A stretch of 64,000 bases of DNA from Cryobacterium sp. M96 (GTDB lineage Bacteria; Actinomycetota; Actinomycetes; Actinomycetales; Microbacteriaceae), in assembly GCF_002929845.1 (NCBI RefSeq), contig NZ_PJJS01000052.1, positions 62,001 through 126,000 on the forward strand, given 5' to 3'. This document shows positions 1 to 64,000 of this stretch, one piece after another. The notes under the pieces are model-generated. The model worked only from the letters and a program-made list of their open reading frames with translations, did no database searches and was not told the DNA's origin. The position numbers and the translations under genes are program-made. Numbering within the stretch: position 1 is the first letter of the stretch; every line of letters starts with the position of its first letter.

Positions 1-3
1 TCA

Positions 4-1980
4 TTGGACGTTCCGGTCATCCCGGCGAGCGTTGCCAGCCCCGTCCGTTCGGGAGCGCCAGCGGGCAGCCTTGTGCGGTGGCTGCTTCGGAACCGTGTGC
101 AGCCCGTCGGACCGGAGAGCCACGAAGACACGGTGACGAAGCGTCCCTGGTGGATGGTCATGTGTCTGACGGGCGTCGACTACTTCTCGACGTTGTCGTA
201 CCTGCCGAGCATCGCCGTGCTGGCTGCCGGAGCACTGGCGCCGTTGGCGACCCTGCTGATCGTTGCACTGACCCTGCTGGGGATGTTGCCGATGTACCGG
301 CGGGTGGCGAAGGAGAGCCCGCACGGCCAGGGTTCGGTGGCGATGCTCGAGCGGCTCCTCCCGTTCTGGAAGGGCAAGTTCTTCGTGCTGGTACTTCTGG
401 GCTTCGTCGCAACGTCCTGGATCATCACGATCACCCTGTCGTCGGCGGATGCCACGGTCCACCTTCTTGAGAACCCATATGCGCCCAGCTTCCTCGAGGG
501 GCATGCCGTGACGATCACGATCGTCCTGCTCCTCACCCTCGGCGGCGTCTTCCTTCTCGGTTTCAGCGAAGCCGTGGCGGTTGCCATCCCGCTGGTGGCG
601 GTGTATCTCACCCTAAACGCCGTCGTCATCGGCGTCGGCCTCTACGACGTCCTCACGGAACCAGCCGCTCTCGCCGGATGGACAGACGCCCTCACCTCCC
701 GCGGCGGGGGGTTCGGTGATCTTCTCGGTCCCGCCATCATCGCTTTCCCGCTGCTCGTGTTGGGTCTGTCCGGATTCGAGACCGGGGTGAGCATGATGCC
801 CCTGGTTGCCTCGGCAGGGAAAACCACCGAGGAGCGCCTGGCTTCACGCATCCGCAACACCCGCAAGCTCCTGACCGCGGCGGCCCTCATCATGAGCGCC
901 TACCTCCTCTCGAGCACCTTCGTCACCACCCTCCTCATCCCCGAGGAAGCTTTCGAAGACGGTGGCGAAGCCAGCGGCCGCGCACTGGCCTACCTGGCCC
1001 ACGAACTCGTCGGAAACACCTTCGGCACCGTCTACGACGTGAGCAGCATCCTCATCCTGTGGTTTGCGGGGGCGTCCGCGATGGCCGGCCTGATCAACAT
1101 TGTCCCGCGCTACCTGCCGTCATACGGCATGGCCCCCGAGTGGAGCCGCGCCGTGCGCCCCGTGGTTCTCGTCTACACCGGCATCAGTATCCTGATCACG
1201 ATTGGCTTCAACGCCGACGTCAACGCGCAGGCGGGCGCCTACGCCACCGGCATTCTGGCGATGATGGTGTCCGGAGCCGTCGCCGTCACGATCTCGGCGA
1301 TCCGACGCCACCAGCGCCGAGCCAGTGTCGCATTCACCATTCTGACCTTGATCCTCCTGTACGCCCTGGGCGAGAACATCTTGGAGAAGCCAGACGGCAT
1401 AGCCATTTCTGCGTTCTTCATTCTGGGAATCATCGTCGTTTCACTCGTATCCCGAGTTTCACGCACCACCGAACTGCGGGTGGAAACGGTCGAACTGGAC
1501 GAACAGGCGCGGCGCTTCATCACCGACTCGCTCGCCTTCGATGGCGCGTTGAACCTGATTGCGAACAAGCCGAAGCCGGGCAAACAGACCGATTATGCCG
1601 GAAAGGAGACGGCGCAGCGGGGGATGAATCCCGTGCCGGGTCGCGCTGACGTGCTGTTCCTGGAGATCGAGGTGGTGGATCCGTCTAGTTTCAGCGAGAC
1701 GCTCCATGTTCGCGGTGAAGAAGTCAACGGGCTTCGGGTGCTTCGAGCCCAGAGCCCCGCGGCTCCGAACGCCATCGCCGCCATCCTCTTGGCATTGCAG
1801 GACGCATCCGGAGTGCGACCTCACGCTTACTTTGAATGGTCAGAGGGCAACCCCCTAGGGCACCTCCTGCGCTACCTCCTCCTCGGCCAAGGAGATACCG
1901 CACCCGTCGTGCGCGAAATCCTTCGCCAGAGCGAAGCTGATCCGGCCCGCCGACCCGGAATCCACGTCGGCGGCGGCTGA
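4..1980 (+). CDS. APC-superfamily amino-acid permease, possibly 5'-partial
   Basis: Multi-pass inner-membrane protein of about 658 residues resembling large APC-type amino-acid permeases. From about residue 48 there are roughly twelve hydrophobic segments, beginning after a basic stretch (TKRPWW), with small-residue-rich helices typical of the family. The last 170 residues (from about 490) are hydrophilic and probably form a cytoplasmic domain. The frame is open to the left edge and the first usable start is TTG at base 4, so the true start may lie outside the window. The substrate cannot be read from sequence. The next feature on the same strand is a protease remnant, so there is no operon to help. 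Confidence 0.75.
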
Positions 1981-2141
1981 CGGCGCCCCGTACAGCGACG
2001 GTTCAGAGAAATCTGCACGGTCGGGAAATCGTGACTCACGCAGGGCCGTTCGTCTCCCCGTCGAGCCAGAGCGTATCGATGCGTCGTTGTGGACGGTGCC
2101 GGTGCCCACCTGCCTGGTGTCGATTTTGTCGCGGCGCATCG

Positions 2142-2453
2142 GGCGTGGCCTTCAATGACGGCAGAGGGTTCACCTACTCGGCCTTCGGCTACCCGGCAGC
2201 GGCACCGTTCACCGGCAACACCCTGCAGTCCTGCTCCGGCACCGCCACGGACTCCCCATACGCCCAGTCCGAATCGCAGGGCATCCCCTGCGACATGACC
2301 GGTGGAACATCCGGCGGCCCGCGGTTCATCGGCAGTGGTTCGGCCGGCTATCAGAACTCGGTCAACAGTCTCGGCTACAACAACGTCGCGAACACCATGT
2401 TCGTGCCGTACTGGGGATCGGTGATCGAGAGCGCCTGTGCTGCCGCCGCCTGA
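2142..2453 (+). pseudogene. C-terminal remnant of a secreted trypsin-like serine protease
   Basis: About 103 codons match the end of a secreted trypsin-like peptidase. They include TGGTSGGP, which corresponds to the GDSGGP motif around the catalytic serine, followed by a short C-terminal strand region ending AYQNSV...YWGSVIESAC-like. The His and Asp parts of the triad and the signal peptide are absent. Upstream in the same frame (from 2031) the translation is Cys/Arg-rich and unlike a protein of this family, so the 5' two thirds has been lost. I read it as a truncated pseudogene. The family assignment rests on the Ser motif and the composition. Confidence 0.6.
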
Positions 2454-2713
2454 ACCTGACCGGAATGACGAACCCGGCTCCGGAGGCGTCGCGCACGAGA
2501 ATCTGACCGCGGACCCGTCCGACGCCGAATGGGACGAAGACCGGATGCGCGCGGCGCGACCACGAGCGATCCGTCGCAACCCGGACGGCACTCGACTTCG
2601 GATGAAGTACCGGGGCAACCAGAACCGACGGACGTACAGTAGAACCACCTGCGGGACAGCACCGGCAAGTCGGGGGTCCGCCGCATACCGCGGTGTGCGG
2701 CGGACCCGTGCTG

Positions 2714-3420
2714 TCATCCGGGGTCGAGGCCACGGGGACAGCCAGGGAGCCGATCGCAACCTCTCACCTTGTTTCGCAGCGGTGACAGGGATCGGGAACC
2801 GTCGAGGATCATTGACTGCTGAGGGTCTGGGAATGGCTCGAAGACCGCCCGCTTGATGAGGCGGTGCGTATCGAGGGTCGCAAGGAGCCCCCACGAGAGT
2901 GGCATCGGCACGAGGGTATCGACAACCGCTTGAGCAAGGATGCGGCCAGGACCCACGCGGAGCTGTCGGTCGAGGGTTATCAGAGCGTTCGTTTGCGACG
3001 TGCTGAGGGGTGCCTGGGTGTAGGGAGCGCGGTTCGTGTCGGACCGGAACAGGGATGAGTAGTCCTCGGTGGCCACGGATGCGTGCTTCGCCAGGGTGAC
3101 CCGCGCGATCGGCTTGTGGCGCATCGACGTCTTCAGGTCCGTCTCGTCATAGCTCCTGCCCGGGAATAACTCGAACGACGCCGAGTACCCGAGATGTTGA
3201 CCATTGCTGGGATGATGCCGAGGAGTGCGAGCACGGCGATGATCTTGCATGAAGAGTGTGATCAGAATCGGCGGGCACGTCAGGAGAAGAAAAACTAGGA
3301 AGGCCGTGGCGATCGGGTTGGCGAGATCAGGCTGTCGTCTATCCCGTCAATTGCGCGCCCAACCACGCTGCCAATGAAGGCCGGCGCGGCAGCGGCAACC
3401 GTCGGACCCCATCAAGTCTC
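2714..3420 (-). pseudogene. Possible decayed membrane-protein gene
   Basis: This stretch lacks a clean gene. On the minus strand three frames give protein-like pieces in sequence. The first is a stretch with VAAAAPAFIGSVVGRAIDG (about 3420-3350). Next come hydrophobic segments AFLVFLLLTCPPILITLF and IIAVLALLGIIPAMV, each in another frame. Last is a longer 3150-2750 piece containing TNALITLDRQLRVGPG. This looks like a frameshifted membrane protein, but I do not recognise the family. Single-base shifts in high-GC DNA can create such pieces by chance, so the confidence is low. From 2454 to 2713 I see nothing. Confidence 0.3.
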
Positions 3421-3641
3421 GGCCCGGTATTCGCTCGTCCCGGCTTGATCGCGATGGACGCAAGGCCCGAACTCAAGGCGCATCTTGTGAAGATCCCATG
3501 ATTTCATCGTGCACCCTCGACCGGGAGATGCGTAATTCCCGTTTCGTGCTGGTCGCTGACGAAAGCGATGGGCAGAGTGCGCAACTTTCGGTGACAGCAA
3601 CGCCTTGATAGGCAGCTCCCGACGGTGCCACACTGGAGACT

Positions 3642-3836
3642 GTGAACCTCAACGATGAATTGCAGGCCGTCGAAAAAGTGGTGGATCGACTCACGAAACG
3701 ATTCCCAAATGTGCCACGGTCGAGCGTTGAAAGAGCTGTCCGCGAGGAGCATCAGAACTTCTCCGGCCGCCCGATACGTGACTTTGTTCCCGTTCTCGTC
3801 GAACACGGGGTCAAGGAACGCTTACGCAAACAGTGA
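3642..3836 (+). CDS. Small three-helix-bundle dimerization domain protein
   Basis: A 64-residue, highly charged, helical protein of the type annotated as three-helix bundle dimerization domain protein in actinobacteria. Hallmarks are VVDRLTKRFPNVP near residues 13-25, ERAVREEHQNFSG at 29-41 and a C-terminal VKERLRK helix. It starts at GTG with a purine-rich GGAGA just upstream. The family's biochemical role is not established. Members often lie near stress genes, which fits the neighbouring nitroreductase-like and VOC genes. Codon use is less GC-biased than in the housekeeping genes further right. Confidence 0.6.
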   Translation: MNLNDELQAVEKVVDRLTKRFPNVPRSSVERAVREEHQNFSGRPIRDFVPVLVEHGVKERLRKQ

Positions 3837-3943
3837 GCCACGGTTCAGCGGGATAGTGCGCGACCACCAGTGGTGCCCGTTGCGCCTTACTGGACATCCC
3901 GGATCATGAACACCGGGAAGTCGGCTCCTATGGTTTCGAATGC

Positions 3944-4327
3944 CTAGACTGGCTCCGACTGATCGACCGGAATGTGCGGTCGGGCGCCGGGTGCTTGCGC
4001 CAGGTATGACTTGGTAATCGGTGCGCGGGCATCCGCGCGAATCTCTTCAAGTAGCACCGGTCGCCTGCGCCCCGCGTGGATGACGGCGCTCCCATTCGCG
4101 GCCCGCACATTGCGCACCCACCGCGAGCCCTGGCCCAGCATCGAAACCACGTACTCACAACCTTCGTAGCGGGCCACCACGAGCGGCAGGGTGAGCAGGG
4201 TGTGCGACTTCGGATTGACGGCCTCGAGGCTTACCGCGCCGTGGCCAACGATACCGAGCGAGAACACCATCGCGCTTATTCGGTTCAGGAAACGCGCCCA
4301 CCGGTTCGGGCGCCCGCCGGCGTACAT
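3944..4327 (-). CDS. Nitroreductase/quinone reductase family protein (deazaflavin-dependent type)
   Basis: A 127-residue protein of the DUF385-type family, a small split-barrel fold. Characterised relatives bind the deazaflavin F420 and reduce nitro compounds or quinones. Diagnostic features are an N-terminal MYxGGRPN...RFLNRI, then LPLVVARYEG (about 48-57), VSMLGQGSRWVRNVRAANG (about 61-79), and a C-terminal LAQAPGARPHIPVD. These match the family in order and spacing, and they fix the ATG start although no clear ribosome site is visible. It points towards the preceding small gene, with which it converges. F420 dependence is inferred from the family; no F420 gene is in the window. Confidence 0.7.
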   Translation of the reverse strand: MYAGGRPNRWARFLNRISAMVFSLGIVGHGAVSLEAVNPKSHTLLTLPLVVARYEGCEYVVSMLGQGSRWVRNVRAANGSAVIHAGRRRPVLLEEIRADARAPITKSYLAQAPGARPHIPVDQSEPV

Positions 4328-4614
4328 GCGCCGTGAGTGGTGTGCCTCTCTCGTTTTCCGACTGTCACCATCGTTGCGGCTGTGTCGCTCGGGCGAGCTG
4401 ACAGTACCATCGCATCATGGCGCGACCGTTGCCAGTGAATAGCCGATACCATAATCGTAGAGGACGGTACACCGTCGCCGATCTTGATGACGTGCACCAA
4501 TGCCAGGGCGCGACCGCGGCCAAGGGATGTCCTACTTCAGCGAATCGACGATCACCAGCTCGATCAGACAACGAACCCTCACAGCGTTCTAGCGATCGGT
4601 GGTAGGTCGATCTG

Positions 4615-4627
4615 TATGCTTTGCATA
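4615..4627 (+). promoter_or_regulatory. -10 element of a probable leaderless VOC-protein mRNA
   Basis: TATGCT occupies the hexamer position that would place transcript start at the A of the ATG at 4627. This is one of several cases in the window where a TANNNT box sits exactly 12 bases before a start codon. Confidence 0.45.
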
Positions 4628-5028
4628 TGATGGCGCCGCAGATCTATGTCACTTTCCCCGGTACAGCGCGCGAAGCGCTCCGCTTCTACGCGGATGTTTT
4701 CAGTGGAGAGCTCACCCTGCATACCTACGAGGATTTCGGTCGCAGCGACGGCCCGCCCCACAACATAGCTCACGGAGTGCTCGAGGGCGTAGTTGTATTG
4801 ATGGGATCCGATGCAGCCGCAGGTGAAAAAAGTGTTCGGCTTGATGGCGTCAAGCTCTCATTGCTGGGCGCCGCCGAACCGGAAATTCTCCACGAGTGGT
4901 TTGACAAACTCGCGATGGGCGGCCAGATCGTTGACTACCTTGCCCCAAAGCCTTGGGGTGCTTCGGATGGCCAAGTCATCGACCGTCATGGACTGCACTG
5001 GCTCATCGGATACGAACTCGGGCAATGA
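4627..5028 (+). CDS. VOC-family (PhnB/glyoxalase-like) protein
   Basis: A 133-residue vicinal-oxygen-chelate fold protein of the PhnB type. Seen in order: IYVTFPGTAREALRFYADVF (an N-terminal beta-alpha-beta unit), a central HGVLEG strand, and a C-terminal APKPWGASDGQVIDRHGLHW, the usual end of PhnB-like proteins. The substrate is unknown, and few PhnB-like VOC proteins have a proven reaction. Upstream in-frame starts exist (TTG at 4621), but the -10 box TATGCT places transcription start on the ATG at 4627, so I chose that one. No operon partner is visible downstream. Confidence 0.75.
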   Translation: MMAPQIYVTFPGTAREALRFYADVFSGELTLHTYEDFGRSDGPPHNIAHGVLEGVVVLMGSDAAAGEKSVRLDGVKLSLLGAAEPEILHEWFDKLAMGGQIVDYLAPKPWGASDGQVIDRHGLHWLIGYELGQ

Positions 5029-5872
5029 GCGGCCCACAACGCTCGATCGTGGAGAGCGACAAGGTCCTCGTGAGGATCGATCTGGATGTCCCTCCCTGTT
5101 GAACCCCTCCGACAAGAGTTCTCGATCGCTGCTGATCTCCACCGAGCTTGCCCCCTGTCGCCCTTTTGGAGTGCCTCGAAGCGGATGCCGCGCTCGGCCC
5201 GTCCGCGGCGGCCCGACCGGTCCCGACCGGACATGCTCGCTGTCAGAGACCTGATCACCAACGGTGGCCAACAGTAAGTCGTGATCAACGCACCGGCTGT
5301 CCGCGAGTGCCCACCCGCATATGGGCGTCGAAGCCGGGCAACTTATTGCATCGGGTGCACCCCGTATTTCGCCTCGAGCGTGGCATCCGTCACAATCTCT
5401 GGCCTGGACATGCCGCGACAGGTCTGGCAGCGCATCACGACGGGTCAGCGAAGTACCGACGACCACGGCGAGAGGCACCCAAAACCTGAGCGAGGCTGTG
5501 AAGTCGCGAAGCCGAGGGGCGCCTGACGGCAGGCTGAGAGCTTAGGGCTGCGAACTCCACACCTAAAGTTCCCTCAAAACAAATCTGCCGAAGTTCACCT
5601 GTATCACCCCGTTACGCGGACAACGAGTTGTCCTGACTCGAGCCTGTCGACGTGCACCGGCATCGGTGGCGGCCAAGTACGGATGACTTTGCCAGCTATA
5701 ACTGAGCATCTGTCCAGAAAGTGAGTGCGAGCTGGAGGTTTCGTCCATGCGGCTTCATCTGGCCGTGAGTCCACCGATCAAGGTGCGCCGAGGATCGTGT
5801 AGCCCGGCCGCATCGCATTTGGAAGTCATGCGCTCTGCTTCACCCCGTTCACCTCTGACCGCCCGGCGAGAA
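5029..5872. other. Gene-poor interval
   Basis: No convincing gene. It contains a perfect 16-base palindrome (listed separately) and, on the minus strand, one 30-codon frame at 5343-5435 with an N-terminal CQTC motif (MRCQTCRGMSRPEI...). That frame has no clear ribosome site and may be the relic of a small zinc-binding protein or chance. The translations of the other frames look like noise. Confidence 0.5.
5618..5633. promoter_or_regulatory. Perfect palindrome, possible operator
   Basis: GGACAAC-GA-GTTGTCC is a perfect 7+2+7 inverted repeat in a gene-poor interval, about 240 bases upstream of the transglycosylase start. It is too short for a terminator and has no T-tract. The symmetry suggests a dimeric repressor site. 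It does not match the actinobacterial LexA box (TCGAAC...GTTCGA). Its target is unknown. Confidence 0.3.
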
Positions 5873-6736
5873 ATGAACGCCAAACGTAAACGTTCGCGCA
5901 CCAGATCCGTCGCTGTCGGCACCGGAGCAGCTCTCGGTCTCCTCGGCCTGATCATGGGAATCGGTGCGGTGTCACAGGCATCCGCGGTAAGTTCTGCCGG
6001 CATCGCCGCGACGACGGAGCTCTCCGAAAGCACCGGTTTGCATCACGAGCAGCTCAGTGTCTACTCCGCCATAGCCACAAAAACCGCCCATGACCGGGCG
6101 GAGAGCACCCTCAGTGACGCCGGAACGGTGATCACGGCCATGGCGAACAAGGTGGATCCGACCCCACTGGCGTCATCCGTCGCCGCGCTCGGGGACTACA
6201 AGTCGTTGGAGACGGACACCGTCATCGAGCTCACCGAACAGACTCAGGAGGCGGCCGACACGGCCCGTTCGGCTGTGGCCGAGGTAGACCGAGCCGCCGC
6301 CGAGGCCGCTCGCGCCCAGGCCGAGGCTGCCGTTCAGGCTCAGGCTCAGGCGGACGCCCGGGCCGCGGCCGCGGATGCGTCGCGCGATTCCGCTCCAGCT
6401 GCTGAGTCCCAGCCCGACGCCGGCGGCAACACGCCCGCCGAGGCGAAGGCGACGGCCCGGGCGATGGCAGCCTCCAAGTACGGCTGGGGCGAGTCCGAGT
6501 TCTCCTGCCTCGTACAGCTCTGGAACAAGGAATCCGGCTGGTCGTACACGGCCAACAACCCCAGCGGCGCCACCGGAATCCCTCAGGCCCTGCCCGGGAG
6601 CAAGATGGCCACGGCGGGATCCGACTGGGCCACGAACGCGACGACGCAGATCTCCTGGGGTCTCGGCTACATCAAGGCCGGGTACGGCACCCCGTGCGGA
6701 GCCTGGGCGCATTCCGTGACCAACAACTGGTATTGA
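5873..6736 (+). CDS. Secreted lytic transglycosylase-like protein
   Basis: A 287-residue exported protein. A basic N-terminus (MNAKRKRSRTRS) and a hydrophobic segment ending QASA form a signal peptide. Residues about 60-190 are Ala/Glu/Gln-rich and probably coiled coil. The last 95 residues are a lysozyme-like domain with the catalytic-type Glu in WNKESGW, followed by NPSGATGIPQALPGSKM and a C-terminal GTPCGAWAHS, a common actinobacterial arrangement with a Cys pair (SCLVQ...PCGAW). It probably cleaves glycan strands of peptidoglycan. The frame continues 42 codons upstream, but ATG at 5873 gives the correct signal peptide. It stands alone. Confidence 0.75.
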   Translation: MNAKRKRSRTRSVAVGTGAALGLLGLIMGIGAVSQASAVSSAGIAATTELSESTGLHHEQLSVYSAIATKTAHDRAESTLSDAGTVITAMANKVDPTPLASSVAALGDYKSLETDTVIELTEQTQEAADTARSAVAEVDRAAAEAARAQAEAAVQAQAQADARAAAADASRDSAPAAESQPDAGGNTPAEAKATARAMAASKYGWGESEFSCLVQLWNKESGWSYTANNPSGATGIPQALPGSKMATAGSDWATNATTQISWGLGYIKAGYGTPCGAWAHSVTNNWY

Positions 6737-6984
6737 CCGCACCTGACCTGACCTGACCCGACCGGGGCAACGGATTTGGGGGTGAGCCGCAGGTCGAGGT
6801 GGAGGGTCATGCTCCTGGCTGCTCCACAGTCGAACGAGTGGAAGGCTCAGTGTGCGTTGAGGCGGGCCCCTGCATCGATCGTCGTGCGCGGTGCGCGAGC
6901 CGGGGCCCCCGCACTCCGCTGACTCTGGCGAGCGACCTCACGCAGGTCCCACAGATTCTCCCGGGTGACGGAGACAGTCGGGCA

Positions 6985-7340
6985 TCACCTCCCCATGCCG
7001 GACCCCTGCACCGGGGTGCCATCCAGCAGTGACGCATCGGCGAGGATGACCCTGCCGGGGTGCACGGAGAAATACCGGGGGAGCCGGTCGAGTTTGGCGG
7101 TCAGGTCGACCAGCAGGTCACACTGATCCGACCGCCGCACGTCGGCGGCCAGCTCGGCCTCCCGTCGACGGCGCGGCGGAAGGCGCGCGCGACGATGCGC
7201 CATGGCTGTTTGGCGATCGCGTCGATCATCTCGCCCAACAGGCTCAGGGCCAGGCCGGCGTACCGCACGGTGCCCCGGCCGCGGTAGGCGTTCGTCATCG
7301 ACATCAGGCTGACCCGGTCGGCGCCAAAGAAACCTGTGCG
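6985..7340 (-). pseudogene. Unidentified decayed coding remnant
   Basis: On the minus strand a protein-like frame reads GFFGADRVSLMSMTNAYRG and then a helical AGLALSLLGEMIDAIAKQPW. It shifts frame near 7160 and continues as DQCDLLVDLTAKLDRLPRYF to a stop at 6985. The two parts have consistent composition, so I infer one frameshifted gene. I do not recognise the family and no start or ribosome site is evident. The rest of the interval between the transglycosylase and the next gene (6737-6984) shows nothing. Confidence 0.3.
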
Positions 7341-7342
7341 AG

Positions 7343-8008
7343 TCAGCCGACTGCTCCCGGCCGTCTGCGTGCGATGAAGAACGGTCGCACCGACACCAGG
7401 TAGAAGGCGACGAGCGCGGCCAGCAACCCCGATGCGGATGCCCCGACGGCGACGCCCCAGAGCAGCCGGGGCCCGTTGCCGGGCACGATCACGCCGGTGA
7501 TGTCGGCGTTCGCGGGCGGCTCCGTGGGCATCATCGCCGGAGTCGGCGTGCTGGTGTTCTCCGGCTCGCTGGTCGTTCCTGCGCGCTCGCCTGGAACGGG
7601 AGCAGAGGTCGGGGCTGGATCCACGTTCTTGGCAGGTGGGGCTTCCGACGGTGCCGCCGCCGTCGCCGACGGTGGAACGACAGCCGGCGTGGACTGTGGC
7701 CCGGCCGAGGGGGCCGGCTCTGCCGGGGGAGTGGTGGCGGGTTCCTCAGGTGCTGGCGAGGGGAACTTGGTCGGAGTGAGAGTGGGAGGGGGCGGCGGTG
7801 TCGGTGTCGGTCCGGGGGTGGTTTCACCCTCGGTCAGGGCCACACACTGTGACTCCCCGTCGACATCGACGATCGGCACGGTTTCGCCCGGGCACTCGTC
7901 GGCGGAGACGCGCGTCGCACTCGGCATCACGGTGCCGAGCGTCAGCAGGAGAGCGATCCCGGCCGTGAGCCCGGTCGCGGCAATCAGGGTGGTGAGTCGT
8001 CGATACAC
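7343..8008 (-). CDS. Exported Pro/Thr-rich, C-terminally membrane-anchored protein
   Basis: No recognised family. From the GTG at 8008 it is 221 residues. A hydrophobic N-terminus (LIAATGLTAGIALLLTLGTV) is followed by a short domain with two cysteines (DECPGET...SQCVALT). Next is a long low-complexity region rich in Pro, Thr and Ala (about 70-170), then a C-terminal membrane helix near GVAVGASASGLLAALVAFYL and a basic tail. This is a cell-wall-spanning architecture: signal, stalk, anchor. The frame stays open upstream to 8245, but the extra N-terminus is Arg-rich and implausible. It is divergent from the phosphoribosyltransferase gene. No function can be given. Confidence 0.55.
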   Translation of the reverse strand: MYRRLTTLIAATGLTAGIALLLTLGTVMPSATRVSADECPGETVPIVDVDGESQCVALTEGETTPGPTPTPPPPPTLTPTKFPSPAPEEPATTPPAEPAPSAGPQSTPAVVPPSATAAAPSEAPPAKNVDPAPTSAPVPGERAGTTSEPENTSTPTPAMMPTEPPANADITGVIVPGNGPRLLWGVAVGASASGLLAALVAFYLVSVRPFFIARRRPGAVG

Positions 8009-8237
8009 AGCTGATCCAGGTTCCGTTCGATGGTGCCGTGATTGTTCTGGTTGAACCGAGTCTGCCCTCGGTCCCCGGACGCGTCCAGTGCCCGGGACCA
8101 CCGAAGTGGCATGTGTGCCCGTCAGCTCGAATCGGGTCGCCGCGCCTGAGCCCCGGGCGGCCCTCGACAAAGCCGAGGGTCGGCGGCAGAATCGGACGAG
8201 GCGGACCCGCAGGAGGTATTCGCCGGGTGGGAGCCTC

Positions 8238-8927
8238 ATGTTCACGAATCGGAGCGAGGCCGGCCGACTGCTGGCCGAACCACTGATCGAACGACTGACT
8301 GAGCTTGAGGCGCACGACCCGGTGGTCTACGCCCTCCCGCGGGGCGGTGTGCCTGTGGCGATCGAGGTCGCTCGGCGCCTGCATGCCCCGCTGGACCTCA
8401 TCCTGGTGCGCAAGATCGGGGCCCCGGGCTATCCGGAGGTCGCGATGGGGGCAGTCGTCGACGGTGCTAGTCCGCAGGCGATCGTCAATGAGGACGTGTT
8501 CGCCGCCACCGGGGGCGACTCGATGGGTTTGGCCCGGGCCCGCCGTCGCGAGCTGGCCGAAATCGCACGACGTCGCACCCTCTACCTCAATGACCGCCCG
8601 CAGATCAGTCCGCGGGGCCGTGTCGCCGTCGTCGTGGACGACGGCCTCGCGACGGGAGCCACGGCCAAGGCAGCCCTCGCGGCCCTGAAAGGGCAGGGCG
8701 CCGCACTCACGGTGCTCGCGGTCCCGGTCGCACCCGCCGAGCTGCTCGGGGAGATGCGGCAGTATGCGGATGTCATCGTCGTGCTGCACGCCCCGCAGGA
8801 GTTGTGGGCAATCGGGCCCTTCTACACCGACTTCCACCAACTCTCAGACAACGAGACCGTCGCCCTGCTGCAGGAGGCGTGGGCTGAGGCCGACGCCACT
8901 CCACCGACAGACGGCCGGACGAACTGA
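8238..8927 (+). CDS. Phosphoribosyltransferase-family protein
   Basis: A 229-residue type I phosphoribosyltransferase fold protein. The PRPP-binding loop is clear (VVVDDGLATGATAKAA, about 134-149), preceded by LPRGGVPVAIEVARRL (about 34-49) and LILVRKIGAPGYPEVAMGAV. This architecture is typical of the uncharacterised phosphoribosyltransferases of actinobacteria, often near dienelactone-hydrolase or stress genes. The base or acceptor substrate cannot be told. The ATG at 8238 has GGGAG five bases upstream. An AGGAGG at 8211 lies too far from this start. The gene is followed seven bases later by the exonuclease/polymerase gene, so the two may be co-transcribed. Confidence 0.75.
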   Translation: MFTNRSEAGRLLAEPLIERLTELEAHDPVVYALPRGGVPVAIEVARRLHAPLDLILVRKIGAPGYPEVAMGAVVDGASPQAIVNEDVFAATGGDSMGLARARRRELAEIARRRTLYLNDRPQISPRGRVAVVVDDGLATGATAKAALAALKGQGAALTVLAVPVAPAELLGEMRQYADVIVVLHAPQELWAIGPFYTDFHQLSDNETVALLQEAWAEADATPPTDGRTN

Positions 8928-8934
8928 CGGTCAT

Positions 8935-10770
8935 ATGACGGATGCTTTTCCCGCCGGCACGGTCCCGAACCGGCAGAATGGGCAGGTGCACCTTCTGGCG
9001 AGTCGAACGGGAAACGGGGAGATCCTCGTGCTGTCGCTCGACGCCGAGGGCAACGTCGCGGGGCCAGCACTCCGTTTGCCTTCACACGAATTCCCCGGCT
9101 ATGTGCTCGGTCAGGAGCGAGACCGGCCCCGTTGGGTGTGGGAGGACACGGCCCGCATCTACCCGCTGCTCCTGGCGGCCGGAATCAGGGTGCACCGCGC
9201 CCACGACTTGCGCCTGTGCCACGCGATCCTGCGCCAGTCGTCGCTGACCCAGGCAAGCGCGCTGGCCCGGGCGGAGCCGAGCCGCTGGGATCGGGCGGTG
9301 GCCTTCGAACCGGCCGCGTCCGCATCCGGGGTGACACTCTTCGACCTGTTCGACAGCGACGGTGACAGCGCCGCCGGCAGCGACACCGAGACCGCCGCCG
9401 ACGGCGTGACCGGCCGCGACGCCGGCAGCGCGGCCGCCGGGTTCGGTACGCAGGCGGAATACCGGCGCCAGCTCGACGCGGTCCGCGCCTCTGCGGAGCC
9501 CGGCCGCCTCCGCCTGCTGCTCGCCGCGGAATCGGCCGGGGCGCTGATCGCCGCCGAGATGCAGTTCGCCGGCCTGCCGTGGCGCACCGACGTGCACGAC
9601 GCTCTGCTGACCCGCGAACTCGGCCCCCGCGTCGCCCCGGGCATCCGGCCCGAACGCCTCGAAAACCTCGCTCGGCGCATCCGTGACGCTGTTGGCGAAC
9701 CCGGTCTCAACCCCGACTCCCAGCCCGATCTGATGCGGGCACTGCAGAAGGTCGGCCTGAAGGTGACGTCCACCCGCGCCTGGGAGCTCAAGGAGCTCAC
9801 CCACCCTGTGATCGATCCGCTGCTCGAATACAAGAAGCTGGCCCGGCTGCTCAGCGCGAACGGCTGGTATTGGATGGACACCTGGATCGTCGACGGCCGG
9901 TTCCATCCCGAGTACATCCCCGGCGGGGTGGTGACGGGCCGCTGGGCCACTCGGGGCGGGGGAGCCCTGCAGCTGCCCAAACAGGTGCGCGGCGCAGTCG
10001 TCGCTGACGCGGGCTGGAAGCTCGTGGTCGCGGACGCCGCGCAGCTCGAGCCGCGTATCCTCGCCGCCCTATCGGCCGACACGGCCATGGCCCAGGCCGG
10101 CCGAGGAACGGACCTGTACGCCGGGATCGTCGCCGGGGGCGTCGTGGAGACCCGCGACCACGCCAAGGTGGCCATGCTCGGGGCCATGTACGGCGCCACC
10201 AGCGGGGAGAGCGGGCGCCTCCTGCCCCGGCTCGCGAAGGCCTTTCCGAGGGCACTGGCCCTCACCGAAACGGCCGCACGCGCCGGGGAACGCGGCGAGA
10301 GCGTGACGACACGGCTTGGGCGTTCCTCCCCGCGGCCCGGGGAACGCTGGCTGGCCACCCAGGCCAAGGCCTACGACCCCGGGGCGACGGATGCCGACGA
10401 GCGCCGGGCCCGTAGTCAGGCGCGAGACTGGGGCCGCTTCACCCGCAATTTCATCGTTCAGGGCAGCGCCGCGGAATGGGCGCTGTGCTGGATGGCGGAG
10501 GTGCGCCGGGAACTGCGAATGCTGCCCCAGGGTGCCCAGGGTTCCCAGTGGGCCCAGGGTGCCTCCGGGTCGGAATTCGACCGGGCCCCGCACCTGGTTT
10601 TCTTCCTGCACGACGAGGTCATGGTGCACACGCCCGCCGCGCTGGCAGATACCGTCGAGGAGATCATCCGGCGCGCGGCGGATACCGCCGGCCGGCACTT
10701 GTTCGGCGATTTCCCGGTCGATTTCCTGCTCACTGTTGCGACGGTCGACAGCTACGCGCAGGCGAAGTAG
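8935..10770 (+). CDS. Bifunctional 3'-5' exonuclease/DNA polymerase (PolA-related)
   Basis: A 611-residue family-A polymerase-like protein with no 5'-nuclease domain. The polymerase half is visible. Motif A is VVADAAQLEPR, with D367 in the metal-binding place but DAAQLEPR instead of the DYSQIELR of PolA. The O-helix region is KVAMLGAMYG, and motif C is HDE at 559-561. The N-terminal part corresponds to an exonuclease-like domain with a low-complexity Asp/Gly/Ala insertion near 140-170. Such proteins accompany the normal PolA in many actinobacteria. A role in repair is inferred, not shown. The ATG at 8935 follows the phosphoribosyltransferase stop closely; the in-frame extension before it is an Arg/Ser-rich shadow. 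Confidence 0.8.
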   Translation: MTDAFPAGTVPNRQNGQVHLLASRTGNGEILVLSLDAEGNVAGPALRLPSHEFPGYVLGQERDRPRWVWEDTARIYPLLLAAGIRVHRAHDLRLCHAILRQSSLTQASALARAEPSRWDRAVAFEPAASASGVTLFDLFDSDGDSAAGSDTETAADGVTGRDAGSAAAGFGTQAEYRRQLDAVRASAEPGRLRLLLAAESAGALIAAEMQFAGLPWRTDVHDALLTRELGPRVAPGIRPERLENLARRIRDAVGEPGLNPDSQPDLMRALQKVGLKVTSTRAWELKELTHPVIDPLLEYKKLARLLSANGWYWMDTWIVDGRFHPEYIPGGVVTGRWATRGGGALQLPKQVRGAVVADAGWKLVVADAAQLEPRILAALSADTAMAQAGRGTDLYAGIVAGGVVETRDHAKVAMLGAMYGATSGESGRLLPRLAKAFPRALALTETAARAGERGESVTTRLGRSSPRPGERWLATQAKAYDPGATDADERRARSQARDWGRFTRNFIVQGSAAEWALCWMAEVRRELRMLPQGAQGSQWAQGASGSEFDRAPHLVFFLHDEVMVHTPAALADTVEEIIRRAADTAGRHLFGDFPVDFLLTVATVDSYAQAK

Positions 10771-10821
10771 GTGCAACCACCGCAGAGGCGACGGCAGCTC
10801 CGACGGTGCGTGTCGCCCAGG

Positions 10822-11406
10822 TCAGGCGACGGATGCCGGTCGTCGTCCGCGCTTCGGCCGCACGTCGTTCAGACCGTGCCGAAAACCCGCGGCGTGGCCG
10901 TCCTCGAGCAGCGCGTCGACGTCCCGAAGCCAGTCCAGTGCAGCGGCGGACAGCGCGGCCCGGGCGGCGCCCGCCAAGCGCTCCGCGCCCGTGGCCGCGG
11001 CGTCCATAGTCGCAGTCTCGGTAGTTGACTGCCACCGCCGGCGGTACCGGGCAACGATGCCGCGCGCATCGATGCCCAGCACCTGAGGATCAGGGAGGGA
11101 GATGGCGATCAGGACCCGGTCGAGCAGGTCGCTCCACTCGTTGCCGGGAGAGCTCTCGGTATCGGCCAGCCAGTGGAGCGCCTCGGCCTGGCCGAGCGCG
11201 GTGATTCGGTACAGCGGTAGGCCGTCTGCGGTTCTGCCGGCCGATTCAACGGACGCCTGTTTCACCAGCCGCTCAAGAGTGCCGTAGATCTGCCCGACGT
11301 TGACCGCCCGCCGACCGGCCGTTCGAGACTCCAGCTCGCCATGAAGCTGGAAGCCATAGGCCGGACCGATCGTGAGGATCGCCAGCAGGCAGCTGCGAAC
11401 AGACAT
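10822..11406 (-). CDS. PadR-family transcriptional regulator
   Basis: A 194-residue regulator. The N-terminal winged helix is typical of PadR: SCLLAILTIGPAYGFQLHGEL, then NVGQIYGTLERLVKQASVE and the wing LYRITALGQAEALHWL. The remaining part is helical, as in PadR subfamily 2, and ends in a basic tail (PKRGRRP). The frame extends further upstream, but the ATG at 11406 has GGAGG four bases before it. A perfect ATACT-G-AGTAT repeat lies 28 bases upstream of the start, so autorepression is likely. No transporter gene is adjacent, so the target is unknown. It converges with the polymerase gene. Confidence 0.8.
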   Translation of the reverse strand: MSVRSCLLAILTIGPAYGFQLHGELESRTAGRRAVNVGQIYGTLERLVKQASVESAGRTADGLPLYRITALGQAEALHWLADTESSPGNEWSDLLDRVLIAISLPDPQVLGIDARGIVARYRRRWQSTTETATMDAAATGAERLAGAARAALSAAALDWLRDVDALLEDGHAAGFRHGLNDVRPKRGRRPASVA

Positions 11407-11433
11407 GGGACCTCCGGTGGCCAAGGTATGACC

Positions 11434-11444
11434 ATACTGAGTAT
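11434..11444 (-). promoter_or_regulatory. Probable PadR operator (inverted repeat)
   Basis: ATACT-G-AGTAT is a perfect 5+1+5 inverted repeat, AT-rich against the local GC background, upstream of the padR-like gene. PadR regulators typically bind short AT-rich dyads overlapping their own promoters. The assignment is by position and symmetry only. Confidence 0.45.
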
Positions 11445-11637
11445 AGCGAACGGAGATCCGGTCCCGGCTCGAGTCTTGTGATCGCAGGGGTCGCTGAGGC
11501 ATAATTCATGGATGCAGCGCCTGCGCGGTGCGTCGACCGTTGGTCATAGGTTCAAGTTCTCGATAAGTTCACAGCATGCCGCATTGTTTCGTTCAGAGGT
11601 CGTTGGGGAAGACGCACCTCACAGAACGGGAGAAACG

Positions 11638-12159
11638 ATGGTGGCTACACACGCTCGGCAGGAAGCGACTGCGCGCGGCTACATTTACGTGCATTCTTCG
11701 CCTCGCGCTCTGAGTCCCCATGTGGAGTGGGCGGTGGGTCGCGCCCTGGGCGTGCCCGTCAGTTTCGACTGGTCTGAGCAGCCCGTGCTCCGCGGAGCGC
11801 AGCGGGCCGAGTACCAGTGGGAGGGCGCCTGCGGTACGGGGGCGCGGCTCGCGTCGGCGCTCCGCGGGTGGGACCACCTTCGCTTTGAGGTCACCGAGGA
11901 CGCCGGTTTCGGCGCCGATGGGGCGCGCTGGCTGCACACCCCCGACCTGGGCATCTTCTTCGCCCAGACCGACACGGCCGGTAACGTCGTTATCCCGGAG
12001 GACCGGCTGCGCCACGCCATGGACCTGGCCGGGGCAAACGCGCTGGAGCTCCACCGGCAGCTCCGCATTACGCTCGGGCAGGCCTGGGACGACGAGCTCG
12101 AACCGTTCCGGCACGCCGGCGATTTCAACTCGGTCGTGTGGTTGCACCAGGTGGGCTGA
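11638..12159 (+). CDS. DUF3145 domain-containing protein
   Basis: A 173-residue protein of a family conserved across actinobacteria with no known function. The family core is clear: GYIYVHSSPRALSPHVEWA near the N-terminus, then FDWSEQPVLRG, a glycine-rich middle and LHRQLRITLGQAWDDELEPF towards the end. The ATG at 11638 follows a GGGAGAAACG ribosome site. The open frame upstream to 11512 is not family-like. It lies convergent with the fatty-acid operon, separated by a strong hairpin. Confidence 0.85.
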   Translation: MVATHARQEATARGYIYVHSSPRALSPHVEWAVGRALGVPVSFDWSEQPVLRGAQRAEYQWEGACGTGARLASALRGWDHLRFEVTEDAGFGADGARWLHTPDLGIFFAQTDTAGNVVIPEDRLRHAMDLAGANALELHRQLRITLGQAWDDELEPFRHAGDFNSVVWLHQVG

Positions 12160-12187
12160 CGTGCAGCGCAAGGTCGCTCCCGAACAC

Positions 12188-12223
12188 GGGATGGCCCCGA
12201 CCGGTGCCGGTCGGGGCCATCCC
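12188..12223. terminator. Bidirectional terminator hairpin between DUF3145 gene and fabF
   Basis: A perfect 17-base-pair stem (GGGATGGCCCCGACCGG and its complement) closed on a two-base loop, in the gap between convergent genes. No T-tract follows in either direction. Strong hairpins without U-tracts are common at actinobacterial gene ends. Confidence 0.75.
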
Positions 12224-12252
12224 GGTGCAGGCAGGTTTTCCGCCGGGTGGAG

Positions 12253-13488
12253 CTAGACCGACCGGAACGCCACGACGGCGTTGTGACCGCCGAAACCGAA
12301 CGAGTTGCTGATGGCCAGCAGATCGCCTGAAGGCAACGTGCGCGGCATGGTCACCACGTCGAGCGGGATGCTTGGATCCTGGTTCAGCAGGTTGATGGTC
12401 GGCGGGGCCATGCGCTTGGCCAGAGCGAGAACCGTGAACAGGGCCTCAATCGCCCCGGCACCACCGAGGAGGTGACCGGTGGAAGCCTTGGTCGCCGACA
12501 CCGGGATTCCGTCGAGCAGGTCGCCGAACACGCGGCGCAGTGCGTTGTACTCGGCGATGTCCCCGACCGGAGTGCTGGTCGCGTGCGCGTTGATGTGCGA
12601 GACATCCGCCAGGCTCGCGTCGGCATTCCTGATCGCGGTGATCATCGCGCGGGCCGCAGCCGTGCCATCGGGGTCTGGAGCGGTGATGTGGTACGCGTCA
12701 CTGGTCACGGCACCACCAAGGAGCTCGGCGTAGATGCGCGCGCCGCGGGCCTTGGCGTGTTCTTCCGTCTCGACGACGAGCGCCGCGGCACCCTCACCGA
12801 GAACGAAGCCGTCCCGGGTGATGTCGTAGGGGCGCGACGCCGTGGCCGGGTCGTCGTTGCGCTTGGACAAGGCCTGCATGGCAGCGAAGGATGCGATCGG
12901 AAGCGGGTGAATTGCGGCCTCGGAGCCACCGGCGATGACGATGTCGGCGAGCCCGGCCTGTAGGCGGTTGTAGGCGTTCACGAGAGACTCGGTGCTCGAG
13001 GCGCACGCGGACACAACTGTGGTGATTCCGGCCCGGGCGTGAAGGTCCATTCCGATGGCCGCTCCCGGGCCGTTCGGCATGAGCATGGGCACGGTCATCG
13101 GCAGCACGCGGCGCGGACCGCGTTCGCGGAGGGTGTCCCACGCGTCGAGAAGGGTCCAGACTCCACCGATTCCGGTCGCCCAGTCGACGGCCAGCCGTTC
13201 GGGGTCTGCTTCGGGGGAGCCGGCATCCGCCCAGGCTTCACGCCCGGCAATCAACGCGAACTGGCTGGAGGGGTCGAGACGCTTCGTCTCGTGGCGGGCC
13301 AGAACGTCGACGGATGGAACCCTGGCCTGGGCGGCGAAGGTCACGGGGAGCTGAGTCCGGGCCACCCATTCGTGGTCTAGCGTGCTCGTCCCCGATTCAC
13401 CGGCGAGCAGGGCCGACCAGCTGTCGGCGGCCGTGCCGCCGAGAGGGGAGGTCGCACCGATGCCGGTGATAACGATTTTTTTGGTCAT
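12253..13488 (-). CDS. fabF: Beta-ketoacyl-ACP synthase II
   Basis: A 411-residue condensing enzyme of type II fatty-acid synthesis that extends acyl-ACP with malonyl-ACP. The thiolase-fold catalytic triad is visible: Cys162 in VVSACASSTES, His302 in INAHATSTPVGD and His339 in KASTGHLLGGAGA. The C-terminus is the usual NSFGFGGHNA. ATG at 13488 gives the standard MTKKIVITGIG start; nine upstream codons are excluded. It is last in the fasR-fabD-fabH-acpP-fabF run. A hairpin separates it from acpP, so its transcript level may be set independently. Confidence 0.95.
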   Translation of the reverse strand: MTKKIVITGIGATSPLGGTAADSWSALLAGESGTSTLDHEWVARTQLPVTFAAQARVPSVDVLARHETKRLDPSSQFALIAGREAWADAGSPEADPERLAVDWATGIGGVWTLLDAWDTLRERGPRRVLPMTVPMLMPNGPGAAIGMDLHARAGITTVVSACASSTESLVNAYNRLQAGLADIVIAGGSEAAIHPLPIASFAAMQALSKRNDDPATASRPYDITRDGFVLGEGAAALVVETEEHAKARGARIYAELLGGAVTSDAYHITAPDPDGTAAARAMITAIRNADASLADVSHINAHATSTPVGDIAEYNALRRVFGDLLDGIPVSATKASTGHLLGGAGAIEALFTVLALAKRMAPPTINLLNQDPSIPLDVVTMPRTLPSGDLLAISNSFGFGGHNAVVAFRSV

Positions 13489-13537
13489 AACGTTAACTCT
13501 CCGTGAGGCGTGCAAACGTGGGCATCACCCACAGATC

Positions 13538-13565
13538 AGGCCGGTCGGCAGATGCCGACCGGCCT
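13538..13565 (-). terminator. Intra-operon hairpin between acpP and fabF
   Basis: A perfect 13-base-pair stem (AGGCCGGTCGGCA and its complement) with a two-base loop sits 14 bases after the acpP stop and 50 bases before the fabF start, both on the minus strand. No T-run follows. It may act as a partial terminator or an RNA-stabilising 3' end that lets acpP mRNA exceed fabF mRNA. Confidence 0.6.
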
Positions 13566-13578
13566 GTTCATTTGTGGA

Positions 13579-13827
13579 CTAGACCTGAGCCTTGACGATG
13601 AAGTCGACAGCGTTGCCGACGGTCTTGAGGTTCTTGACCTCTTCGTCGGGGATCTTGACGTCGAACTTTTCTTCCGCGTTGACGACGATGGTCATCATCG
13701 AGATGGAATCGATGTCCAGATCATCGGTGAATGACTTCCCCATCTCAACTGTGTCGGTCGCGATGCCAGTCTCGTCGTTGATGAGTTCGGCCAGGCCGGC
13801 AAGAACTTCTTCGGTGGACAATGCCAT
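13579..13827 (-). CDS. acpP: Acyl carrier protein
   Basis: An 82-residue acidic helical protein that carries growing acyl chains on 4'-phosphopantetheine. The attachment serine is Ser41 in LDIDSISM; the more common motif is DSL, and the Ile is a conservative change. The flanking SFTDDLDID and KFDVKIPDEEV helices are standard. It is preceded by AAGGAGAAATAAC, a strong ribosome site, as expected for one of the most abundant cell proteins. It lies 64 bases after fabH and is followed by a hairpin. Confidence 0.95.
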   Translation of the reverse strand: MALSTEEVLAGLAELINDETGIATDTVEMGKSFTDDLDIDSISMMTIVVNAEEKFDVKIPDEEVKNLKTVGNAVDFIVKAQV

Positions 13828-13891
13828 GTTATTTCTCCTTGGGGGTGTCTCGTATGACCGAGATTCAGTTTAGAGGGGAGTTGAGTGAAAT

Positions 13892-14896
13892 CTAGGGAAG
13901 CACGACGACCTGCGCGCCGAACACCAGTCCTGCTCCAAAGCCGATCTGGAGGGCGAGGCCACCGCTGAGCTCGGGGTGCTCTTCCAGGAGACGGTGGGTG
14001 GCCAGCGGGATCGACGCCGACGAGGTGTTCCCGGTGGTGGCGACATCGCGGGCGATGACGACCGAGTCGGGAAGCTTCAGTTGCTTGGCGAACTCGTCGA
14101 TGATGCGCATATTGGCCTGGTGCGGGATGAAAGCGGCGAGCTGGTCGCTCTCGATTCCCGCGACCTGGAGAGCCTCCTTAGCCACCTTCGCCATGTTCCA
14201 GACGGCCCAGCGGAAAACCGTTTGGCCTTCCTGGCGCAGGGTGGGCCATTCGGATTCTCCGCGTCGGTATTCCTGCAGGGTGTGATTCATGGTGATGGCA
14301 TCGGCCTTGGACCCGTCGGATCCCCACACGGTGGGTGCGATCCCCGGGAAGTCGCTCGGGCCGATGACGACGGCGCCGGCGCCGTCGCCGAGGAGGAACG
14401 AGATGCTGCGGTCCGTGGGATCGACGAGGTCGGATAGCTTCTCGGCGCCGATGACGAGCGCGTAGTGGGCGGTGCCCGTGCGGATCAGGGAATCGGCTTG
14501 CGCCACGGCGTAGGTGTATCCGGCGCAGGCGGCGTTGACGTCGTAGGCGGCGGCGGGGTTGGCGCCGACCCGATCGGCGACCACGGCGGCAATGGACGGT
14601 GTCTGCCGGCCGTTGCTGATCGTGGCCACAATGACGGCGTCGATCAGGTGTGGCTGGATGCCGGACCTCTCTATGGCTTCGCGGGCGGCATCCGTCGCGA
14701 GGTCGACGGCCTGGATGTCCTGGCTCGCTCTTGTGCGGGTGATGATGCCGGTGCGCTGCTGGATCCATTCATCAGACGAATCGATCGGACCGACCAGGTC
14801 GTCGTTGGGCACGACCAGGTCCCCGCGGGCGGCGCCGATCGAGAGAATCCGGGTGTACCGGGGACCGTGCGATTGCTGGAGTGTTGGCTTGGACAT
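13892..14896 (-). CDS. fabH: Beta-ketoacyl-ACP synthase III
   Basis: A 334-residue initiating condensing enzyme that joins an acyl-CoA starter to malonyl-ACP. The catalytic Cys124 (VNAACAGYTYA), His259 (FIPHQANMRI) and Asn290 (TTGNTSSAS) are present. In actinobacteria FabH usually takes branched starters, which fits the iso/anteiso fatty acids of Microbacteriaceae; that is inference. It is 12 bases downstream of fabD in the same operon. The start codon is preceded by GAAAGAG. Confidence 0.95.
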   Translation of the reverse strand: MSKPTLQQSHGPRYTRILSIGAARGDLVVPNDDLVGPIDSSDEWIQQRTGIITRTRASQDIQAVDLATDAAREAIERSGIQPHLIDAVIVATISNGRQTPSIAAVVADRVGANPAAAYDVNAACAGYTYAVAQADSLIRTGTAHYALVIGAEKLSDLVDPTDRSISFLLGDGAGAVVIGPSDFPGIAPTVWGSDGSKADAITMNHTLQEYRRGESEWPTLRQEGQTVFRWAVWNMAKVAKEALQVAGIESDQLAAFIPHQANMRIIDEFAKQLKLPDSVVIARDVATTGNTSSASIPLATHRLLEEHPELSGGLALQIGFGAGLVFGAQVVVLP

Positions 14897-14908
14897 ATTC
14901 TCTTTCGG

Positions 14909-15835
14909 TCAGACTAGGTTCTGCTGGTCGATCAGGTCGAACGCAGCGGGCAGGTCGTCCGGCGTCCTGATCGCTACGCTGGGCACGCCCTTGAGGGCAC
15001 GTTTGGCGAGGCCGACAAGAGCCCCGGCCGGTGCGACCTCAATGATTCCGGTCACGCCGGCATCCGCGAACGAACGCATGCACATATCCCACCGTACCGG
15101 CGAGGACACCTGATCAACCAGCAACTCCACGAACCGGACACCGTTGGACACCGCGCTGCCGTCCCGGTTCGTCCAGATCGAAAGCGTGGGATCGGCGGGC
15201 GCGAGCAGCGCGGAGACACGGGTGAGGTGCTTCACCGCCGGGTGCATATACCGCGTGTGGAATGCACCAGCCACCTGCAGCGGAATCACCCGGGTGCGCG
15301 GATTGGGGTTCTTGCCGAGAGCGGCCAGAGCCGCGAGTGAGCCGGCGACGACGATCTGTCCCCCACCGTTGAAGTTGGCCGGGGCGAGGTCGAGTTCGTC
15401 GAGGCGGGCCAGGAGTTCGGTCTCATCGCCGCCCAGCACGGCGCTCATGCCGGAGGGCTCCAGCGCCGCGGCCTCGGCCATGGCGGTGCCGCGTTCGCGC
15501 ACGAAACGCACGGCGTCCACCGCGCTGAGGATGCCGGCGCCGGCTGCGGCGGTGATCTCGCCCACCGAGTGACCGGCGATACCGGTGATGCGCTCCCGCC
15601 GGCCGTCGGCGAGGAGTGCGTTCAACGTGAGGAGTCCGGCGGCCACGATCAGTGGCTGGGCGATTCGGGTGTCCCGAATGGTGTCGGCGTCGCTCACGGT
15701 GCCGTGGCGCATCAGATCAATTCCGCAAGCCGCGGAGATCTCGTCCAGGCCGGCGGCGAAAGTGGGGTTCCGAAGCCAGGGCTCGAGGAAGCCGGGGGTT
15801 TGTGAGCCCTGACCGGGGCAGACGACAACAATCAT
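14909..15835 (-). CDS. fabD: ACP S-malonyltransferase
   Basis: A 308-residue enzyme that moves malonyl from CoA to ACP. Seen: the N-terminal VVVCPGQGSQTPG and the nucleophile elbow GHSVGE with Ser90, followed by a helical lid and AGAFHTRYM with the catalytic-type His. ATG at 15835 has GGGAG upstream and gives the canonical N-terminus; the longer frame adds an Arg-rich leader. It begins about 105 bases after the fasR stop, so it may have its own promoter, the usual target of FasR. Confidence 0.95.
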   Translation of the reverse strand: MIVVVCPGQGSQTPGFLEPWLRNPTFAAGLDEISAACGIDLMRHGTVSDADTIRDTRIAQPLIVAAGLLTLNALLADGRRERITGIAGHSVGEITAAAGAGILSAVDAVRFVRERGTAMAEAAALEPSGMSAVLGGDETELLARLDELDLAPANFNGGGQIVVAGSLAALAALGKNPNPRTRVIPLQVAGAFHTRYMHPAVKHLTRVSALLAPADPTLSIWTNRDGSAVSNGVRFVELLVDQVSSPVRWDMCMRSFADAGVTGIIEVAPAGALVGLAKRALKGVPSVAIRTPDDLPAAFDLIDQQNLV

Positions 15836-15940
15836 TAGTCCAGTCTCCCAACCTCGTTTGTTGCGGGCATGTCGGAGATCCACCAACTATTCGCGGAGTG
15901 TTTGTCGAATCTCGTTAGTTCGGCACCTCTGACGCCGCGA

Positions 15941-17146
15941 TTAACGCCGGCGTGTTGAGCCGTCGTGGTCGCTGATCGACCCGATGATCAGGGCGGCCTG
16001 CAGGATGAGGGCCTCACGGGCGCCCGTGGCGTCGTAGCCGATGACCTCTGACACCCGCTTCAGGCGATAGCGCACGGTGTTCGGGTGTACGAACAGTTCC
16101 CGGGCGGTGGCTTCCAGGGAGCGACCGTTGTCCAGGTAGCACCAGAGTGTGGTGAGCAGCTCGGTCGAATGCGCCTGCAGCGGGCGGTAGATCCGGTGGA
16201 TCAGCGTGGCGCGGGCAAGCGGATCGCCGGCCAGCGCCCGCTCGGGGAGCAGATCGTCCGCCTGTACAGGGCGTGGGGCGTTGCGCCAGGAGCGCGCCAC
16301 GGCGAAGCCGGCCAAGGCGGCCTTAGCGCTCTTGGACGCGTCGACCAGATTCGGCACCTCGTGGCCGAGCACCAGGTGGCCGGCGCCGAAGCTCGGCTCG
16401 AGCTGCACCGCGATCTCCATGAAGCTGAGAGCGGAGGCCGTGCCGATCGCGTCATCCGTCTCGGTCGGCGACGGGTGGGCCCGGCCGATGACCAGGACGA
16501 GCCGGTTGCCCTGCACCCCGATCAGAACGTCGGCGGCCATGTGGCGGGCCGAGCGACGCAGCTGGTCGACGTCGAGCATCTTGGGTGTCGTGCCCACGAG
16601 CACGCAGACCTCGCCGTGCCCGTGCCAGCCGAGGGCCGCGATCCGGCTGGGCAGTTCGTCGTCGTACTCGCCGCTCAGGATCGAGTCGACGACCAGGGCC
16701 TCGAGGCGGACATCCCAGAGGCCGCGTGCCTCGGCTGCCCGGGCATAGACATCCGCCGCGCCGAAGGCGATCTCGCGGGAGTACAGCAGGATGGCCTCCC
16801 GCAGGATTTCCCCGCCGTCTTTGACCCGCTCCTCCACCACCTCGACGGTGACGCGGATGAGCTGCAGGGTCTGCTGCAGGCTGATTGAGCGCAGCAGTTC
16901 TCGCGGAGCGGCACCGAAAACGTCGGCCGCGATCCAGGGAGTGGACCGCGGGTCGTCAAACCACGAGATGAACGACGTGATCCCGGCCTGGGCGACCAGG
17001 CCCACGGCGGAACGCCGCCCGGGCGGCATATCGCCGTACCAGGGCAGCGTGTCCTCGAGACGCTTCAGCGTCGCCGTGGAAAGCTCCCCGGATATCGTTC
17101 GCAGCCAGCTGAGCGTCTGTTCCTTCGTCTTCGGTGTGGGTGCCAC
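15941..17146 (-). CDS. fasR: PucR-type regulator, probable fatty-acid synthesis activator
   Basis: A 401-residue regulator with a C-terminal PucR helix-turn-helix (about 335-395): LLTTLWCYLDNGRSLEATARELFVHPNTVRYRLKRV in shortened form, then GAREALILQAALI. The central part resembles the GGDEF-like/CdaR region and the N-terminus is specific to this subgroup. In Streptomyces coelicolor the gene in this position, directly before fabD, encodes FasR, the activator of fabDHPF; I assign the name by family and synteny. The GTG start lies eight bases after the aceE stop, so it is probably also read from the aceE promoter, linking the regulator to pyruvate dehydrogenase expression. Confidence 0.85.
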   Translation of the reverse strand: MAPTPKTKEQTLSWLRTISGELSTATLKRLEDTLPWYGDMPPGRRSAVGLVAQAGITSFISWFDDPRSTPWIAADVFGAAPRELLRSISLQQTLQLIRVTVEVVEERVKDGGEILREAILLYSREIAFGAADVYARAAEARGLWDVRLEALVVDSILSGEYDDELPSRIAALGWHGHGEVCVLVGTTPKMLDVDQLRRSARHMAADVLIGVQGNRLVLVIGRAHPSPTETDDAIGTASALSFMEIAVQLEPSFGAGHLVLGHEVPNLVDASKSAKAALAGFAVARSWRNAPRPVQADDLLPERALAGDPLARATLIHRIYRPLQAHSTELLTTLWCYLDNGRSLEATARELFVHPNTVRYRLKRVSEVIGYDATGAREALILQAALIIGSISDHDGSTRRR

Positions 17147-17154
17147 GGGGGCTG

Positions 17155-19881
17155 TTAGCTCTCGCCCCCGGCGGAACCGGTAGTTCCCGCCGTTACGTCG
17201 TGCAACCGGTACTTCGCGATCGCCTGGCCGACGACGCTGCGGTCGACCTCGCCTCGGCGAGCGAGAAGTTCGAGTGCGCGCACCACCATCGACGGTCCGT
17301 CGATCTTGAAGTAGCGGCGGGCCGCCGGGCGGGTGTCGGAGAAACCGAACCCGTCGGCGCCGAGGGTCGCGAAGTCGCCGGGCACGAACTGCCGGATCTG
17401 ATCGGGCACCGCATGCATGAAGTCGGTGACGGCGATGAACGGTCCGGCGGTGCCGGCCAGCTTCTCCGTCACATAAGGGATCTGCGGCGCGTCGTCCGGG
17501 TAGAGGAAGTTGTGTTCCTCGACCGCGATGCCATCGCGACGCAGTTCGGCCCAGGAGGTGACCGACCAGACGTCGGCGGACACTCCCCAGTCCTCGGCCA
17601 AAAGGGCCTGGGCCTCGAGCGCCCAGGGCACGGAGACGCCGGAGGCCAACAGCTGCGCCTTCGGACCGGACACATCGGACACGCTGACGCGGTGGATGCC
17701 GCGCACGATGCCGTCCACGTCCACGTCGTCGGGCTCGCGCGGCTGCACCTGCGGCTCGTTGTAGACCGTGATGTAGTACATGACGTTGGGGTCGGCGTGC
17801 GTTCCTCCGTACATCCGCTCGAGTCCCGACCGCACGATGTGCCCGATCTCGTAGCCGTAGGCCGGGTCGTACGAGACCACGGCGGGGTTCGTCGAGGCCA
17901 GCAACGGCGAGTGGCCGTCGGCGTGCTGCAGGCCTTCACCGGTGAGGGTGGTGCGTCCGGCGGTTGCGCCGATCATGAACCCGCGGGTCATCTGATCGCC
18001 CGCGGCCCACATGGCGTCGCCCGTGCGCTGGAAGCCGAACATCGAGTAGAAGACGTAGATCGGGATGAGCGGCTCACCCTGCGTTGCGTACGACGTGCCC
18101 ACGTTGGTGAAAGCAGCCATCGCGCCGGCTTCGTTGATCCCCACGTGCAGGATCTGGCCCTGCGGGCTCTCCTTATACGCCAAAAGCTGCGCGTGGTCGA
18201 CCGAGGTGTACTGCTGGCCGCTGGGGTTGTAGATCTTGGCATTCGGGAAGAACGCGTCGATGCCGAAGGTGCGAGCCTCGTCCGGGATGATCGGCACGAT
18301 GCGGTGTCCGAAGTCCTTGGCGCGCAGCAGTTCCTTGAGCAGCCGTACGAAGGCCATCGTGGTCGCGATCTCCTGCGTGCCGGAACCCTTCTTGGTGGGG
18401 GCGTAGGTCGCGTCGCCCGGCAGGGTGATCTGCGTGTACTTGCTGCGACGCTCCGGCACGTACCCGCCGAGCGCGCGGCGGCGCTCATGCAGGTACTGGA
18501 TCGCCTCATCGTCCTCGTCCGGCTTGAAGTACGGCGGGAGGTAGGGGTTCTCCTCGAGCTGGGCATCCGTGATCGGCATGTGGGTGCTGTCGCGGAACGT
18601 CTTGAGGTTGTCGAGGGTGAACTTCTTCATCTGGTGGGTCGCGTTGCGGCCCTCGAAGCTCGGGCCGAGGGCGTAACCCTTGACCGTCTTGGCCAGGATA
18701 ACGGTCGGCTGGCCCTTGTGCTCGGATGCGGCCTTGAATGCCGCGTAGACCTTGCGGTAGTCGTGGCCACCGCGCTTGAGGTTCCAGATGTCGTCGTCGG
18801 TGTAACCCTCGACGAGCTTGAGCGCGCGGGGGTCGCGGCCGAAGAAGTGCTCACGCACGTACGCACCGCTCTCGGCCTTGTACGTCTGGTAGTCGCCGTC
18901 GGGGGTGGCGTTCATCAGGTCGCGCAGGGCGCCATCGGTGTCGCGGGAGAGCAGCTCGTCCCACTCGCGACCCCAGACGACCTTGATGACGTTCCAGCCG
19001 GCGCCGCGGAAGAAGCTTTCCAGTTCCTGGATGATCTTGCCGTTGCCGCGTACCGGGCCGTCGAGGCGCTGGAGGTTGCAGTTGACGATGAAATTGAGGT
19101 TGTCGAGACCCTCGTTGGCGGCAACCTGCAGCTGCCCGCGGCTCTCGACCTCGTCCATCTCGCCGTCGCCGAGAAACGCCCAGACCTGCTGGTCGCTGGC
19201 GTCCTTGATCCCGCGGTTGGTGAGGTACCGGTTGGTTTGCGCCTGGTAGATGGCGTTGATCGGGCCGAGTCCCATGGAGACCGTCGGGAACTGCCAAAAT
19301 TCCGGCATCAGTCGCGGGTGCGGGTAGGAGGACAGCCCGTTGGGGCCGTGGGACTTCTCTTGGCGGAATCCGTCGAGTTGGTCGGTGCTCAGGCGGCCCT
19401 CGAGGAAGGCCCGCGCGTAGGTTCCGGGGGAGGCATGGCCCTGGATGAAAATCTGGTCTCCGCCGCCCGGGTGGTCCTGGCCGCGGAAGAAGTGGTTGAA
19501 GCCGACCTCGTAGAGGGCAGCGGAGGATGCATAGGTCGAGATGTGGCCGCCGACGGAGATTCCGGGGCGCTGAGCACGGTGCACGAGAACGGCGGCGTTC
19601 CAGCGTATCCAGGCGCGGTAGCGGCGCTCGATGTCTTCGTCGCCGGGGAAGTCGGGTTCATTGCCGGCCGCGATGGTATTGATGTAGTCCGTGGTCGGCA
19701 CCATGGGGACGCCGAGGTGCAGTTCCTTGGAGCGTTTCAGGAGCGTCAGCATGATCTCCCGACCACGCTGGTGACCGTGGGCCGATACGAGCGCGTCCAG
19801 CGATTCCGACCATTCGGCGGTTTCCTCCGGGTCCGCATCCGTGCTGTTAACCGAATACGGGTCCTGGTCGTTGACAGTCAC
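17155..19881 (-). CDS. aceE: Pyruvate dehydrogenase E1 component, homodimeric type
   Basis: A 908-residue thiamine-diphosphate enzyme that decarboxylates pyruvate and passes the acetyl group to the lipoyl E2. The homodimeric AceE hallmarks are clear: [22 protein letters not shown] (shortened here), the ThDP motif LGDGEMDE followed by [15 protein letters not shown], and [13 protein letters not shown] near 640. Length matches the family. The GTG start has GAGAGAGG upstream. It is monocistronic with or leads into fasR-fabDHPF. The E2 and E3 partners are at 45-48 kb in this window. Confidence 0.97.
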
Positions 19882-20137
19882 ACTCGACCTCTCTCTGTTG
19901 GGCAGACCATCGAAGCGAACCTGCCAAGTTAGCGGTGCCGGATGACGGTCGGATCACGACCGATGGCACCACGCAAGCCTACAGATTTTGCCTTCGGTTT
20001 GTGCGCGGTCGGTGAGCGCCGTTCGGGCCGGGAATCGAGGGTCCCTCGGGACGCTCATCTTGGTTCCGGCAGAAGGCGGGGCTAGGCTGTGGCGTCGCCT
20101 TGCATCGTTCCCGTGGGCGCACGAAAGGAAGCGCTCC

Positions 20138-20605
20138 ATGGCGTTGGAAAATGACACCCAGGCTCCTGATTTCGAGCTCTTCAACCAGTTCGGCGAGCGG
20201 GTGCAGCTCAGCGAGTTCCGCGGGAAGAAGTCGGTCGCCCTGGTCTTCTTCCCCCTCGCGTTCTCGGGAATCTGCAGTGGTGAGTTGTGCGAGCTGCGGG
20301 ACAACCTGTCGTTGTTCGTCGCCAACGAGGTGGAACTGCTCGGCATCTCGGTCGATTCCCGTCACGCCCTGCGTGCCTGGGGGGAACAGGAACGGTACAC
20401 CTTCGACCTCCTGGCCGACTTCTGGCCGCACGGTGCGGTCGCTAAGGAATACGGGGTGTTCCTCGAGCAAAAGGGCTTTGCGAACCGGGCCACGTTCTTG
20501 ATCGACCCTGAGGGGATCATCCGGGCCAGCTTCATCACCGCGCCGGGCGAGCCCCGGTCGTTGGAGGCCTACCGGGCTGCGATCGGCGAACTCCAGCCGG
20601 CTTGA
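20138..20605 (+). CDS. Peroxiredoxin, AhpE type
   Basis: A 155-residue thioredoxin-fold peroxidase that reduces hydroperoxides. The peroxidatic cysteine is Cys46 in FFPLAFSGICSGELC; a second cysteine at 51 follows the same motif as in actinobacterial AhpE. The remainder (VDSRHALRAWGEQ, FDLLADFWPHGAVAKEYG, ATFLIDPEG) is standard. ATG at 20138 has GAAAGGAAG upstream; the 50 in-frame codons before it are not protein-like. A possible -10 TAGGCT lies about 50 bases upstream. It is divergent from aceE. Confidence 0.9.
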   Translation: MALENDTQAPDFELFNQFGERVQLSEFRGKKSVALVFFPLAFSGICSGELCELRDNLSLFVANEVELLGISVDSRHALRAWGEQERYTFDLLADFWPHGAVAKEYGVFLEQKGFANRATFLIDPEGIIRASFITAPGEPRSLEAYRAAIGELQPA

Positions 20606-20676
20606 ACCCGGCCGCGGTCCACCCGGCGCGCAGAATCTGTATGATGAAACACGGCCTTCACCGGCCGTTGCGTCAG

Positions 20677-20749
20677 GGGCCTTTAGCTCAGTTGGTAGAG
20701 CGCCACGTTTACACCGTGGATGTCATCGGTTCGAGCCCGGTAGGGCCCA
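20677..20749 (+). tRNA. tRNA-Val (anticodon UAC)
   Basis: A complete cloverleaf can be drawn. The acceptor stem is GGGCCTT with AGGGCCC (one U-G pair) and the D-arm is GCTC...GAGC. The anticodon stem CCACG/CGTGG encloses TTTACAC, giving anticodon UAC. The T-arm ATCGG/CCGGT encloses TTCGAGC. The discriminator is A and CCA is not encoded. It lies just before luxS. Confidence 0.95.
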
Positions 20750-20822
20750 CACATAAACCCCTGATCACGTCCGTTGCGAACGAGCCCCAGCCGAGTGCCA
20801 CGACAGCTTCCAGGGAGAACAC

Positions 20823-21290
20823 GTGAATCAGCCACGCATGAACGTCGAATCGTTCAACCTCGATCACCGTACGGTTGTCGCACCCTACGTGCGCCTGGCC
20901 GATACCAAGATGCTGCCGCAGGGGGACACCATCGTGAAGTACGACGTGCGCTTCACCCAGCCCAACGTCCTTCACCTGGAGATGCCGGTAGTGCACTCGA
21001 TCGAGCACCTCTTCGCCGAGCACTCCCGCAACCATTCCACCCGAGTCATCGACTTCTCGCCGATGGGCTGTCAAACCGGTTTCTACCTCATTCTGCAGGG
21101 GCAGCCGGAGTACGCCGAGGTCCTCGAGTTGATCGAGGCCACCATGACCGACATCCTCGGCGCCACCGAGGTGCCCGCCGCCAACGAGGTTCAGTGCGGT
21201 TGGGGAGCCAACCACTCGTTGGCAGCCGCCCAGGACGCCGTGAAGGTCTTCCTGGCCGCCCGTGGCGCCTGGGCCACCGTCACCGCATGA
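20823..21290 (+). CDS. luxS: S-ribosylhomocysteine lyase
   Basis: A 155-residue metalloenzyme that splits S-ribosylhomocysteine into homocysteine and DPD, the AI-2 precursor. The metal ligands HSIEH (His58, His62) and Cys125 (CGWGANHS), the base Glu61 and the catalytic-type Cys83 in [10 protein letters not shown] are all present. It starts at GTG after AGGGAGAACAC. Its stop overlaps the start of mtnN by four bases (ATGA), so the two steps of S-adenosylhomocysteine breakdown are translationally coupled. AI-2 signalling itself is not implied. Confidence 0.95.
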
Positions 21291-22012
21291 CGACCGTCGA
21301 CGCGATCATTCTGGTCGCGATGGAGGAGGAGGCCGCTCCGTTCCTGGCGGCGGCCACCGCTTCCGCGCCGCCGGTCGCCATCGGCAGGGCCCGCCGGCAC
21401 CGCCTCACCTTGGCCGGGCGTGAAGTGCTGCTCGTGCAGAGCGGCATCGGGCTGGTCAACGCGGCCGGTGGGACGACATCCGCACTCCTATTTGTGCGCG
21501 CCGAGGACCCCGAGGCGTCGCCGCTGGTGATCAGCGCGGGTTCGGCCGGCGGGGTGGGCGCCCAGGTGCGGGTGGGCGAGGTGGTCATCGGGAGCGAATA
21601 CCTCAACAGCGACGCTGACGCACGCGTCTTCGGGTACGCGCTCGGCCAGGTGCCCGGCATGCCGGCTCGCTACGAGGGCGCGACTGAGGCGCTGCGCGGC
21701 GCCGAGTCGGCTGCCCGGATGCCCGACGGATCGGCGCTGGTCGTGCGCCGCGGGCTGCTGGTCTCCAACGACGCCTTCGTGAGCGTGGAGCGCGCAGAGA
21801 GCCTCCGCGTGCTGTTCCCCGGGGTTCTCGCCACCGACATGGAATCCGTGGGCGCTGCTCAAACCTGCTTCGCTCATGGCGTACCGTTCGTGGCGGTCCG
21901 CGGCATCTCCGACCTGTGCGGACCGGTTGACGATCACCTCACCCACATCGACGACGCGGCCGACCGCTCGGCCGCGGTCGTGCTGGAGATGCTGCGCAGG
22001 TTCGCCGACTGA
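21287..22012 (+). CDS. mtnN: 5'-methylthioadenosine/S-adenosylhomocysteine nucleosidase
   Basis: A 241-residue nucleosidase that removes adenine from S-adenosylhomocysteine and methylthioadenosine, giving the substrate of LuxS. Family features: an N-terminal AMEEEAAPF carrying the catalytic-type Glu, SGIGLVNAA, the phosphorylase motif SAGSAGGV, the substrate-binding [11 protein letters not shown] and the catalytic-type Asp in RGISDLCG near 203. It overlaps luxS by four bases, and together they form the two-step Pfs/LuxS route. Confidence 0.93.
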
Positions 22013-22266
22013 CTCGGCCTACGCCCCGTCCGGCCGTGACCGATCCTCGGTGCGTGCAAAGGTCGGACGCAGGTTCTTCAATAGCTCTACGGAGCCGGGT
22101 TCCGCGCGATACGCTGGAAACGGCGTGACTGAGAAAGTCGCTCCCCGCCGCGGAATAATCGTTGCTTTCCCGCGGAGCCGAGTGGTCGTGAAGGCACCGT
22201 TCACACTCACGCGCGAGCGACTTCGATGCGAGTAATTTCGATCCGAGTAACGGATGCCCTGGGGGG

Positions 22267-22570
22267 GTGAACGTCGTCATGTCCCGGTCTGACCGTCAAT
22301 CGTTCGGCCTCGCCGTCGAGGAGTTGCGCAACGCGCACCTGAACAGCACCTACCTGTGTTCGCCGTTCCTGCGGGTGCTGCCCGTCACCGGCGTGGCGAT
22401 CTCCACCCTCGGCGCACCGTTCGGCGCCGAAACCGTGTGCGCGAGCGACGTCGAAGGCGTGTTCGCGTTCCCGATGGTCGTCGGAACGTCGGAACGTCGG
22501 AACGTTGGACATCGGAGCGGTTGACCTGTACTCCCGCCGCCCCCGCACTCCCACGCGCGCACGGTCCGCG
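22267..22570 (+). pseudogene. GAF/ANTAR regulator remnant 1
   Basis: The first 57 codons match the start of GAF-ANTAR RNA-binding regulators (FGLAVEELRNAHL, LPVTGVAISTLGAPFG, TVCASD). The middle of the GAF domain is then missing, and the sequence resumes at GVFAFPMVVGT. Here three tandem copies of TCGGAACG (22481-22504) shift the frame; the GAF end LDIGAVDLYSRR continues in another frame and soon meets a stop. No ANTAR domain follows. It has an internal deletion and a repeat-expansion frameshift, so it is not functional as a GAF-ANTAR protein. Confidence 0.7.
22481..22504 (+). repeat. Three tandem copies of an 8-base unit
   Basis: TCGGAACG occurs three times without interruption inside the GAF remnant. 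Removing two copies (16 bases) restores the frame from FPMVVGT into LDIGAVDLYS, so the expansion is the likely cause of the frameshift. Confidence 0.85.
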
Positions 22571-22642
22571 AGGTAGCGGACGATGTTGTGGCGCGAAGGG
22601 TTGATGTTTACTTCAGAATTAGACGGGTATTGGGATGGAATT

Positions 22643-23370
22643 ATGGTGACCAGAACACGTGAAGGTCAGTGGGTTGAGACCTTCGTCACGCTGGCCGACC
22701 CGCTTGTCGTCGGGTACGATTTCGTCGTCCTGCTGCACACACTCGTAGAGACCTGCGCCACACTCTTCGGGGCGTCCGCGGTCGGGATCATCCTCTCCGC
22801 CTACAACGACAACGACAACGACAACGATCTCGAGGTCGTGGCCTCAACCAACGAACGAAGTCGCCTGATTGAAATATCGCAGCTGCGGGCCGGCAATGGG
22901 CCGTGCGTCGAGTGCTACACGACCGGCTACCCGTGGCCATTCCCGACCTCGATGTCCTCGCCCCAGTGTGGCCACGGTTCCGGGCGGGAGCGCTCAAACT
23001 TGGCTTCAAGTCGATGCATTCGGTCCCCCTGCGGCTGCGAGCGACGACCATCGGATCGCTCAATGTCTTCTGGGATCGCCTCGGCGGTCTGGGAGCGGGG
23101 GACCTGCGCACGGTCCAGGCGCTGGCCGACACCGCCACCATCGGCATTCTTCAGGAACGCGCCATCAGGGAGAGCGGCGTGGCTCGGGCGTAGCTGCAAC
23201 GCGCGCTCAGTAGCCGCGTTCTGATCGAGCAGGCCAAGGGCGTCGTCGCTTTCACCCACACCGTCGACATGGAAGAGGCCTTCGCGACCCTGCGTCAATA
23301 TGCCCGCGACAACGGCCAGTGGCTGGTCGAGGTTGCCGAACAGGTTGTGAACCGAACTCTCGACCTGTAA
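22643..23370 (+). pseudogene. GAF/ANTAR regulator 2, frameshifted and with an internal stop
   Basis: A nearly full-length GAF-ANTAR regulator with two lesions. The GAF part (FVTLADPLVVGYDFV to GNGPCVECYTTG) shifts frame near 22925-22935 and continues as VAIPDLDVLAPVW through TATIGILQERAIRES. An in-frame TAG at 23191-23193 then falls in the linker before a well-preserved ANTAR domain (SSRVLIEQAKGVVAF...MEEAFATLRQYAR). ANTAR proteins antiterminate transcription by binding paired RNA hairpins. Four Asn-Asp codon pairs (bases 22805-22828) form a hexamer repeat in the GAF domain. Either this is a pseudogene or both lesions are sequencing errors. Confidence 0.8.
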
Positions 23371-23383
23371 ACCCCGCACGGTC

Positions 23384-23396
23384 TAGAATCGAATTA
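23384..23396 (+). promoter_or_regulatory. -10 element of a probable leaderless transcript
   Basis: TAGAAT is placed so that transcription would begin at the ATG at 23396. This favours the longer form of the following hypothetical protein over the internal ATG at 23450. Confidence 0.4.
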
Positions 23397-23788
23397 TGCC
23401 CCAGACCTTGGCTGCACATGTCCATTTCGTGAACAATCAGGGGTCTACCATGAAGCGTCTATTTCACCCCGGCGGATCGGTCATCACGGGCGATGACCTT
23501 GCGGATGCCGTCATGCACTATGCCGAGGCGTTAAGTCTCCGTCCCCAGGTCGATGTCGTCGACATCCCGATTGTCAAAGAGACGGGCCTGCTGGGTCGCA
23601 TCCAGATCCTGATCGGCGGATCCGGCCAATTGGTCTGCGTTACTGCCGGTTCCGCACGGTCAGAGCTGTTGGAGCCGGAGACGGTGGACACTCTCCGCCA
23701 TAAGGCCCTGGTCGGCACGGCCTCGGGCCGAGCCTCGTGGACGGGCGACGGGCTGGATTCGCCACAGTTCGACGAGTTCGACTACTGA
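23396..23788 (+). CDS. Hypothetical protein with an FHPGGSVITGDDLADAV motif
   Basis: I do not recognise a named family. The 130-residue product begins MPQTLAAHVHFVNNQGSTMKRL and has a short alpha/beta pattern: GDDLADAVMHYAEAL helix, VDVVDIPIV strand, GRIQILIGGSGQLVCVTA strands, and an acidic C-terminus ending QFDEFDY. Two starts compete. ATG at 23396 fits a leaderless -10 box, and ATG at 23450 (112 residues) has AGGGG upstream. It sits in the stress-gene island, just after the broken ANTAR gene and before a DosR-like box, but points to no function. Confidence 0.6.
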   Translation: MPQTLAAHVHFVNNQGSTMKRLFHPGGSVITGDDLADAVMHYAEALSLRPQVDVVDIPIVKETGLLGRIQILIGGSGQLVCVTAGSARSELLEPETVDTLRHKALVGTASGRASWTGDGLDSPQFDEFDY

Positions 23789-23804
23789 CGTCCTGACCGA
23801 CGCC

Positions 23805-23819
23805 GGGACTTTCGGCCCT
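23805..23819 (+). promoter_or_regulatory. DosR/DevR-like box upstream of the first usp gene
   Basis: GGGACTTTCGGCCCT, 73 bases before the usp start. It differs at one position from the box at 26472-26486 on the other strand. Both resemble the dormancy-regulator box known from mycobacteria, and a NarL-type response regulator is encoded 4 kb away. Confidence 0.6.
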
Positions 23820-23891
23820 GTTCTGTCGGATCGGCGCGCGACATCGTAGACCCCGTTCTGCCCGCTGTGACGGGGAGCGGAGGAGGTCGTC

Positions 23892-24725
23892 GTGGACAAC
23901 CGTGTTGTAGTGGGCGTCAGCGGTCGGCCGCCGGCTCGGGCTGCGCTCCAGTGGGCGCTCGACTATGCGCGTCCCCGGAGCCTGGAGATCGAGTTGGTGC
24001 ACGTCGTCGACGCGACCTTCGGCACGACCCCAGCCGGGTTTCTGCACTCGGCCCGCGAGCAGGCCGAACTGCTGCTCGCCCGTGAGGGTGAGGAGGCCCG
24101 CAGTGTCGCTCCTGACCTGACTTTTCGCACGACGGTCCTCGAGGGCTCGCCCACCGGGGCCCTCACCGACTGGGCCGTCGGCGCGCAACTCCTCGTCGTG
24201 GGCTCGCACGCCCTGGGCCGGTTTCGGGACTACGTCTTCAGCACCCAAGCCGCGCAGATCGCGGCTTACGCCGCCGGTTCCGTCGTCGTCGTGGACGGTT
24301 CCGAGGCCTCCCTCGCCGCTGTGACATTCGCCGCGGATCAGGCGGACCGCCTGGGCGAGCGGTTGACGGCGCTGTACTGCTGGAGTGCGCCGGCCCCTTG
24401 GACCGAAGAGCGCGCCATGATCGACTGGCCGATGGTGCCCGATGAAGCGGACCGCCTGGTCCTCTCCGAAGCGGTGGTGGGACTGGCCGAACGCTAACCG
24501 GACCTGGTGCTCGACCTGCGGCTCGACCTCGGGTTGCCGGTGGACGCACTTGTGTCGGCGGCGACCGGTGCGCGGCTTCTCGTTGTGGGCAGCCACGGTC
24601 GCCACGGGTTCGCTCGCTTTTGGCTGGGTTCGGTCAGTCATGTGATCGTTTTGACCATGCCCTGCCCAGTCGCCGTGATCAGGGTCGCCGGCACCGAGAC
24701 CGGACCGGTCAGCGAACCCGTCTAA
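23892..24725 (+). pseudogene. Universal stress protein, interrupted by a stop codon
   Basis: A tandem-UspA protein. The first domain (VVVGVSGRPPARAALQWAL to LLVVGSHALGRF) runs into a joint AGSVVVVDGSEASLAAV, where about a dozen residues at the usual domain boundary seem deleted in frame. A TAA at 24495-24497 then ends the frame after LAER. The same frame continues with DLVLDLRLDLGLPVDAL and the ATP-binding LLVVGSHGRHGFARFWLGSVS. A single base change (TAC to TAA) would explain the stop. GTG start with a strong GGAGGAGGT. Either a pseudogene or a 201-residue shortened protein. Confidence 0.75.
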
Positions 24726-24768
24726 GTTGTTCACAGCGCTCGCATCGGAGCGTGCGAATCGGAGGGTG

Positions 24769-25479
24769 TCAGTCGGACCGGGCGATCAGCACAGGCACGT
24801 TGATGTTCATCAGGACGTCGTGGGTGACTGAATCGACCACCGACTGGGTCACGGGCCTCGGATGTGAAACTCTGAGCACGGTATGGCAGCCTCGCTGCCG
24901 ACATCGAGCAGAGCCTCGGCCGGCGGCCGGTGCACCAGCCGGGGATTCACGAACGCGCCGGGGGTCGCGGCAGTCGCGAGCTCCGGGCTCCGCACGCAAA
25001 GTCGAGGGCGCATGCACGAGGATGAGTTCGTGGCCAAGGCGGCGCGCCTCCTGGGCGCCGAAAATGACGGCCGAGGTGGATCCCTCGAAACGGTCGACAT
25101 CCACGACGACTCCGCTTCGGCTGTCTGTGGTCGATTCCGGCACCGCGGCGACGGTGCAGCCGGCCGCCGCGGCGATCTGAACGCTGCGCGAGCCGAGCAC
25201 GCGTCCGCTCAGGGAACCGGTCTTGTGGGTTCCGACGACCAAAACATCGTCGGATGTCGGCACCGCGGCGAGCGTCCAGGCGGGAGACCCGTGCAGGACG
25301 AGCGCGCCGATGTCCAGCCCGGGATGCGTCTTCGCCGCGGTGATCTCCTGCGTGAGCAGACTGCTCGCCCGGCGCTCGGCCTCCCGCGGGTAGTCGGGAC
25401 CCAGCAGCCCCCACCCATCGTCGACGACGTGCACCAGGACCACGGGCGACCCGTCGAATCCGATGTAGGAGGTGTTCAC
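24769..25479 (-). pseudogene. Universal stress protein with deletion and frameshift
   Basis: The frame is open for 236 codons but the protein is damaged. After YIGFDGS the sequence jumps to GSPVVLVHVVDDGWG, so most of the first helix of UspA domain 1 is missing, apparently deleted between two Gly-Ser codon pairs. Domain 1 then continues normally (VLVVGTHKTGSLSGRVLGS). In domain 2 the frame is lost after LGHELILVHA; the expected ATAATPGAFVNPRLVHRPPA is in another frame, and the original frame resumes only at SVTHDVLMNINVPVLIARS. The GTG start overlaps the stop of the upstream intact usp gene, so the two were an operon. Confidence 0.7.
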
Positions 25480-26390
25480 CGCTTCTTCACACCTTCCGTG
25501 GAGTCCGGTCGGGACTCGGCGCGTTCACCGGCCGGGCGGGGGACCACAGCGACCGGGCACGGCAGGTTCATCAGCACGTCGTGGCTGACCGAACCGAGAA
25601 AGAGGCTGCCGACGGCACCCCGGCCGTGTGTGCCGACGACGACGAGGGACGCCGTTTGGGAGGCATTCACGAGCACGGATGCCGCGGTGCCCTGTTTCAG
25701 AACCTCGGCGATATGCAGCGCCGGATGCGCGTCGCGAACCCTCCTCGTTGCCCCCGACTGGATGCGCGCGTGGGCGTCCCGTATCTCCTCGTAGGGCAGG
25801 ACGGCACCGTATTCGACGGCCACGGTCGCGGGAATGGTCCAGGCGTGGACGATATCGAGAGGGAGTTTGTAACGCTCGGCTTCGCGGGCCGCGAAGTCAA
25901 CGGCGACCAGGGCCGTGACGTCGTTCTCCATGCCCACGACGATGTGGCCGCCACGTGCCTGCCAGTTGACGGGGACGACGACGACAGGGCAACGGGCGTG
26001 GGCCGCGAGGCGAAGGGGAAGGGTGCCGAAGACCGTCCCGGCGAGAACACCGGTCTTGTTCGTGCCGATGACCAGAAGGTCGGCGGTCGCCGATGCCCGC
26101 GCCAGCTCATCGACCGGGACGCCATGGCGGATGTAGCTCGTCTTCCGGCAGGAGGGTGCCACCTGTTCGACCCGTCGAAGGGCTTCCGCGAGCGGGCGCT
26201 CGTAGGCAGGCTGACTGGAATAGTCCGATCCCTCAGCGGGGTACCAGCCCAGCTCCACCACTGTGGTGAGTTCGAGTTGCACGGGCGTGCCCTGCATCCG
26301 TTCGAGCGTCACGACCCGGTCGAGGGCCCACTCCAGGGCCGCCTTGCTCGCGGCCCCACCGTCAATGGCGACGATCACTTTTTCAACCAT
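25476..26390 (-). CDS. Universal stress protein (two UspA domains)
   Basis: The only intact usp gene of the three here: 304 residues with two complete UspA domains. Domain 1 has VIVAIDGGAASKAALEWAL and LLVIGTNKTGVLAGTVFGTLP; domain 2 has IVVGMENDVTALVAVDFAAREA and the ATP-binding LVVVGTHGRGAVGSLFLGSVS. ATG at 26390 has AGGAG upstream. A DosR-like box lies 82 bases before the start, in the gap shared with the divergent sensor kinase. Tandem Usp proteins of this kind belong to hypoxia/dormancy regulons in mycobacteria; the same role here is inferred. Confidence 0.85.
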   Translation of the reverse strand: MVEKVIVAIDGGAASKAALEWALDRVVTLERMQGTPVQLELTTVVELGWYPAEGSDYSSQPAYERPLAEALRRVEQVAPSCRKTSYIRHGVPVDELARASATADLLVIGTNKTGVLAGTVFGTLPLRLAAHARCPVVVVPVNWQARGGHIVVGMENDVTALVAVDFAAREAERYKLPLDIVHAWTIPATVAVEYGAVLPYEEIRDAHARIQSGATRRVRDAHPALHIAEVLKQGTAASVLVNASQTASLVVVGTHGRGAVGSLFLGSVSHDVLMNLPCPVAVVPRPAGERAESRPDSTEGVKKR

Positions 26391-26471
26391 GGGTGTGACT
26401 CCTGCTCTGGGGTGGAATCGCACCGGACAGTCCGCCCCACGTTATGATCGCAGTGCCTGCCGGACCGGGAC

Positions 26472-26486
26472 AGGGCCGAAGGTCCC
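26472..26486 (-). promoter_or_regulatory. DosR/DevR-like box between usp and the sensor kinase
   Basis: On the minus strand GGGACCTTCGGCCCT, within a wider dyad GGGAC-N10-GTCCC. It lies 82 bases before the usp start and 46 bases before the kinase start, so one site could serve both divergent genes. It is 14 of 15 identical to the box at 23805-23819. Confidence 0.6.
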
Positions 26487-26531
26487 GTGCGGGTAGTATC
26501 CCCGCTACCAGACGAGAGGCGGTCCTCGGTC

Positions 26532-27767
26532 ATGCCCCACGAAACTATCCCGGTCACCCTGAACGAACGTCCCGAGGCTCGCCCGGAGACAGTGATCGAC
26601 CTGCCGGCGCACCTGCCCCTCCCGCGCCGGTCGCGGTGGGTGGCCGCATCCGCCGATTTCATCGAGGGTTTGCGGGGTGAGCGAACGGGTGACCCGCTGA
26701 TGTTGCTGGCAGACATCTTCGCGTCGGCTGCGGATGCGGACCTAGTCTGCGTCATCGGGCCGCCTGGTGTTGATTCGGGCGTGGGGGACGGTTTTGTCGT
26801 CCACGCGGCTCATGGCAGCGCCACTCGACCGTTGGACGGCCTGGCCTTCCCCGTGGCGGGGAGCCTGTGCGGCCGGGCGATGGCCACCGGCCGGCCGGTC
26901 CTCGTCGGCCGGGAAGAGCGCGAGGCTGCGGGCCCCGAGTCGCTCCTGATACTCGGGTCGACCCTGGTGGTCCCGCTGGGCAAAGCCGGGGAAACCGGCC
27001 CGCCCGCAGTGGTGCTCACGGCCTCCCGGCCCAGCGGGGCGCCCCCGTTCACTGCCGTGGACCTCGATTCGGCCGTCGATTTCGCCCGACTGGCATATGC
27101 GGGCCGCCACCTCGAGCGGAGCAGCACGGACCGGGCGCGTCTGGCGGTGCTCACCGATCGCGACCGGATCGCACGTGAGCTGCACGACCGGGTCATTCAG
27201 CGGGTCTTCGCTGTCGGGCTCGCTGTGCGCGCCCTCGGCGGGATGACTGCCGACCCGGTGTTCGGGCGGCGGCTGGCCGACCAGGTGGGAGCGCTCGACG
27301 CGGTCATCGCCGACCTCCGCACCGCGATCTTCGGGTTGTCGACGCAGGCGGACCCCGACCGGCACGGGCTTCGCCGCAGCATCGTCGACCTGCTCGACGA
27401 GGTCGGACCTCTTTTTGCGCACCCGCCGCGGGTGGTGTTCTCCGGGGCGATCGATCTGCTCGTTTCCACCTCGCTGGCTGATGATGTCGTGGCGGTCGTG
27501 CGCGAGGGGCTGACCAACGTGGTCCGGCACTCCGGAACCCGGGAGGCTGAAGTGCGCGTCTCGGTCGCAGCGCACATCCTCACGGTCGAGATCGGCGACA
27601 CCGGCGTCGGTCTGACCGGCGCAAGTCGGCGCAGCGGCGTCGCTAATCTGGCGGTCAGAGCCGAACGCTGGCAGGGGATGGTGTCGCTGCGCGACCGGGC
27701 GCCGCGCGGTGCCGAACTGCGTTGGACGGCGCGCGTGAGCGACGCTTCCGCAGAGACTTCCCGATGA
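26532..27767 (+). CDS. GAF-domain sensor histidine kinase, NarX/DevS type
   Basis: A 411-residue cytosolic kinase with no membrane helices. A GAF domain covers about 55-195 (LVVPLGKAGETGPPAVVLTA near its end). The HisKA_3 box follows with His218 in RIARELHDRVIQRVFAVGL, then an HATPase domain with N-box VVREGLTNVVRHSG and G-box EIGDTGVGL. This is the DevS/DosS layout with one GAF domain instead of two; whether it binds haem is unknown. ATG at 26532 is preferred over GTG at 26487, which falls at the edge of the DosR-like box. Its stop overlaps the next start (ATGA), so it is coupled to its response regulator. Confidence 0.88.
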   Translation: MPHETIPVTLNERPEARPETVIDLPAHLPLPRRSRWVAASADFIEGLRGERTGDPLMLLADIFASAADADLVCVIGPPGVDSGVGDGFVVHAAHGSATRPLDGLAFPVAGSLCGRAMATGRPVLVGREEREAAGPESLLILGSTLVVPLGKAGETGPPAVVLTASRPSGAPPFTAVDLDSAVDFARLAYAGRHLERSSTDRARLAVLTDRDRIARELHDRVIQRVFAVGLAVRALGGMTADPVFGRRLADQVGALDAVIADLRTAIFGLSTQADPDRHGLRRSIVDLLDEVGPLFAHPPRVVFSGAIDLLVSTSLADDVVAVVREGLTNVVRHSGTREAEVRVSVAAHILTVEIGDTGVGLTGASRRSGVANLAVRAERWQGMVSLRDRAPRGAELRWTARVSDASAETSR

Positions 27768-28447
27768 CGCGCGTGTTCGTGGTCGACGACCACGACGTCG
27801 TCCGTATCGGCCTGGCTGCCCTGATCAACGCCGAAGCTGACCTGGAAGTGGTGGGGGAGGCGGCAACGAGGCGGCAGGCCGTGGCGAGGGTCGCCGCCAC
27901 CCGGCCGGACGTCGTGGTCCTTGACGTGAGGCTGCCCGACGGAAGCGGCATCGACGCCTGCCGGGACATCCGGGGGAGGGATCCCGGCATCCGGTGCCTG
28001 ATGCTCACGGCGTTCGACGACGACATGGCCAGCCGCGCCGCCGTCCTGGCTGGGGCGTCCGGCTATGTCTTGAAGGACATCCGCGGTGATCGCCTGGTGC
28101 AGGGAATCCGGCGTGTGGCAGGGGGGGAGTCGCTGCTCACCCCGCTGCTGGCCGGCCGGGTGGCAACCTCGTTGGGGCTGGACCGAGGCGACCCTGCCGC
28201 CCGCGCGCTGACGACGCGGGAACGGCAAGTCCTCGATCTGATCTCCCGGGGCCTCACCAACCGCCAGATCGGCGAGCACCTTGACCTGGCGGAGAAGACG
28301 GTGAAGAACTATGTGTCGGGGGTGCTCAGCAAACTCGGCATGGAGCGCCGCACCCAGGCCGCCGTCTTCGGCGTGGAGTTGCAGCGCCAGGAGGGTTCGT
28401 CCAATGTTCGAATTCACCCGGCCGCTCCCGGTACGCTGGCCGGATGA
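27764..28447 (+). CDS. NarL/LuxR-family response regulator (DevR-like)
   Basis: A 227-residue regulator. The receiver domain has the acidic pair in VFVVDDHDVVRIGL, the phospho-acceptor Asp54 in VVLDVRLPDGSG, and the conserved Lys in GYVLKDIRGDRL. The C-terminal LuxR helix-turn-helix covers about 150-210 (LTTREQVL-like start, ISRGLTNRQIGEHLDLAEKTVKNYV). It overlaps the kinase gene and the following DUF427 gene by four bases each, forming a tight operon. Given the two DosR-like boxes nearby, it is the best candidate to bind them. Confidence 0.9.
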   Translation: MTRVFVVDDHDVVRIGLAALINAEADLEVVGEAATRRQAVARVAATRPDVVVLDVRLPDGSGIDACRDIRGRDPGIRCLMLTAFDDDMASRAAVLAGASGYVLKDIRGDRLVQGIRRVAGGESLLTPLLAGRVATSLGLDRGDPAARALTTRERQVLDLISRGLTNRQIGEHLDLAEKTVKNYVSGVLSKLGMERRTQAAVFGVELQRQEGSSNVRIHPAAPGTLAG

Positions 28448-28947
28448 AGCCGTTTCGCACTAACCGGGTTGTGCCCGGACCCGGCCAGGAATCGGTCTGG
28501 GATTACCCGCGACCGCCTCGCGTGGAGACGAGTGCCGACCGGGTCGTCGTCACCCTCGGTGGCCTGGTCCTGGTCGACACCGACGATGCCGTCCGGGTGC
28601 TCGAGACCAGCCATCCGCCGGTCTACTACCTGCCGCGCTCCGCGTTCCGGGCGGGGAGCCTCGAACCGGTGACCGGCCGATCGTACTGCGAGTACAAGGG
28701 CGAGGCGTCGTACCTGAGCGTGGTCACCCCGGGGCGTGTGGAGGAGGCGGCCGGGTGGTACTACCCGTCGCCGACGCGGGGCTTCGAGGATCTGGCGAAC
28801 CGCGTCGCGCTGTACCCCGGACGGATGGACCTCGTTACCGTGAACGGGGAAGCGGTGCTGCCTCAGCCGGGCGACTTCTACGGCGGCTGGATCACCTCCC
28901 GGGTCGTCGGACCGTTCAAGGGGGCTCCCGGCACTCTCGGATGGTGA
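28444..28947 (+). CDS. DUF427 domain-containing protein
   Basis: A 167-residue protein of a common actinobacterial and cyanobacterial family with a beta-rich fold and no proven function. Family signs: VWDYPRPPRVE near residue 18, VVVTLGGLVLVDTDDAVRVLETS, PPVYYLPRSA, YCEYKGEASYLSV and WYYPSP. It is translationally coupled to the response regulator by an ATGA overlap. In other actinobacteria DUF427 genes also sit beside two-component systems or stress genes; that is general knowledge, not evidence of role. Confidence 0.85.
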   Translation: MKPFRTNRVVPGPGQESVWDYPRPPRVETSADRVVVTLGGLVLVDTDDAVRVLETSHPPVYYLPRSAFRAGSLEPVTGRSYCEYKGEASYLSVVTPGRVEEAAGWYYPSPTRGFEDLANRVALYPGRMDLVTVNGEAVLPQPGDFYGGWITSRVVGPFKGAPGTLGW

Positions 28948-29462
28948 CGCCGCCGCGAACCGTCACGAGCCGGCTCAGCGTGGCCCCCATCTTTCTGGCT
29001 GCGCTGCTCTGGGGAACGACGGGCACGGCCGCGCACTTCCTGCCCGTCAGCGCCAGCCCGCTGGCGACCAAGGGCAGTCACACGGCTCTGGACACTGTGC
29101 ACACTGGTGGCTCTGCTCGGCACGATTCTGCTGATCACCGGCCGGCAGTCGGACCAGGCCGCCGGGTCCGCTCCTCTGGGCGTTCTGCTCGGGCTGCTCG
29201 CGCGATCGGGCCCATGTTCGCCGCCTATCTGCTCTTCGGCCGCGGCCCGCGCACGGTCTGCGGCAGCACGGCGACCAGCCTCACCCTGGTCGAACCTCTC
29301 GTGGCTACGCTGCTGGCGGTCCTGATCGTCGGCGAGCGGTTGCCACCGTCCGGCTGGGCCGGGCTCGGGCTGGTTCTGGTGGCGGTGACCGCGCTTGCAG
29401 TTCCTCGGAATTCCGGTCAACCGTCGTCAGGAGGGCGCACCGCCTCGTCACCGGTAGGCTGA
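28941..29462 (+). pseudogene. EamA/DMT-family transporter remnant
   Basis: The frame is open for 173 codons, about half the usual 300 of an EamA transporter. It starts correctly (MVTPPRTVTSRLSVAPIFLAALLWGTTGTAAHFLPV in two pieces, the typical first helix), then becomes non-protein-like. A helix in another frame appears (TLVALLGTILLITGRQ, then APLGVLLGLLA), and the original frame returns with the last helices (LTLVEPLVATLLAVLIVGERL, GLGLVLVAVTALAV). Several deletions must have removed the middle, so I call it a pseudogene despite the open frame. It overlaps the end of the DUF427 gene. Confidence 0.75.
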
Positions 29463-29467
29463 CGAGG
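29455..29467 (+). promoter_or_regulatory. -10 element of the leaderless Nif3-like gene
   Basis: TAGGCT is placed so that +1 falls on the GTG start codon at 29467; there is no ribosome site upstream. Confidence 0.5.
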
Positions 29468-30288
29468 TGCCCGTCTCACTCGCCGATGTCAGTCGGATCA
29501 TCTATGAACTGTGGCCGTTGTCCGGTGCCGAAGTCTGGGACGCCCCGGGTCTGGTCTGCGGCAACCCCGGCCAGCCCGTCGAATCGATCCACCTGGCCGT
29601 GGACGCCGTCTCCGCGACCGTGGACGAGGCGGTCGGACATGACGCAGACCTGCTCCTGGTGCACCATCCGCTCCTGCTGCGCGGCGTCACGTCGGTCGCC
29701 GAAGACCGTTACAAGGGCGCCCTGATCGGTCGTCTGATCCGAGCGAATTGCGCTCTCCTTGCGGCCCACACCAACGCGGATGTCGTCGTAGACGGCGTCT
29801 CGGACATCCTCGCCACCCGACTCGGCCTCATTGACGCAACCCCCATCACGGCGGGCGCCGCGGCGGGAACGGGAATCGGCCGGGTCGGCCGGCTCGCGCA
29901 CCCGATCACCCTGGGCCAACTGGCCCACCGGCTCGCCCAGCTCCTGCCGGCGACCGCCACCGGCGTCCGGGTCTCGGGGGAGTACGGCAGTGTCGTCAAA
30001 ACCGTCTCGCTCTGCGGTGGTGCAGGCGATTCCCTTCTCCCTCATCCCGCCGTGCAGGCGTCCGACGTCTATATCACCTCCGACCTCCGTCACCACCCGG
30101 CGTCGGAGGCCCGTGAGCAGTCCGGGCTGTCGGGGGGCACCCCTGCCCTGATCGACGTGTCGCACTGGGCCAGTGAATGGCTCTGGATCGAGCCGGCCGC
30201 CGAACAGCTGCGGGCTCTTCTGCCCGGTGTGCGCATCACCAGCAGTTCCCTGCGCACGGATCCCTGGGACTTCGCGATCGTGCAGTAG
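29467..30288 (+). CDS. Nif3-like dinuclear metal-centre protein
   Basis: A 273-residue member of the Nif3/DUF34 family, hexameric proteins with two bound metal ions. The metal-binding histidines are visible: LLLVHHPLLLRG near residue 61, LAAHTNADVVVDGVSD near 98, and the C-terminal ALIDVSHWASEW. Also seen is LLPHPAVQASDVYITSDLRHH in the second half. The family role is not settled; some members are GTP cyclohydrolase-like or metal-insertion proteins. It precedes a zinc-ribbon protein gene and rnpB, an order common in actinobacteria. Confidence 0.88.
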   Translation: MPVSLADVSRIIYELWPLSGAEVWDAPGLVCGNPGQPVESIHLAVDAVSATVDEAVGHDADLLLVHHPLLLRGVTSVAEDRYKGALIGRLIRANCALLAAHTNADVVVDGVSDILATRLGLIDATPITAGAAAGTGIGRVGRLAHPITLGQLAHRLAQLLPATATGVRVSGEYGSVVKTVSLCGGAGDSLLPHPAVQASDVYITSDLRHHPASEAREQSGLSGGTPALIDVSHWASEWLWIEPAAEQLRALLPGVRITSSSLRTDPWDFAIVQ

Positions 30289-30356
30289 CCTGCCGATGAA
30301 GTTCGGATCCACCCCCAACGCTCGTTCATATTTCTATTCGCAAAGGTCAGGACATC

Positions 30357-31094
30357 GTGAAGGCATCCCCAGTAGAACAGAAAGAGCTTCTCCGGCTTCA
30401 GGCCCTCGACATCCGGCTGCAGCAGGTCGAGCATCAGACGAAGGCCCTACCCCAGCACGCCGAGATCCGGGAACTCACCACGTTGTTCGACACCACTCGG
30501 ATGGCCTTCGGCACCCGCGTCGGCGAACGTGATGACGTGCGCACCGAGCTGGCGCGGATCGAATCCGACGTCGAAGTGGTCGAGAAGCGCATCGCGCGGG
30601 ACACCGACCGGGTTCAGCACACTTCCTCGGTGAAAGACGTGCAGGCTTTGGAGACGGAGCTTGCGGCGCTGCGCAAGCGCCTCCTGGCGCTCGAGGAGAT
30701 CGAGATCGCGGTGATGGAACGGCTCGAGGAAAGCGATGCGACCGTCTCCGCGGTGGAGGCGGAGCGGGACGCGATCGCGCTCCGGATCCACGACGCCGAG
30801 CAGGCGCGCAACGAAAGCCTCGCCGATCTGAACCGGCAGCTCGGCGAACTCCGCCGGGACCGGGCCGCCGTCGCCGGCAGCGTCGCCGAGGACCTCGCCA
30901 CGCTGTACGAGAAGCGCTTCGTGACGGGGCGGGGCAACGCTGCCGCCCTGTTGCGGGCGCGCACCTGCAGCGGCTGCACGATGACGCTCACCGGCAGCGA
31001 CCTCGATGCCGTGCGTTCCTCGCCGGCCGACGAGGTCCTGTTCTGCCCGGACTGCGGGGCGATCCTGGTTCGCACGGAGGAGTCCGGGATCTAG
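30357..31094 (+). CDS. Coiled-coil protein with C4-type zinc ribbon
   Basis: A 245-residue protein. Residues about 1-185 are almost wholly helical and charged, forming a long antiparallel coiled coil. The C-terminus holds a zinc ribbon with two Cys pairs, CSGC near 201-204 and CPDC near 230-233. The family (formerly DUF164, CdsZ type) occurs next to Nif3-like genes in many bacteria and is thought to act in RNA or ribosome quality control; I note this as family context only. GTG start with AAAGGTCAGGA upstream, 68 bases after the Nif3-like gene, so probably one operon. It is directly followed by rnpB. Confidence 0.85.
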   Translation: MKASPVEQKELLRLQALDIRLQQVEHQTKALPQHAEIRELTTLFDTTRMAFGTRVGERDDVRTELARIESDVEVVEKRIARDTDRVQHTSSVKDVQALETELAALRKRLLALEEIEIAVMERLEESDATVSAVEAERDAIALRIHDAEQARNESLADLNRQLGELRRDRAAVAGSVAEDLATLYEKRFVTGRGNAAALLRARTCSGCTMTLTGSDLDAVRSSPADEVLFCPDCGAILVRTEESGI

Positions 31095-31134
31095 GTGGAG
31101 CCGGGCCCCGCCGGCGGCCTGTATTCTGGACTGT

Positions 31135-31517
31135 GGAATGGGTCGGCAAGACGGTCGCGTCATCCGCTACCTTCGGGTCAGCGGATGCCGAGGAACGTCC
31201 GGGCTCCGCAGAGCAGGATGGTGGGTAACGCCCACCCGGGGTAACCCGCGAGACAGTGCCACAGAAAGTAGACCGCCTCCGGTTTCGGCCGGTGGTAAGG
31301 GTGAAACGGTGGTGTAAGAGACCACCAGAGGCCAGGGTGACCTGGTCGGCTAGGTAAACCTCGTCCGGAGCAAGGTCAGACAGGAAACGCCAAGGCGGCT
31401 CGCCGAGTTTCCGGGTAGACCGCTAGAGGGCTGCGGCAACGTAGTCCCGAGATAGATGGCCGTCCAGGGTGCTTCGGCATCGGGACAGAACCCGGCGTAA
31501 CAGCCGGCCCATTCCAC
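31135..31517 (+). ncRNA. rnpB: RNase P RNA (bacterial type A)
   Basis: The catalytic RNA that removes 5' leaders from tRNA precursors. The 5' strand GGAATGGGTCGGCAAGACGG pairs with the 3' end ...CAGCCGGCCCATTCC. The universally conserved cores are present: GAGACAGTGCCACAGAAA (about 31250-31267), GGTAAGGGTGAAACGGTGG, and GAGATAGATGGCCGTCC near the 3' side. The ends were set by the outer helix and may be off by a few bases. It converges with ppgK. Confidence 0.95.
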
Positions 31518-31566
31518 CTTCCGGCCGCCAGGTTCTGCGCCGGGGTGCTCTGCCGCCCCGGGCAGG

Positions 31567-32331
31567 TCAGTCCTGATGCTTGACGGCGAGTGCGGCGGCC
31601 CCGAGGATTCCCGCGTTGTTGCGATGCACGGCCGGGATGATGGCTGTCTTCAGTCGCAGAAGGGGCAGGAAGTCCTGGTGGTGCTTGGACACGCCGCCGC
31701 CGACGATGAAGAGGTCCGGCGAGAACAGTGCTTCCAAGGTCGAGTAGTACTTCTGCAGCCGACCGGCCCATTTTTCCCAGCTCATGTTCTCCCGCTCCTT
31801 GGCGGAGTACGCGGCCTTGGTTTCGTAGTCGACGCCCTCGATCTGCAGATGGCCGAGTTCGGTGTTCGGCACCAGCAAACCGTCGTTGAGCAGTGCGGTT
31901 CCGATTCCGGTGCCGAGGGTCGTCATGATGACCACTCCCTTCACCCCCTTCGCCGCGCCGAACTGCGCCTCCGCGTAGCCGGCGGCATCCGCGTCGTTCA
32001 CGAAATGAATGGGCTGGCCGAGGCCCTTCTGGAAGAGATTCTCGGCGGAGAGGCCGATCCACTTGTCCGAGACGTTGGCGGCCGACATGGTGTGGCCGTT
32101 CTTTACGACGGCGGGGAAGCAGATGCCCACCGGCAGCGCGCCGGCACCCTCCTCGGCGGAAACGGTTGTCAGGAGGGTCCTGGTCGTTTCGATGATGTCG
32201 GCTGGTCGGCCGCCTTTAGGCGTGGGAAGCTTCATGCGATCGGACAGGAGCTTGCCGGTGGACAGATCGACCACTGCTCCCTTGATCCCGGTGCCGCCAA
32301 TGTCAATGCCAATGGCCATGGTTGAACTCAT
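31567..32331 (-). CDS. ppgK: Polyphosphate glucokinase
   Basis: A 254-residue ROK-family kinase that phosphorylates glucose using inorganic polyphosphate (and ATP), an actinobacterial trait. Seen: the phosphate-binding GIDIGGTGIKGAVVDL at the N-terminus, substrate-site VNDADAAGYAE near 113, GTGIGTALL near 143, ELGHLQIEG near 160, and a C-terminal GGGVSKHH. The absence of the ROK zinc-binding cysteine motif fits PPGK rather than ROK repressors. ATG at 32331 is chosen over TTG at 32337. It is 19 bases downstream of map in the same orientation. Confidence 0.92.
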   Translation of the reverse strand: MSSTMAIGIDIGGTGIKGAVVDLSTGKLLSDRMKLPTPKGGRPADIIETTRTLLTTVSAEEGAGALPVGICFPAVVKNGHTMSAANVSDKWIGLSAENLFQKGLGQPIHFVNDADAAGYAEAQFGAAKGVKGVVIMTTLGTGIGTALLNDGLLVPNTELGHLQIEGVDYETKAAYSAKERENMSWEKWAGRLQKYYSTLEALFSPDLFIVGGGVSKHHQDFLPLLRLKTAIIPAVHRNNAGILGAAALAVKHQD

Positions 32332-32350
32332 AGTCAAAACCTACCGGTTG

Positions 32351-33217
32351 TCAGGAGAGGGTGAGGATCTCGGCGCCGCGGTCGGTCACCACGAGGGTGT
32401 GCTCGAACTGGGCGGTGATGCTCTTGTCCCGGGTCGTCACGGTCCAGTCATCCGCCCACATGTCCCAGTCGGTCCCGCCCAGGGTGAGCATCGGTTCGAT
32501 CGTGAAGACCATGCCGACCTCCATCACGGTGTCGTAGACGGGAGCGGAGTCGTAGTGCGGGATGATCAGGCCGGAGTGGAAGGCCTCGCCGACGCCGTGT
32601 CCGGTGAAGTCCCGAACGACCCCGTAGCCGAACCTCTTGGCGAAGGACTCGATGGTGCGGCCGATCACGTTCACCTGGCGTCCGGGAGCGACGGCCCTGA
32701 TACCGCGGGCGAGAGCCTCCCGGGTGCGTTCGACGAGAAGCCTGACCTCGTCCCGTGCCTCGCCGACGATGAAGGTGGCGTTCGTGTCGCCGTGCACACC
32801 GTTTTTGTAGGCGGTGACGTCTATGTTGACGATGTCGCCGTTCTCAAGAACGGTGTCGTCCGGGATGCCGTGGCAGATGACCTCGTTCACGGAACTACAC
32901 AGTGATTTGGGGAACGCCCGATAGCCGAGCGTCGACGGGTAGGCGTCACGCTCGATCATGAACTCGTGGCCGATCCGGTCGAGTTCCTCTGTCGTCACGC
33001 CGGGGCGGATGGCCTGTGCGACCGCTTCGATGGCCCCGGCCGCAATCCGGCCTGATTCCCGGATCAGCTCGATGCGCTCGGAGGAGTACAGATCCGATCC
33101 TGTGTAGGGCGAGGGCATCCCCTTGCCGACGTACTCCGGGCGCACGATGTGGCGGGGAACGGAGCGGAGCGGAGAAACCGCGCCCGGGAGGAGGTGACCA
33201 ACAGAATCCTTAGGCAT
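32351..33217 (-). CDS. map: Methionine aminopeptidase, type I
   Basis: A 288-residue metalloprotease that removes the initiator methionine. All ligand motifs are visible: ICHGIPDD (substrate His), [19 protein letters not shown] (two Asp), GHGVGEAFH (His), FTIEPM (Glu) and QFEHT (Glu). An N-terminal extension of about 40 residues ([20 protein letters not shown]) is typical of the actinobacterial MetAP1c group and may contact the ribosome. The ATG at 33217 fits a leaderless transcript. It is divergent from the SPOR-like gene by only 12 bases. Confidence 0.95.
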
Positions 33218-33230
33218 AGGATCAAGCTTA
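33217..33230. promoter_or_regulatory. Interlocked divergent leaderless promoters (map / SPOR-like gene)
   Basis: Between two divergent start codons there are only 12 bases. Plus strand: TAGGAT (33217-33222) puts +1 at about 33229-33230, the ATG of the SPOR-like gene. Minus strand: TAAGCT (33230-33225) puts +1 at about 33218-33217, the ATG of map. Each -10 box overlaps the other gene's start codon. Confidence 0.55.
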
Positions 33231-33418
33231 TGTCCGAAGGCACCGATCATCAGTTCTGGTACAACATGCGCACGGGCGCGGTCGAACAGGGGATGCAGTC
33301 CCCCTCCGCGGACCGCGTCGGGCCATTCGCCACCCGGGAGGAGGCCGTCCACGCGCTGGAGAAGCTGCGCGCGAACAGCGCCAAATGGGCCGCGGAAGAG
33401 GCCGAGAACGACCGCTAG
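33230..33418 (+). CDS. Small SPOR-domain-like protein
   Basis: A 62-residue protein: [20 protein letters not shown] followed by [20 protein letters not shown] and an acidic, Lys/Glu-rich tail. It is annotated in relatives as SPOR domain-containing; the GPFATREEA turn is the typical piece, but the protein is shorter than a normal SPOR domain and has no signal peptide. It starts at ATG with a leaderless promoter, 12 bases from the divergent map start, and converges with panB. Function unknown. Confidence 0.75.
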
Positions 33419-33436
33419 TCCCGCGAGCGGCGAGTT

Positions 33437-34309
33437 TTACTCGTAGCTGTGTTCCGGCCCGGGGTACGCGCCGGAGTCGACGTCGTCCTTGAACCGGTGC
33501 ACAGCATCCGTCAGCACGCCGCGCAGGTTGGCGTACTGCCGAACGAATCGGGGCACCCGCCCCTCGGTCATGCCGGCGAAATCCGTCCATACCAACAGCT
33601 GGCCGTCTACGTCGGGCCCAGCACCCACCCCGATCGTGGGGATGTCGAGCCGTGCGGTGACCAGTGCCGCGACCGTCGCCGGGACCATCTCGAGCACGAC
33701 CGCGAAGGCGCCGGCGTCCTGCACCGCGAGGGCGTCTTCGATCAGCTCATCCGCGGCCTCGCCGCGGCCCTGGATCATGTGTCCGCCCAGCCCGTGCTCG
33801 CTCTGAGGGGTGAAGCCGACATGCCCCATCACGGGGATCCCCGATGACACGATGCGCTTGATCTGCTTGTGGCTGCGAACCCCGCCCTCAAGCTTGACCG
33901 CGTGGGCCTGCGCTTCCTTCATGAAACGCACGGCGGTGTGCAGGGCCTCGCTCTGGCCGGTCTCGTACGAACCGAAGGGCATGTCCGCGACGACGAGTGC
34001 GCGGGTCACGGCGCGCGCGACGGCCCGGGTGAGCGGGATGAGTTCGTCGACCGTCACCGGAAGGGTGGTCTCGTAGCCGAACACGTTGTTACCGGCCGAA
34101 TCGCCCACGAGCAGGAAGTCGATGCCGGCCTGGTCGAAGATCTGGGCCGTGAGCATGTCGTAGCTGGTGAGCCCCGTTATCGGAATGCCCTGCTGCTTGG
34201 CGTTGTGAAAATGGCGCGTGCGCACCCGTTTGGGTCCGGACTGCACGGAAACGAAGGGATTCAGCTCGCTGACGGGCTGGGGTTCATCCGGAACGGTCGA
34301 CTCTGGCAT
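33437..34309 (-). CDS. panB: 3-methyl-2-oxobutanoate hydroxymethyltransferase
   Basis: A 290-residue TIM-barrel enzyme that makes ketopantoate from 2-oxoisovalerate and methylene-tetrahydrofolate, the first step to pantothenate and CoA. The signature motifs are present: LTSYDMLTAQIFDQAGIDFLLVGDSAGN (shortened), VVADMPFGSY near 114, VKLEGG near 138, MGHVGFTPQS near 160 and the active-site Glu in VLEMVP near 204, then IGVGAGPDVDGQLLV. Metal-binding Asp/Glu are conserved. It converges with the SPOR-like gene; glnA2 is divergent. Confidence 0.95.
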   Translation of the reverse strand: MPESTVPDEPQPVSELNPFVSVQSGPKRVRTRHFHNAKQQGIPITGLTSYDMLTAQIFDQAGIDFLLVGDSAGNNVFGYETTLPVTVDELIPLTRAVARAVTRALVVADMPFGSYETGQSEALHTAVRFMKEAQAHAVKLEGGVRSHKQIKRIVSSGIPVMGHVGFTPQSEHGLGGHMIQGRGEAADELIEDALAVQDAGAFAVVLEMVPATVAALVTARLDIPTIGVGAGPDVDGQLLVWTDFAGMTEGRVPRFVRQYANLRGVLTDAVHRFKDDVDSGAYPGPEHSYE

Positions 34310-34410
34310 GCCTCAAGTGTAGTCAAGGCGCGTTCAGGCCGATCGGCGGCCGATTTCGCCCGAGAGCCGGCGCCAGACAGTAGCCTAGGGAGCGACAAGA
34401 AAGGGCGTGA

Positions 34411-35748
34411 ATGGACAAGCAGCGCGACTTCGTTCTTCGGACCATCGAGGAGCGGGGAATCAAGTTCATCCGACTCTGGTTCACGGATGTCGTCGGCACC
34501 CTCAAATCGGTGGCCATCGCACCCGCAGAGGTTGAGGGCGCATTCGCCGAGGGTCTCGGTTTCGACGGTTCGGCGATCGAGGGTCTCACCCGGTCGTTCG
34601 AGGCGGATGTGCTCGCGCACCCGGACCCGACCACGTTCCAGATCCTGCCCTGGCGCGGTGAGATCGACCCGACCGCCCGCATGTTCTGCGACATCATGAC
34701 GCCGGACGGTCAGCCGGCCGTCGCCGATCCGCGAAATGTGCTTAAGCGCACGCTGGCCAAGGCAGCCGACCGCGGTTTCACGTTCTACACCCACCCCGAA
34801 ATTGAGTTCTACCTGCTCAAGTCGTCCAAGTATGGCAAGAACGGCCCCGTGCCGGTGGACCACGCCGGCTACTTCGACAACGTTCCCGGCGGCACAGCCC
34901 ACGACTTCCGCCGCCGGTCGGTGCGGATGCTCGAAGACCTTGGCATTTCTGTGGAATTCAGCCACCACGAGGCAGGTCCCGGTCAGAACGAGATCGACCT
35001 GCGCTACGCGGATGCGCTGACCACGGCGGATAACATCATGACCTTCCGCACGGTCATCAAGGAGGTGGCCATCGAGCAGGGCGTCTACGCGACGTTCATG
35101 CCGAAGCCGATGTCGGAGCACCCCGGGTCAGGAATGCACACGCACCTGTCCTTGTTCGAGGGCGACACCAACGCGTTCTTCGAGGCGGGCGCGCAATACC
35201 AGCTCTCCAAGACCGGCCGCCAGTTCATCGCCGGGCTGCTCAAGCATGCCCCGGAGATCACCGCCGTCACGAACCAGTTCGTGAACTCCTACAAGCGCCT
35301 GTGGGGTGGAGACGAAGCCCCCAGCTTTGTGTGCTGGGGTCACAACAACCGGTCCGCCCTGATCCGGGTGCCACTCTACAAGCCTAATAAGGGGCAGAGC
35401 GCCCGCGTCGAGTACCGGGCCATCGACTCGGCAGCGAATCCGTACCTCGCGTACTCCCTCATGCTGGCCGCCGGGCTCAAGGGAATCGAAGAGGGCTACG
35501 AGCTTCCCCCCGAGGCCGAGGACAATGTGTGGGGCCTGAGCGACACCGAGCGGCGCGCCCTGGGCTACCGGCAGCTTCCAGCGAGCCTGGACCACGCGAT
35601 CCAGTACATGGAGGAGTCCGAGTTGGTCGCCGAGACGCTGGGCGAGCACGTGTTCAACTATGTGCTGCTCAACAAGCGCCAGGAGTGGAAGGAGTACCGC
35701 TCGCAGGTCACTCCCTTCGAGCTCGACAAGAACCTCGAGATGCTCTAA
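34411..35748 (+). CDS. glnA2: Glutamine synthetase family protein, GlnA2 type
   Basis: A 445-residue type I glutamine synthetase. Seen: LGFDGSAIEGL near 50, the metal and glutamate site HPEIEFYLL near 130, HHEAGPGQNEIDL near 190, GSGMHTHLSLFEG and the ATP/ammonia residues NNRSALIRVP near 315. The adenylylation loop of GlnA1 (NLYxLPPEE) is missing; the equivalent region reads ELPPEAEDNVWGLS. This is the actinobacterial GlnA2 group, which lies before glnE but is not itself adenylylated. ATG start with GAAAGGG upstream. It is 19 bases before glnE. Confidence 0.92.
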   Translation: MDKQRDFVLRTIEERGIKFIRLWFTDVVGTLKSVAIAPAEVEGAFAEGLGFDGSAIEGLTRSFEADVLAHPDPTTFQILPWRGEIDPTARMFCDIMTPDGQPAVADPRNVLKRTLAKAADRGFTFYTHPEIEFYLLKSSKYGKNGPVPVDHAGYFDNVPGGTAHDFRRRSVRMLEDLGISVEFSHHEAGPGQNEIDLRYADALTTADNIMTFRTVIKEVAIEQGVYATFMPKPMSEHPGSGMHTHLSLFEGDTNAFFEAGAQYQLSKTGRQFIAGLLKHAPEITAVTNQFVNSYKRLWGGDEAPSFVCWGHNNRSALIRVPLYKPNKGQSARVEYRAIDSAANPYLAYSLMLAAGLKGIEEGYELPPEAEDNVWGLSDTERRALGYRQLPASLDHAIQYMEESELVAETLGEHVFNYVLLNKRQEWKEYRSQVTPFELDKNLEML

Positions 35749-35767
35749 CAGCGGGAGACGAGACCCG

Positions 35768-38700
35768 ATGGCACGGGAACAGCTGACCCTGACCGAGCTC
35801 GCCCGGGTAGGCTTCGTCGAGCTACGAGAGGTGCGTTTTCGGCTGGACGAGGTCGGTGACCTGGGCGGACCCGAATCGGCCGCACTGCTGCCGCTGCTCG
35901 GCAAGACTGCCAACCCGGATGCCGCCCTCGCGGCCCTCGTTTCGCTGCTGCGCCAGGCACCGCACGAGGTGCGGGCGTTGTTGCTGCACCCGGAGCAGAC
36001 CCAGCGGCTGCTGCGGGTCGTCGGCGCGTCGAGCGGACTGACCGAGTTCTTCCTGCGTCATCCGGAGGAATTGACGGTTCTCGCCCAGCCGCTCACGACC
36101 CTTCCCGACCTGCCGGAACTGATCGAGGACCTGCTGGATGCGGTCGGTACCCGGGACGGGTTCGCCAGCCTCGTCGACGATGAGGGCTGGGTCGCCCTGC
36201 GGGTGCGCTACCGGCGCCGCCTGGCGCAGCTGGCCGCCTACGACCTCGAGCAGGCCGACCCGGTCGCGGGCTTGGACGCCGTCGCCCGCACGCTCGCCGA
36301 CCTGGCGGCCGCCGCGCTGGAGGCCTCCTTGGCCGTCGCGCGTAGCATGTCCACCGGTTTGGTCGCGGGGCGAGGCGTATTCCCGGAGGAAGAGGTGCGC
36401 GCCACCCGGCTCGCGGTGATCGGCATGGGCAAGGCCGGCGCCGGCGAACTGAACTACGTCAGTGATGTCGACGTGATCTTCGTCGCCGAGGGTGACCCGG
36501 CCGCCGGCCTGGAAGCGCCGCGCGCGGTCGATATCGCCACCCGGCTCGCGATCCTGCTGATGCGGGGCCTGAATCAGCCCGCCGTCGAACCCGAGCTCTG
36601 GGAAGTGGACCCGAACCTCCGTCCCGAGGGCAAGTCCGGCGCCCTGGTGCGATCCCTTGAGTCTCACCTGGCCTACTACGACCGTTGGGCGAAGAGCTGG
36701 GAGTTCCAGGCGCTGCTGAAGGCCAGACCGCTGGCGGGCGACCTCGAGCTCGGGGGCCGGTATGTGGCGGCGGTGTCCCCGAAGGTGTGGACCAGTGCCA
36801 GCCGGGAGAATTTCGTCGAGTCCGTGCAGCGGATGCGCGAGCGCGTCACCAAGAACATTCCGGAGGACGAAGTCGCCGTGCAGCTGAAGCTCGGCCCCGG
36901 CGGCCTCCGCGACATCGAGTTCACCGTGCAGCTTCTGCAGCTCGTGCACGGTCAGGCGGATCCGGCGGTTCGGCAGGCCGGCACCCTGCCAGCGCTGACC
37001 GCGCTGGCCGAGAGCGGATATGTCGGGCGCGCTGAAGCGGCCGAGTTCGCTCAGGAGTACCGCATCCTGCGGCTGATGGAGCACCGCCTGCAGCTGGAGA
37101 AGCTCCGGCGCACCCACCTTGTCCCGCGCGACGAGTCGAGCCTGCGCGTCCTCGCCCGGGCGACCGGGCTCGCCCCGAACGCCGCCCAGCTGAGCGTCCG
37201 GTGGCTGAACACCAAGCACCGGGTGCGCGGCCTGCATGAGCGCCTGTTCTACCGCCCTCTCCTGTCGGCGGTGGCCGCGCTTCCCGCGGACGGGCTGGGC
37301 CTCACCAGCGCCCAGGCCGAGGCCCGGCTGGCCGCCATCGGATTCCGCAATACCAAGGGCGCCCTCGGTCACATCGCGGCCCTCACCGGCGGGGTGTCCC
37401 GACGGGCGACGATTCAGCGCAATCTACTGCCTGTGCTGCTGCAATGGTTCTCCGAGGGAGCCGACCCCGACTACGGGCTGCTCGCGTTCCGGCGCCTGAG
37501 CGACAGTCTCGGTACGACCTACTGGTTCCTGCGCATGCTCCGCGACTCATCCGGGGCCGCCGAGCGACTCACCCGGGTGCTGTCCTCATCCCGTTTCGTC
37601 GGCGAGCTCCTGGAGACGATTCCCGAATCCGTGGCCTGGCTGGAAGACGAGGACGACCTGCGGCCCCGCAGCGCGGCCACCCTCCGTGAGGAGGCCCGCG
37701 CCGTGCTGGCACGGCACGAGAGCCCGGATGCGGCCGCCTCGATCCTGCGCACGGCCCGGCGCCGCGAAATGCTGCGGCTGGCGTTCTCGGCGATCCTGGG
37801 CCAGGTCAGCATCGACGAGCTGGCGACGGGGCTCACCGACGTCACCGCCACCATCATCGAGGGGGTGCTCGCCGCCATCCGTGGCACCACGCTCGACGGG
37901 GCCGAAGACGGTCAGGACGCCGACGGGATCGAATTCGCCGTGATCGGAATGGGCCGGTTCGGCGGCTCGGAACTGGGGTTCGGCTCGGATGCCGACGTGA
38001 TGTACGTCTTTCGCCCGGGCACCCTCACCGGCGAGGCAGCCCACGACCGGGCGAAGTTCATCGTCAAGGAATTGTCGCGGCTCACCGATGACAACCGCCT
38101 GCCTCTGGACCTGGACATCGGGCTGCGCCCTGAGGGGAAGAACGGTTCCGTTGCCAGGTCCCTCGAGTCCTACGAGGCCTACTATCGGCGTTGGTCGCTC
38201 ACCTGGGAGGCACAGGCGCTGTTGCGGGGGAGAGGAGTCGCCGGCGACGCCCGGCTCCTGGCCGACTTCGAGGCCGTCGCCGACGAGGTGCGGTATCCGT
38301 CATCGATCAGCGAACAGGCGATCCGTGAGGTCAAGCGGATCAAGGCCAGAGTCGAAAACGAACGGCTGCCGCAGGGCGCCGATCCCAACCGGCACCTCAA
38401 GCTCGGCCGAGGGTCGTTGAGCGACGTGGAGTGGTTCGTGCAGCTGCTTCAGCTGCAGCATGCGGCCGACATCGCCGAGCTGCGTACCTCGTCGACGCTC
38501 GGCGCCCTCCGCGCGGCCGTCGCCGCGGGCCTGGTCAACGAGACGGATGCCGAAACTCTCACCACCGCGTGGCTCTTCGCGTCCCGCTGCCGGTCCGCGA
38601 TCACCCTCTGGACCAACAAGACCGCGGATGTCCTCCCGACCGACCGCGTGCAGCTCGAGGGCGTCGCCCGGGTGATGGAATACCCGCCGGGCTCTGCCAA

Positions 38701-38803
38701 CCAGCTCGAGGAGGAATACCTCTCGGTGACCCGCCGCGCCCGCGCGGTGTTCGAGCGCCTGTTCTACGGGCCGGTGGAGCGCGCCGGCCCCTTCGGCGGG
38801 TAG
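35768..38803 (+). CDS. glnE: Glutamine synthetase adenylyltransferase/deadenylyltransferase
   Basis: A 1011-residue two-domain nucleotidyltransferase that adds and removes AMP on GlnA1 according to nitrogen state. Both catalytic halves are visible. The first has VIGMGKAGAGELNYVSDVDVIFV near 218 and ends with a helical regulatory part. The second has VIGMGRFGGSELGFGSDADVMYVF near 730 and IGLRPEGKNGSVARSLESY. Each carries the G-S/T...DxD motif and the trailing RPEGK signature (the first as LRPEGKSGALVRSLESH). It is downstream of glnA2; its substrate gene glnA converges from the other side. Confidence 0.95.
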   Translation: MAREQLTLTELARVGFVELREVRFRLDEVGDLGGPESAALLPLLGKTANPDAALAALVSLLRQAPHEVRALLLHPEQTQRLLRVVGASSGLTEFFLRHPEELTVLAQPLTTLPDLPELIEDLLDAVGTRDGFASLVDDEGWVALRVRYRRRLAQLAAYDLEQADPVAGLDAVARTLADLAAAALEASLAVARSMSTGLVAGRGVFPEEEVRATRLAVIGMGKAGAGELNYVSDVDVIFVAEGDPAAGLEAPRAVDIATRLAILLMRGLNQPAVEPELWEVDPNLRPEGKSGALVRSLESHLAYYDRWAKSWEFQALLKARPLAGDLELGGRYVAAVSPKVWTSASRENFVESVQRMRERVTKNIPEDEVAVQLKLGPGGLRDIEFTVQLLQLVHGQADPAVRQAGTLPALTALAESGYVGRAEAAEFAQEYRILRLMEHRLQLEKLRRTHLVPRDESSLRVLARATGLAPNAAQLSVRWLNTKHRVRGLHERLFYRPLLSAVAALPADGLGLTSAQAEARLAAIGFRNTKGALGHIAALTGGVSRRATIQRNLLPVLLQWFSEGADPDYGLLAFRRLSDSLGTTYWFLRMLRDSSGAAERLTRVLSSSRFVGELLETIPESVAWLEDEDDLRPRSAATLREEARAVLARHESPDAAASILRTARRREMLRLAFSAILGQVSIDELATGLTDVTATIIEGVLAAIRGTTLDGAEDGQDADGIEFAVIGMGRFGGSELGFGSDADVMYVFRPGTLTGEAAHDRAKFIVKELSRLTDDNRLPLDLDIGLRPEGKNGSVARSLESYEAYYRRWSLTWEAQALLRGRGVAGDARLLADFEAVADEVRYPSSISEQAIREVKRIKARVENERLPQGADPNRHLKLGRGSLSDVEWFVQLLQLQHAADIAELRTSSTLGALRAAVAAGLVNETDAETLTTAWLFASRCRSAITLWTNKTADVLPTDRVQLEGVARVMEYPPGSANQLEEEYLSVTRRARAVFERLFYGPVERAGPFGG

Positions 38804-38813
38804 GTCCGGTACA

Positions 38814-38855
38814 GGCAGGAGGACCGCATCCCCGAGGGGATGAGGTCCTCCTGCC
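38814..38855. terminator. Bidirectional terminator hairpin between glnE and glnA
   Basis: A long, almost continuous stem: GGCAGGAGGACC pairs with GGTCCTCCTGCC, and the inner CATCCCC pairs with GGGGATG around a two-base loop. It lies between two convergent genes, without T-tract. Confidence 0.8.
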
Positions 38856-38884
38856 GATACCCAGCAGGTTGCCGGGGCTGCGGT

Positions 38885-40309
38885 CTAGACGCCGTAGTAG
38901 AGCTCGAACTCGAACGGGTGCGGACGCTGCGCGAGCGGCTTGATTTCCATCTCACGCTTGTAGTCGATCCAGGTTTCGATCAGTTCGGGCGTGAAGACGT
39001 TACCGGCAAGCAGGAAGTCGTGGTCGTTCTCGAGGGCTACGAGGGCCTCGCCGAGCGATGCGGGAACCTGCGGGATGTTCTTGGCCTCTTCGGGCGGCAG
39101 CTCGTAGAGGTCCTTGTCGACCGGCTCGTGCGGTTCGATCCGGTTCTTGATGCCGTCCAGTCCGGCCATCAGCTGGGCGGCGAAGGCGAGGTACGGGTTG
39201 CCCGAGGCATCGGGAGCGCGGAACTCGATGCGCTTCGCCTTCGGGTTGGTGCCCGTGATCGGGATCCGGATGGACGCCGAGCGGTTACCCGCCGAGTAGA
39301 CGAGGTTGACGGGAGCTTCGAACCCCGGCACCAGACGGTGGTAGGAGTTGACGCTCGGGTTTGTGAAGGCGAGTACGGCCGGTGCGTGCTTGAGCAGACC
39401 GCCGATGTACCAGCGGGCGACGTCGGACAGTCCGCCGTAGCCGGACTCGTCGTAGAAAAGGGGCTTGCCGTCGGCCCACAGTGACTGGTGCGTGTGCATG
39501 CCGGAGCCGTTGTCGCCGAACAGAGGCTTCGGCATGAAGGTGGCCGTCTTTCCCCACTCGGCCGAGGTGTTCTTGACGATGTACTTGAACTTGAGCAGAT
39601 CGTCGGCTGCGTGCACCATGGTGTCGAAGCGGTAGTTGATCTCGCCCTGGCCGCCGGTGCCGACCTCGTGGTGGCTGCGTTCCAGGATGAGTCCGGCGTC
39701 AATCAGCTTGAGGCAGATGTCGTCGCGCAGGTCGGCGTGCTGGTCGACCGGGCTGACGGGGAAGTAGCCGCCCTTAAAAGGCGTCTTGTTGGCGAGGTTC
39801 CCGCCGACCTCTTCCTTGCCCGAGTTCCAGGCACCCTCGCTGGAGTCCACGGAGTAGAAGCTGGAGTGCTGGTTCACTTCGTAGCGAACATCGTCGAAGA
39901 TGTAGAACTCGGCCTCCGGAGCGAAGAATGCGGTGTCCGCGATCCCGGTCGAGGCCAGGTACTTCTCGGCCTTCTTGGCAACCTGACGCGGGTCCTTCGA
40001 ATAGATCTCGCCGTTGCGCGGGTTGTAGATGTCGAAAAGCATGATGAGGGTGCGCTCGGTGCGGAACGCGTCGATGTAGGCCGTGGTCACGTCCGGGATC
40101 AGCTGCATGTCGGATTCGTGGATCGACGCGAAACCGCGGATCGACGAACCGTCGAACATCTGCCCGACCGTGAAGAACTCCTCATCGACGGTCGACGCGG
40201 GGATGTTGAAGTGCTGCTGAACACCCGGCAAATCGGTGAAACGGATGTCAAGGAACTTGACGTCCGTGTCTTTGATGAACTTGAGCACTTCTGACGAATC
40301 GCGGAACAT
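38885..40309 (-). CDS. glnA: Glutamine synthetase type I
   Basis: The main 474-residue ammonium-assimilating enzyme. Conserved parts: [10 protein letters not shown] near 50, [11 protein letters not shown] near 130, [16 protein letters not shown] near 208, [12 protein letters not shown] near 264, and NRSASIRIP near 342. The adenylylation loop is present, with Tyr402 in [10 protein letters not shown], so this, not GlnA2, is the GlnE target. ATG start with GGAGA upstream and a leader running towards the RDD gene. It is separated from convergent glnE by a strong hairpin. Confidence 0.97.
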
Positions 40310-40441
40310 GCGGTTTTTTCTCCAAACGACGTGGGCATAGAACGTGTAAGTCGCGCGCTGCGGCTTCTTTGAGGCTACTGGGATGCCATTACCCGGCAGT
40401 GACGCTTATGTTTCACACATGTTACAGCGGGGCCCGATCGG

Positions 40442-40454
40442 TAGACTCAGCCCG
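40442..40454 (+). promoter_or_regulatory. -10 element of the leaderless RDD gene
   Basis: TAGACT is spaced so that +1 coincides with the GTG start at 40454, and there is no ribosome site. Confidence 0.5.
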
Positions 40455-40894
40455 TGTCTGCCGCAGCCTCGAATTCGACCACTTTTGGACAACTTCCACC
40501 GAGCCGTTGGCCGGGGGAGCGCCTCGGCCTGCCGAACGAGGGAACTCGTTCCGTGGGGCGCGTCGGCCGCAGGATCGGCGCCCTCGCGTTGGACTGGGCC
40601 CTGGCCTACGGGGCGGCGGCACTGTTCTTCAGCACGAGCGGCGTGGTCAACGGCTTCGCTGTGACCGCCATTTTCGTGGGGCTCCAGATCGTGTTCATCC
40701 CGACCATCGGCGGCAGCATCGGCCACCGTCTGGTCGGGCTCCGGGTCGTTCCGCTCCAGCCGGGTTGGGTCGGGTTGTGGCGCCCCGTCGTGCGGTCCCT
40801 GCTGCTCGGGCTGGCGGTCCCCGCTCTGGTCTGGGACTCGGACCAGCGCGGTTTCCACGACAAGGTCGCGGGAACGGTGCTCATCCGCTCCTAG
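40454..40894 (+). CDS. RDD-family membrane protein
   Basis: A 146-residue protein with the RDD architecture: an Arg in VGRRIGALALDWALAYG near 36-52 (first helix), a second helix AVTAIFVGLQIVFIP, the loop GGSIGHRLVGLRVV, and a final helix with the Asp pair in VWDSDQRGFHDKVAGT. The RDD family may transport small ions or osmolytes; the substrate here is unknown. It is divergent from glnA and convergent with the DUF4191 gene, an order conserved in actinobacteria. Confidence 0.88.
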   Translation: MSAAASNSTTFGQLPPSRWPGERLGLPNEGTRSVGRVGRRIGALALDWALAYGAAALFFSTSGVVNGFAVTAIFVGLQIVFIPTIGGSIGHRLVGLRVVPLQPGWVGLWRPVVRSLLLGLAVPALVWDSDQRGFHDKVAGTVLIRS

Positions 40895-40916
40895 CCTGAG
40901 CCGCGAGGGGAAGAGC

Positions 40917-41627
40917 CTAGTTTCCGCGCTGCGGACGCGCCTTCATCGGGTCGACGCCCTTGGGGATCGGCAGTTTCTTGGTCATGGAATTCAACCGGTT
41001 GTTCACGGCGAGCACCTCGGCCTTGGTCAGGGTGGGCTTGATCCGGGTGAGGCGCCGGGCCAGTTTGTGCAGCGGCACGGCATCGGCGTCGGGGCCGACG
41101 CTGATGATGGTGACGGCGATGCTGCCGCCGAGCCTGGTCACCATCCGGCGCTCTTCCTCGAGCATGCGGGCCGTTCGGGTGCGCGGCCCTTCACTGATCA
41201 GCACCACGCCGCCGCGGCCGACAGCCCGGTACACGGCATCCTGAGTCTTGCCGTTGACGGCGACGGGCATCTCACTTCCCACCCAACCGCGCTTCAGCGA
41301 ACCGCGCAGCACCGCGCCGACGGCGCCGGGCTGGCCCTCGATCTGCGTGTATGCGGCTTTCTCGGCCCGCTGGCCCAGGATGATGAGCATGGCGAGGATT
41401 CCGGTGAGCACACCCGAAATCGTCCACAAGACGATGTTGAGGATGCTTCCGGGGGACAGAATAAGGGCAAGTCCCAGCGCGACCGCGACGGGCACCACGA
41501 AGCCGAGAACCATGAACAACACGATCTTCTTGTCGTAGCGGCGTGTCATCTGGAACACCTGCCACATTTGCTTCATGCGGCCGGGCTTCTTGGGGGGGCG
41601 GGGAGTCTTGTCCTTGCTGCGTGCCAT
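40917..41627 (-). CDS. DUF4191 domain-containing membrane protein
   Basis: A 236-residue protein of a family limited to actinobacteria and of unknown function. A basic N-terminus (KDKTPRPPKKPGRMKQMWQVF) is followed by two membrane helices (IVLFMVLGFVVPVAVALGLAL and IVLWTISGVLTGILAMLIIL) and a cytosolic beta-rich part with GRGGVVLISEGP and a basic C-terminus (KGVDPMKARPQ). It is 48 bases downstream of lipA and probably co-transcribed with lipB-lipA. Confidence 0.88.
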   Translation of the reverse strand: MARSKDKTPRPPKKPGRMKQMWQVFQMTRRYDKKIVLFMVLGFVVPVAVALGLALILSPGSILNIVLWTISGVLTGILAMLIILGQRAEKAAYTQIEGQPGAVGAVLRGSLKRGWVGSEMPVAVNGKTQDAVYRAVGRGGVVLISEGPRTRTARMLEEERRMVTRLGGSIAVTIISVGPDADAVPLHKLARRLTRIKPTLTKAEVLAVNNRLNSMTKKLPIPKGVDPMKARPQRGN

Positions 41628-41675
41628 GGTTCCAAGACTACCCAGTCACCCGAATGTCTCGTGACCGATTTTTGA

Positions 41676-42665
41676 TCAGGAGACCGCCTGCGCGAACCCG
41701 AGGGATGCGTCCGCCAGGTGGCGCAGTTGCGGCGGAACTTCGCGACCGGTCGCCAGCATGGACTGGGCCCAGAGCCGGCCGGCCCGATAGGACGAGCGCA
41801 CAAGCGGGCCGGAGAGCACACCAAGGAAACCGATGGCCTCGGCTTCCTCCTTGAGTTCGACGAACTCCTCCGGCTTCACCCAGCGGGCCACGGGCAGATG
41901 ACGCGCGCTCGGCCGCAGATACTGGGTGATCGTGATGATGTCGGTCCCGGCGTCGTGCAGGTCCTGGAGGGCCTGGCTGACCTCCGCGCGCTCCTCGCCC
42001 ATGCCCAGGATCAGATTCGATTTCGTGATAAGTCCCGCATCGCGGCCCTGGGTGAGGACGTCCAGGGACCGTTCGTAGCGGAATGCCGGCCGGATTCGCT
42101 TGAAGATTCTCGGGACGGTCTCCACATTGTGGCCGAAGACCTCGGGCTGGGCGGAGAAAACCTCGCCGAGGTGGTCCGGGTTACCGGAGAAGTCCGGGAC
42201 CAGAATCTCGACGCCGGTTCCGGGACTCTGCTGATGGATCTGCCGGATGGTCTCCGCGTAGAGCCAGGAGCCCTCGTCTGGCAGGTCGTCGCGGGCGACG
42301 CCCGTCACCGTGGCGTAGCGCAGATTCATCTTGACGACGGATTCCGCGACACGGCGCGGCTCATCCGTGTCGTACTCGGCAGGTTTGCCGGTATCGATCT
42401 GGCAGAAGTCGCACCGCCTCGTGCACTGTGACCCGCCGATCAGGAAGGTCGCCTCGCGGTCTTCCCAGCATTCGAAGATGTTAGGGCAGCCGGCCTCCTG
42501 GCACACGGTGTGCAGGTTTTCGCCCTTCACCAGGTTTTGGAGCTTGCGGTACTCCGGTCCCATCTTCGCCACCGTCTTGATCCAGGCGGGCTTACGTTCG
42601 ATCGGCGTTTCCATATTGCGGATCTCAAGGCGGAGCATCTTGCGTCCCTCGGGCGCCGCGCTCAT
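41676..42665 (-). CDS. lipA: Lipoyl synthase
   Basis: A 329-residue radical-SAM enzyme that inserts two sulfurs into protein-bound octanoyl groups. Both iron-sulfur clusters are marked: the auxiliary cluster by Cys55, Cys60 and Cys66 ([16 protein letters not shown]), and the SAM cluster by Cys81, Cys85 and Cys88 (CTRRCDFC). The C-terminal serine ligand is in VRSSYRA near 300. It overlaps lipB by four bases (ATGA), so attachment and sulfur insertion are coupled. It matures the lipoyl E2 encoded 2.3 kb away. Confidence 0.96.
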
Positions 42666-43297
42666 GCGGACACCGCCCAGACGGTCTCGAACTGGGCCGT
42701 GATGGGGGCGATGAGGTCGGCCGGTTTCACGTCGTGGCCGACCATTCTCGAGATGGTGGTGACGCCGGCGTCCTTGATCCCGCAGGCGATGATGTGGTCG
42801 TAGGGTTCGAGCGAGTTGTTGCAGTTGAGGGCGAAGCCGTGCATGGTCACTCCTTCCGCGACGCGGATTCCGATGGCGGCGATTTTGTCTTCCCGGCCCT
42901 CCGGGCCGACCCAGACTCCTGAACGGCCCGAGATTCGGCAGCCGACGATGTCGAAGCCCAGGAGGGCGTCGATGAGGATCCCCTCGAGGAGGCGCACGTA
43001 GCCGACGACGTCGACGGGCTCCCGGAGGCGAATAACCGGATACCCGACCAGCTGCCCGGGGCCGTGCCAGGTGATCTTCCCACCGCGGTCCGCGTCGATG
43101 ACGGGGGTTCCGTTTCGGGGACGCTCCTCAGGAGCTGTGCGCTTCCCGGCGGTATACACACTCGGATGTTCGAGAAAGATGACGGTGTCCGACCTCTCCC
43201 CGGAGACGACGGAACGGTGGACTGCGCGTTGGAGCTCAAGGCCCTCAACATACGGCACGGAGTTGGCGCTTAGCCCCGCGACGACAAAGTCGAGCAT
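42662..43297 (-). CDS. lipB: Lipoyl(octanoyl) transferase
   Basis: A 211-residue transferase that moves octanoyl from ACP to lipoyl domains. The catalytic Cys172 ([13 protein letters not shown]) and Lys138 ([11 protein letters not shown]) are conserved, with the family motif [13 protein letters not shown] near 76-88 and TAGKRT near 49. Its octanoyl donor comes from the type II system at 12-16 kb. Its stop overlaps the lipA start. Divergent from the pseudokinase gene. Confidence 0.95.
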
Positions 43298-43397
43298 GCC
43301 CTCATCCTAAACCCCGGCGCTCCTCCCCACGGGGTTGGCGGCCCGGTTGTCCCCGAACCGAGTCCGGGTCGGCCGGGAGGGGAGCGGCGAGGCCAGC

Positions 43398-44981
43398 ATG
43401 TCCGGTATGAGAACTCGCGGTCGACGCGTCCGCAATCCGGGGCCCGCGTCCCCGCCGCACTCGACCGGCTCGGTACCCGGCGGCGGCCCCACATTGGTCG
43501 CAGGCTACCGCGCTCTGCGGCGCTTGGCGTCAACCGACCGGGCCGACCTGTATGTGGGCGTGGCGCCGTCCCCGTCGACCTCGACCGGGGATGAGGCGCG
43601 GGGGTGGGAGCAGGGTGGCTCCACGACGTCCGTCGTGCTCAAGGTCTTCCATCCGGGAACGGATGACCTCTCGATCGAACGGGAGGTCCAAGCCCTGACC
43701 ACCCTGACGGTCGGACGGCTGACCACGCTCGTCGATGTCGGCACCCTGGCCGATGGCCGCACCTGCCTCGTACTGGAACAGCTCACGGGCGGGTCGCTGA
43801 GCGGCTTTCTGGAGGGCCGCAGCCACTTGCTTCCCGGGGAGGCGGTCACGATCCTGGCGCCGATCGCGGCCGCATTGGCGGAGCTGCAGGCCATCGGCCT
43901 GATCCATCCGGCCGTCAGCCTCGCGAGCATTCTCTTCGACTCCAGCGGGCGCCCGGTCCTGACCGGGCTGGGAGAGCTCCGGGCGCTGCCCGAGGCCGGT
44001 CGCGGGCGGTCCGAGGCGCTCGCCCTGGTGCACGGCCGGCTCGCGCAGGTCATCCGGACGGTGCTCGACCACGTCGATCCCGTCGTGCCGGTCCCGACGG
44101 TCCTCCGCGACCTGGAACGGTGGTGTGCGGTGCCGGCCGCTGGCTCGGCGGCCCGCACCTGGGGCGAGGTCGAGCATCTCCTGTTCGCCTGGGCCGAGGC
44201 CAGGCCGGTGAGGCTGGGTCGGAGCCCCGAGGCCGTCAGCGAGCCGCAACCGGCCGTCGACTGGCTCCGGAGACCTCTGAGTGACGATTTCGTCGGATGT
44301 GCTCCCACGGAGAAGGTCCGCTTTGCCGCAGAGGATCCCCGGGCCAAACGGATGCTCGGCAGCCGGGTCTCGCGTGCTCGCACGGCGGTTGGCCGGCTGT
44401 GGGAAGGTCACCTGGCCGGTGGGCTGAAGTCGCTGCTGGGCCGGCGGTTCCGCCTCCGCCGTGGGCCGCTGCTCCTCGTGGCCCTCGTGGCGCTGTTGAG
44501 TACGGGACTGGCGGTGATGGCGCTGGCCGCGGGTGGATCCGCACACACCGACGGAGCGCGGCCGGAGGGCTCTTCAAAGCCGGCCGAGTCGACCACCGCT
44601 GACGGCGACGAAGTAGGCGGCGACGGGTCTCCCCGAGAGGAAGCCGTGGTGACCGGTGACGACCCGGTGGTCGCGCTTCCGGCCCTGCTGCGGGTCCGCA
44701 GCCGGTGCCTTGCGGAGGTTTCGGTGGTCTGCCTCGATGCCGTGCACCAGGCGCAATCGGCGGCTCTGGCGGCCGACAGCTACACCCTGCGCATGATGCA
44801 ACAGGGCGGCGAGGTCGCCGAATTCGAGGATTGGTCGTCGTGGGCGGCGGTTCTGGTGGAGCGAATGGGGGATGTCGCGCTCGTGTCGCTTCAGGCCCCG
44901 GATGCAGAACGACAGCCGGCCTCGGTCCTTGTGGTCAAGGGCGAGGCCGGCTGGCGAATCAGGGATATTTTCGACTACTAG
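43398..44981 (+). CDS. Membrane-anchored protein-kinase-like protein, probably a pseudokinase
   Basis: A 527-residue protein. Residues about 35-250 follow the protein-kinase fold: a degenerate glycine loop (GYRALRRLASTDRADLYVG), the ATP-site Lys82 (SVVLKVFHP), a helix C Glu (IEREVQALTTL), the hinge LVLEQLTGG, and the catalytic-loop place GLIHPAVSLASILFDSSG. There the HRD motif is HPA and the DFG is replaced by TGLGE (about 189-193), so the catalytic and metal-binding Asp are missing. A membrane helix (LLLVALVALLSTGLAVMAL, about 357-379) is followed by an external domain of 140 residues. It sits between lipB and the E2 gene. A regulatory or scaffold role is inferred. ATG at 43398 was chosen over 43335. 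Confidence 0.75.
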   Translation: MSGMRTRGRRVRNPGPASPPHSTGSVPGGGPTLVAGYRALRRLASTDRADLYVGVAPSPSTSTGDEARGWEQGGSTTSVVLKVFHPGTDDLSIEREVQALTTLTVGRLTTLVDVGTLADGRTCLVLEQLTGGSLSGFLEGRSHLLPGEAVTILAPIAAALAELQAIGLIHPAVSLASILFDSSGRPVLTGLGELRALPEAGRGRSEALALVHGRLAQVIRTVLDHVDPVVPVPTVLRDLERWCAVPAAGSAARTWGEVEHLLFAWAEARPVRLGRSPEAVSEPQPAVDWLRRPLSDDFVGCAPTEKVRFAAEDPRAKRMLGSRVSRARTAVGRLWEGHLAGGLKSLLGRRFRLRRGPLLLVALVALLSTGLAVMALAAGGSAHTDGARPEGSSKPAESTTADGDEVGGDGSPREEAVVTGDDPVVALPALLRVRSRCLAEVSVVCLDAVHQAQSAALAADSYTLRMMQQGGEVAEFEDWSSWAAVLVERMGDVALVSLQAPDAERQPASVLVVKGEAGWRIRDIFDY

Positions 44982-45010
44982 TCAAGGTCCGGTCTCACGG
45001 ACGACATCGA

Positions 45011-46498
45011 CTAGATGCCGAGGTTTGCTTCGAAGGCACCTGCCTCGAGACGCTGCTTCATGGTGACGAGGAAGCGTGAAGCATCCGCGCCGTCAATGAT
45101 GCGGTGATCATAGGACAGAGCCAGGAACACGGTCGAGCGGATCGCGATCGCGTCGAGGCCACCCTGGCTGACGACGATGGGCTTCTTGTAGACAACCCCG
45201 GTGCCGAGGATGGCGCTCTGCGGCAGGAAGACGACCGGGGTGTCGAAGAGCGCACCGCGCGAACCGGTGTTGGTCAGCGTGAACGTTCCACCAGACAGTT
45301 CGTCGGGCTTGAGCTTGTTGTCGCGGGTGCGCTGAGCGAGATCGGCGATCTGAGCGGCGAATCCGGCCAGATCGAGTTCGCCCGCGTTGCGCACGACCGG
45401 GGTCAGCAGGCCGCGTTCGGTATCGACCGCAATGCTGATGTTCTCCTGGCTCGGGTACACGATCGTGTCGCCGTTGATGGTGGCGTTGATGATTGGGTTG
45501 GCCTGAAGTGCCTCGGCTGCAGCGAGAGCGAAGAACGGCAGAAAGGACAGCTTGTTACCCGTCTTGGCGTGAAAATCGGCCTTGACCTGGTCGCGAAGAA
45601 TCGCGACCCGGGTCACGTCGACCTCGACCACCGTGGTCAGCTGCGCCGATGACTGCATCGAGATGACGGCGCGTTCGGCGACGACCTTGCGCAGACGCGA
45701 CATGGGCTGGGTGGTCCCGCGCAGGGCGGAAACCTCCACGGCCGGAGCTGTTGCTGCAGCCGTCCCGACGGGAGCGCTGGCCTGGGCGAGCGCGATGTCC
45801 TCCTTGCGGATGCGTCCACCGACACCGGTTCCGACCACGCGAGACAGATCGACGCCGGCCTCGTTCGCGAGTTTGCGGACGATGGGGGTGACGTAGCCGG
45901 ATGTTCCCGCGTGCGATCCGCGGGAGACGGCCGGCTCCGGCGCGACCACGGGGGCAGCGGCAGGTGCGGGGGCAGCGGCAGGTGCTGGGGCGGCGACGGG
46001 GGCAGCGACAGGAGCCGCAGCAGCAACGGGTGCCGCGACCGGTGTGGGCGCGAACACCGGTGCGGGTGCAGCGACGGGTTCGGGAGCGGCGACCGGTGCG
46101 GGTGCCGCGACCGGTGCGGGTGCCGCGACCGGTGCGGGTGCTGCAACGGGTGCGGGTGCCGCCACGGGTGCGGGGGCGGCCACCGGTGCCGGCGCTTCCG
46201 CGACGGGCTCGGGAGCGTCCACCGGCGCAGGCGCTTCCGCGACGGGAGCGGAGGCACCGGAACCGTCACCGATCGTGACCAGCGGAGTTCCGACCTCGAC
46301 GGTCTCATCTTCCTGAACCAGGATGGCCTCGATCACGCCGGCAATGGGGGACGGGATTTCCGTGTCCACCTTGTCGGTCGATACTTCCAGCAGCGGCTCG
46401 TCGACTTCGACGCGGTCTCCCACGTTCTTCAGCCAGCGGGTGACCGTACCCTCTGTGACACTCTCACCGAGTGCCGGGAGGTTAACGGATTCGCTCAT
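45011..46498 (-). CDS. sucB: Dihydrolipoamide acyltransferase (E2 of 2-oxoacid dehydrogenase)
   Basis: A 495-residue E2. One lipoyl domain (about 1-78) carries Lys43 in EVSTDKVDTEI. A Pro/Ala/Val linker of repeated APVAAP units (about 88-190) follows, then a peripheral-subunit-binding domain (YVTPIVRKLANEAGVDLSRV) and a catalytic domain ending with the active-site ALSYDHRIIDGADASRF. It is usually annotated as the succinyltransferase SucB. In corynebacteria the ODH succinyltransferase domain is fused to E1o and the protein of this type serves pyruvate dehydrogenase (AceF), so its partner may be AceE at 17-20 kb. It is 70 bases downstream of lpdA. Confidence 0.9.
   Translation of the reverse strand: MSESVNLPALGESVTEGTVTRWLKNVGDRVEVDEPLLEVSTDKVDTEIPSPIAGVIEAILVQEDETVEVGTPLVTIGDGSGASAPVAEAPAPVDAPEPVAEAPAPVAAPAPVAAPAPVAAPAPVAAPAPVAAPAPVAAPEPVAAPAPVFAPTPVAAPVAAAAPVAAPVAAPAPAAAPAPAAAPVVAPEPAVSRGSHAGTSGYVTPIVRKLANEAGVDLSRVVGTGVGGRIRKEDIALAQASAPVGTAAATAPAVEVSALRGTTQPMSRLRKVVAERAVISMQSSAQLTTVVEVDVTRVAILRDQVKADFHAKTGNKLSFLPFFALAAAEALQANPIINATINGDTIVYPSQENISIAVDTERGLLTPVVRNAGELDLAGFAAQIADLAQRTRDNKLKPDELSGGTFTLTNTGSRGALFDTPVVFLPQSAILGTGVVYKKPIVVSQGGLDAIAIRSTVFLALSYDHRIIDGADASRFLVTMKQRLEAGAFEANLGI
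46035..46200 (-). repeat. Tandem 18-base repeats in the E2 linker
   Basis: Three consecutive 18-base units begin at 46089 on the plus strand (GCGACCGGTGCGGGTGCC, the third with one mismatch), flanked by several degenerate copies. They encode the Ala-Pro-Val-Ala linker. This type of repeat commonly varies in copy number between strains. Confidence 0.8.
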
Positions 46499-46568
46499 GC
46501 GATTGTCTCCTTCAAAACGAATTGTCTGTAATTAGAGTACTGAGTGTCTGAATGCAGAGGTTCGACGG

Positions 46569-47939
46569 CTACGCGTGAAGCGGCTTGCCGGCCAGCGCCA
46601 GGAAGGCCTCGCCGAGTGCCTCGTTCTGGGTGGGGTGCGCGTGCAGGAACGGGGCGATGTCTTCCGGGTAGGCCTCCCAGTTCACCACCAACTGTCCCTC
46701 ACCGATCAGCTCGCCGACGCGGGCGCCGATCATGTGGACACCGAGGATGGGGCCGTCTTTGACCCGGACGAGCTTGATGGAGCCACTCGTGCCGAGGATG
46801 GAGCTCTTGCCGTTTCCACCCAGGTTGTACTCGACGGTGGAGATCTGGTCGGCGCCGAACTTTTCGGCAGCCTTGGCCTCCGAGTAGCCAACGGAGGCGA
46901 TCTCCGGGTCGCTATAGGTGACCTTGGGGATGTTGAGGTCGTCGACGACGATCGGGTTGAGACCGGCGATCTCCTCGGCGACGAAGATGCCTTGCTGGAA
47001 TCCGCGGTGCGCGAGCTGCAGGCCGGGGACGATGTCGCCCACGGCGAAGACGCCGGGGATGTTGGTCGCGAGGCGCTCGTCGGTCAGGACAAAGCCGCGG
47101 TCCATGGTGACGCCGACCTCCTCGAAGCCGAGTCCGGCGGTCGACGGGCCACGCCCGACGGCGACGAGCAGAATCTCAGCCTCGATGACGGTGCCGTCCT
47201 CCAGGGTGATGACAACGCCGTTCTCGTGCTGAGTGACGCTCTGGAACCGGATGCCGAGCGAGTATTCGATGCCACGCTTTCGGAAGGCGCGCTCCAGCTG
47301 CTTGGAGATGGACTCTTCCTCGTTGGGAACCAGGTGGGGAAGTGCCTCGATGATGGTGACGTCGGCACCGAAGGACTTCCAGACGCTCGCGAATTCGGCG
47401 CCGATGACGCCGCCGCCGAGCACGGCGACCTTCTTCGGGACGAACTCGAGCTCGAGGGCGTGCTCGCTGGTCATGACTCGACCGCCGATGGCGAGCCCCG
47501 GCAGGGAGCGGGAGTAGGAGCCTGTCGCGAGGACGATGTTCTTACCCACGATGGTGTCGGCACCGACCTGCACGGTGTTCGGCGAAATCAGTCGACCTTC
47601 ACCTTCGATCACTGTGATGCCGCGCGACTTGATCAGACCCTGCAGCCCCTTGAACTTCGACGCCACAATACTTTTGCGGAACGCGTTCACGGCGGGCATG
47701 TCGATGCCCTCGAACTGCGTTTTGACACCATACTTCGCGGCGTCGCGGCTGAAATCGGCCACCTCGGCCGAGTGCAGAAGTGCCTTGGTCGGGATGCAAC
47801 CGAGGTGCAGACAGGTTCCGCCGAGTTTGCCTTTTTCGATCAGGCCAACGGTGAGCCCCAGCTGAACGGCACGCAATGCGGCCGCGTAGCCACCGCTTCC
47901 GCCGCCGAGAACGACAAGGTCAAAATTCTGTTCCGACAC
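46569..47939 (-). CDS. lpdA: Dihydrolipoyl dehydrogenase (E3)
   Basis: A 456-residue flavoprotein that reoxidises the dihydrolipoyl group of E2 and passes electrons to NAD. Visible: the FAD fold VVLGGGSGGYAAALRA, the redox-active disulfide GGTCLHLGCIPTK (Cys43 and Cys48), the NAD fold VAVLGGGVIGAEFASVW near 172, FAVGDIV near 305, and the C-terminal dimer His-Glu pair HAHPTQNEALGEA. GTG start. It precedes the E2 gene with a 70-base gap, giving an lpdA-sucB unit that may be shared by the pyruvate and 2-oxoglutarate complexes. Confidence 0.96.
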   Translation of the reverse strand: MSEQNFDLVVLGGGSGGYAAALRAVQLGLTVGLIEKGKLGGTCLHLGCIPTKALLHSAEVADFSRDAAKYGVKTQFEGIDMPAVNAFRKSIVASKFKGLQGLIKSRGITVIEGEGRLISPNTVQVGADTIVGKNIVLATGSYSRSLPGLAIGGRVMTSEHALELEFVPKKVAVLGGGVIGAEFASVWKSFGADVTIIEALPHLVPNEEESISKQLERAFRKRGIEYSLGIRFQSVTQHENGVVITLEDGTVIEAEILLVAVGRGPSTAGLGFEEVGVTMDRGFVLTDERLATNIPGVFAVGDIVPGLQLAHRGFQQGIFVAEEIAGLNPIVVDDLNIPKVTYSDPEIASVGYSEAKAAEKFGADQISTVEYNLGGNGKSSILGTSGSIKLVRVKDGPILGVHMIGARVGELIGEGQLVVNWEAYPEDIAPFLHAHPTQNEALGEAFLALAGKPLHA

Positions 47940-48038
47940 CCAGATACTCCCTCATACATCACAACCCGGTCTGCCCGCAGCGAGGATACGCATCCGGGCA
48001 GGCGAGAGTGGGCGAGATTTCTCGCCCACTTGACTGTA

Positions 48039-49526
48039 CTACGGGCGCGAAAAGTCCTCGGCCAGTCGGAGCAGAGTCCGAACCGAGATTCCGGTCGGCC
48101 CGGCATTCGTGAATCCCCACCCGCTGCCGGTGTTGTGGGCCGGCCCGGCGATGTCCAGGTGGGCCCACGGGATCGTCTCGGTGCCGTCCCCGTTGCCGCG
48201 GATTCCGATGAACTCCTGCAGGAATACTCCGGCGAGCAGCATGCCGCCGTGGGTGCTGCCGATCTTCGCGTTGGCGATGTCGGCGACATCCGAGTTGAGT
48301 AGAGGGCGCAGTTCCTCGGGAAGCGGCATCGGCCACACCAGCTCACCCACCGATTTGCCGGCGGTGAGCACCCGGGCGACCAGGGCATCCTCACCCATGG
48401 CGGCGTAGTAGCGGGTGCCGAGTGCGACGAGGGCGGCGCCGGTCAGCGTCGCCACGTCCACGATCGCATCCGGGCACTCCTCGCCGGCCGCGACGAGACC
48501 GTCCGCAAGAACCAGGCGACCCTCCGCATCCGTGTTCAGCACCTCGACCGTGCGGCCTCCGCGGATCCGCAACACGTCGTTGGGTCGGATGGCCGAGCCG
48601 GACGGCATGTTCTCCGCGATGCAGAGCCAGGCGGTGATACGCACGTTGAGCCCCAGGCGGGCGGCCGCCAGGGTCACGGCCAGCACGGTCGCCGCGCCGG
48701 TCATGTCGTATTTCATGCCGACCATGGATGCCGGCGGCTTCAGTGAGAGTCCGCCGGTGTCGAAGGTGATGCCCTTGCCGACCAGGGCAATGTGCTGCGT
48801 CGCGCCCTCCGGCGTGTAGCTGACCTTGACCAGGCGCGGCGGCCGGCTGGAACCCTGGCCGACGCCCGCGATGCCGCCGAAACCATCCGCGGCCAGCTCC
48901 GCCTCGTCCCAGACGCGCACGGCGACGGGAAGGCCCGCGGCGGCGTCCATGGACAGGCGCGCGAGTGCCTCCGGGTAAAGGTCGGAGGGCGGCATGTTGA
49001 CCAGGTCCTTGACCAGGTTGACGGCCTCGGCGATGACTCCGACGCGGGTGGAGGCTCCGGCCGCCTCCGCGGCGGTGTGCACCGTGATCTCCTGCGCCGG
49101 GATCTTGGTCGCGGCGAGCGAATTCTGCCGGTACGCGGTGTAATAGTACGCACCGAGCGCGGCACCCTCAAGGACGGCCTCCGCTTGGGCATCCGTGGTC
49201 ATGGGGAAGGCGAAGGCAACCGAGGTCACGCCGGTCAGCTGGCGAACGGCCGACCCGGCAGCATGGCGCAGCGCATCGACCGTGACCTCCTTGCCGATTC
49301 CGACAACGGCGATGCTGCGGGCGTTGCCGATCGACGCAGGCAGTCGCACCACCTGATCGCGACCACCCGTGATACCCAGGGGGGCGAGTTGGTCCGCGAG
49401 GCCGGCGAAGGCGGCGTCAGCGAACAGGGCGGCGGTGTCGCCGGACTGGAGCGCCCCGACAATGAGAACGTCCACCTCCGATTCGAGGGCGGGTGCTGCG
49501 GATATGGTCAGACGGGGTGCGTTCAT
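48039..49526 (-). CDS. pepA: Leucyl aminopeptidase (M17)
   Basis: A 495-residue two-zinc exopeptidase. The M17 signatures are clear: KGITFDTGGLSLKPPASM near 260 (metal-binding Lys, Asp), MKYDMTGAATVL, and NTDAEGRLVLADGL near 338 (metal-binding Asp and Glu with the catalytic Arg). The N-terminal third is the usual mixed domain (VVGIGKEVTVDALRHAAG). ATG at 49526; the open frame continues upstream for 410 codons as an antisense shadow of the PAC2 gene. It precedes lpdA by about 100 bases, so co-transcription is uncertain. Confidence 0.93.
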   Translation of the reverse strand: MNAPRLTISAAPALESEVDVLIVGALQSGDTAALFADAAFAGLADQLAPLGITGGRDQVVRLPASIGNARSIAVVGIGKEVTVDALRHAAGSAVRQLTGVTSVAFAFPMTTDAQAEAVLEGAALGAYYYTAYRQNSLAATKIPAQEITVHTAAEAAGASTRVGVIAEAVNLVKDLVNMPPSDLYPEALARLSMDAAAGLPVAVRVWDEAELAADGFGGIAGVGQGSSRPPRLVKVSYTPEGATQHIALVGKGITFDTGGLSLKPPASMVGMKYDMTGAATVLAVTLAAARLGLNVRITAWLCIAENMPSGSAIRPNDVLRIRGGRTVEVLNTDAEGRLVLADGLVAAGEECPDAIVDVATLTGAALVALGTRYYAAMGEDALVARVLTAGKSVGELVWPMPLPEELRPLLNSDVADIANAKIGSTHGGMLLAGVFLQEFIGIRGNGDGTETIPWAHLDIAGPAHNTGSGWGFTNAGPTGISVRTLLRLAEDFSRP

Positions 49527-49609
49527 CCCCCGATCGTACGCTCCGGGTGTGTTCGCTCTCGGCATCACGGCGGGGTCGTCGATTCCCGCACCGCCCGGAA
49601 TTTGGCGCT

Positions 49610-49623
49610 TACAGTTAATGTCA
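49610..49623 (+). promoter_or_regulatory. Possible -10 element of the PAC2 gene
   Basis: TACAGT is spaced so that transcription would begin one base before the ATG at 49623, consistent with a leaderless mRNA. No -35 or ribosome site is evident. Confidence 0.35.
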
Positions 49624-50546
49624 TGCGGGATCCTGGTGACATTTACGAGCTGACTGCGGACGCGCAAAACGTCCCGGAGGGGCTCCACCTTGTGGCGGGT
49701 CTGACGGGCTTCGCGGATGCCGGTGGCGCCGTCTCGCAATTCACGGAATACCTTCTGGAAACCCTTGACCACACCGTCGTCGCGACCTTCGACGCCGACG
49801 TGCTGCTCGACTACCGGGCGCGGCGGCCGATCATCCAGTTCGACCAGGACCACCTCACCGACTATCAGCCTCCCGCCCTGAGGGTGTACCAGGCCCGGGA
49901 CGAGATCGGCCAGCCGTTCCTGCTTCTGACCGGCTTCGAGCCGGATTTCCGCTGGGAACAGTTCACCGCCGCGGTGCTGCAGCTTGAGCGCCGCTTCAAG
50001 GTGGCCTCCACAACCTGGGTGCACGCGATTCCGATGCCGGTCCCGCACACCCGTCCGATCGGCGTGACCGTCAGCGGAAACCGGTCCGATCTGGTCGAGA
50101 GCATGTCGGTCTGGCGTCCGAACACCCAGGTTCCGGCGAACGTGCTGCACCTGGTGGAATACCGGCTGCAGGAGGCTGGCGTCTCCGTCGTCGGGTTCGT
50201 ACTGCTCATCCCGCACTATCTGGCCGACACGGAATTCCCCCTCGCCGCCCTCGCAGCCCTGGACAGCACGAGTGCCTCCACCGGGCTGATCTTCCCCACC
50301 GATCGGGTGCGAGAGAAGAACCGCGAGTTCGTCGCCCGCATCGACGAGCAAGTGCGGGACAACCCCGAGCTGGGCAAGCTCGTCGGCACGCTCGAAGAGC
50401 GCTACGACGCCTATATGGAGGGCAGCACGCTGCGCTCCCCACTGACCGACGAGGCCGGCGAATTGCCCAGCGCCGATGAGATCGCCGCCGAACTGGAGAA
50501 CTTCCTCGCCACCCGGCGCAGCAGAGACGACGGTTCGCCGGCCTGA
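49623..50546 (+). CDS. PAC2-family protein
   Basis: A 307-residue protein of the PAC2 family, related to a proteasome-assembly chaperone of eukaryotes. Seen: GLHLVAGLTGFADAGGAVSQF (20-40), TFDADVLLDYRARRP near 58-72, LLLTGFEPDFRWEQF near 100, the family motif GIPMPVPHTRP-like (AIPMPVPHTRPIGVT) and VVGFVLLIPHYLADTEFP near 190. The C-terminal 80 residues are helical and charged. A chaperone-like function is assumed in eukaryotes; the actinobacterial protein has no proven role. Divergent from pepA. Confidence 0.88.
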   Translation: MRDPGDIYELTADAQNVPEGLHLVAGLTGFADAGGAVSQFTEYLLETLDHTVVATFDADVLLDYRARRPIIQFDQDHLTDYQPPALRVYQARDEIGQPFLLLTGFEPDFRWEQFTAAVLQLERRFKVASTTWVHAIPMPVPHTRPIGVTVSGNRSDLVESMSVWRPNTQVPANVLHLVEYRLQEAGVSVVGFVLLIPHYLADTEFPLAALAALDSTSASTGLIFPTDRVREKNREFVARIDEQVRDNPELGKLVGTLEERYDAYMEGSTLRSPLTDEAGELPSADEIAAELENFLATRRSRDDGSPA

Positions 50547-50600
50547 TCCGCCGCGCGTCGCCGTGAATCCGGATGCTTCGGCGCGGGTAAGTTTGGGGCA

Positions 50601-51935
50601 ATGAACTCGCGCCGGTCCTGGTTGATCTTTTACGTCGGATCGTTCGCGTACCTCTCCGCCGTCCTGCAGCGCTCTTCCCTCGGGATCGCCGGTGTCGCCG
50701 CCACCGAACGGTTCGGCGGGTCTGCCGCGCTGCTGTCGAGCCTCGCCGTCGTGCAACTCGCCGTCTATGCGGCGGCACAGATTCCGGTGGGCGTCCTGAT
50801 CGATCGGTACGGGCCTCGCGTGCTGGTGGCCTCCGGGACAGGGCTGATGGTGGTCGGCCAGACCACGCTCGCCTTCGCCCCCGACATCCCGATTGCCGTG
50901 CTCGGGCGCATCCTCGTCGGTGCCGGCGACGCCGCCATCTTCATCTCGATGATTCGTCTCATCGCCTCGTGGTTCTCCGGACGCATCGTTCCTCAGCTCT
51001 CGCAGTGGCTGGGCAACATCGGTCAGCTCGGCCAGGTGCTGTCCGCCCTACCGCTGGCGTGGGTGCTGCACACCTGGGGGTGGACGCCGACGTTCCTCTC
51101 CGCCGCCTCGGTTGCCGTGTTGGCCCTGATCGTGGTCATCGTCGTGGTGACGGACCAGCCGGAGCGCGCATCCATGCAGAACCGGACCACCAGCTGGCGT
51201 GGCGCGCTACTGCAGCTCACACACAGTTTCAAGCGGCCTGGAACCCAGCTCGGCTTCTGGTCGCACTACGTCACACAGTCCTCCGGAACCGTCTTCACCC
51301 TGCTCTGGGGATTCCCTTTCATGGTGTACGGACTTGGCTACGACCCGTCCCTCGCCGCGGCGATGCTGATGGTCCTGGTGGGTGCCGGCATGGTGTGCGG
51401 GCCGATCCTGGGGATCCTGACGGCGCGCTTTCCGCTGCGCCGCAGCACCATCGTGCTCGGCGTCGTCGCGCTGATGGGCGCGGCCTGGGCCGCGGTGCTG
51501 CTGTGGCCGGAGCAGCCGCCGTTCTGGTTGATGCTGGTGCTGCTCGTCGCACTTGGCATCGGGGGACCCGGCTCACTGATCGGCTTCGATTTCGCGCGCA
51601 CCTTCAACCCCCAGCGCAGCCACGGCTCGGCGAACGGCGTCGTGAACGTGGGCGGCTTCACCGCCAGTTTCGTGATGGTCTACCTCATCGGGCTACTGCT
51701 TGACCTGCAGGACGGCTGGCGCACCGCCAGGGGGGAGGTGAGCGATCTGTATTCGCTCGACTCCTTTCGGGTTGCGTTTTCTGTGCAGTTCCTGGTTGTG
51801 GGACTCGGCGTGATTTTCCTGCTGCACGCCCGGGCCCGCACCCGCAGCCAGCTGTCCCGCGACGAGGGAGTGGAAGTCGCGCCGCTCTGGGTCGCCGTGG
51901 CGCGGGCATGGCGCCGGAGGCAGCAGCCTGAATAG
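50601..51935 (+). CDS. MFS transporter
   Basis: A 444-residue major-facilitator protein with twelve predicted helices. The MFS signature follows helix 2 (VGVLIDRYGPRVLVASG, near 66-82), and the second half mirrors it (ILTARFPLRRSTIVLG near 274). The C-terminus (RTRSQLSRDEGVEVAP) is hydrophilic. Substrate unknown. A -10 box TAAGTT puts transcription start at about 50600, one base before the ATG, suggesting a leaderless mRNA. It is between the PAC2 gene and sigA, in the same direction as both. Confidence 0.85.
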   Translation: MNSRRSWLIFYVGSFAYLSAVLQRSSLGIAGVAATERFGGSAALLSSLAVVQLAVYAAAQIPVGVLIDRYGPRVLVASGTGLMVVGQTTLAFAPDIPIAVLGRILVGAGDAAIFISMIRLIASWFSGRIVPQLSQWLGNIGQLGQVLSALPLAWVLHTWGWTPTFLSAASVAVLALIVVIVVVTDQPERASMQNRTTSWRGALLQLTHSFKRPGTQLGFWSHYVTQSSGTVFTLLWGFPFMVYGLGYDPSLAAAMLMVLVGAGMVCGPILGILTARFPLRRSTIVLGVVALMGAAWAAVLLWPEQPPFWLMLVLLVALGIGGPGSLIGFDFARTFNPQRSHGSANGVVNVGGFTASFVMVYLIGLLLDLQDGWRTARGEVSDLYSLDSFRVAFSVQFLVVGLGVIFLLHARARTRSQLSRDEGVEVAPLWVAVARAWRRRQQPE

Positions 51936-52166
51936 CTGCGCGCCTGGCTTGTCTCCTACACAAAGCATGCAATAATTGTCAATAGGGCCCGTTCTGGTCC
52001 TGGGAGCAACGACAGCAGTGTCGGTGTGAATAGCCCGGGACTTGACATGGGTCCTAGTACTGCCCAAAATCCAAACTGCCCAGGCTCCTCTCCCGCTAGA
52101 CCCACCCGGTCGGGACCCGCTTGGCAGCGCCGCAGGCTCCCGCGCCACGGCATGAGAGGTGTTCGA
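51936..52166 (+). promoter_or_regulatory. Promoter and leader region of sigA
   Basis: An interval of 231 bases before the principal sigma factor. A TTGACA hexamer at 52042-52047 is the best -35 candidate; the matching -10 about 17 bases on is weak (CAAAAT), so the promoter is uncertain. A GAGAGGT ribosome site stands seven bases before the start codon. No gene is seen in the interval. Confidence 0.35.
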
Positions 52167-53474
52167 ATGGCAACCCGCAAAAAAATCGAGCAGACCGAAG
52201 AACTCACCGTGAGCACCACTGAGGTTTCAGACGCAGTTGCGCCGGCAGCCAAGGCCGCCGCGAAGAAGCCGACCAAGGCCGCTCTGGCCAAGGCCGCTAC
52301 TGCGGCAGCGGCCGCAGTAAGCGGTGAAGAGAAGCCCGCGCCGCGCAAGCGCGCCGCCAGCACGAAGGCGAAGGCCAAGCCGGCATCTGACGAACACGAT
52401 GAGGCCGCCCGCGGAGATGACGCGGATGCCGACGACGACTCCGACGAGGCCAAAAAGAAGCGCGCAGCATCCACCGAGGCGCTCCCGAGCGGCGCCCTGG
52501 TACTGTCACTGGTCGACGACGACGACGAGGTGCCGGTTTACTCCAGTGCAATCACGGGCGCGACGGCCGACCCTGTCAAGGACTACCTGAAGCAGATCGG
52601 CAAGGTCGCCCTGCTGAACGCCGCCGAAGAGGTCGAGCTCGCGATGCGAATCGAAGCCGGGCTCTTCGCCGAAGACAAGATGTCCCAGATGAGCGACGCC
52701 GAGAAGAAGAGCGCCCTCGGACGCGAGCTCATGTGGGTCGCCAAAGACGGCGCCCGCGCCAAAAGCCACCTCCTGGGGGCAAACCTTCGCCTGGTCGTCT
52801 CGCTCGCCAAGCGCTACACGGGCCGCGGCATGCAATTCCTCGACCTGATCCAGGAGGGCAACCTGGGCCTCATCCGTGCCGTCGAAAAATTCGACTACAC
52901 CAAGGGCTTCAAGTTCTCCACCTACGCGACCTGGTGGATCCGTCAGGCGATCACGCGTGCTATGGCCGACCAGGCCCGCACGATCCGTATTCCAGTGCAC
53001 ATGGTCGAGGTCATCAACAAACTCGCCCGCGTCCAGCGCCAGATGCTTCAGGACCTCGGCCGGGAGCCCACCCCGGAAGAGCTGAGCCGCGAACTGGATA
53101 TGACCCCGGAGAAGGTCGTCGAAGTCCAGAAGTACGGCCGCGAACCCATCTCCCTGCACACTCCGCTCGGTGAGGACGGCGACAGCGAGTTCGGCGACCT
53201 GATCGAGGACACGGAAGCCGTTGTGCCCGCGGACGCCGTCGGGTTCACGATGTTGCAGAAGCAGCTGGAAAGCCTGCTCGACTCGCTCTCCGAACGAGAA
53301 GCCGGCGTCATCCGCATGCGCTTCGGCCTCGGGGACGGCATGCCGAAGACCCTCGACCAGATCGGCGACACGTTCGGCGTGACGCGTGAGCGCATCCGTC
53401 AGATCGAGTCGAAGACCATGGCCAAACTGCGTCACCCCTCACGGTCGCAGTCCCTACGCGACTACCTCGAGTAG
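52167..53474 (+). CDS. sigA: Principal RNA polymerase sigma factor
   Basis: A 435-residue group 1 sigma-70. The N-terminal 100 residues are Ala/Lys-rich then acidic, as in other actinobacterial HrdB/SigA. Then come region 1.2 ([16 protein letters not shown]), region 2 ([30 protein letters not shown] in parts, [25 protein letters not shown]), region 3 ([14 protein letters not shown]) and region 4 ([21 protein letters not shown]) with the -35-binding helix. The Trp pair in YATWWIRQ melts the -10 element. ATG at 52167 has a perfectly spaced GAGAGGT; ATG at 52152 is less likely. It is followed eight bases later by murT. Confidence 0.97.
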
Positions 53475-53482
53475 AGCTCGTT

Positions 53483-54751
53483 TTGCGCTACGCACCGGCG
53501 ATTCTTCTGGGACGCATCGTACGGAAATTGGCCCGGTGGCGGAAGCCGGGCGGCGGATCCGCGATCCCGGGTCTCGTGGTCAACAGGATCGCACCCGGAT
53601 TCCTTCCGCGCAGCCTGAACAGCTTTCCGGGCGGCCTGGTCATCGTCACCGGGTCGAGCGGCAAATCAACGACGACCAAGATGCTGGTCGCAGCGCTCCG
53701 CGCTCACGGTACCGTTGTCTTCACCAACCAGTCCACGGCCAACATCAGCCAGGGTCTTACCTCCGCGCTGCTCGAGCAGGCCAGCCTGAGCGGTCATATC
53801 GCGGGCGACATCGCCGTGTTGGAGATGGATGAGGGCCACGGAGCCCTGATCTCTGGTACGTTGACGCCGCGCGTCGTTGCGCTGACGAACGTCATGGTCG
53901 ACCAGATCGACCGATTTCATGACTCGAACATGGTCGCGGCCATGCTCGCCAAGATCGCCGCCAGAGCCACCGGAACCGTCGTGGTCAACGCGGACGACCA
54001 GTATTTGACCGACCTCGCCGCACGCCTGCCCGTTTCCTCGGCAGTCGCGCGCTACGGCGTGTCCGCCGACGTTCTCGCCGACAATCCGCGGGGCTTAGGC
54101 TACAGTGCGACCACCGCCACCAGGCTGGACGCGGGGGAGGGGATGCTCCTCACCTCGGTGCAGGGCCGCCGCGCCACCGTGAGCATTGCGGGTGTGGATT
54201 ACCCGCTCGGGTTGCCCGCCCGCGGAACGCACTATGCCGTCGACGCCCTGACCGCGCTGTGCACGGCGCAGGCCGCGCTCGGCGACCGCTTCGATCCGGT
54301 GCTGGCCATCAACGCCATCTCGGCCATCCCACCGGTCTTCGGCCGTGGTGAGATCGTCACGGTTCGAGGCCAGCAGGTGGAATTCGTACTGGTGCAGAAC
54401 CCGGCCAGTTTTCAGCTGAACGTCGACAGCCTCGAGCCGAAGACCGAGCAGATCCTCATCGCAATCGGGTCAGACGTGCGCGACCCGTCCTACTTTTGGC
54501 CCGTCAACACCTCGGGTCTGGGCCGGGTCCGTATCGCATCCGGTTCGAAGGCGCACGATATTGCCCTTCAGCTGGTATACGACGACGTCGTCGTCGACCG
54601 CATCGAGCCGAACCTGGGCCTGGCCCTGGACGATTTCCTGGCCCTGCCCGAACCGCTGGCGGGTTTGAAGACGATCATCTTCTCCGCAGACTCCATGCGA
54701 CGCACCAGGACGCATCTGGGGCTCGTCACTAACAAGGAGGAGCAGGAATGA
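53483..54751 (+). CDS. murT: MurT-like Mur ligase-family protein
   Basis: A 422-residue Mur-ligase-fold protein of the MurT group, the ATP-using subunit that amidates D-Glu in lipid II. The P-loop GSSGKST (57-63), TNQSTANISQGLTSAL near 77, VLEMDEGHGA near 112 and DQIDRFHD near 140 are clear, as is a C-terminal DUF1727-like part (VLVQNPASFQLNVDSL onward). Two departures stand out. There is only one cysteine in the protein (ALCTAQAAL), so the four-Cys zinc ribbon of Staphylococcus MurT is absent. The C-terminal motif also reads DPSYFWPVN where I recall DVSWxWD. The TTG start is eight bases after sigA. It overlaps gatD by four bases. Confidence 0.85.
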   Translation: MRYAPAILLGRIVRKLARWRKPGGGSAIPGLVVNRIAPGFLPRSLNSFPGGLVIVTGSSGKSTTTKMLVAALRAHGTVVFTNQSTANISQGLTSALLEQASLSGHIAGDIAVLEMDEGHGALISGTLTPRVVALTNVMVDQIDRFHDSNMVAAMLAKIAARATGTVVVNADDQYLTDLAARLPVSSAVARYGVSADVLADNPRGLGYSATTATRLDAGEGMLLTSVQGRRATVSIAGVDYPLGLPARGTHYAVDALTALCTAQAALGDRFDPVLAINAISAIPPVFGRGEIVTVRGQQVEFVLVQNPASFQLNVDSLEPKTEQILIAIGSDVRDPSYFWPVNTSGLGRVRIASGSKAHDIALQLVYDDVVVDRIEPNLGLALDDFLALPEPLAGLKTIIFSADSMRRTRTHLGLVTNKEEQE

Positions 54752-55476
54752 CCCGTCCGCTCTCGATCGTGTCGCTGCTTCCCGAACTCCTGGGCACCAA
54801 CGGCGATGCCGCCAACGCCCGCGTTCTCGCCCAGCGGGCCCGATGGGCCGGTGCCGACGCCACGGTCGTGGAGGTGCGCTCCGCGGCCGATCTGCCGGAC
54901 CAGGTCGATGCCGTCGTCGTCGGATCGGGCTCCGACTCCGACATGGTGCGCGCCAGGGACATCCTCGCGACGATGACCACGGAGCTGCGCACCTGGGCCA
55001 CCGCGGGTGTCCCCATCCTCCTGGTCGGAACCGGCTGGGAACTTCTGAGCTGGGGAATCGAACTCGCCGACGGATCCGTTGTCGAGGGGCTGGGCATCGT
55101 GGCCGGTCGCGCCGTCCCGATGCCGGCACGGGCCACGGATGACATCGTGGTCGCCTCCCGGTTCGGACGTCTGATCGGTTTCGAAAATCATCGGCGCAGC
55201 TATGTCGGTGGCGAGGCGGCACCGCTCGGCCAGGTGCTCTCCGGATCGGGCAATGGCGCGGGTGCGGAGGGACTGGTCATGGGTAGCGTCGTCGGGACCC
55301 ATCTTCACGGTCCCGTTCTCGCCAAAAACCCCGGACTGGCCGACCACCTGCTGCGTGCGGCCCTCGCTCGTATCGGTCACGAGTATTTGCCCGGTGACGA
55401 TTCACTGGCTGCCGACGAAATGGCACGAGCCGCACGCAATCAGATTGCGGTGCGGCTCGGACTCCCCATGGAATAG
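54748..55476 (+). CDS. gatD: GatD-like glutamine-amidotransferase-fold protein lacking the catalytic Cys
   Basis: A 242-residue class I glutaminase-fold protein, partner of MurT. The whole frame aligns with GatD: GSGSDSDMVRARDIL near 59-73, VPILLVGTGWELLSWGIELADGS (88-110, in parts), VEGLGIV, GFENHRRSYVGG near 144 and GTHLHGPVLAKNPGLAD near 183. In GatD the nucleophile Cys94 lies in xICGGYQ; here the position is Gly94 (VGTGWE), and the protein has no cysteine at all. The catalytic His (His187) is kept. It therefore cannot hydrolyse glutamine by the usual mechanism. Coupled to murT by an ATGA overlap, which argues the complex still exists and works differently. Confidence 0.82.
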   Translation: MTRPLSIVSLLPELLGTNGDAANARVLAQRARWAGADATVVEVRSAADLPDQVDAVVVGSGSDSDMVRARDILATMTTELRTWATAGVPILLVGTGWELLSWGIELADGSVVEGLGIVAGRAVPMPARATDDIVVASRFGRLIGFENHRRSYVGGEAAPLGQVLSGSGNGAGAEGLVMGSVVGTHLHGPVLAKNPGLADHLLRAALARIGHEYLPGDDSLAADEMARAARNQIAVRLGLPME

Positions 55477-55531
55477 AGGCCCATTGGCCGGTCGCAGGAC
55501 AGCTAGAGCTGCCTGAGGCCGACCGATACCG

Positions 55532-55768
55532 CTAGGAGCGCTGGTCCTCGAGGAGTCGGCTCGACTCGTCGTGCCAGCTCTCCGCGATGGCGGCGAGCTT
55601 CTCCTGGTGCTTACGGCCGTGGTGCGCGCAGAACAGCAGTTCACTGTTATTCACCACCACACGAATGTAGGCCTGGGCTCCACATGCATCACAGCGGTCT
55701 GCCGCGGTGAGCTGGTGGGGAGCCTTCTCGTTGTTGACGGCACCATTTGCGGCTGCGATCTGGGACAT
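55532..55768 (-). CDS. Small zinc-binding protein, DUF7455 type
   Basis: A 78-residue protein found beside sigA/parE in many actinobacteria. The core is LTAADRCDACGAQAYIRVVV, then ELLFCAHHGRKHQEKL, giving a Cys-X2-Cys...Cys-X-His-His set likely to bind one zinc. A variable N-terminus and a charged C-terminal helix complete it. ATG at 55768 has a strong GGAGGAAACC. Function unknown; position suggests a link to transcription or DNA supercoiling but nothing more. It converges with gatD. Confidence 0.85.
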   Translation of the reverse strand: MSQIAAANGAVNNEKAPHQLTAADRCDACGAQAYIRVVVNNSELLFCAHHGRKHQEKLAAIAESWHDESSRLLEDQRS

Positions 55769-55927
55769 GGTTTCCTCCTCCAGACTGATACCAACTGATA
55801 CCAATTTAACCTGTATCTAATGGAAACACGGTCTGGCAAGGTTATCGAGTCGGTTGCCCGTTATTTCGCTCACCGCGTAGCGCACTTCAATCGGGTGTTG
55901 ATGACCGGGGGGAGGGCGTTGGTTCGG

Positions 55928-55942
55928 TATTCTTGATCGTTG
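55928..55942 (+). promoter_or_regulatory. -10 element of parE
   Basis: TATTCT is spaced to start transcription at about 55940, two bases before the GTG at 55942. This supports GTG at 55942 over TTG at 55933, which overlaps the -10 box. Confidence 0.5.
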
Positions 55943-58023
55943 TGAGATCTTCTGATTATTCTGCCCGCCACCTGTCAGTCCTCGAAGGACTGGAAGCGGT
56001 TCGCAAACGCCCGGGCATGTACATCGGGTCCACCGACTCGCGCGGCCTCATGCACTGTCTCTGGGAGATCATCGACAATTCGGTCGACGAGGCACTGGGC
56101 GGCTTCGGCACCAGCATCGACATCGTGCTCCATGCTGACGAGAGCGTGGAGGTGCGCGACACGGCTCGGGGCGTTCCGGTTGACATCGAGCCGAAGACGG
56201 GACTGACCGGCGTCGAGGTCGTCTTCACCAAACTGCATGCCGGCGGCAAATTCGGCAGCGGATCGTATGCCGCGTCCGGTGGCCTCCACGGCGTGGGCGC
56301 ATCCGTTGTCAATGCCCTGTCCGAGCGCCTCGATGTCGAGGTCGACCGTGACGGCAAGACCTGGGCCATGTCGTTCCACCGCGGCGAACCCGGGATTTTC
56401 GCGGACTCGGGGAAGAAGAGCCCCGACGCGCCGTTCACGCCCTTTGAGAAGCAGAGCGAACTACGCGTCATCGGCAAGGTCAAGCGCGGTGTGACCGGGA
56501 CGCGGGTGCGCTACTGGGCCGACCGTCAGATCTTCACGAAGGGTGCGTCGTTTCAGACCGAGGAATTGCTCGAGCGAGCGCGTCAGACGGCCTTTCTCGT
56601 CCCGGGCCTGGGGATCGAGATCGTAGACGAGCGCACAGACGTGCACGTGCTCGAGTCCTTCATGTTCGAGGGCGGGATCTCGGAGTTCGTCGATCACCTC
56701 GCCACCGACAGCCCGATCACCGACACTTGGCGACTGACCGGAAACGGGACCTTCCGGGAGACTGTCCCGGTGCTGACCCCGACGGGTGCCATGGTGCCTA
56801 CCGAGCTGGTCCGGGACTGTGCCGTGGATATCGCCCTCCGTTGGGGGACAGGTTACGATACGGTCGTCCGCAGCTTCGTGAACATCATCGCCACCCCGAA
56901 GGGCGGAACGCACCAGGCCGGGTTCGACGCGGGCCTGCTCAAGTTCTTGCGTGCGCAGGTCGAGCTGAACGCTCGACGGCTCAAAATGGGGTCGGACAAG
57001 CTGGAGAAGGACGACGTGATGGCCGGCCTCACAGCCGTGCTCACCGTGCGGCTTCCCGAGCCTCAATTCGAGGGGCAGACCAAGGAGGTGCTCGGCACCC
57101 CCGCGGTTCGCGCCATCGTGGCCAACGTCGTCGCCCAAGCCATGAACGAGCGTTTCGTGTCCACGAAGCGCGACGACAAAACGCAGGCCGCGGTGGTGCT
57201 GGACAAGATCGTGGCCGAGATGAAATCGCGAATCTCGGCTCGCGCCCACAAGGAAACCCAGCGCCGGAAGAACGCGCTGGAGAGCTCGTCCCTGCCCGCG
57301 AAACTGGTCGACTGCCGCAGCAATGATGTCTCGACGAGCGAGCTCTTCATCGTCGAAGGAGATTCCGCCCTGGGCACGGCCAAGCTCGCCCGGGACAGCG
57401 AGCACCAGGCACTCCTCCCCATTCGCGGCAAGATCCTGAACGTGCAAAAGGCATCCGTTGCCGACATGCTGTCGAACGTCGAGTGCGCGTCGATCATCCA
57501 GGTGATCGGCGCCGGGTCCGGACGAAGTTTCGACCTGTCAGCCGCGCGCTACGGCAAGGTCATCATCATGAGCGACGCGGATGTCGACGGCGCGCACATC
57601 CGCACGCTGCTGCTCACTCTGTTCTTCCGCTACATGCGCCCGATGATCACGGAGGGACGCGTTTTCGCGGCCGTACCGCCGCTCCACCGGGTCGTGGTGA
57701 TGAACCCGGGCACGAAGCCGAACGAGACCATCTACACATATTCGGAGGTGGAGCTTCAGGCCGTGCTCGCCGGACTCAAGAAAAGCGGCAAGCGCTACCA
57801 GGATCCGATCCAGCGCTACAAGGGCCTCGGCGAAATGGATGCCGACCAGCTCGCGACGACGACGATGGAGCGGGCGCATCGCACGCTGCGCCGCGTGCGG
57901 GTCGCCGACGCGGAGATGGCCGGAAACGTCTTCGAGCTTCTGATGGGCAACGACGTCGCGCCGCGCAAGGAATTCATCATCGAGAGCTCGGACAAACTGA
58001 GTCGCGACCGTATCGACGTGTGA
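55942..58023 (+). CDS. parE: DNA topoisomerase IV/gyrase subunit B
   Basis: A 693-residue type IIA topoisomerase ATPase subunit. The GHKL ATP site is clear (EIIDNSVDEALGGFG near 43, GGKFGSGSYAASGGLHGVGASVVNALS in parts near 103-127), then the transducer, and the TOPRIM domain (VEGDSALGTAKLARD near 475, IIMSDADVDGAHIRTLLL near 545). A gyrase pair normally lies at oriC, and this second pair beside sigA is annotated as topoisomerase IV in Microbacteriaceae. The choice of name rests on that context. ParC is 0.8 kb away on the other strand. Confidence 0.9.
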   Translation: MRSSDYSARHLSVLEGLEAVRKRPGMYIGSTDSRGLMHCLWEIIDNSVDEALGGFGTSIDIVLHADESVEVRDTARGVPVDIEPKTGLTGVEVVFTKLHAGGKFGSGSYAASGGLHGVGASVVNALSERLDVEVDRDGKTWAMSFHRGEPGIFADSGKKSPDAPFTPFEKQSELRVIGKVKRGVTGTRVRYWADRQIFTKGASFQTEELLERARQTAFLVPGLGIEIVDERTDVHVLESFMFEGGISEFVDHLATDSPITDTWRLTGNGTFRETVPVLTPTGAMVPTELVRDCAVDIALRWGTGYDTVVRSFVNIIATPKGGTHQAGFDAGLLKFLRAQVELNARRLKMGSDKLEKDDVMAGLTAVLTVRLPEPQFEGQTKEVLGTPAVRAIVANVVAQAMNERFVSTKRDDKTQAAVVLDKIVAEMKSRISARAHKETQRRKNALESSSLPAKLVDCRSNDVSTSELFIVEGDSALGTAKLARDSEHQALLPIRGKILNVQKASVADMLSNVECASIIQVIGAGSGRSFDLSAARYGKVIIMSDADVDGAHIRTLLLTLFFRYMRPMITEGRVFAAVPPLHRVVVMNPGTKPNETIYTYSEVELQAVLAGLKKSGKRYQDPIQRYKGLGEMDADQLATTTMERAHRTLRRVRVADAEMAGNVFELLMGNDVAPRKEFIIESSDKLSRDRIDV

Positions 58024-58043
58024 CGCCCCGACCGGGGGGGGGG

Positions 58044-58742
58044 CTACGAGTGGAACGATGTGCTCGCCAAGTCGCGTTCGCCGTTGATGATGGCGTCGAC
58101 GACGCGTTGGGCGACGACGACCGGAGGGTAGCCGGCCGGCAGGCGGGGGGCGATTCCGGAGATCGGGTGAGTGGAGAGTTCGGTCTCGGTGTGACCGGGC
58201 CGCGCGTCCAGAATGCGGATGCCGCTACGCCTCAGTTCCCGGCCGGCGGCCTGGCCGAAGGCAGCGAGGGCGGCCTTGGACGCCGAGTATGCGGCGAGGT
58301 TGGCAGTGGGGCTCTCGCTGACGACGCCGCTGAGGGTGACGATAAAGGGCTCTCGCCCCTGCTCTGCGGATTCGCTCAGCGCGGCCCGAGCCGCACGGAG
58401 CAGGCGGATCGGTGCCAGCGTGTTCACGGCGAACAGCTCGGCGAGCGTCTCATCGCTCACCTCGATCGCCGGTCCGAAGGCAACGACCCCCGACGCGTTG
58501 ACGATGCCGTCGAGCCGTCCGTTCACGCTGATCGCGTCGGCGACGAGAGTCGTGATTGCGTCCGGATCGGTGAGGTCGGCGGCGAGCGGGGTTCCGGGAA
58601 TCGAGAGCGCCTCAAGTTTCGCCTGGTTGCGCCCGCTCAGGACGAGTCGGGCGCCGCCGGCAGCCAGAAGTCGGGCAATTTCACTTCCCAGACCCCCCGA
58701 GGCGCCGAGGACGAGAATGGCGGAATCGTCGAGGTGTGTCAT
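58044..58742 (-). CDS. Short-chain dehydrogenase/reductase
   Basis: A 232-residue classical SDR. The NAD(P)-binding GASGGLGSEIARLLAAGG (about 13-30), NASGVVAFGP near 81, the catalytic Ser in VTLSGVVSE and the YSASK Tyr-Lys pair (near 151-155) are present. An Arg at the end of strand 2 (LSGRNQ) points to NADP. Substrate unknown. ATG at 58742. It lies between parE (convergent) and parC (same direction, upstream), probably co-transcribed with parC. Confidence 0.85.
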   Translation of the reverse strand: MTHLDDSAILVLGASGGLGSEIARLLAAGGARLVLSGRNQAKLEALSIPGTPLAADLTDPDAITTLVADAISVNGRLDGIVNASGVVAFGPAIEVSDETLAELFAVNTLAPIRLLRAARAALSESAEQGREPFIVTLSGVVSESPTANLAAYSASKAALAAFGQAAGRELRRSGIRILDARPGHTETELSTHPISGIAPRLPAGYPPVVVAQRVVDAIINGERDLASTSFHS

Positions 58743-58796
58743 CTGGCCACCATAACGCACCACCCTCCGCACATGGCTGGAGATCGAGCTCGGGCG

Positions 58797-61280
58797 TCAG
58801 CCGATCCGGGCGCCGATGGCGCCGATCACGGAGTCGAGCATGGCCCCGGACGCATCACGTCGCGACCCTGATTCAGGAAGCATGCGGGGTGTGCCGTCCG
58901 ACGCGACCGCCCGGGCCGGCAGAGGCCCCACCCACGCGACGGAGACGGTGTCCTCGCCTTTCAGGAACCGCTGGGAGCGCACCCCACCCGTTCCCCGGCC
59001 TTTCGCCGGGTACTCGGAGAAGTCGGACACTTTGGCGCTGCCCGGGTCTGTTCCGGGCAGGGTGTGGCTGCCGGTCGCGACGGTCGCAACCACGAGCGCC
59101 GCAGCGCCGTGCGTTTCCACGCTGGTGAAATACACCACGTGCGCGTCCGCGGCCAGTTTGATGCCCGCCATACCGCCGGCGGTGCGCCCCTGCGGGCGCA
59201 CCGACCCGGCAGGAAAACGCAACAGCTGTGAGTCGGAGGCGATGAAGACGAGTTCGTCGTCTTCCGCACCCTGCGCCGCGCCGACCACCATGTCATTGAG
59301 CTTCAGCGCGATGATCTCGAAATCGGGTTTGTTTGCCCAGTCGCCGGGGGTGACGCGCTTCACGATGCCCTGTCTGGTCCCGAGAACGATCGAATGCTTG
59401 GAATCGAGCGCGACGAGCGCGACGATCTTCTCCGCCGTGTTGGGCAGGGCCAGGTAGTCGCGCACGCGTACGCCGGCCCCGAGCTGGACCGAGGTCGGCG
59501 GCAGCAAGGGGAGGTCGACGGGGGAGAAGCGGATGAGCCGTCCCAGGTTGGTGACCGCTCCGATCTCCGTGCGACTGGTCGTGTCCAGAACGGACAGGAC
59601 GGCATCATGCTTGCTGCGCCTCTGAGCCGGCGTGATCCGCTCCGGCTGGACAGTGGTGCCGGCCGGAATCTCCACCCGGGCGATCTTACCCGTCACGCTG
59701 AGGTAGACCCGGGTCGGGGTGTCCGTCACCTCGAGGATGGCGGCCTTCCGCTTGGCGGCGGCGCTGTTGGCGCCGGCGACATTCGCCTTGGCCTCGGTCA
59801 ACAGGGTTCGCCGCGGCGTGCCGAAACGCTCGGCCACCGAGGCCAGTTCGTCGGACACCAGGGTGCGGATGGAGGCCCTGCTGCCGAGAAGCTTCTTCAG
59901 CGCCGCGATCTCCGCCAGCAGCTGATCCCGCTCGGTTTCGAGTTCGATGCGTGAGAAGCGGGTCAGGCGCCGCAGGCGGAGCTCGAGAATGTACTCGGCT
60001 TGAATCTGGCTCAGGTCGAAAACGTCGATCAGCTTGGCGCGCGCCTGCTCGCTGTCGTCGCTGGCGCGGATGACCTGGATCACCTCGTCGATGTCCAGGA
60101 TTGCCACCAGTAGGCCTTCGACGAGATGCAGACGCTCCGTTCGTCGGGCCAGTCGGTAGGCCGAGCGCCGGGTCACGACCTCGATTCGGTGTCCGATGTA
60201 GACGAGCAGGAGTTCCCGCAGACCCAGTGTCTGCGGGCCGCCGTCGACGAGGGCCACCGCGTTGATGTTGAAGGAGTCCTCGAGCGGGGTCACCCGGTAC
60301 AACTGCTCGAGCACGGCCTCCGGGCTGAAACCGGTCTTGATCCCGATGACGAGACGGAGTCCCTTGGTGCGGTCCGTCAGATCGGTGACATCGGAGATGC
60401 CACTGAGCTTCTTGGAATTGACCCCGTCCTTGATCTTCTCGATGACCCGCTCGGGCCCGACCAGATAGGGAAGTTCGGTGACCACGAGACCGGCCTTGCG
60501 GGCGGTGATGGCTTCGACGGATACCCGCGCCCGGGTCTTGAAACTGCCGCGCCCGGTTGCGTAGGCATCCATGATTCCCGTCAGCCCGACGATCGTGCCG
60601 CCGGTGGGCAGGTCAGGCCCCGGGACGAACTCCATCAGGTCCTCGAGGGTCGCGTCTGGGTGGGCGAGCAGATGCCGCGCCGCGCCGACGACCTCGATCA
60701 GGTTGTGCGGAGCCATGTTGGTGGCCATGCCGACGGCGATACCGCTCGCGCCGTTGACGAGCAGGTTGGGGTAGGCGGCCGGGAGAACGTCCGGCTGGGT
60801 GAGCTGGTTGTCGTAGTTGGGTACGAAGTCGACGACGTCTTCGTCGAGGTTTTCCGTCATGGCCAGGGCCGGCGCGGCCAGCCTGGCCTCGGTGTACCGC
60901 GGGGCGGCCGGCCCGTCATCGAGCGAGCCAAAGTTGCCGTGGCCGTCGATCAAAGGGACCCGGAGCGTGAACGCCTGCGCCATGCGCACGAGAGCGTCAT
61001 AGATCGCGGTGTCGCCATGCGGATGCAGCTTTCCCATGACCTCGCCGACGACCCGCGCCGACTTGACGTGGCCGCGATCGGGGCGGAGCCCCATCTCGCT
61101 CATCTGATAAAGGATGCGCCGTTGCACTGGCTTGAGCCCGTCCCGGGCGTCCGGGAGCGCCCGGGAGTAGATGACCGAGTAGGCGTATTCGAGGAACGAG
61201 CCCTGCATCTCGGTGGAGACATCGACGTCTTCGATGCGCTCGGTGAACGTGGCGGGCGTGGTGCTGTCTGAACGGCTCAT
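58797..61280 (-). CDS. parC: DNA topoisomerase IV/gyrase subunit A
   Basis: An 827-residue breakage-reunion subunit. The N-terminal region reads [27 protein letters not shown] (in parts), then the winged helix with the quinolone-determining stretch [20 protein letters not shown] and the catalytic Tyr in APRYTEARL (near 130). The tower and coiled-coil gates follow, and the C-terminal beta-pinwheel repeats are visible as [29 protein letters not shown] and [20 protein letters not shown]. The gyrase-specific GyrA box (QRRGGKG) is not evident, supporting topoisomerase IV. Divergent from the phosphodiesterase gene. Confidence 0.9.
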
Positions 61281-61371
61281 TCGTGAATTCTGGTGAGGCG
61301 TGCGTTGAGGGACGCGCGCTGTCGGGTAGGCGCTGGATCGATCCGGCCCTGTCTATGTCAGACTTGGCACG

Positions 61372-62517
61372 ATGCCCCCCATGCTACCGGCCCGCCAATT
61401 CGGCACCCTGCGCCTTGCCGACGTTCTCACAAGTTCCCTGTCATCGATCGAGGGCCTTTCCAACATTCTGGACCTCGGCCAGACGAACAAGGCGGTCGTC
61501 CTTCTGGCGGACGGCCTCGGCGTCAGTTCCCTCCGAGCCCGTCCTGGGCACGCCCGATTCCTGAACTCGCTACTGACCAAGTCCAGCGTGGTCGACGGCG
61601 TCTTCCCATCCACCACGGCTGCAGGCATCACGACCCTTACCACGGGTGTCGCACCCGGGCAGCACGGACTCGTCGGCTACCGGGTCCGAGACGCCGACCG
61701 GGACCGTGTGGTGAACCAGCTGACCGGCTGGGACGACGACATGCGACCGGAGACCTGGCAGCGTGCGCGCACCGTCTTCGAACGGGCCGCGGATGCCGGC
61801 ATCCGCGGTTTCGCCATCGGACCCCGCCGGTACACCACATCCGGCTTCACCCAGGCGGCGCTTCGCGGCGCGCACTACGTACCCGCGGAGAGCGTGTCCG
61901 ACAGGTTTGCCGCCGCGCGACACCTTCTGGACACCGAGCCGCGCGCCCTCGTCTACGTCTACGTCCCCGAGCTGGATGTGGCCGCCCACGCGCACGGCTG
62001 GGAGTCCGAACGGTGGTTGGCCGCGCTGGAGAACCTCGACGGCGCGGCCGCCCGCTTCGCAGCCGCACTGAAAGCCGATGAGGGTCTCCTCGTCACGGCC
62101 GACCACGGAATCATCGACGTCCCGATGACCAGACACGTGCTCTTCGACACGGTCCCCGAACTCATCGGCGGCGTCCGCCACATCGGCGGGGATCCCCGGT
62201 GCCTGCACCTCTACCTCGAACCCGAACTCGGTTCCGACTCAGGCGCGGCCCTCGCCGATACGTGGCGCGGTATTGAAGGCCACCGCGCCTGGGTCTTCAG
62301 CCGCGCGGAAGCAGTCGAGTCCGGGCTGTTCGGCGATGTTGCACCCGAGGTTTTGCCTCGCATCGGCGACGTGATCGTGGCCGCGCGCAAGCTCATCGCC
62401 TACTACGACTCCCGCGAGCCGAATCAGTCCGCACGTTCGATGATCGGTCAGCACGGATCGCTGACGGACGAGGAACTCCGCGTGCCCTTGATCAGGTCGG
62501 GGACCTTCTCCGCCTGA
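61372..62517 (+). CDS. Alkaline-phosphatase-superfamily (nucleotide pyrophosphatase-like) protein
   Basis: A 381-residue phosphodiesterase-fold protein. The first metal site and nucleophile are VVLLADGLGVSSL near 43 and the Thr in FPSTTAAGITTLTTGVAPGQHGLVGY near 80-105 (in parts). The second set is YVPELDVAAHAHG near 200 (Asp, His) and VTADHGIIDVP near 239 (Asp, His). These are the ligand sets of type I phosphodiesterases/nucleotide pyrophosphatases. No signal peptide, so it probably acts in the cytosol. Substrate unknown. ATG at 61372 or 61381. Common beside parC in actinobacteria. Confidence 0.85.
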   Translation: MPPMLPARQFGTLRLADVLTSSLSSIEGLSNILDLGQTNKAVVLLADGLGVSSLRARPGHARFLNSLLTKSSVVDGVFPSTTAAGITTLTTGVAPGQHGLVGYRVRDADRDRVVNQLTGWDDDMRPETWQRARTVFERAADAGIRGFAIGPRRYTTSGFTQAALRGAHYVPAESVSDRFAAARHLLDTEPRALVYVYVPELDVAAHAHGWESERWLAALENLDGAAARFAAALKADEGLLVTADHGIIDVPMTRHVLFDTVPELIGGVRHIGGDPRCLHLYLEPELGSDSGAALADTWRGIEGHRAWVFSRAEAVESGLFGDVAPEVLPRIGDVIVAARKLIAYYDSREPNQSARSMIGQHGSLTDEELRVPLIRSGTFSA

Positions 62518-62537
62518 GCGCGTGAGAAGTTCCGGCG

Positions 62538-63134
62538 TCAGGCGGGGTAGCGGCCGCGCTTGACCTGTGGTTTCGGCAGGCGAAGCACACGCAGTTGCAG
62601 TGCACGCATCGCTGCGTACCAGCGCACACGCTCGGCTTTCTCAGCGCCGAACTTGGCATTGAGCTTGCGCGTGACGATAAAGCCCAGGATGACGGAGTCG
62701 ACAACGGCGACGATGACGAAGGCCCACAGGCCCAGGATTCCGTACGTCTGCACGGCCGCGTCGGGGAATACGCTGAGCAGGATGACCAGAAACATCACCG
62801 GAATCATGAATTCGCCCACGTTGAAGCGGGCGTCGACAAAGTCGCGCACGAAGCGCTTCTGCACACCGCGGTCGCGCACGGGGAGGAACTTCTCATCTCC
62901 GGCAGCCATACCCACCCGGGCACGCTCGCGAGCCTCGGCGGCCTTGCCTCTGGCCTGCTTGGCCGCGAGCTTGCGGTCATCTGGAACAAGCGGGCGCCGA
63001 TTCAGAGCCTCTTGCTGCTTGCGGCTGGGCGTCGCCTGCCCTTTGCCGACAGGGTGGGTGGCCGCGAGGCGAGACCTGGTCTCGTCCGGGGTCTCCATGG
63101 ATGGTTGTGCGTCTGGGTTCACAGGCTTAGCCAC
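62538..63134 (-). CDS. DUF3043 domain-containing membrane protein
   Basis: A 198-residue actinobacteria-specific protein. A long charged N-terminus (RKQQEALNRRPLVPDDRKLAAKQ and further Arg/Lys-rich helices) precedes two membrane segments (FMIPVMFLVILLSVFPDA and AFVIVAVVDSVILGFIV) and a basic C-terminus (RVLRLPKPQVKRGRYP). Function unknown. GTG at 63134 has AAGGA six bases upstream; TTG at 63149 overlaps that site, so I prefer the GTG. Divergent from the dipeptidase gene. Confidence 0.85.
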   Translation of the reverse strand: MAKPVNPDAQPSMETPDETRSRLAATHPVGKGQATPSRKQQEALNRRPLVPDDRKLAAKQARGKAAEARERARVGMAAGDEKFLPVRDRGVQKRFVRDFVDARFNVGEFMIPVMFLVILLSVFPDAAVQTYGILGLWAFVIVAVVDSVILGFIVTRKLNAKFGAEKAERVRWYAAMRALQLRVLRLPKPQVKRGRYPA

Positions 63135-63159
63135 ATCAGTTCCTTGCAATTGGTTGCCT

Positions 63160-63172
63160 TAAGATTACCTGA
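63160..63172 (+). promoter_or_regulatory. -10 element of the leaderless dipeptidase gene
   Basis: TAAGAT places +1 exactly on the A of the ATG at 63172. No ribosome site precedes it. Confidence 0.5.
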
Positions 63173-64000
63173 TGACCGATATTCAAGAAACAGCGCCCCC
63201 GGCAATCTCACCGGCCGCCCCGGCTCTTCGTGCGGCAGTCGAACGCGGCCTTCCCACGACCATTGCCGACCTGTGCTCCCTGGTGCGGATTCCCTCCGTC
63301 TCCTGGGATGCCTTCGACGCACTTCAGGTGGCCACCAGCGCGGATGCCGTCGCGGTCCTGGTCCGCGACCTCGGGGTGTTCGAATCGGTCGAGATCAAGC
63401 GAGCCGGGATCCCGGGCGGTGCCGAACTCGGCCATCCGGCCGTTTTGGCCACGCGCGCGGCACGCAACGGGCGCCCGACGGTTCTGCTCTATGCGCACCA
63501 CGATGTGCAACCCCCCGGCCAGGATGCGGACTGGGACTCCAACCCGTTCGAACCGACCGTGCGTGGCGACCGCCTCTACGGACGCGGTGCGGCGGACGAC
63601 AAGGCGGGAGTCATGGCCCACATCGCGTCGATCCGAGCTCTCGTGGAAGCAGAAGGACCCGATTTCGACCTCGGCCTGGCGCTCTTCATCGAAGGCGAGG
63701 AAGAGTTCGGCAGCCGGTCCTTCACCACCTTCCTGGAGGAGAACCGGGAGTCCCTGCGCGCGGACGCCATCGTCGTCGCAGATTCGAACAATTGGGACAT
63801 CAACACCCCCGCACTGACCACGGCGCTGCGCGGCAATGTCACGTTCCGACTGACGGTACGCACCCTTGACCACGCGTCGCACTCGGGCATGTTCGGGGGA
63901 GCGGTTCCCGACGCAATGATGGCCGTCGTTCGTCTGCTCGACAGCCTGTACGCCGACGACGGCGCCGTCGCGGTCCGCGGGCTGACGAGCATCGATGTTC
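63172..64000 (+). CDS. M20-family dipeptidase, 3'-partial
   Basis: The first 276 codons of an M20 metallopeptidase, cut by the window edge. Visible motifs: LVRIPSVSWDAF near 37, the first zinc ligand in VLLYAHHDVQPPG near 104, the bridging Asp in LYGRGAADDKAGVMAH near 135, the catalytic-base and metal-binding pair in LFIEGEEEFGS near 167, and VADSNNWD near 204 with a further Asp ligand. This is the CNDP/dipeptidase branch of the family, whose members cleave dipeptides in the cytosol. ATG with a leaderless promoter; divergent from the DUF3043 gene. Confidence 0.9.
   Translation, partial: MTDIQETAPPAISPAAPALRAAVERGLPTTIADLCSLVRIPSVSWDAFDALQVATSADAVAVLVRDLGVFESVEIKRAGIPGGAELGHPAVLATRAARNGRPTVLLYAHHDVQPPGQDADWDSNPFEPTVRGDRLYGRGAADDKAGVMAHIASIRALVEAEGPDFDLGLALFIEGEEEFGSRSFTTFLEENRESLRADAIVVADSNNWDINTPALTTALRGNVTFRLTVRTLDHASHSGMFGGAVPDAMMAVVRLLDSLYADDGAVAVRGLTSIDV

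Follow-up and report, generated by a model that had tools for sequence, protein, structure and literature searches.

What does a MurT/GatD pair do once its glutaminase nucleophile is gone? MurT/GatD is a glutamine-dependent amidase that is discussed as a drug target, with an operon called universal in Actinobacteria (PMC6085368). The question is raised by a locus in Cryobacterium sp. M96, in a window of 64,000 nucleotides (the whole stretch of DNA that was analysed), where a GatD without any cysteine is encoded next to a MurT. Most sampled Microbacteriaceae retain such a pair, in two sequence lineages and at one locus, after what appears to be the dismantling of its glutaminase. To our knowledge, no enzyme is known for the first bond of group B bridges on the D-Glu alpha-carboxyl, and the literature searched, mostly titles and abstract openings, named none. 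The Cys-less pair is a concrete candidate enzyme for this carboxyl, where group B bridges begin.

The Cys-less pair and its active sites

The locus is compact, with 8 bases between the sigA stop and the murT start and a murT/gatD overlap of ATGA.

52026..53474, + strand: sigA, by similarity a primary sigma factor, commonly found upstream of Cys-less pairs in Microbacteriaceae
53483..54751, + strand: murT, Mur-ligase subunit, TTG start, 422 aa, one Cys (residue 260), no CxxC
53651..53668, + strand: MurT P-loop GSSGKS at residues 57-62; every aligned Cys-partnered ribbon-less MurT row has Thr in place of Ser58
54482..54484, + strand: MurT Asp334, retained; it aligns with Asp349 of S. aureus MurT, which completes a proposed glutaminase triad (PMC6113224)
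54748..55476, + strand: gatD, putatively glutaminase-dead GatD, 242 aa, zero Cys
54799..54801, + strand: GatD Asn18, at the position of the S. aureus gate Tyr17
54925..54927, + strand: GatD Ser60, at the position of the oxyanion-hole Gly
55027..55029, + strand: GatD Gly94, at the position of the nucleophile Cys (VGTGWE, residues 93-98), by alignment to S. aureus Cys94
55129..55131, + strand: GatD Arg128, retained, glutamine-binding in S. aureus GatD (PMC5871853)
55306..55308, + strand: GatD catalytic-type His (GTHLHGP), present here and lost in many relatives

These features bear out what the first-pass annotation of the sequence had described, namely the Cys-free GatD with intact GTHLHGP and GFENH motifs, the MurT with a single Cys, a P-loop and no zinc ribbon, and the gene order. 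A second, Cys-containing pair, whose presence that annotation had counted against its own reading, was not seen in the Cryobacterium sp. M96 genome (one MurT_C match; one GatD match, E <= 1e-5). The nearest named locus is that of Cryobacterium cryoconiti (L172), with identities of 96% for parE, 88% for MurT and 76% for GatD.

GatD matches Pfam GATase_3 (8e-14) and S. aureus GatD (5n9m, 1.3e-25). The best PDB match of its predicted single-chain model (pLDDT 97.3) is 6gs2_A (TM 0.88), and on this model the window GatD has the GatD fold (class I GATase, CobB/CobQ-like). MurT matches Mur_ligase_M (PF08245, 2.3e-16) and the MurT of PDB 7q8e (4.2e-18), reaches 24.3 bits on MurT_C, slightly below the cut-off of 25, and scores better on MurT models than on MurE or MurF models. 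With the lipid II isoglutaminyl synthase MurT/GatD of S. aureus, S. pneumoniae and S. pyogenes, the pair shares adjacent genes, a Mur ligase and a class I GATase fold, but it lacks the nucleophile, gate Tyr, oxyanion Gly and zinc ribbon of that enzyme and falls below the NCBIfam equivalog cut-offs (GatD, 104.7 of 450 bits; MurT, 75.9 of 800 bits).

Across 118 Cys-containing GatD rows, Tyr17, Gly60, Asp63, Cys94, Gln98, Arg128, Glu147, Asn148, His149 and His189 are invariant (the site counts exclude L335, which has the Cys but is missing its His end). Among the 82 rows of lineage A, one of two Cys-less lineages described below, Tyr17 is found in none, Gly60 in 4, Gln98 in 21 and His189 in 56, with Arg128 (76), Glu147 (70) and Asn148 (69) better kept. 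The 14 rows of lineage B keep Arg128 (12), Asp19 (13) and the structural glycines, and none has His189. Judged from these alignments, the glutaminase is dismantled in a concerted way, with gate Tyr and oxyanion Gly affected along with the nucleophile, and more than one residue is gone. Of the proposed triad, the GatD His (GTHLHGP) and the MurT Asp (RDPSY) are present in the window.

In S. aureus, GatD variants C94A, H189A and R128A have zero glutaminase activity (PMC5871853), and C94G or C94S abolishes amidation (PMC6085368, PMC6113224). By analogy with these mutants, glutamine-driven amidation by the Cys-less pair is very unlikely. The S. pneumoniae residue Tyr30, which plugs the ammonia passage (PMC6085368), corresponds to S. 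aureus Tyr17, since the 13-residue offset is the same as for Cys107/Cys94.

In lineage A the P-loop of MurT is intact, and most rows also retain the N-x-DD and Asp349-type motifs known from lipid II MurT. Relative to 62 ribbon-less, Cys-partnered rows, the lineage A MurT shows Thr58 to Ser, Asn254 to Asp and Gly309 to Ser, each in 98% of rows, and Arg356 to Lys in 90%. The missing zinc ribbon had also been taken as a sign of new function, a reading we rule out: among Cys-type loci in other families of the order with MurT > 380 aa, two CxxC motifs occur in just 7 of 44, so ribbon loss is common among Cys-type relatives too and is untied from Cys loss. Because the other 37 lack the two motifs, the ribbon is not a defining trait of MurT here. 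Such Cys-type pairs are ribbon-less like the window pair and keep Cys, His, gate Tyr and oxyanion Gly.

Distribution and lineages of the Cys-less pair

MurT was found (E <= 1e-40) in 122 of the 149 genomes of a Microbacteriaceae draw and, at this threshold, not in the other 27. At the 90 family loci read (30 taken from the search, 60 retrieved separately, window locus included), GatD is Cys-less in 79 and has Cys in 11; the residue at the Cys position of the 79 is Gly (52), Ala (13), His (6), Ser (4), Asn (2) or Thr (2). Three genomes (G113, G050, G060) have one Cys and one Cys-less GatD each. Outside the family, in samples of the order and phylum, Cys is present at 105 of 110 loci read, which are part of the matches (a clear GatD in 70/198 genomes of the order sample and in 106/216 of the phylum sample, E <= 1e-20). 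The difference between 79/90 Cys-less loci in the family and 105/110 loci with Cys outside it indicates that the loss is more than chance. Many genomes from several families of the order sample had no clear match to GatD or to MurT_C (68/198 with a match to the latter), few candidates being scored per genome. The five Cys-less loci outside the family, four from one family (L284, L286, L287 and L288, code f53) and one from another (L285, f32), lie outside the window's class and combine a zinc-ribbon MurT with a GatD that lacks both Cys and His and has GNAPE or similar and WIIGP or similar as motifs.

Linkage to sigA accompanies the Cys-less type within the family. The sigA C-terminus lies upstream of murT on the same strand at 74 of the 79 Cys-less loci, two of them (L045, L085) with a gap of ~0.6 kb; of the remaining five, L014 and L017 have a flank too short to judge, and L068, L069 and L084 have no sigA within ~1 kb. 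No sigA was found upstream, in the short flank examined, at any of the 11 Cys-type family loci or, unlike the window, at any of the 110 outside loci. Gaps of 0.5-1 kb between sigA and murT occur at the named loci L160, L180 and L184. L068 (genome G111) and L069 (G145) are additional Cys-less copies beside a sigA-linked pair. A contig titled Stenotrophomonas maltophilia P13 (L186) carries a Microbacteriaceae-type sigA and is likely contamination.

Phylogenies of concatenated MurT and GatD (FastTree, 128 rows; IQ-TREE, 56 rows) were built with the two catalytic columns removed, and in both the Cys-less rows fall into two groups. Duplicates (L001, L092, L099, L107), a GatD split over two frames (L067), two frame-broken loci probably from a mixed bin (L255, L256) and one Cys-type locus (L101) were left out of trees and site counts. 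Lineage A holds 80 rows in FastTree (99% support) and 19 in IQ-TREE (100%), and in IQ-TREE it joins ribbon-less Cys pairs (100% SH-aLRT), a grouping from which the zinc ribbon seems to have been lost earlier than the Cys. Lineage B holds 9 mostly ribbon-bearing rows in each tree (97% in FastTree, 96% in IQ-TREE), and in IQ-TREE takes in three of the five outside Cys-less loci, the only three entered. The trees favour two independent origins of Cys loss, which we do not claim as proven: an AU test fails to reject a single origin (p 0.173), with long branches in play.

Lineage B (L080-L087, L154; L284-L288) is Cys-less like the window pair, and within the family it is mostly sigA-linked (L080-L083, L086, L087 and L154, with the wider gap at L085 and none in reach at L084). 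Unlike the window pair, it has a ribbon in most rows, Ile or Leu in place of the His, and no GFENH. The first-pass annotation had tied Cys-less GatD to the group B family; the tie holds for lineage A, seen only in Microbacteriaceae among the samples read, and fails for lineage B, which is also found outside. Members of one genus code may carry either lineage (g45, L018 and L081; g35, L035 and L083; g62, L071 and L087), a mixture that suggests replacement and shared function. The Glaciihabitans MAG RYN_57 (G343; L154, L252, L255) has sigA-linked pairs of two lineages, one of them frame-broken, and is probably a mixed bin.

In 13 hand-picked close pairs, all of lineage A, dN/dS is 0.09-0.21 for GatD and 0.02-0.20 for MurT. 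By this measure both murT and gatD are under purifying selection.

Comparison with peptidoglycan type

A scan for the sigA C-terminus yielded 80 named loci, and 45 named genomes, 44 of them Microbacteriaceae, were searched whole for GatD (E <= 1e-15). Of the 44, 18 have only Cys-less GatD and 22 have none; Leifsonia aquatica has one GatD of each kind, and all three Leucobacter genomes have Cys GatD only. At this threshold GatD was not found in 16 of 18 Microbacterium, 2 of 3 Salinibacterium, the one Gulosibacter (Gulosibacter chungangensis), Pseudolysinimonas yzui, Microcella alkaliphila and Yonghaparkia sp. Root332, nor, outside the family, in Brevibacterium ravenspurgense. The other two Microbacterium and Salinibacterium soli carry a Cys-less pair. 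In the 149-genome draw, presence and absence are mixed within at least five genus codes (g7, g9, g54, g55, g77).

Mur_ligase_M proteins number five in 11 of 12 GatD-less genomes and six or seven in 10 pair-bearing genomes. Five is the number accounted for by MurC, MurD, MurE, MurF and FolC, members not being assigned singly. The twelfth GatD-less genome, Gulosibacter chungangensis (G362, L185), has seven and possibly holds extra Mur ligases.

In the bridges themselves, Gly comes first in Microbacterium and a diamino acid comes first in genera with diaminobutyrate (DAB). Published wall types for genera in this comparison include DAB and B2gamma for Cryobacterium (Table 3, PMC7033078), DAB and B10 for Glaciihabitans and Lys/Orn and B for Salinibacterium (PMC7033078), B2gamma for Agreia and Subtercola (PMC5945732) and for Herbiconiux (PMC10011130), B-type with DAB and GABA for Leucobacter chironomi (PMC4511665), DAB or D-Orn for Gulosibacter (PMC6113628), and type B with Orn or Lys for Microbacterium (PMC11319209). 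The Agreia wall is noted as L-DAB with D-Orn. Our literature search found no wall papers on Yonghaparkia or Microcella. Four pair-bearing named genera have a DAB wall (Cryobacterium, Glaciihabitans as two MAGs, Agreia and Herbiconiux); the pair also has hosts beyond DAB genera, as Salinibacterium soli and the two Microbacterium belong to Lys/Orn genera. The diaminobutyrate aminotransferase model TIGR00709 was uninformative as a proxy for DAB walls, with 28 of 149 genomes over the cut-off, both with and without the pair, and the window genome below it. Glycine is carried on D-Glu in Micrococcus luteus. In Intrasporangium calvum, which has a type A wall, glycine sits on the D-Glu alpha-carboxyl (PMC3035309), so substitutions of this carboxyl are wider than group B.

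In the first-pass annotation, the pair was proposed to form the first bond of the B-type bridge, taken here as a role across group B peptidoglycan in general. The chemistry is suitable, the family is the right one, and lineage A keeps to Microbacteriaceae among the samples read. Against this stand the 22 GatD-less family genomes, most Microbacterium among them, the five Mur ligases in all but one of the GatD-less genomes tested, the Cys GatD of Leucobacter and the mixed presence within genus codes. A universal role is thereby ruled out and the proposal largely refuted, unless the GatD-less genera use another enzyme; we consider it very improbable. The broader idea of a repurposed ligase fares better, with a glutaminase apparently lost as a set, MurT motifs kept, selection on both genes and a lineage A limited to the family in its favour; its extension to B-type bridges in general falls away.

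Candidate functions of the pair

Our preferred reading, at a probability of about 0.3, is that the pair lost its glutaminase and has been retained for a different task, the joining of an amine, perhaps a diamino acid, to the D-Glu alpha-carboxyl. MurT would still activate this carboxyl of lipid II with ATP, and the attacking amine would come from a source other than glutamine. The likeliest acceptor would be the amino group of a free D- or L-diamino acid, for example diaminobutyrate or ornithine, bound in the remodelled pocket of GatD, and the outcome would be either the opening bond of a B-type bridge or a capped carboxyl, in some Microbacteriaceae lineages only. MurE/MurF-type ligases combine ATP-dependent acyl-phosphate chemistry with an amino-acid nucleophile, which they would have in common with the window pair if this reading is right. 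An amino acid as nucleophile is favoured by the retention of Arg128 together with a changed MurT, and the DAB walls of four host genera, Cryobacterium among them, fit a diamino acid. Counting against this reading are Leucobacter, DAB-based and B-type with Cys GatD only, the hosts in Lys/Orn genera, the aminotransferase model that did not follow the pair and the presence of lineage B outside the family, and recurrent loss inside at least five genus codes would be surprising if the enzyme formed the sole cross-link.

Those recurrent losses fit a dispensable modification, and the pair may still be an amidase that makes iso-D-glutamine from free ammonium, with GatD, its gate open, in a purely structural role. 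S. aureus MurT/GatD takes ammonia directly at pH 8.5, with GatD still required (PMC6085368), which favours ammonia-driven amidation as the losses do; the requirement would explain why GatD is retained, and without the gate Tyr the pocket would stand open. Arg128 is unneeded for ammonia, though, and is kept in most rows of both lineages, and lineage A MurT carries its own substitutions. With the D-Glu alpha-carboxyl amidated, the group used by B-type bridges would also be blocked. We regard ammonia-driven amidation as possible but somewhat unlikely, and the amino-acid reading as having a small lead over it.

The altered active sites of both subunits and equivalog scores far below cut-off are also what might be expected if the pair is some other ligase, with a different carboxyl or substrate as its target, or if GatD regulates MurT. 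This is quite conceivable, if short of probable; the P-loop of lineage A MurT, and the N-x-DD and Asp349-type motifs in most of its rows, speak against it. That the pair is a remnant in the process of being lost could be read from the family genomes with no MurT at E <= 1e-40 and from partial GatD matches at a few loci (L078, L079, L088), but the low dN/dS of both genes and the linkage of nearly all Cys-less loci to sigA make it improbable.

Returning to the joining of a diamino acid, its most specific form is that a pseudo-glutaminase complex starts the B-type bridge in the DAB and ornithine Microbacteriaceae, with GatD as the amino-acid-binding subunit and unrelated enzymes acting in Microbacterium and Leucobacter; taken whole, we think this rather unlikely. 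The five Mur ligases of Microbacterium suggest that a further, non-Mur enzyme acts in that genus, if the first bond is enzymatic there.
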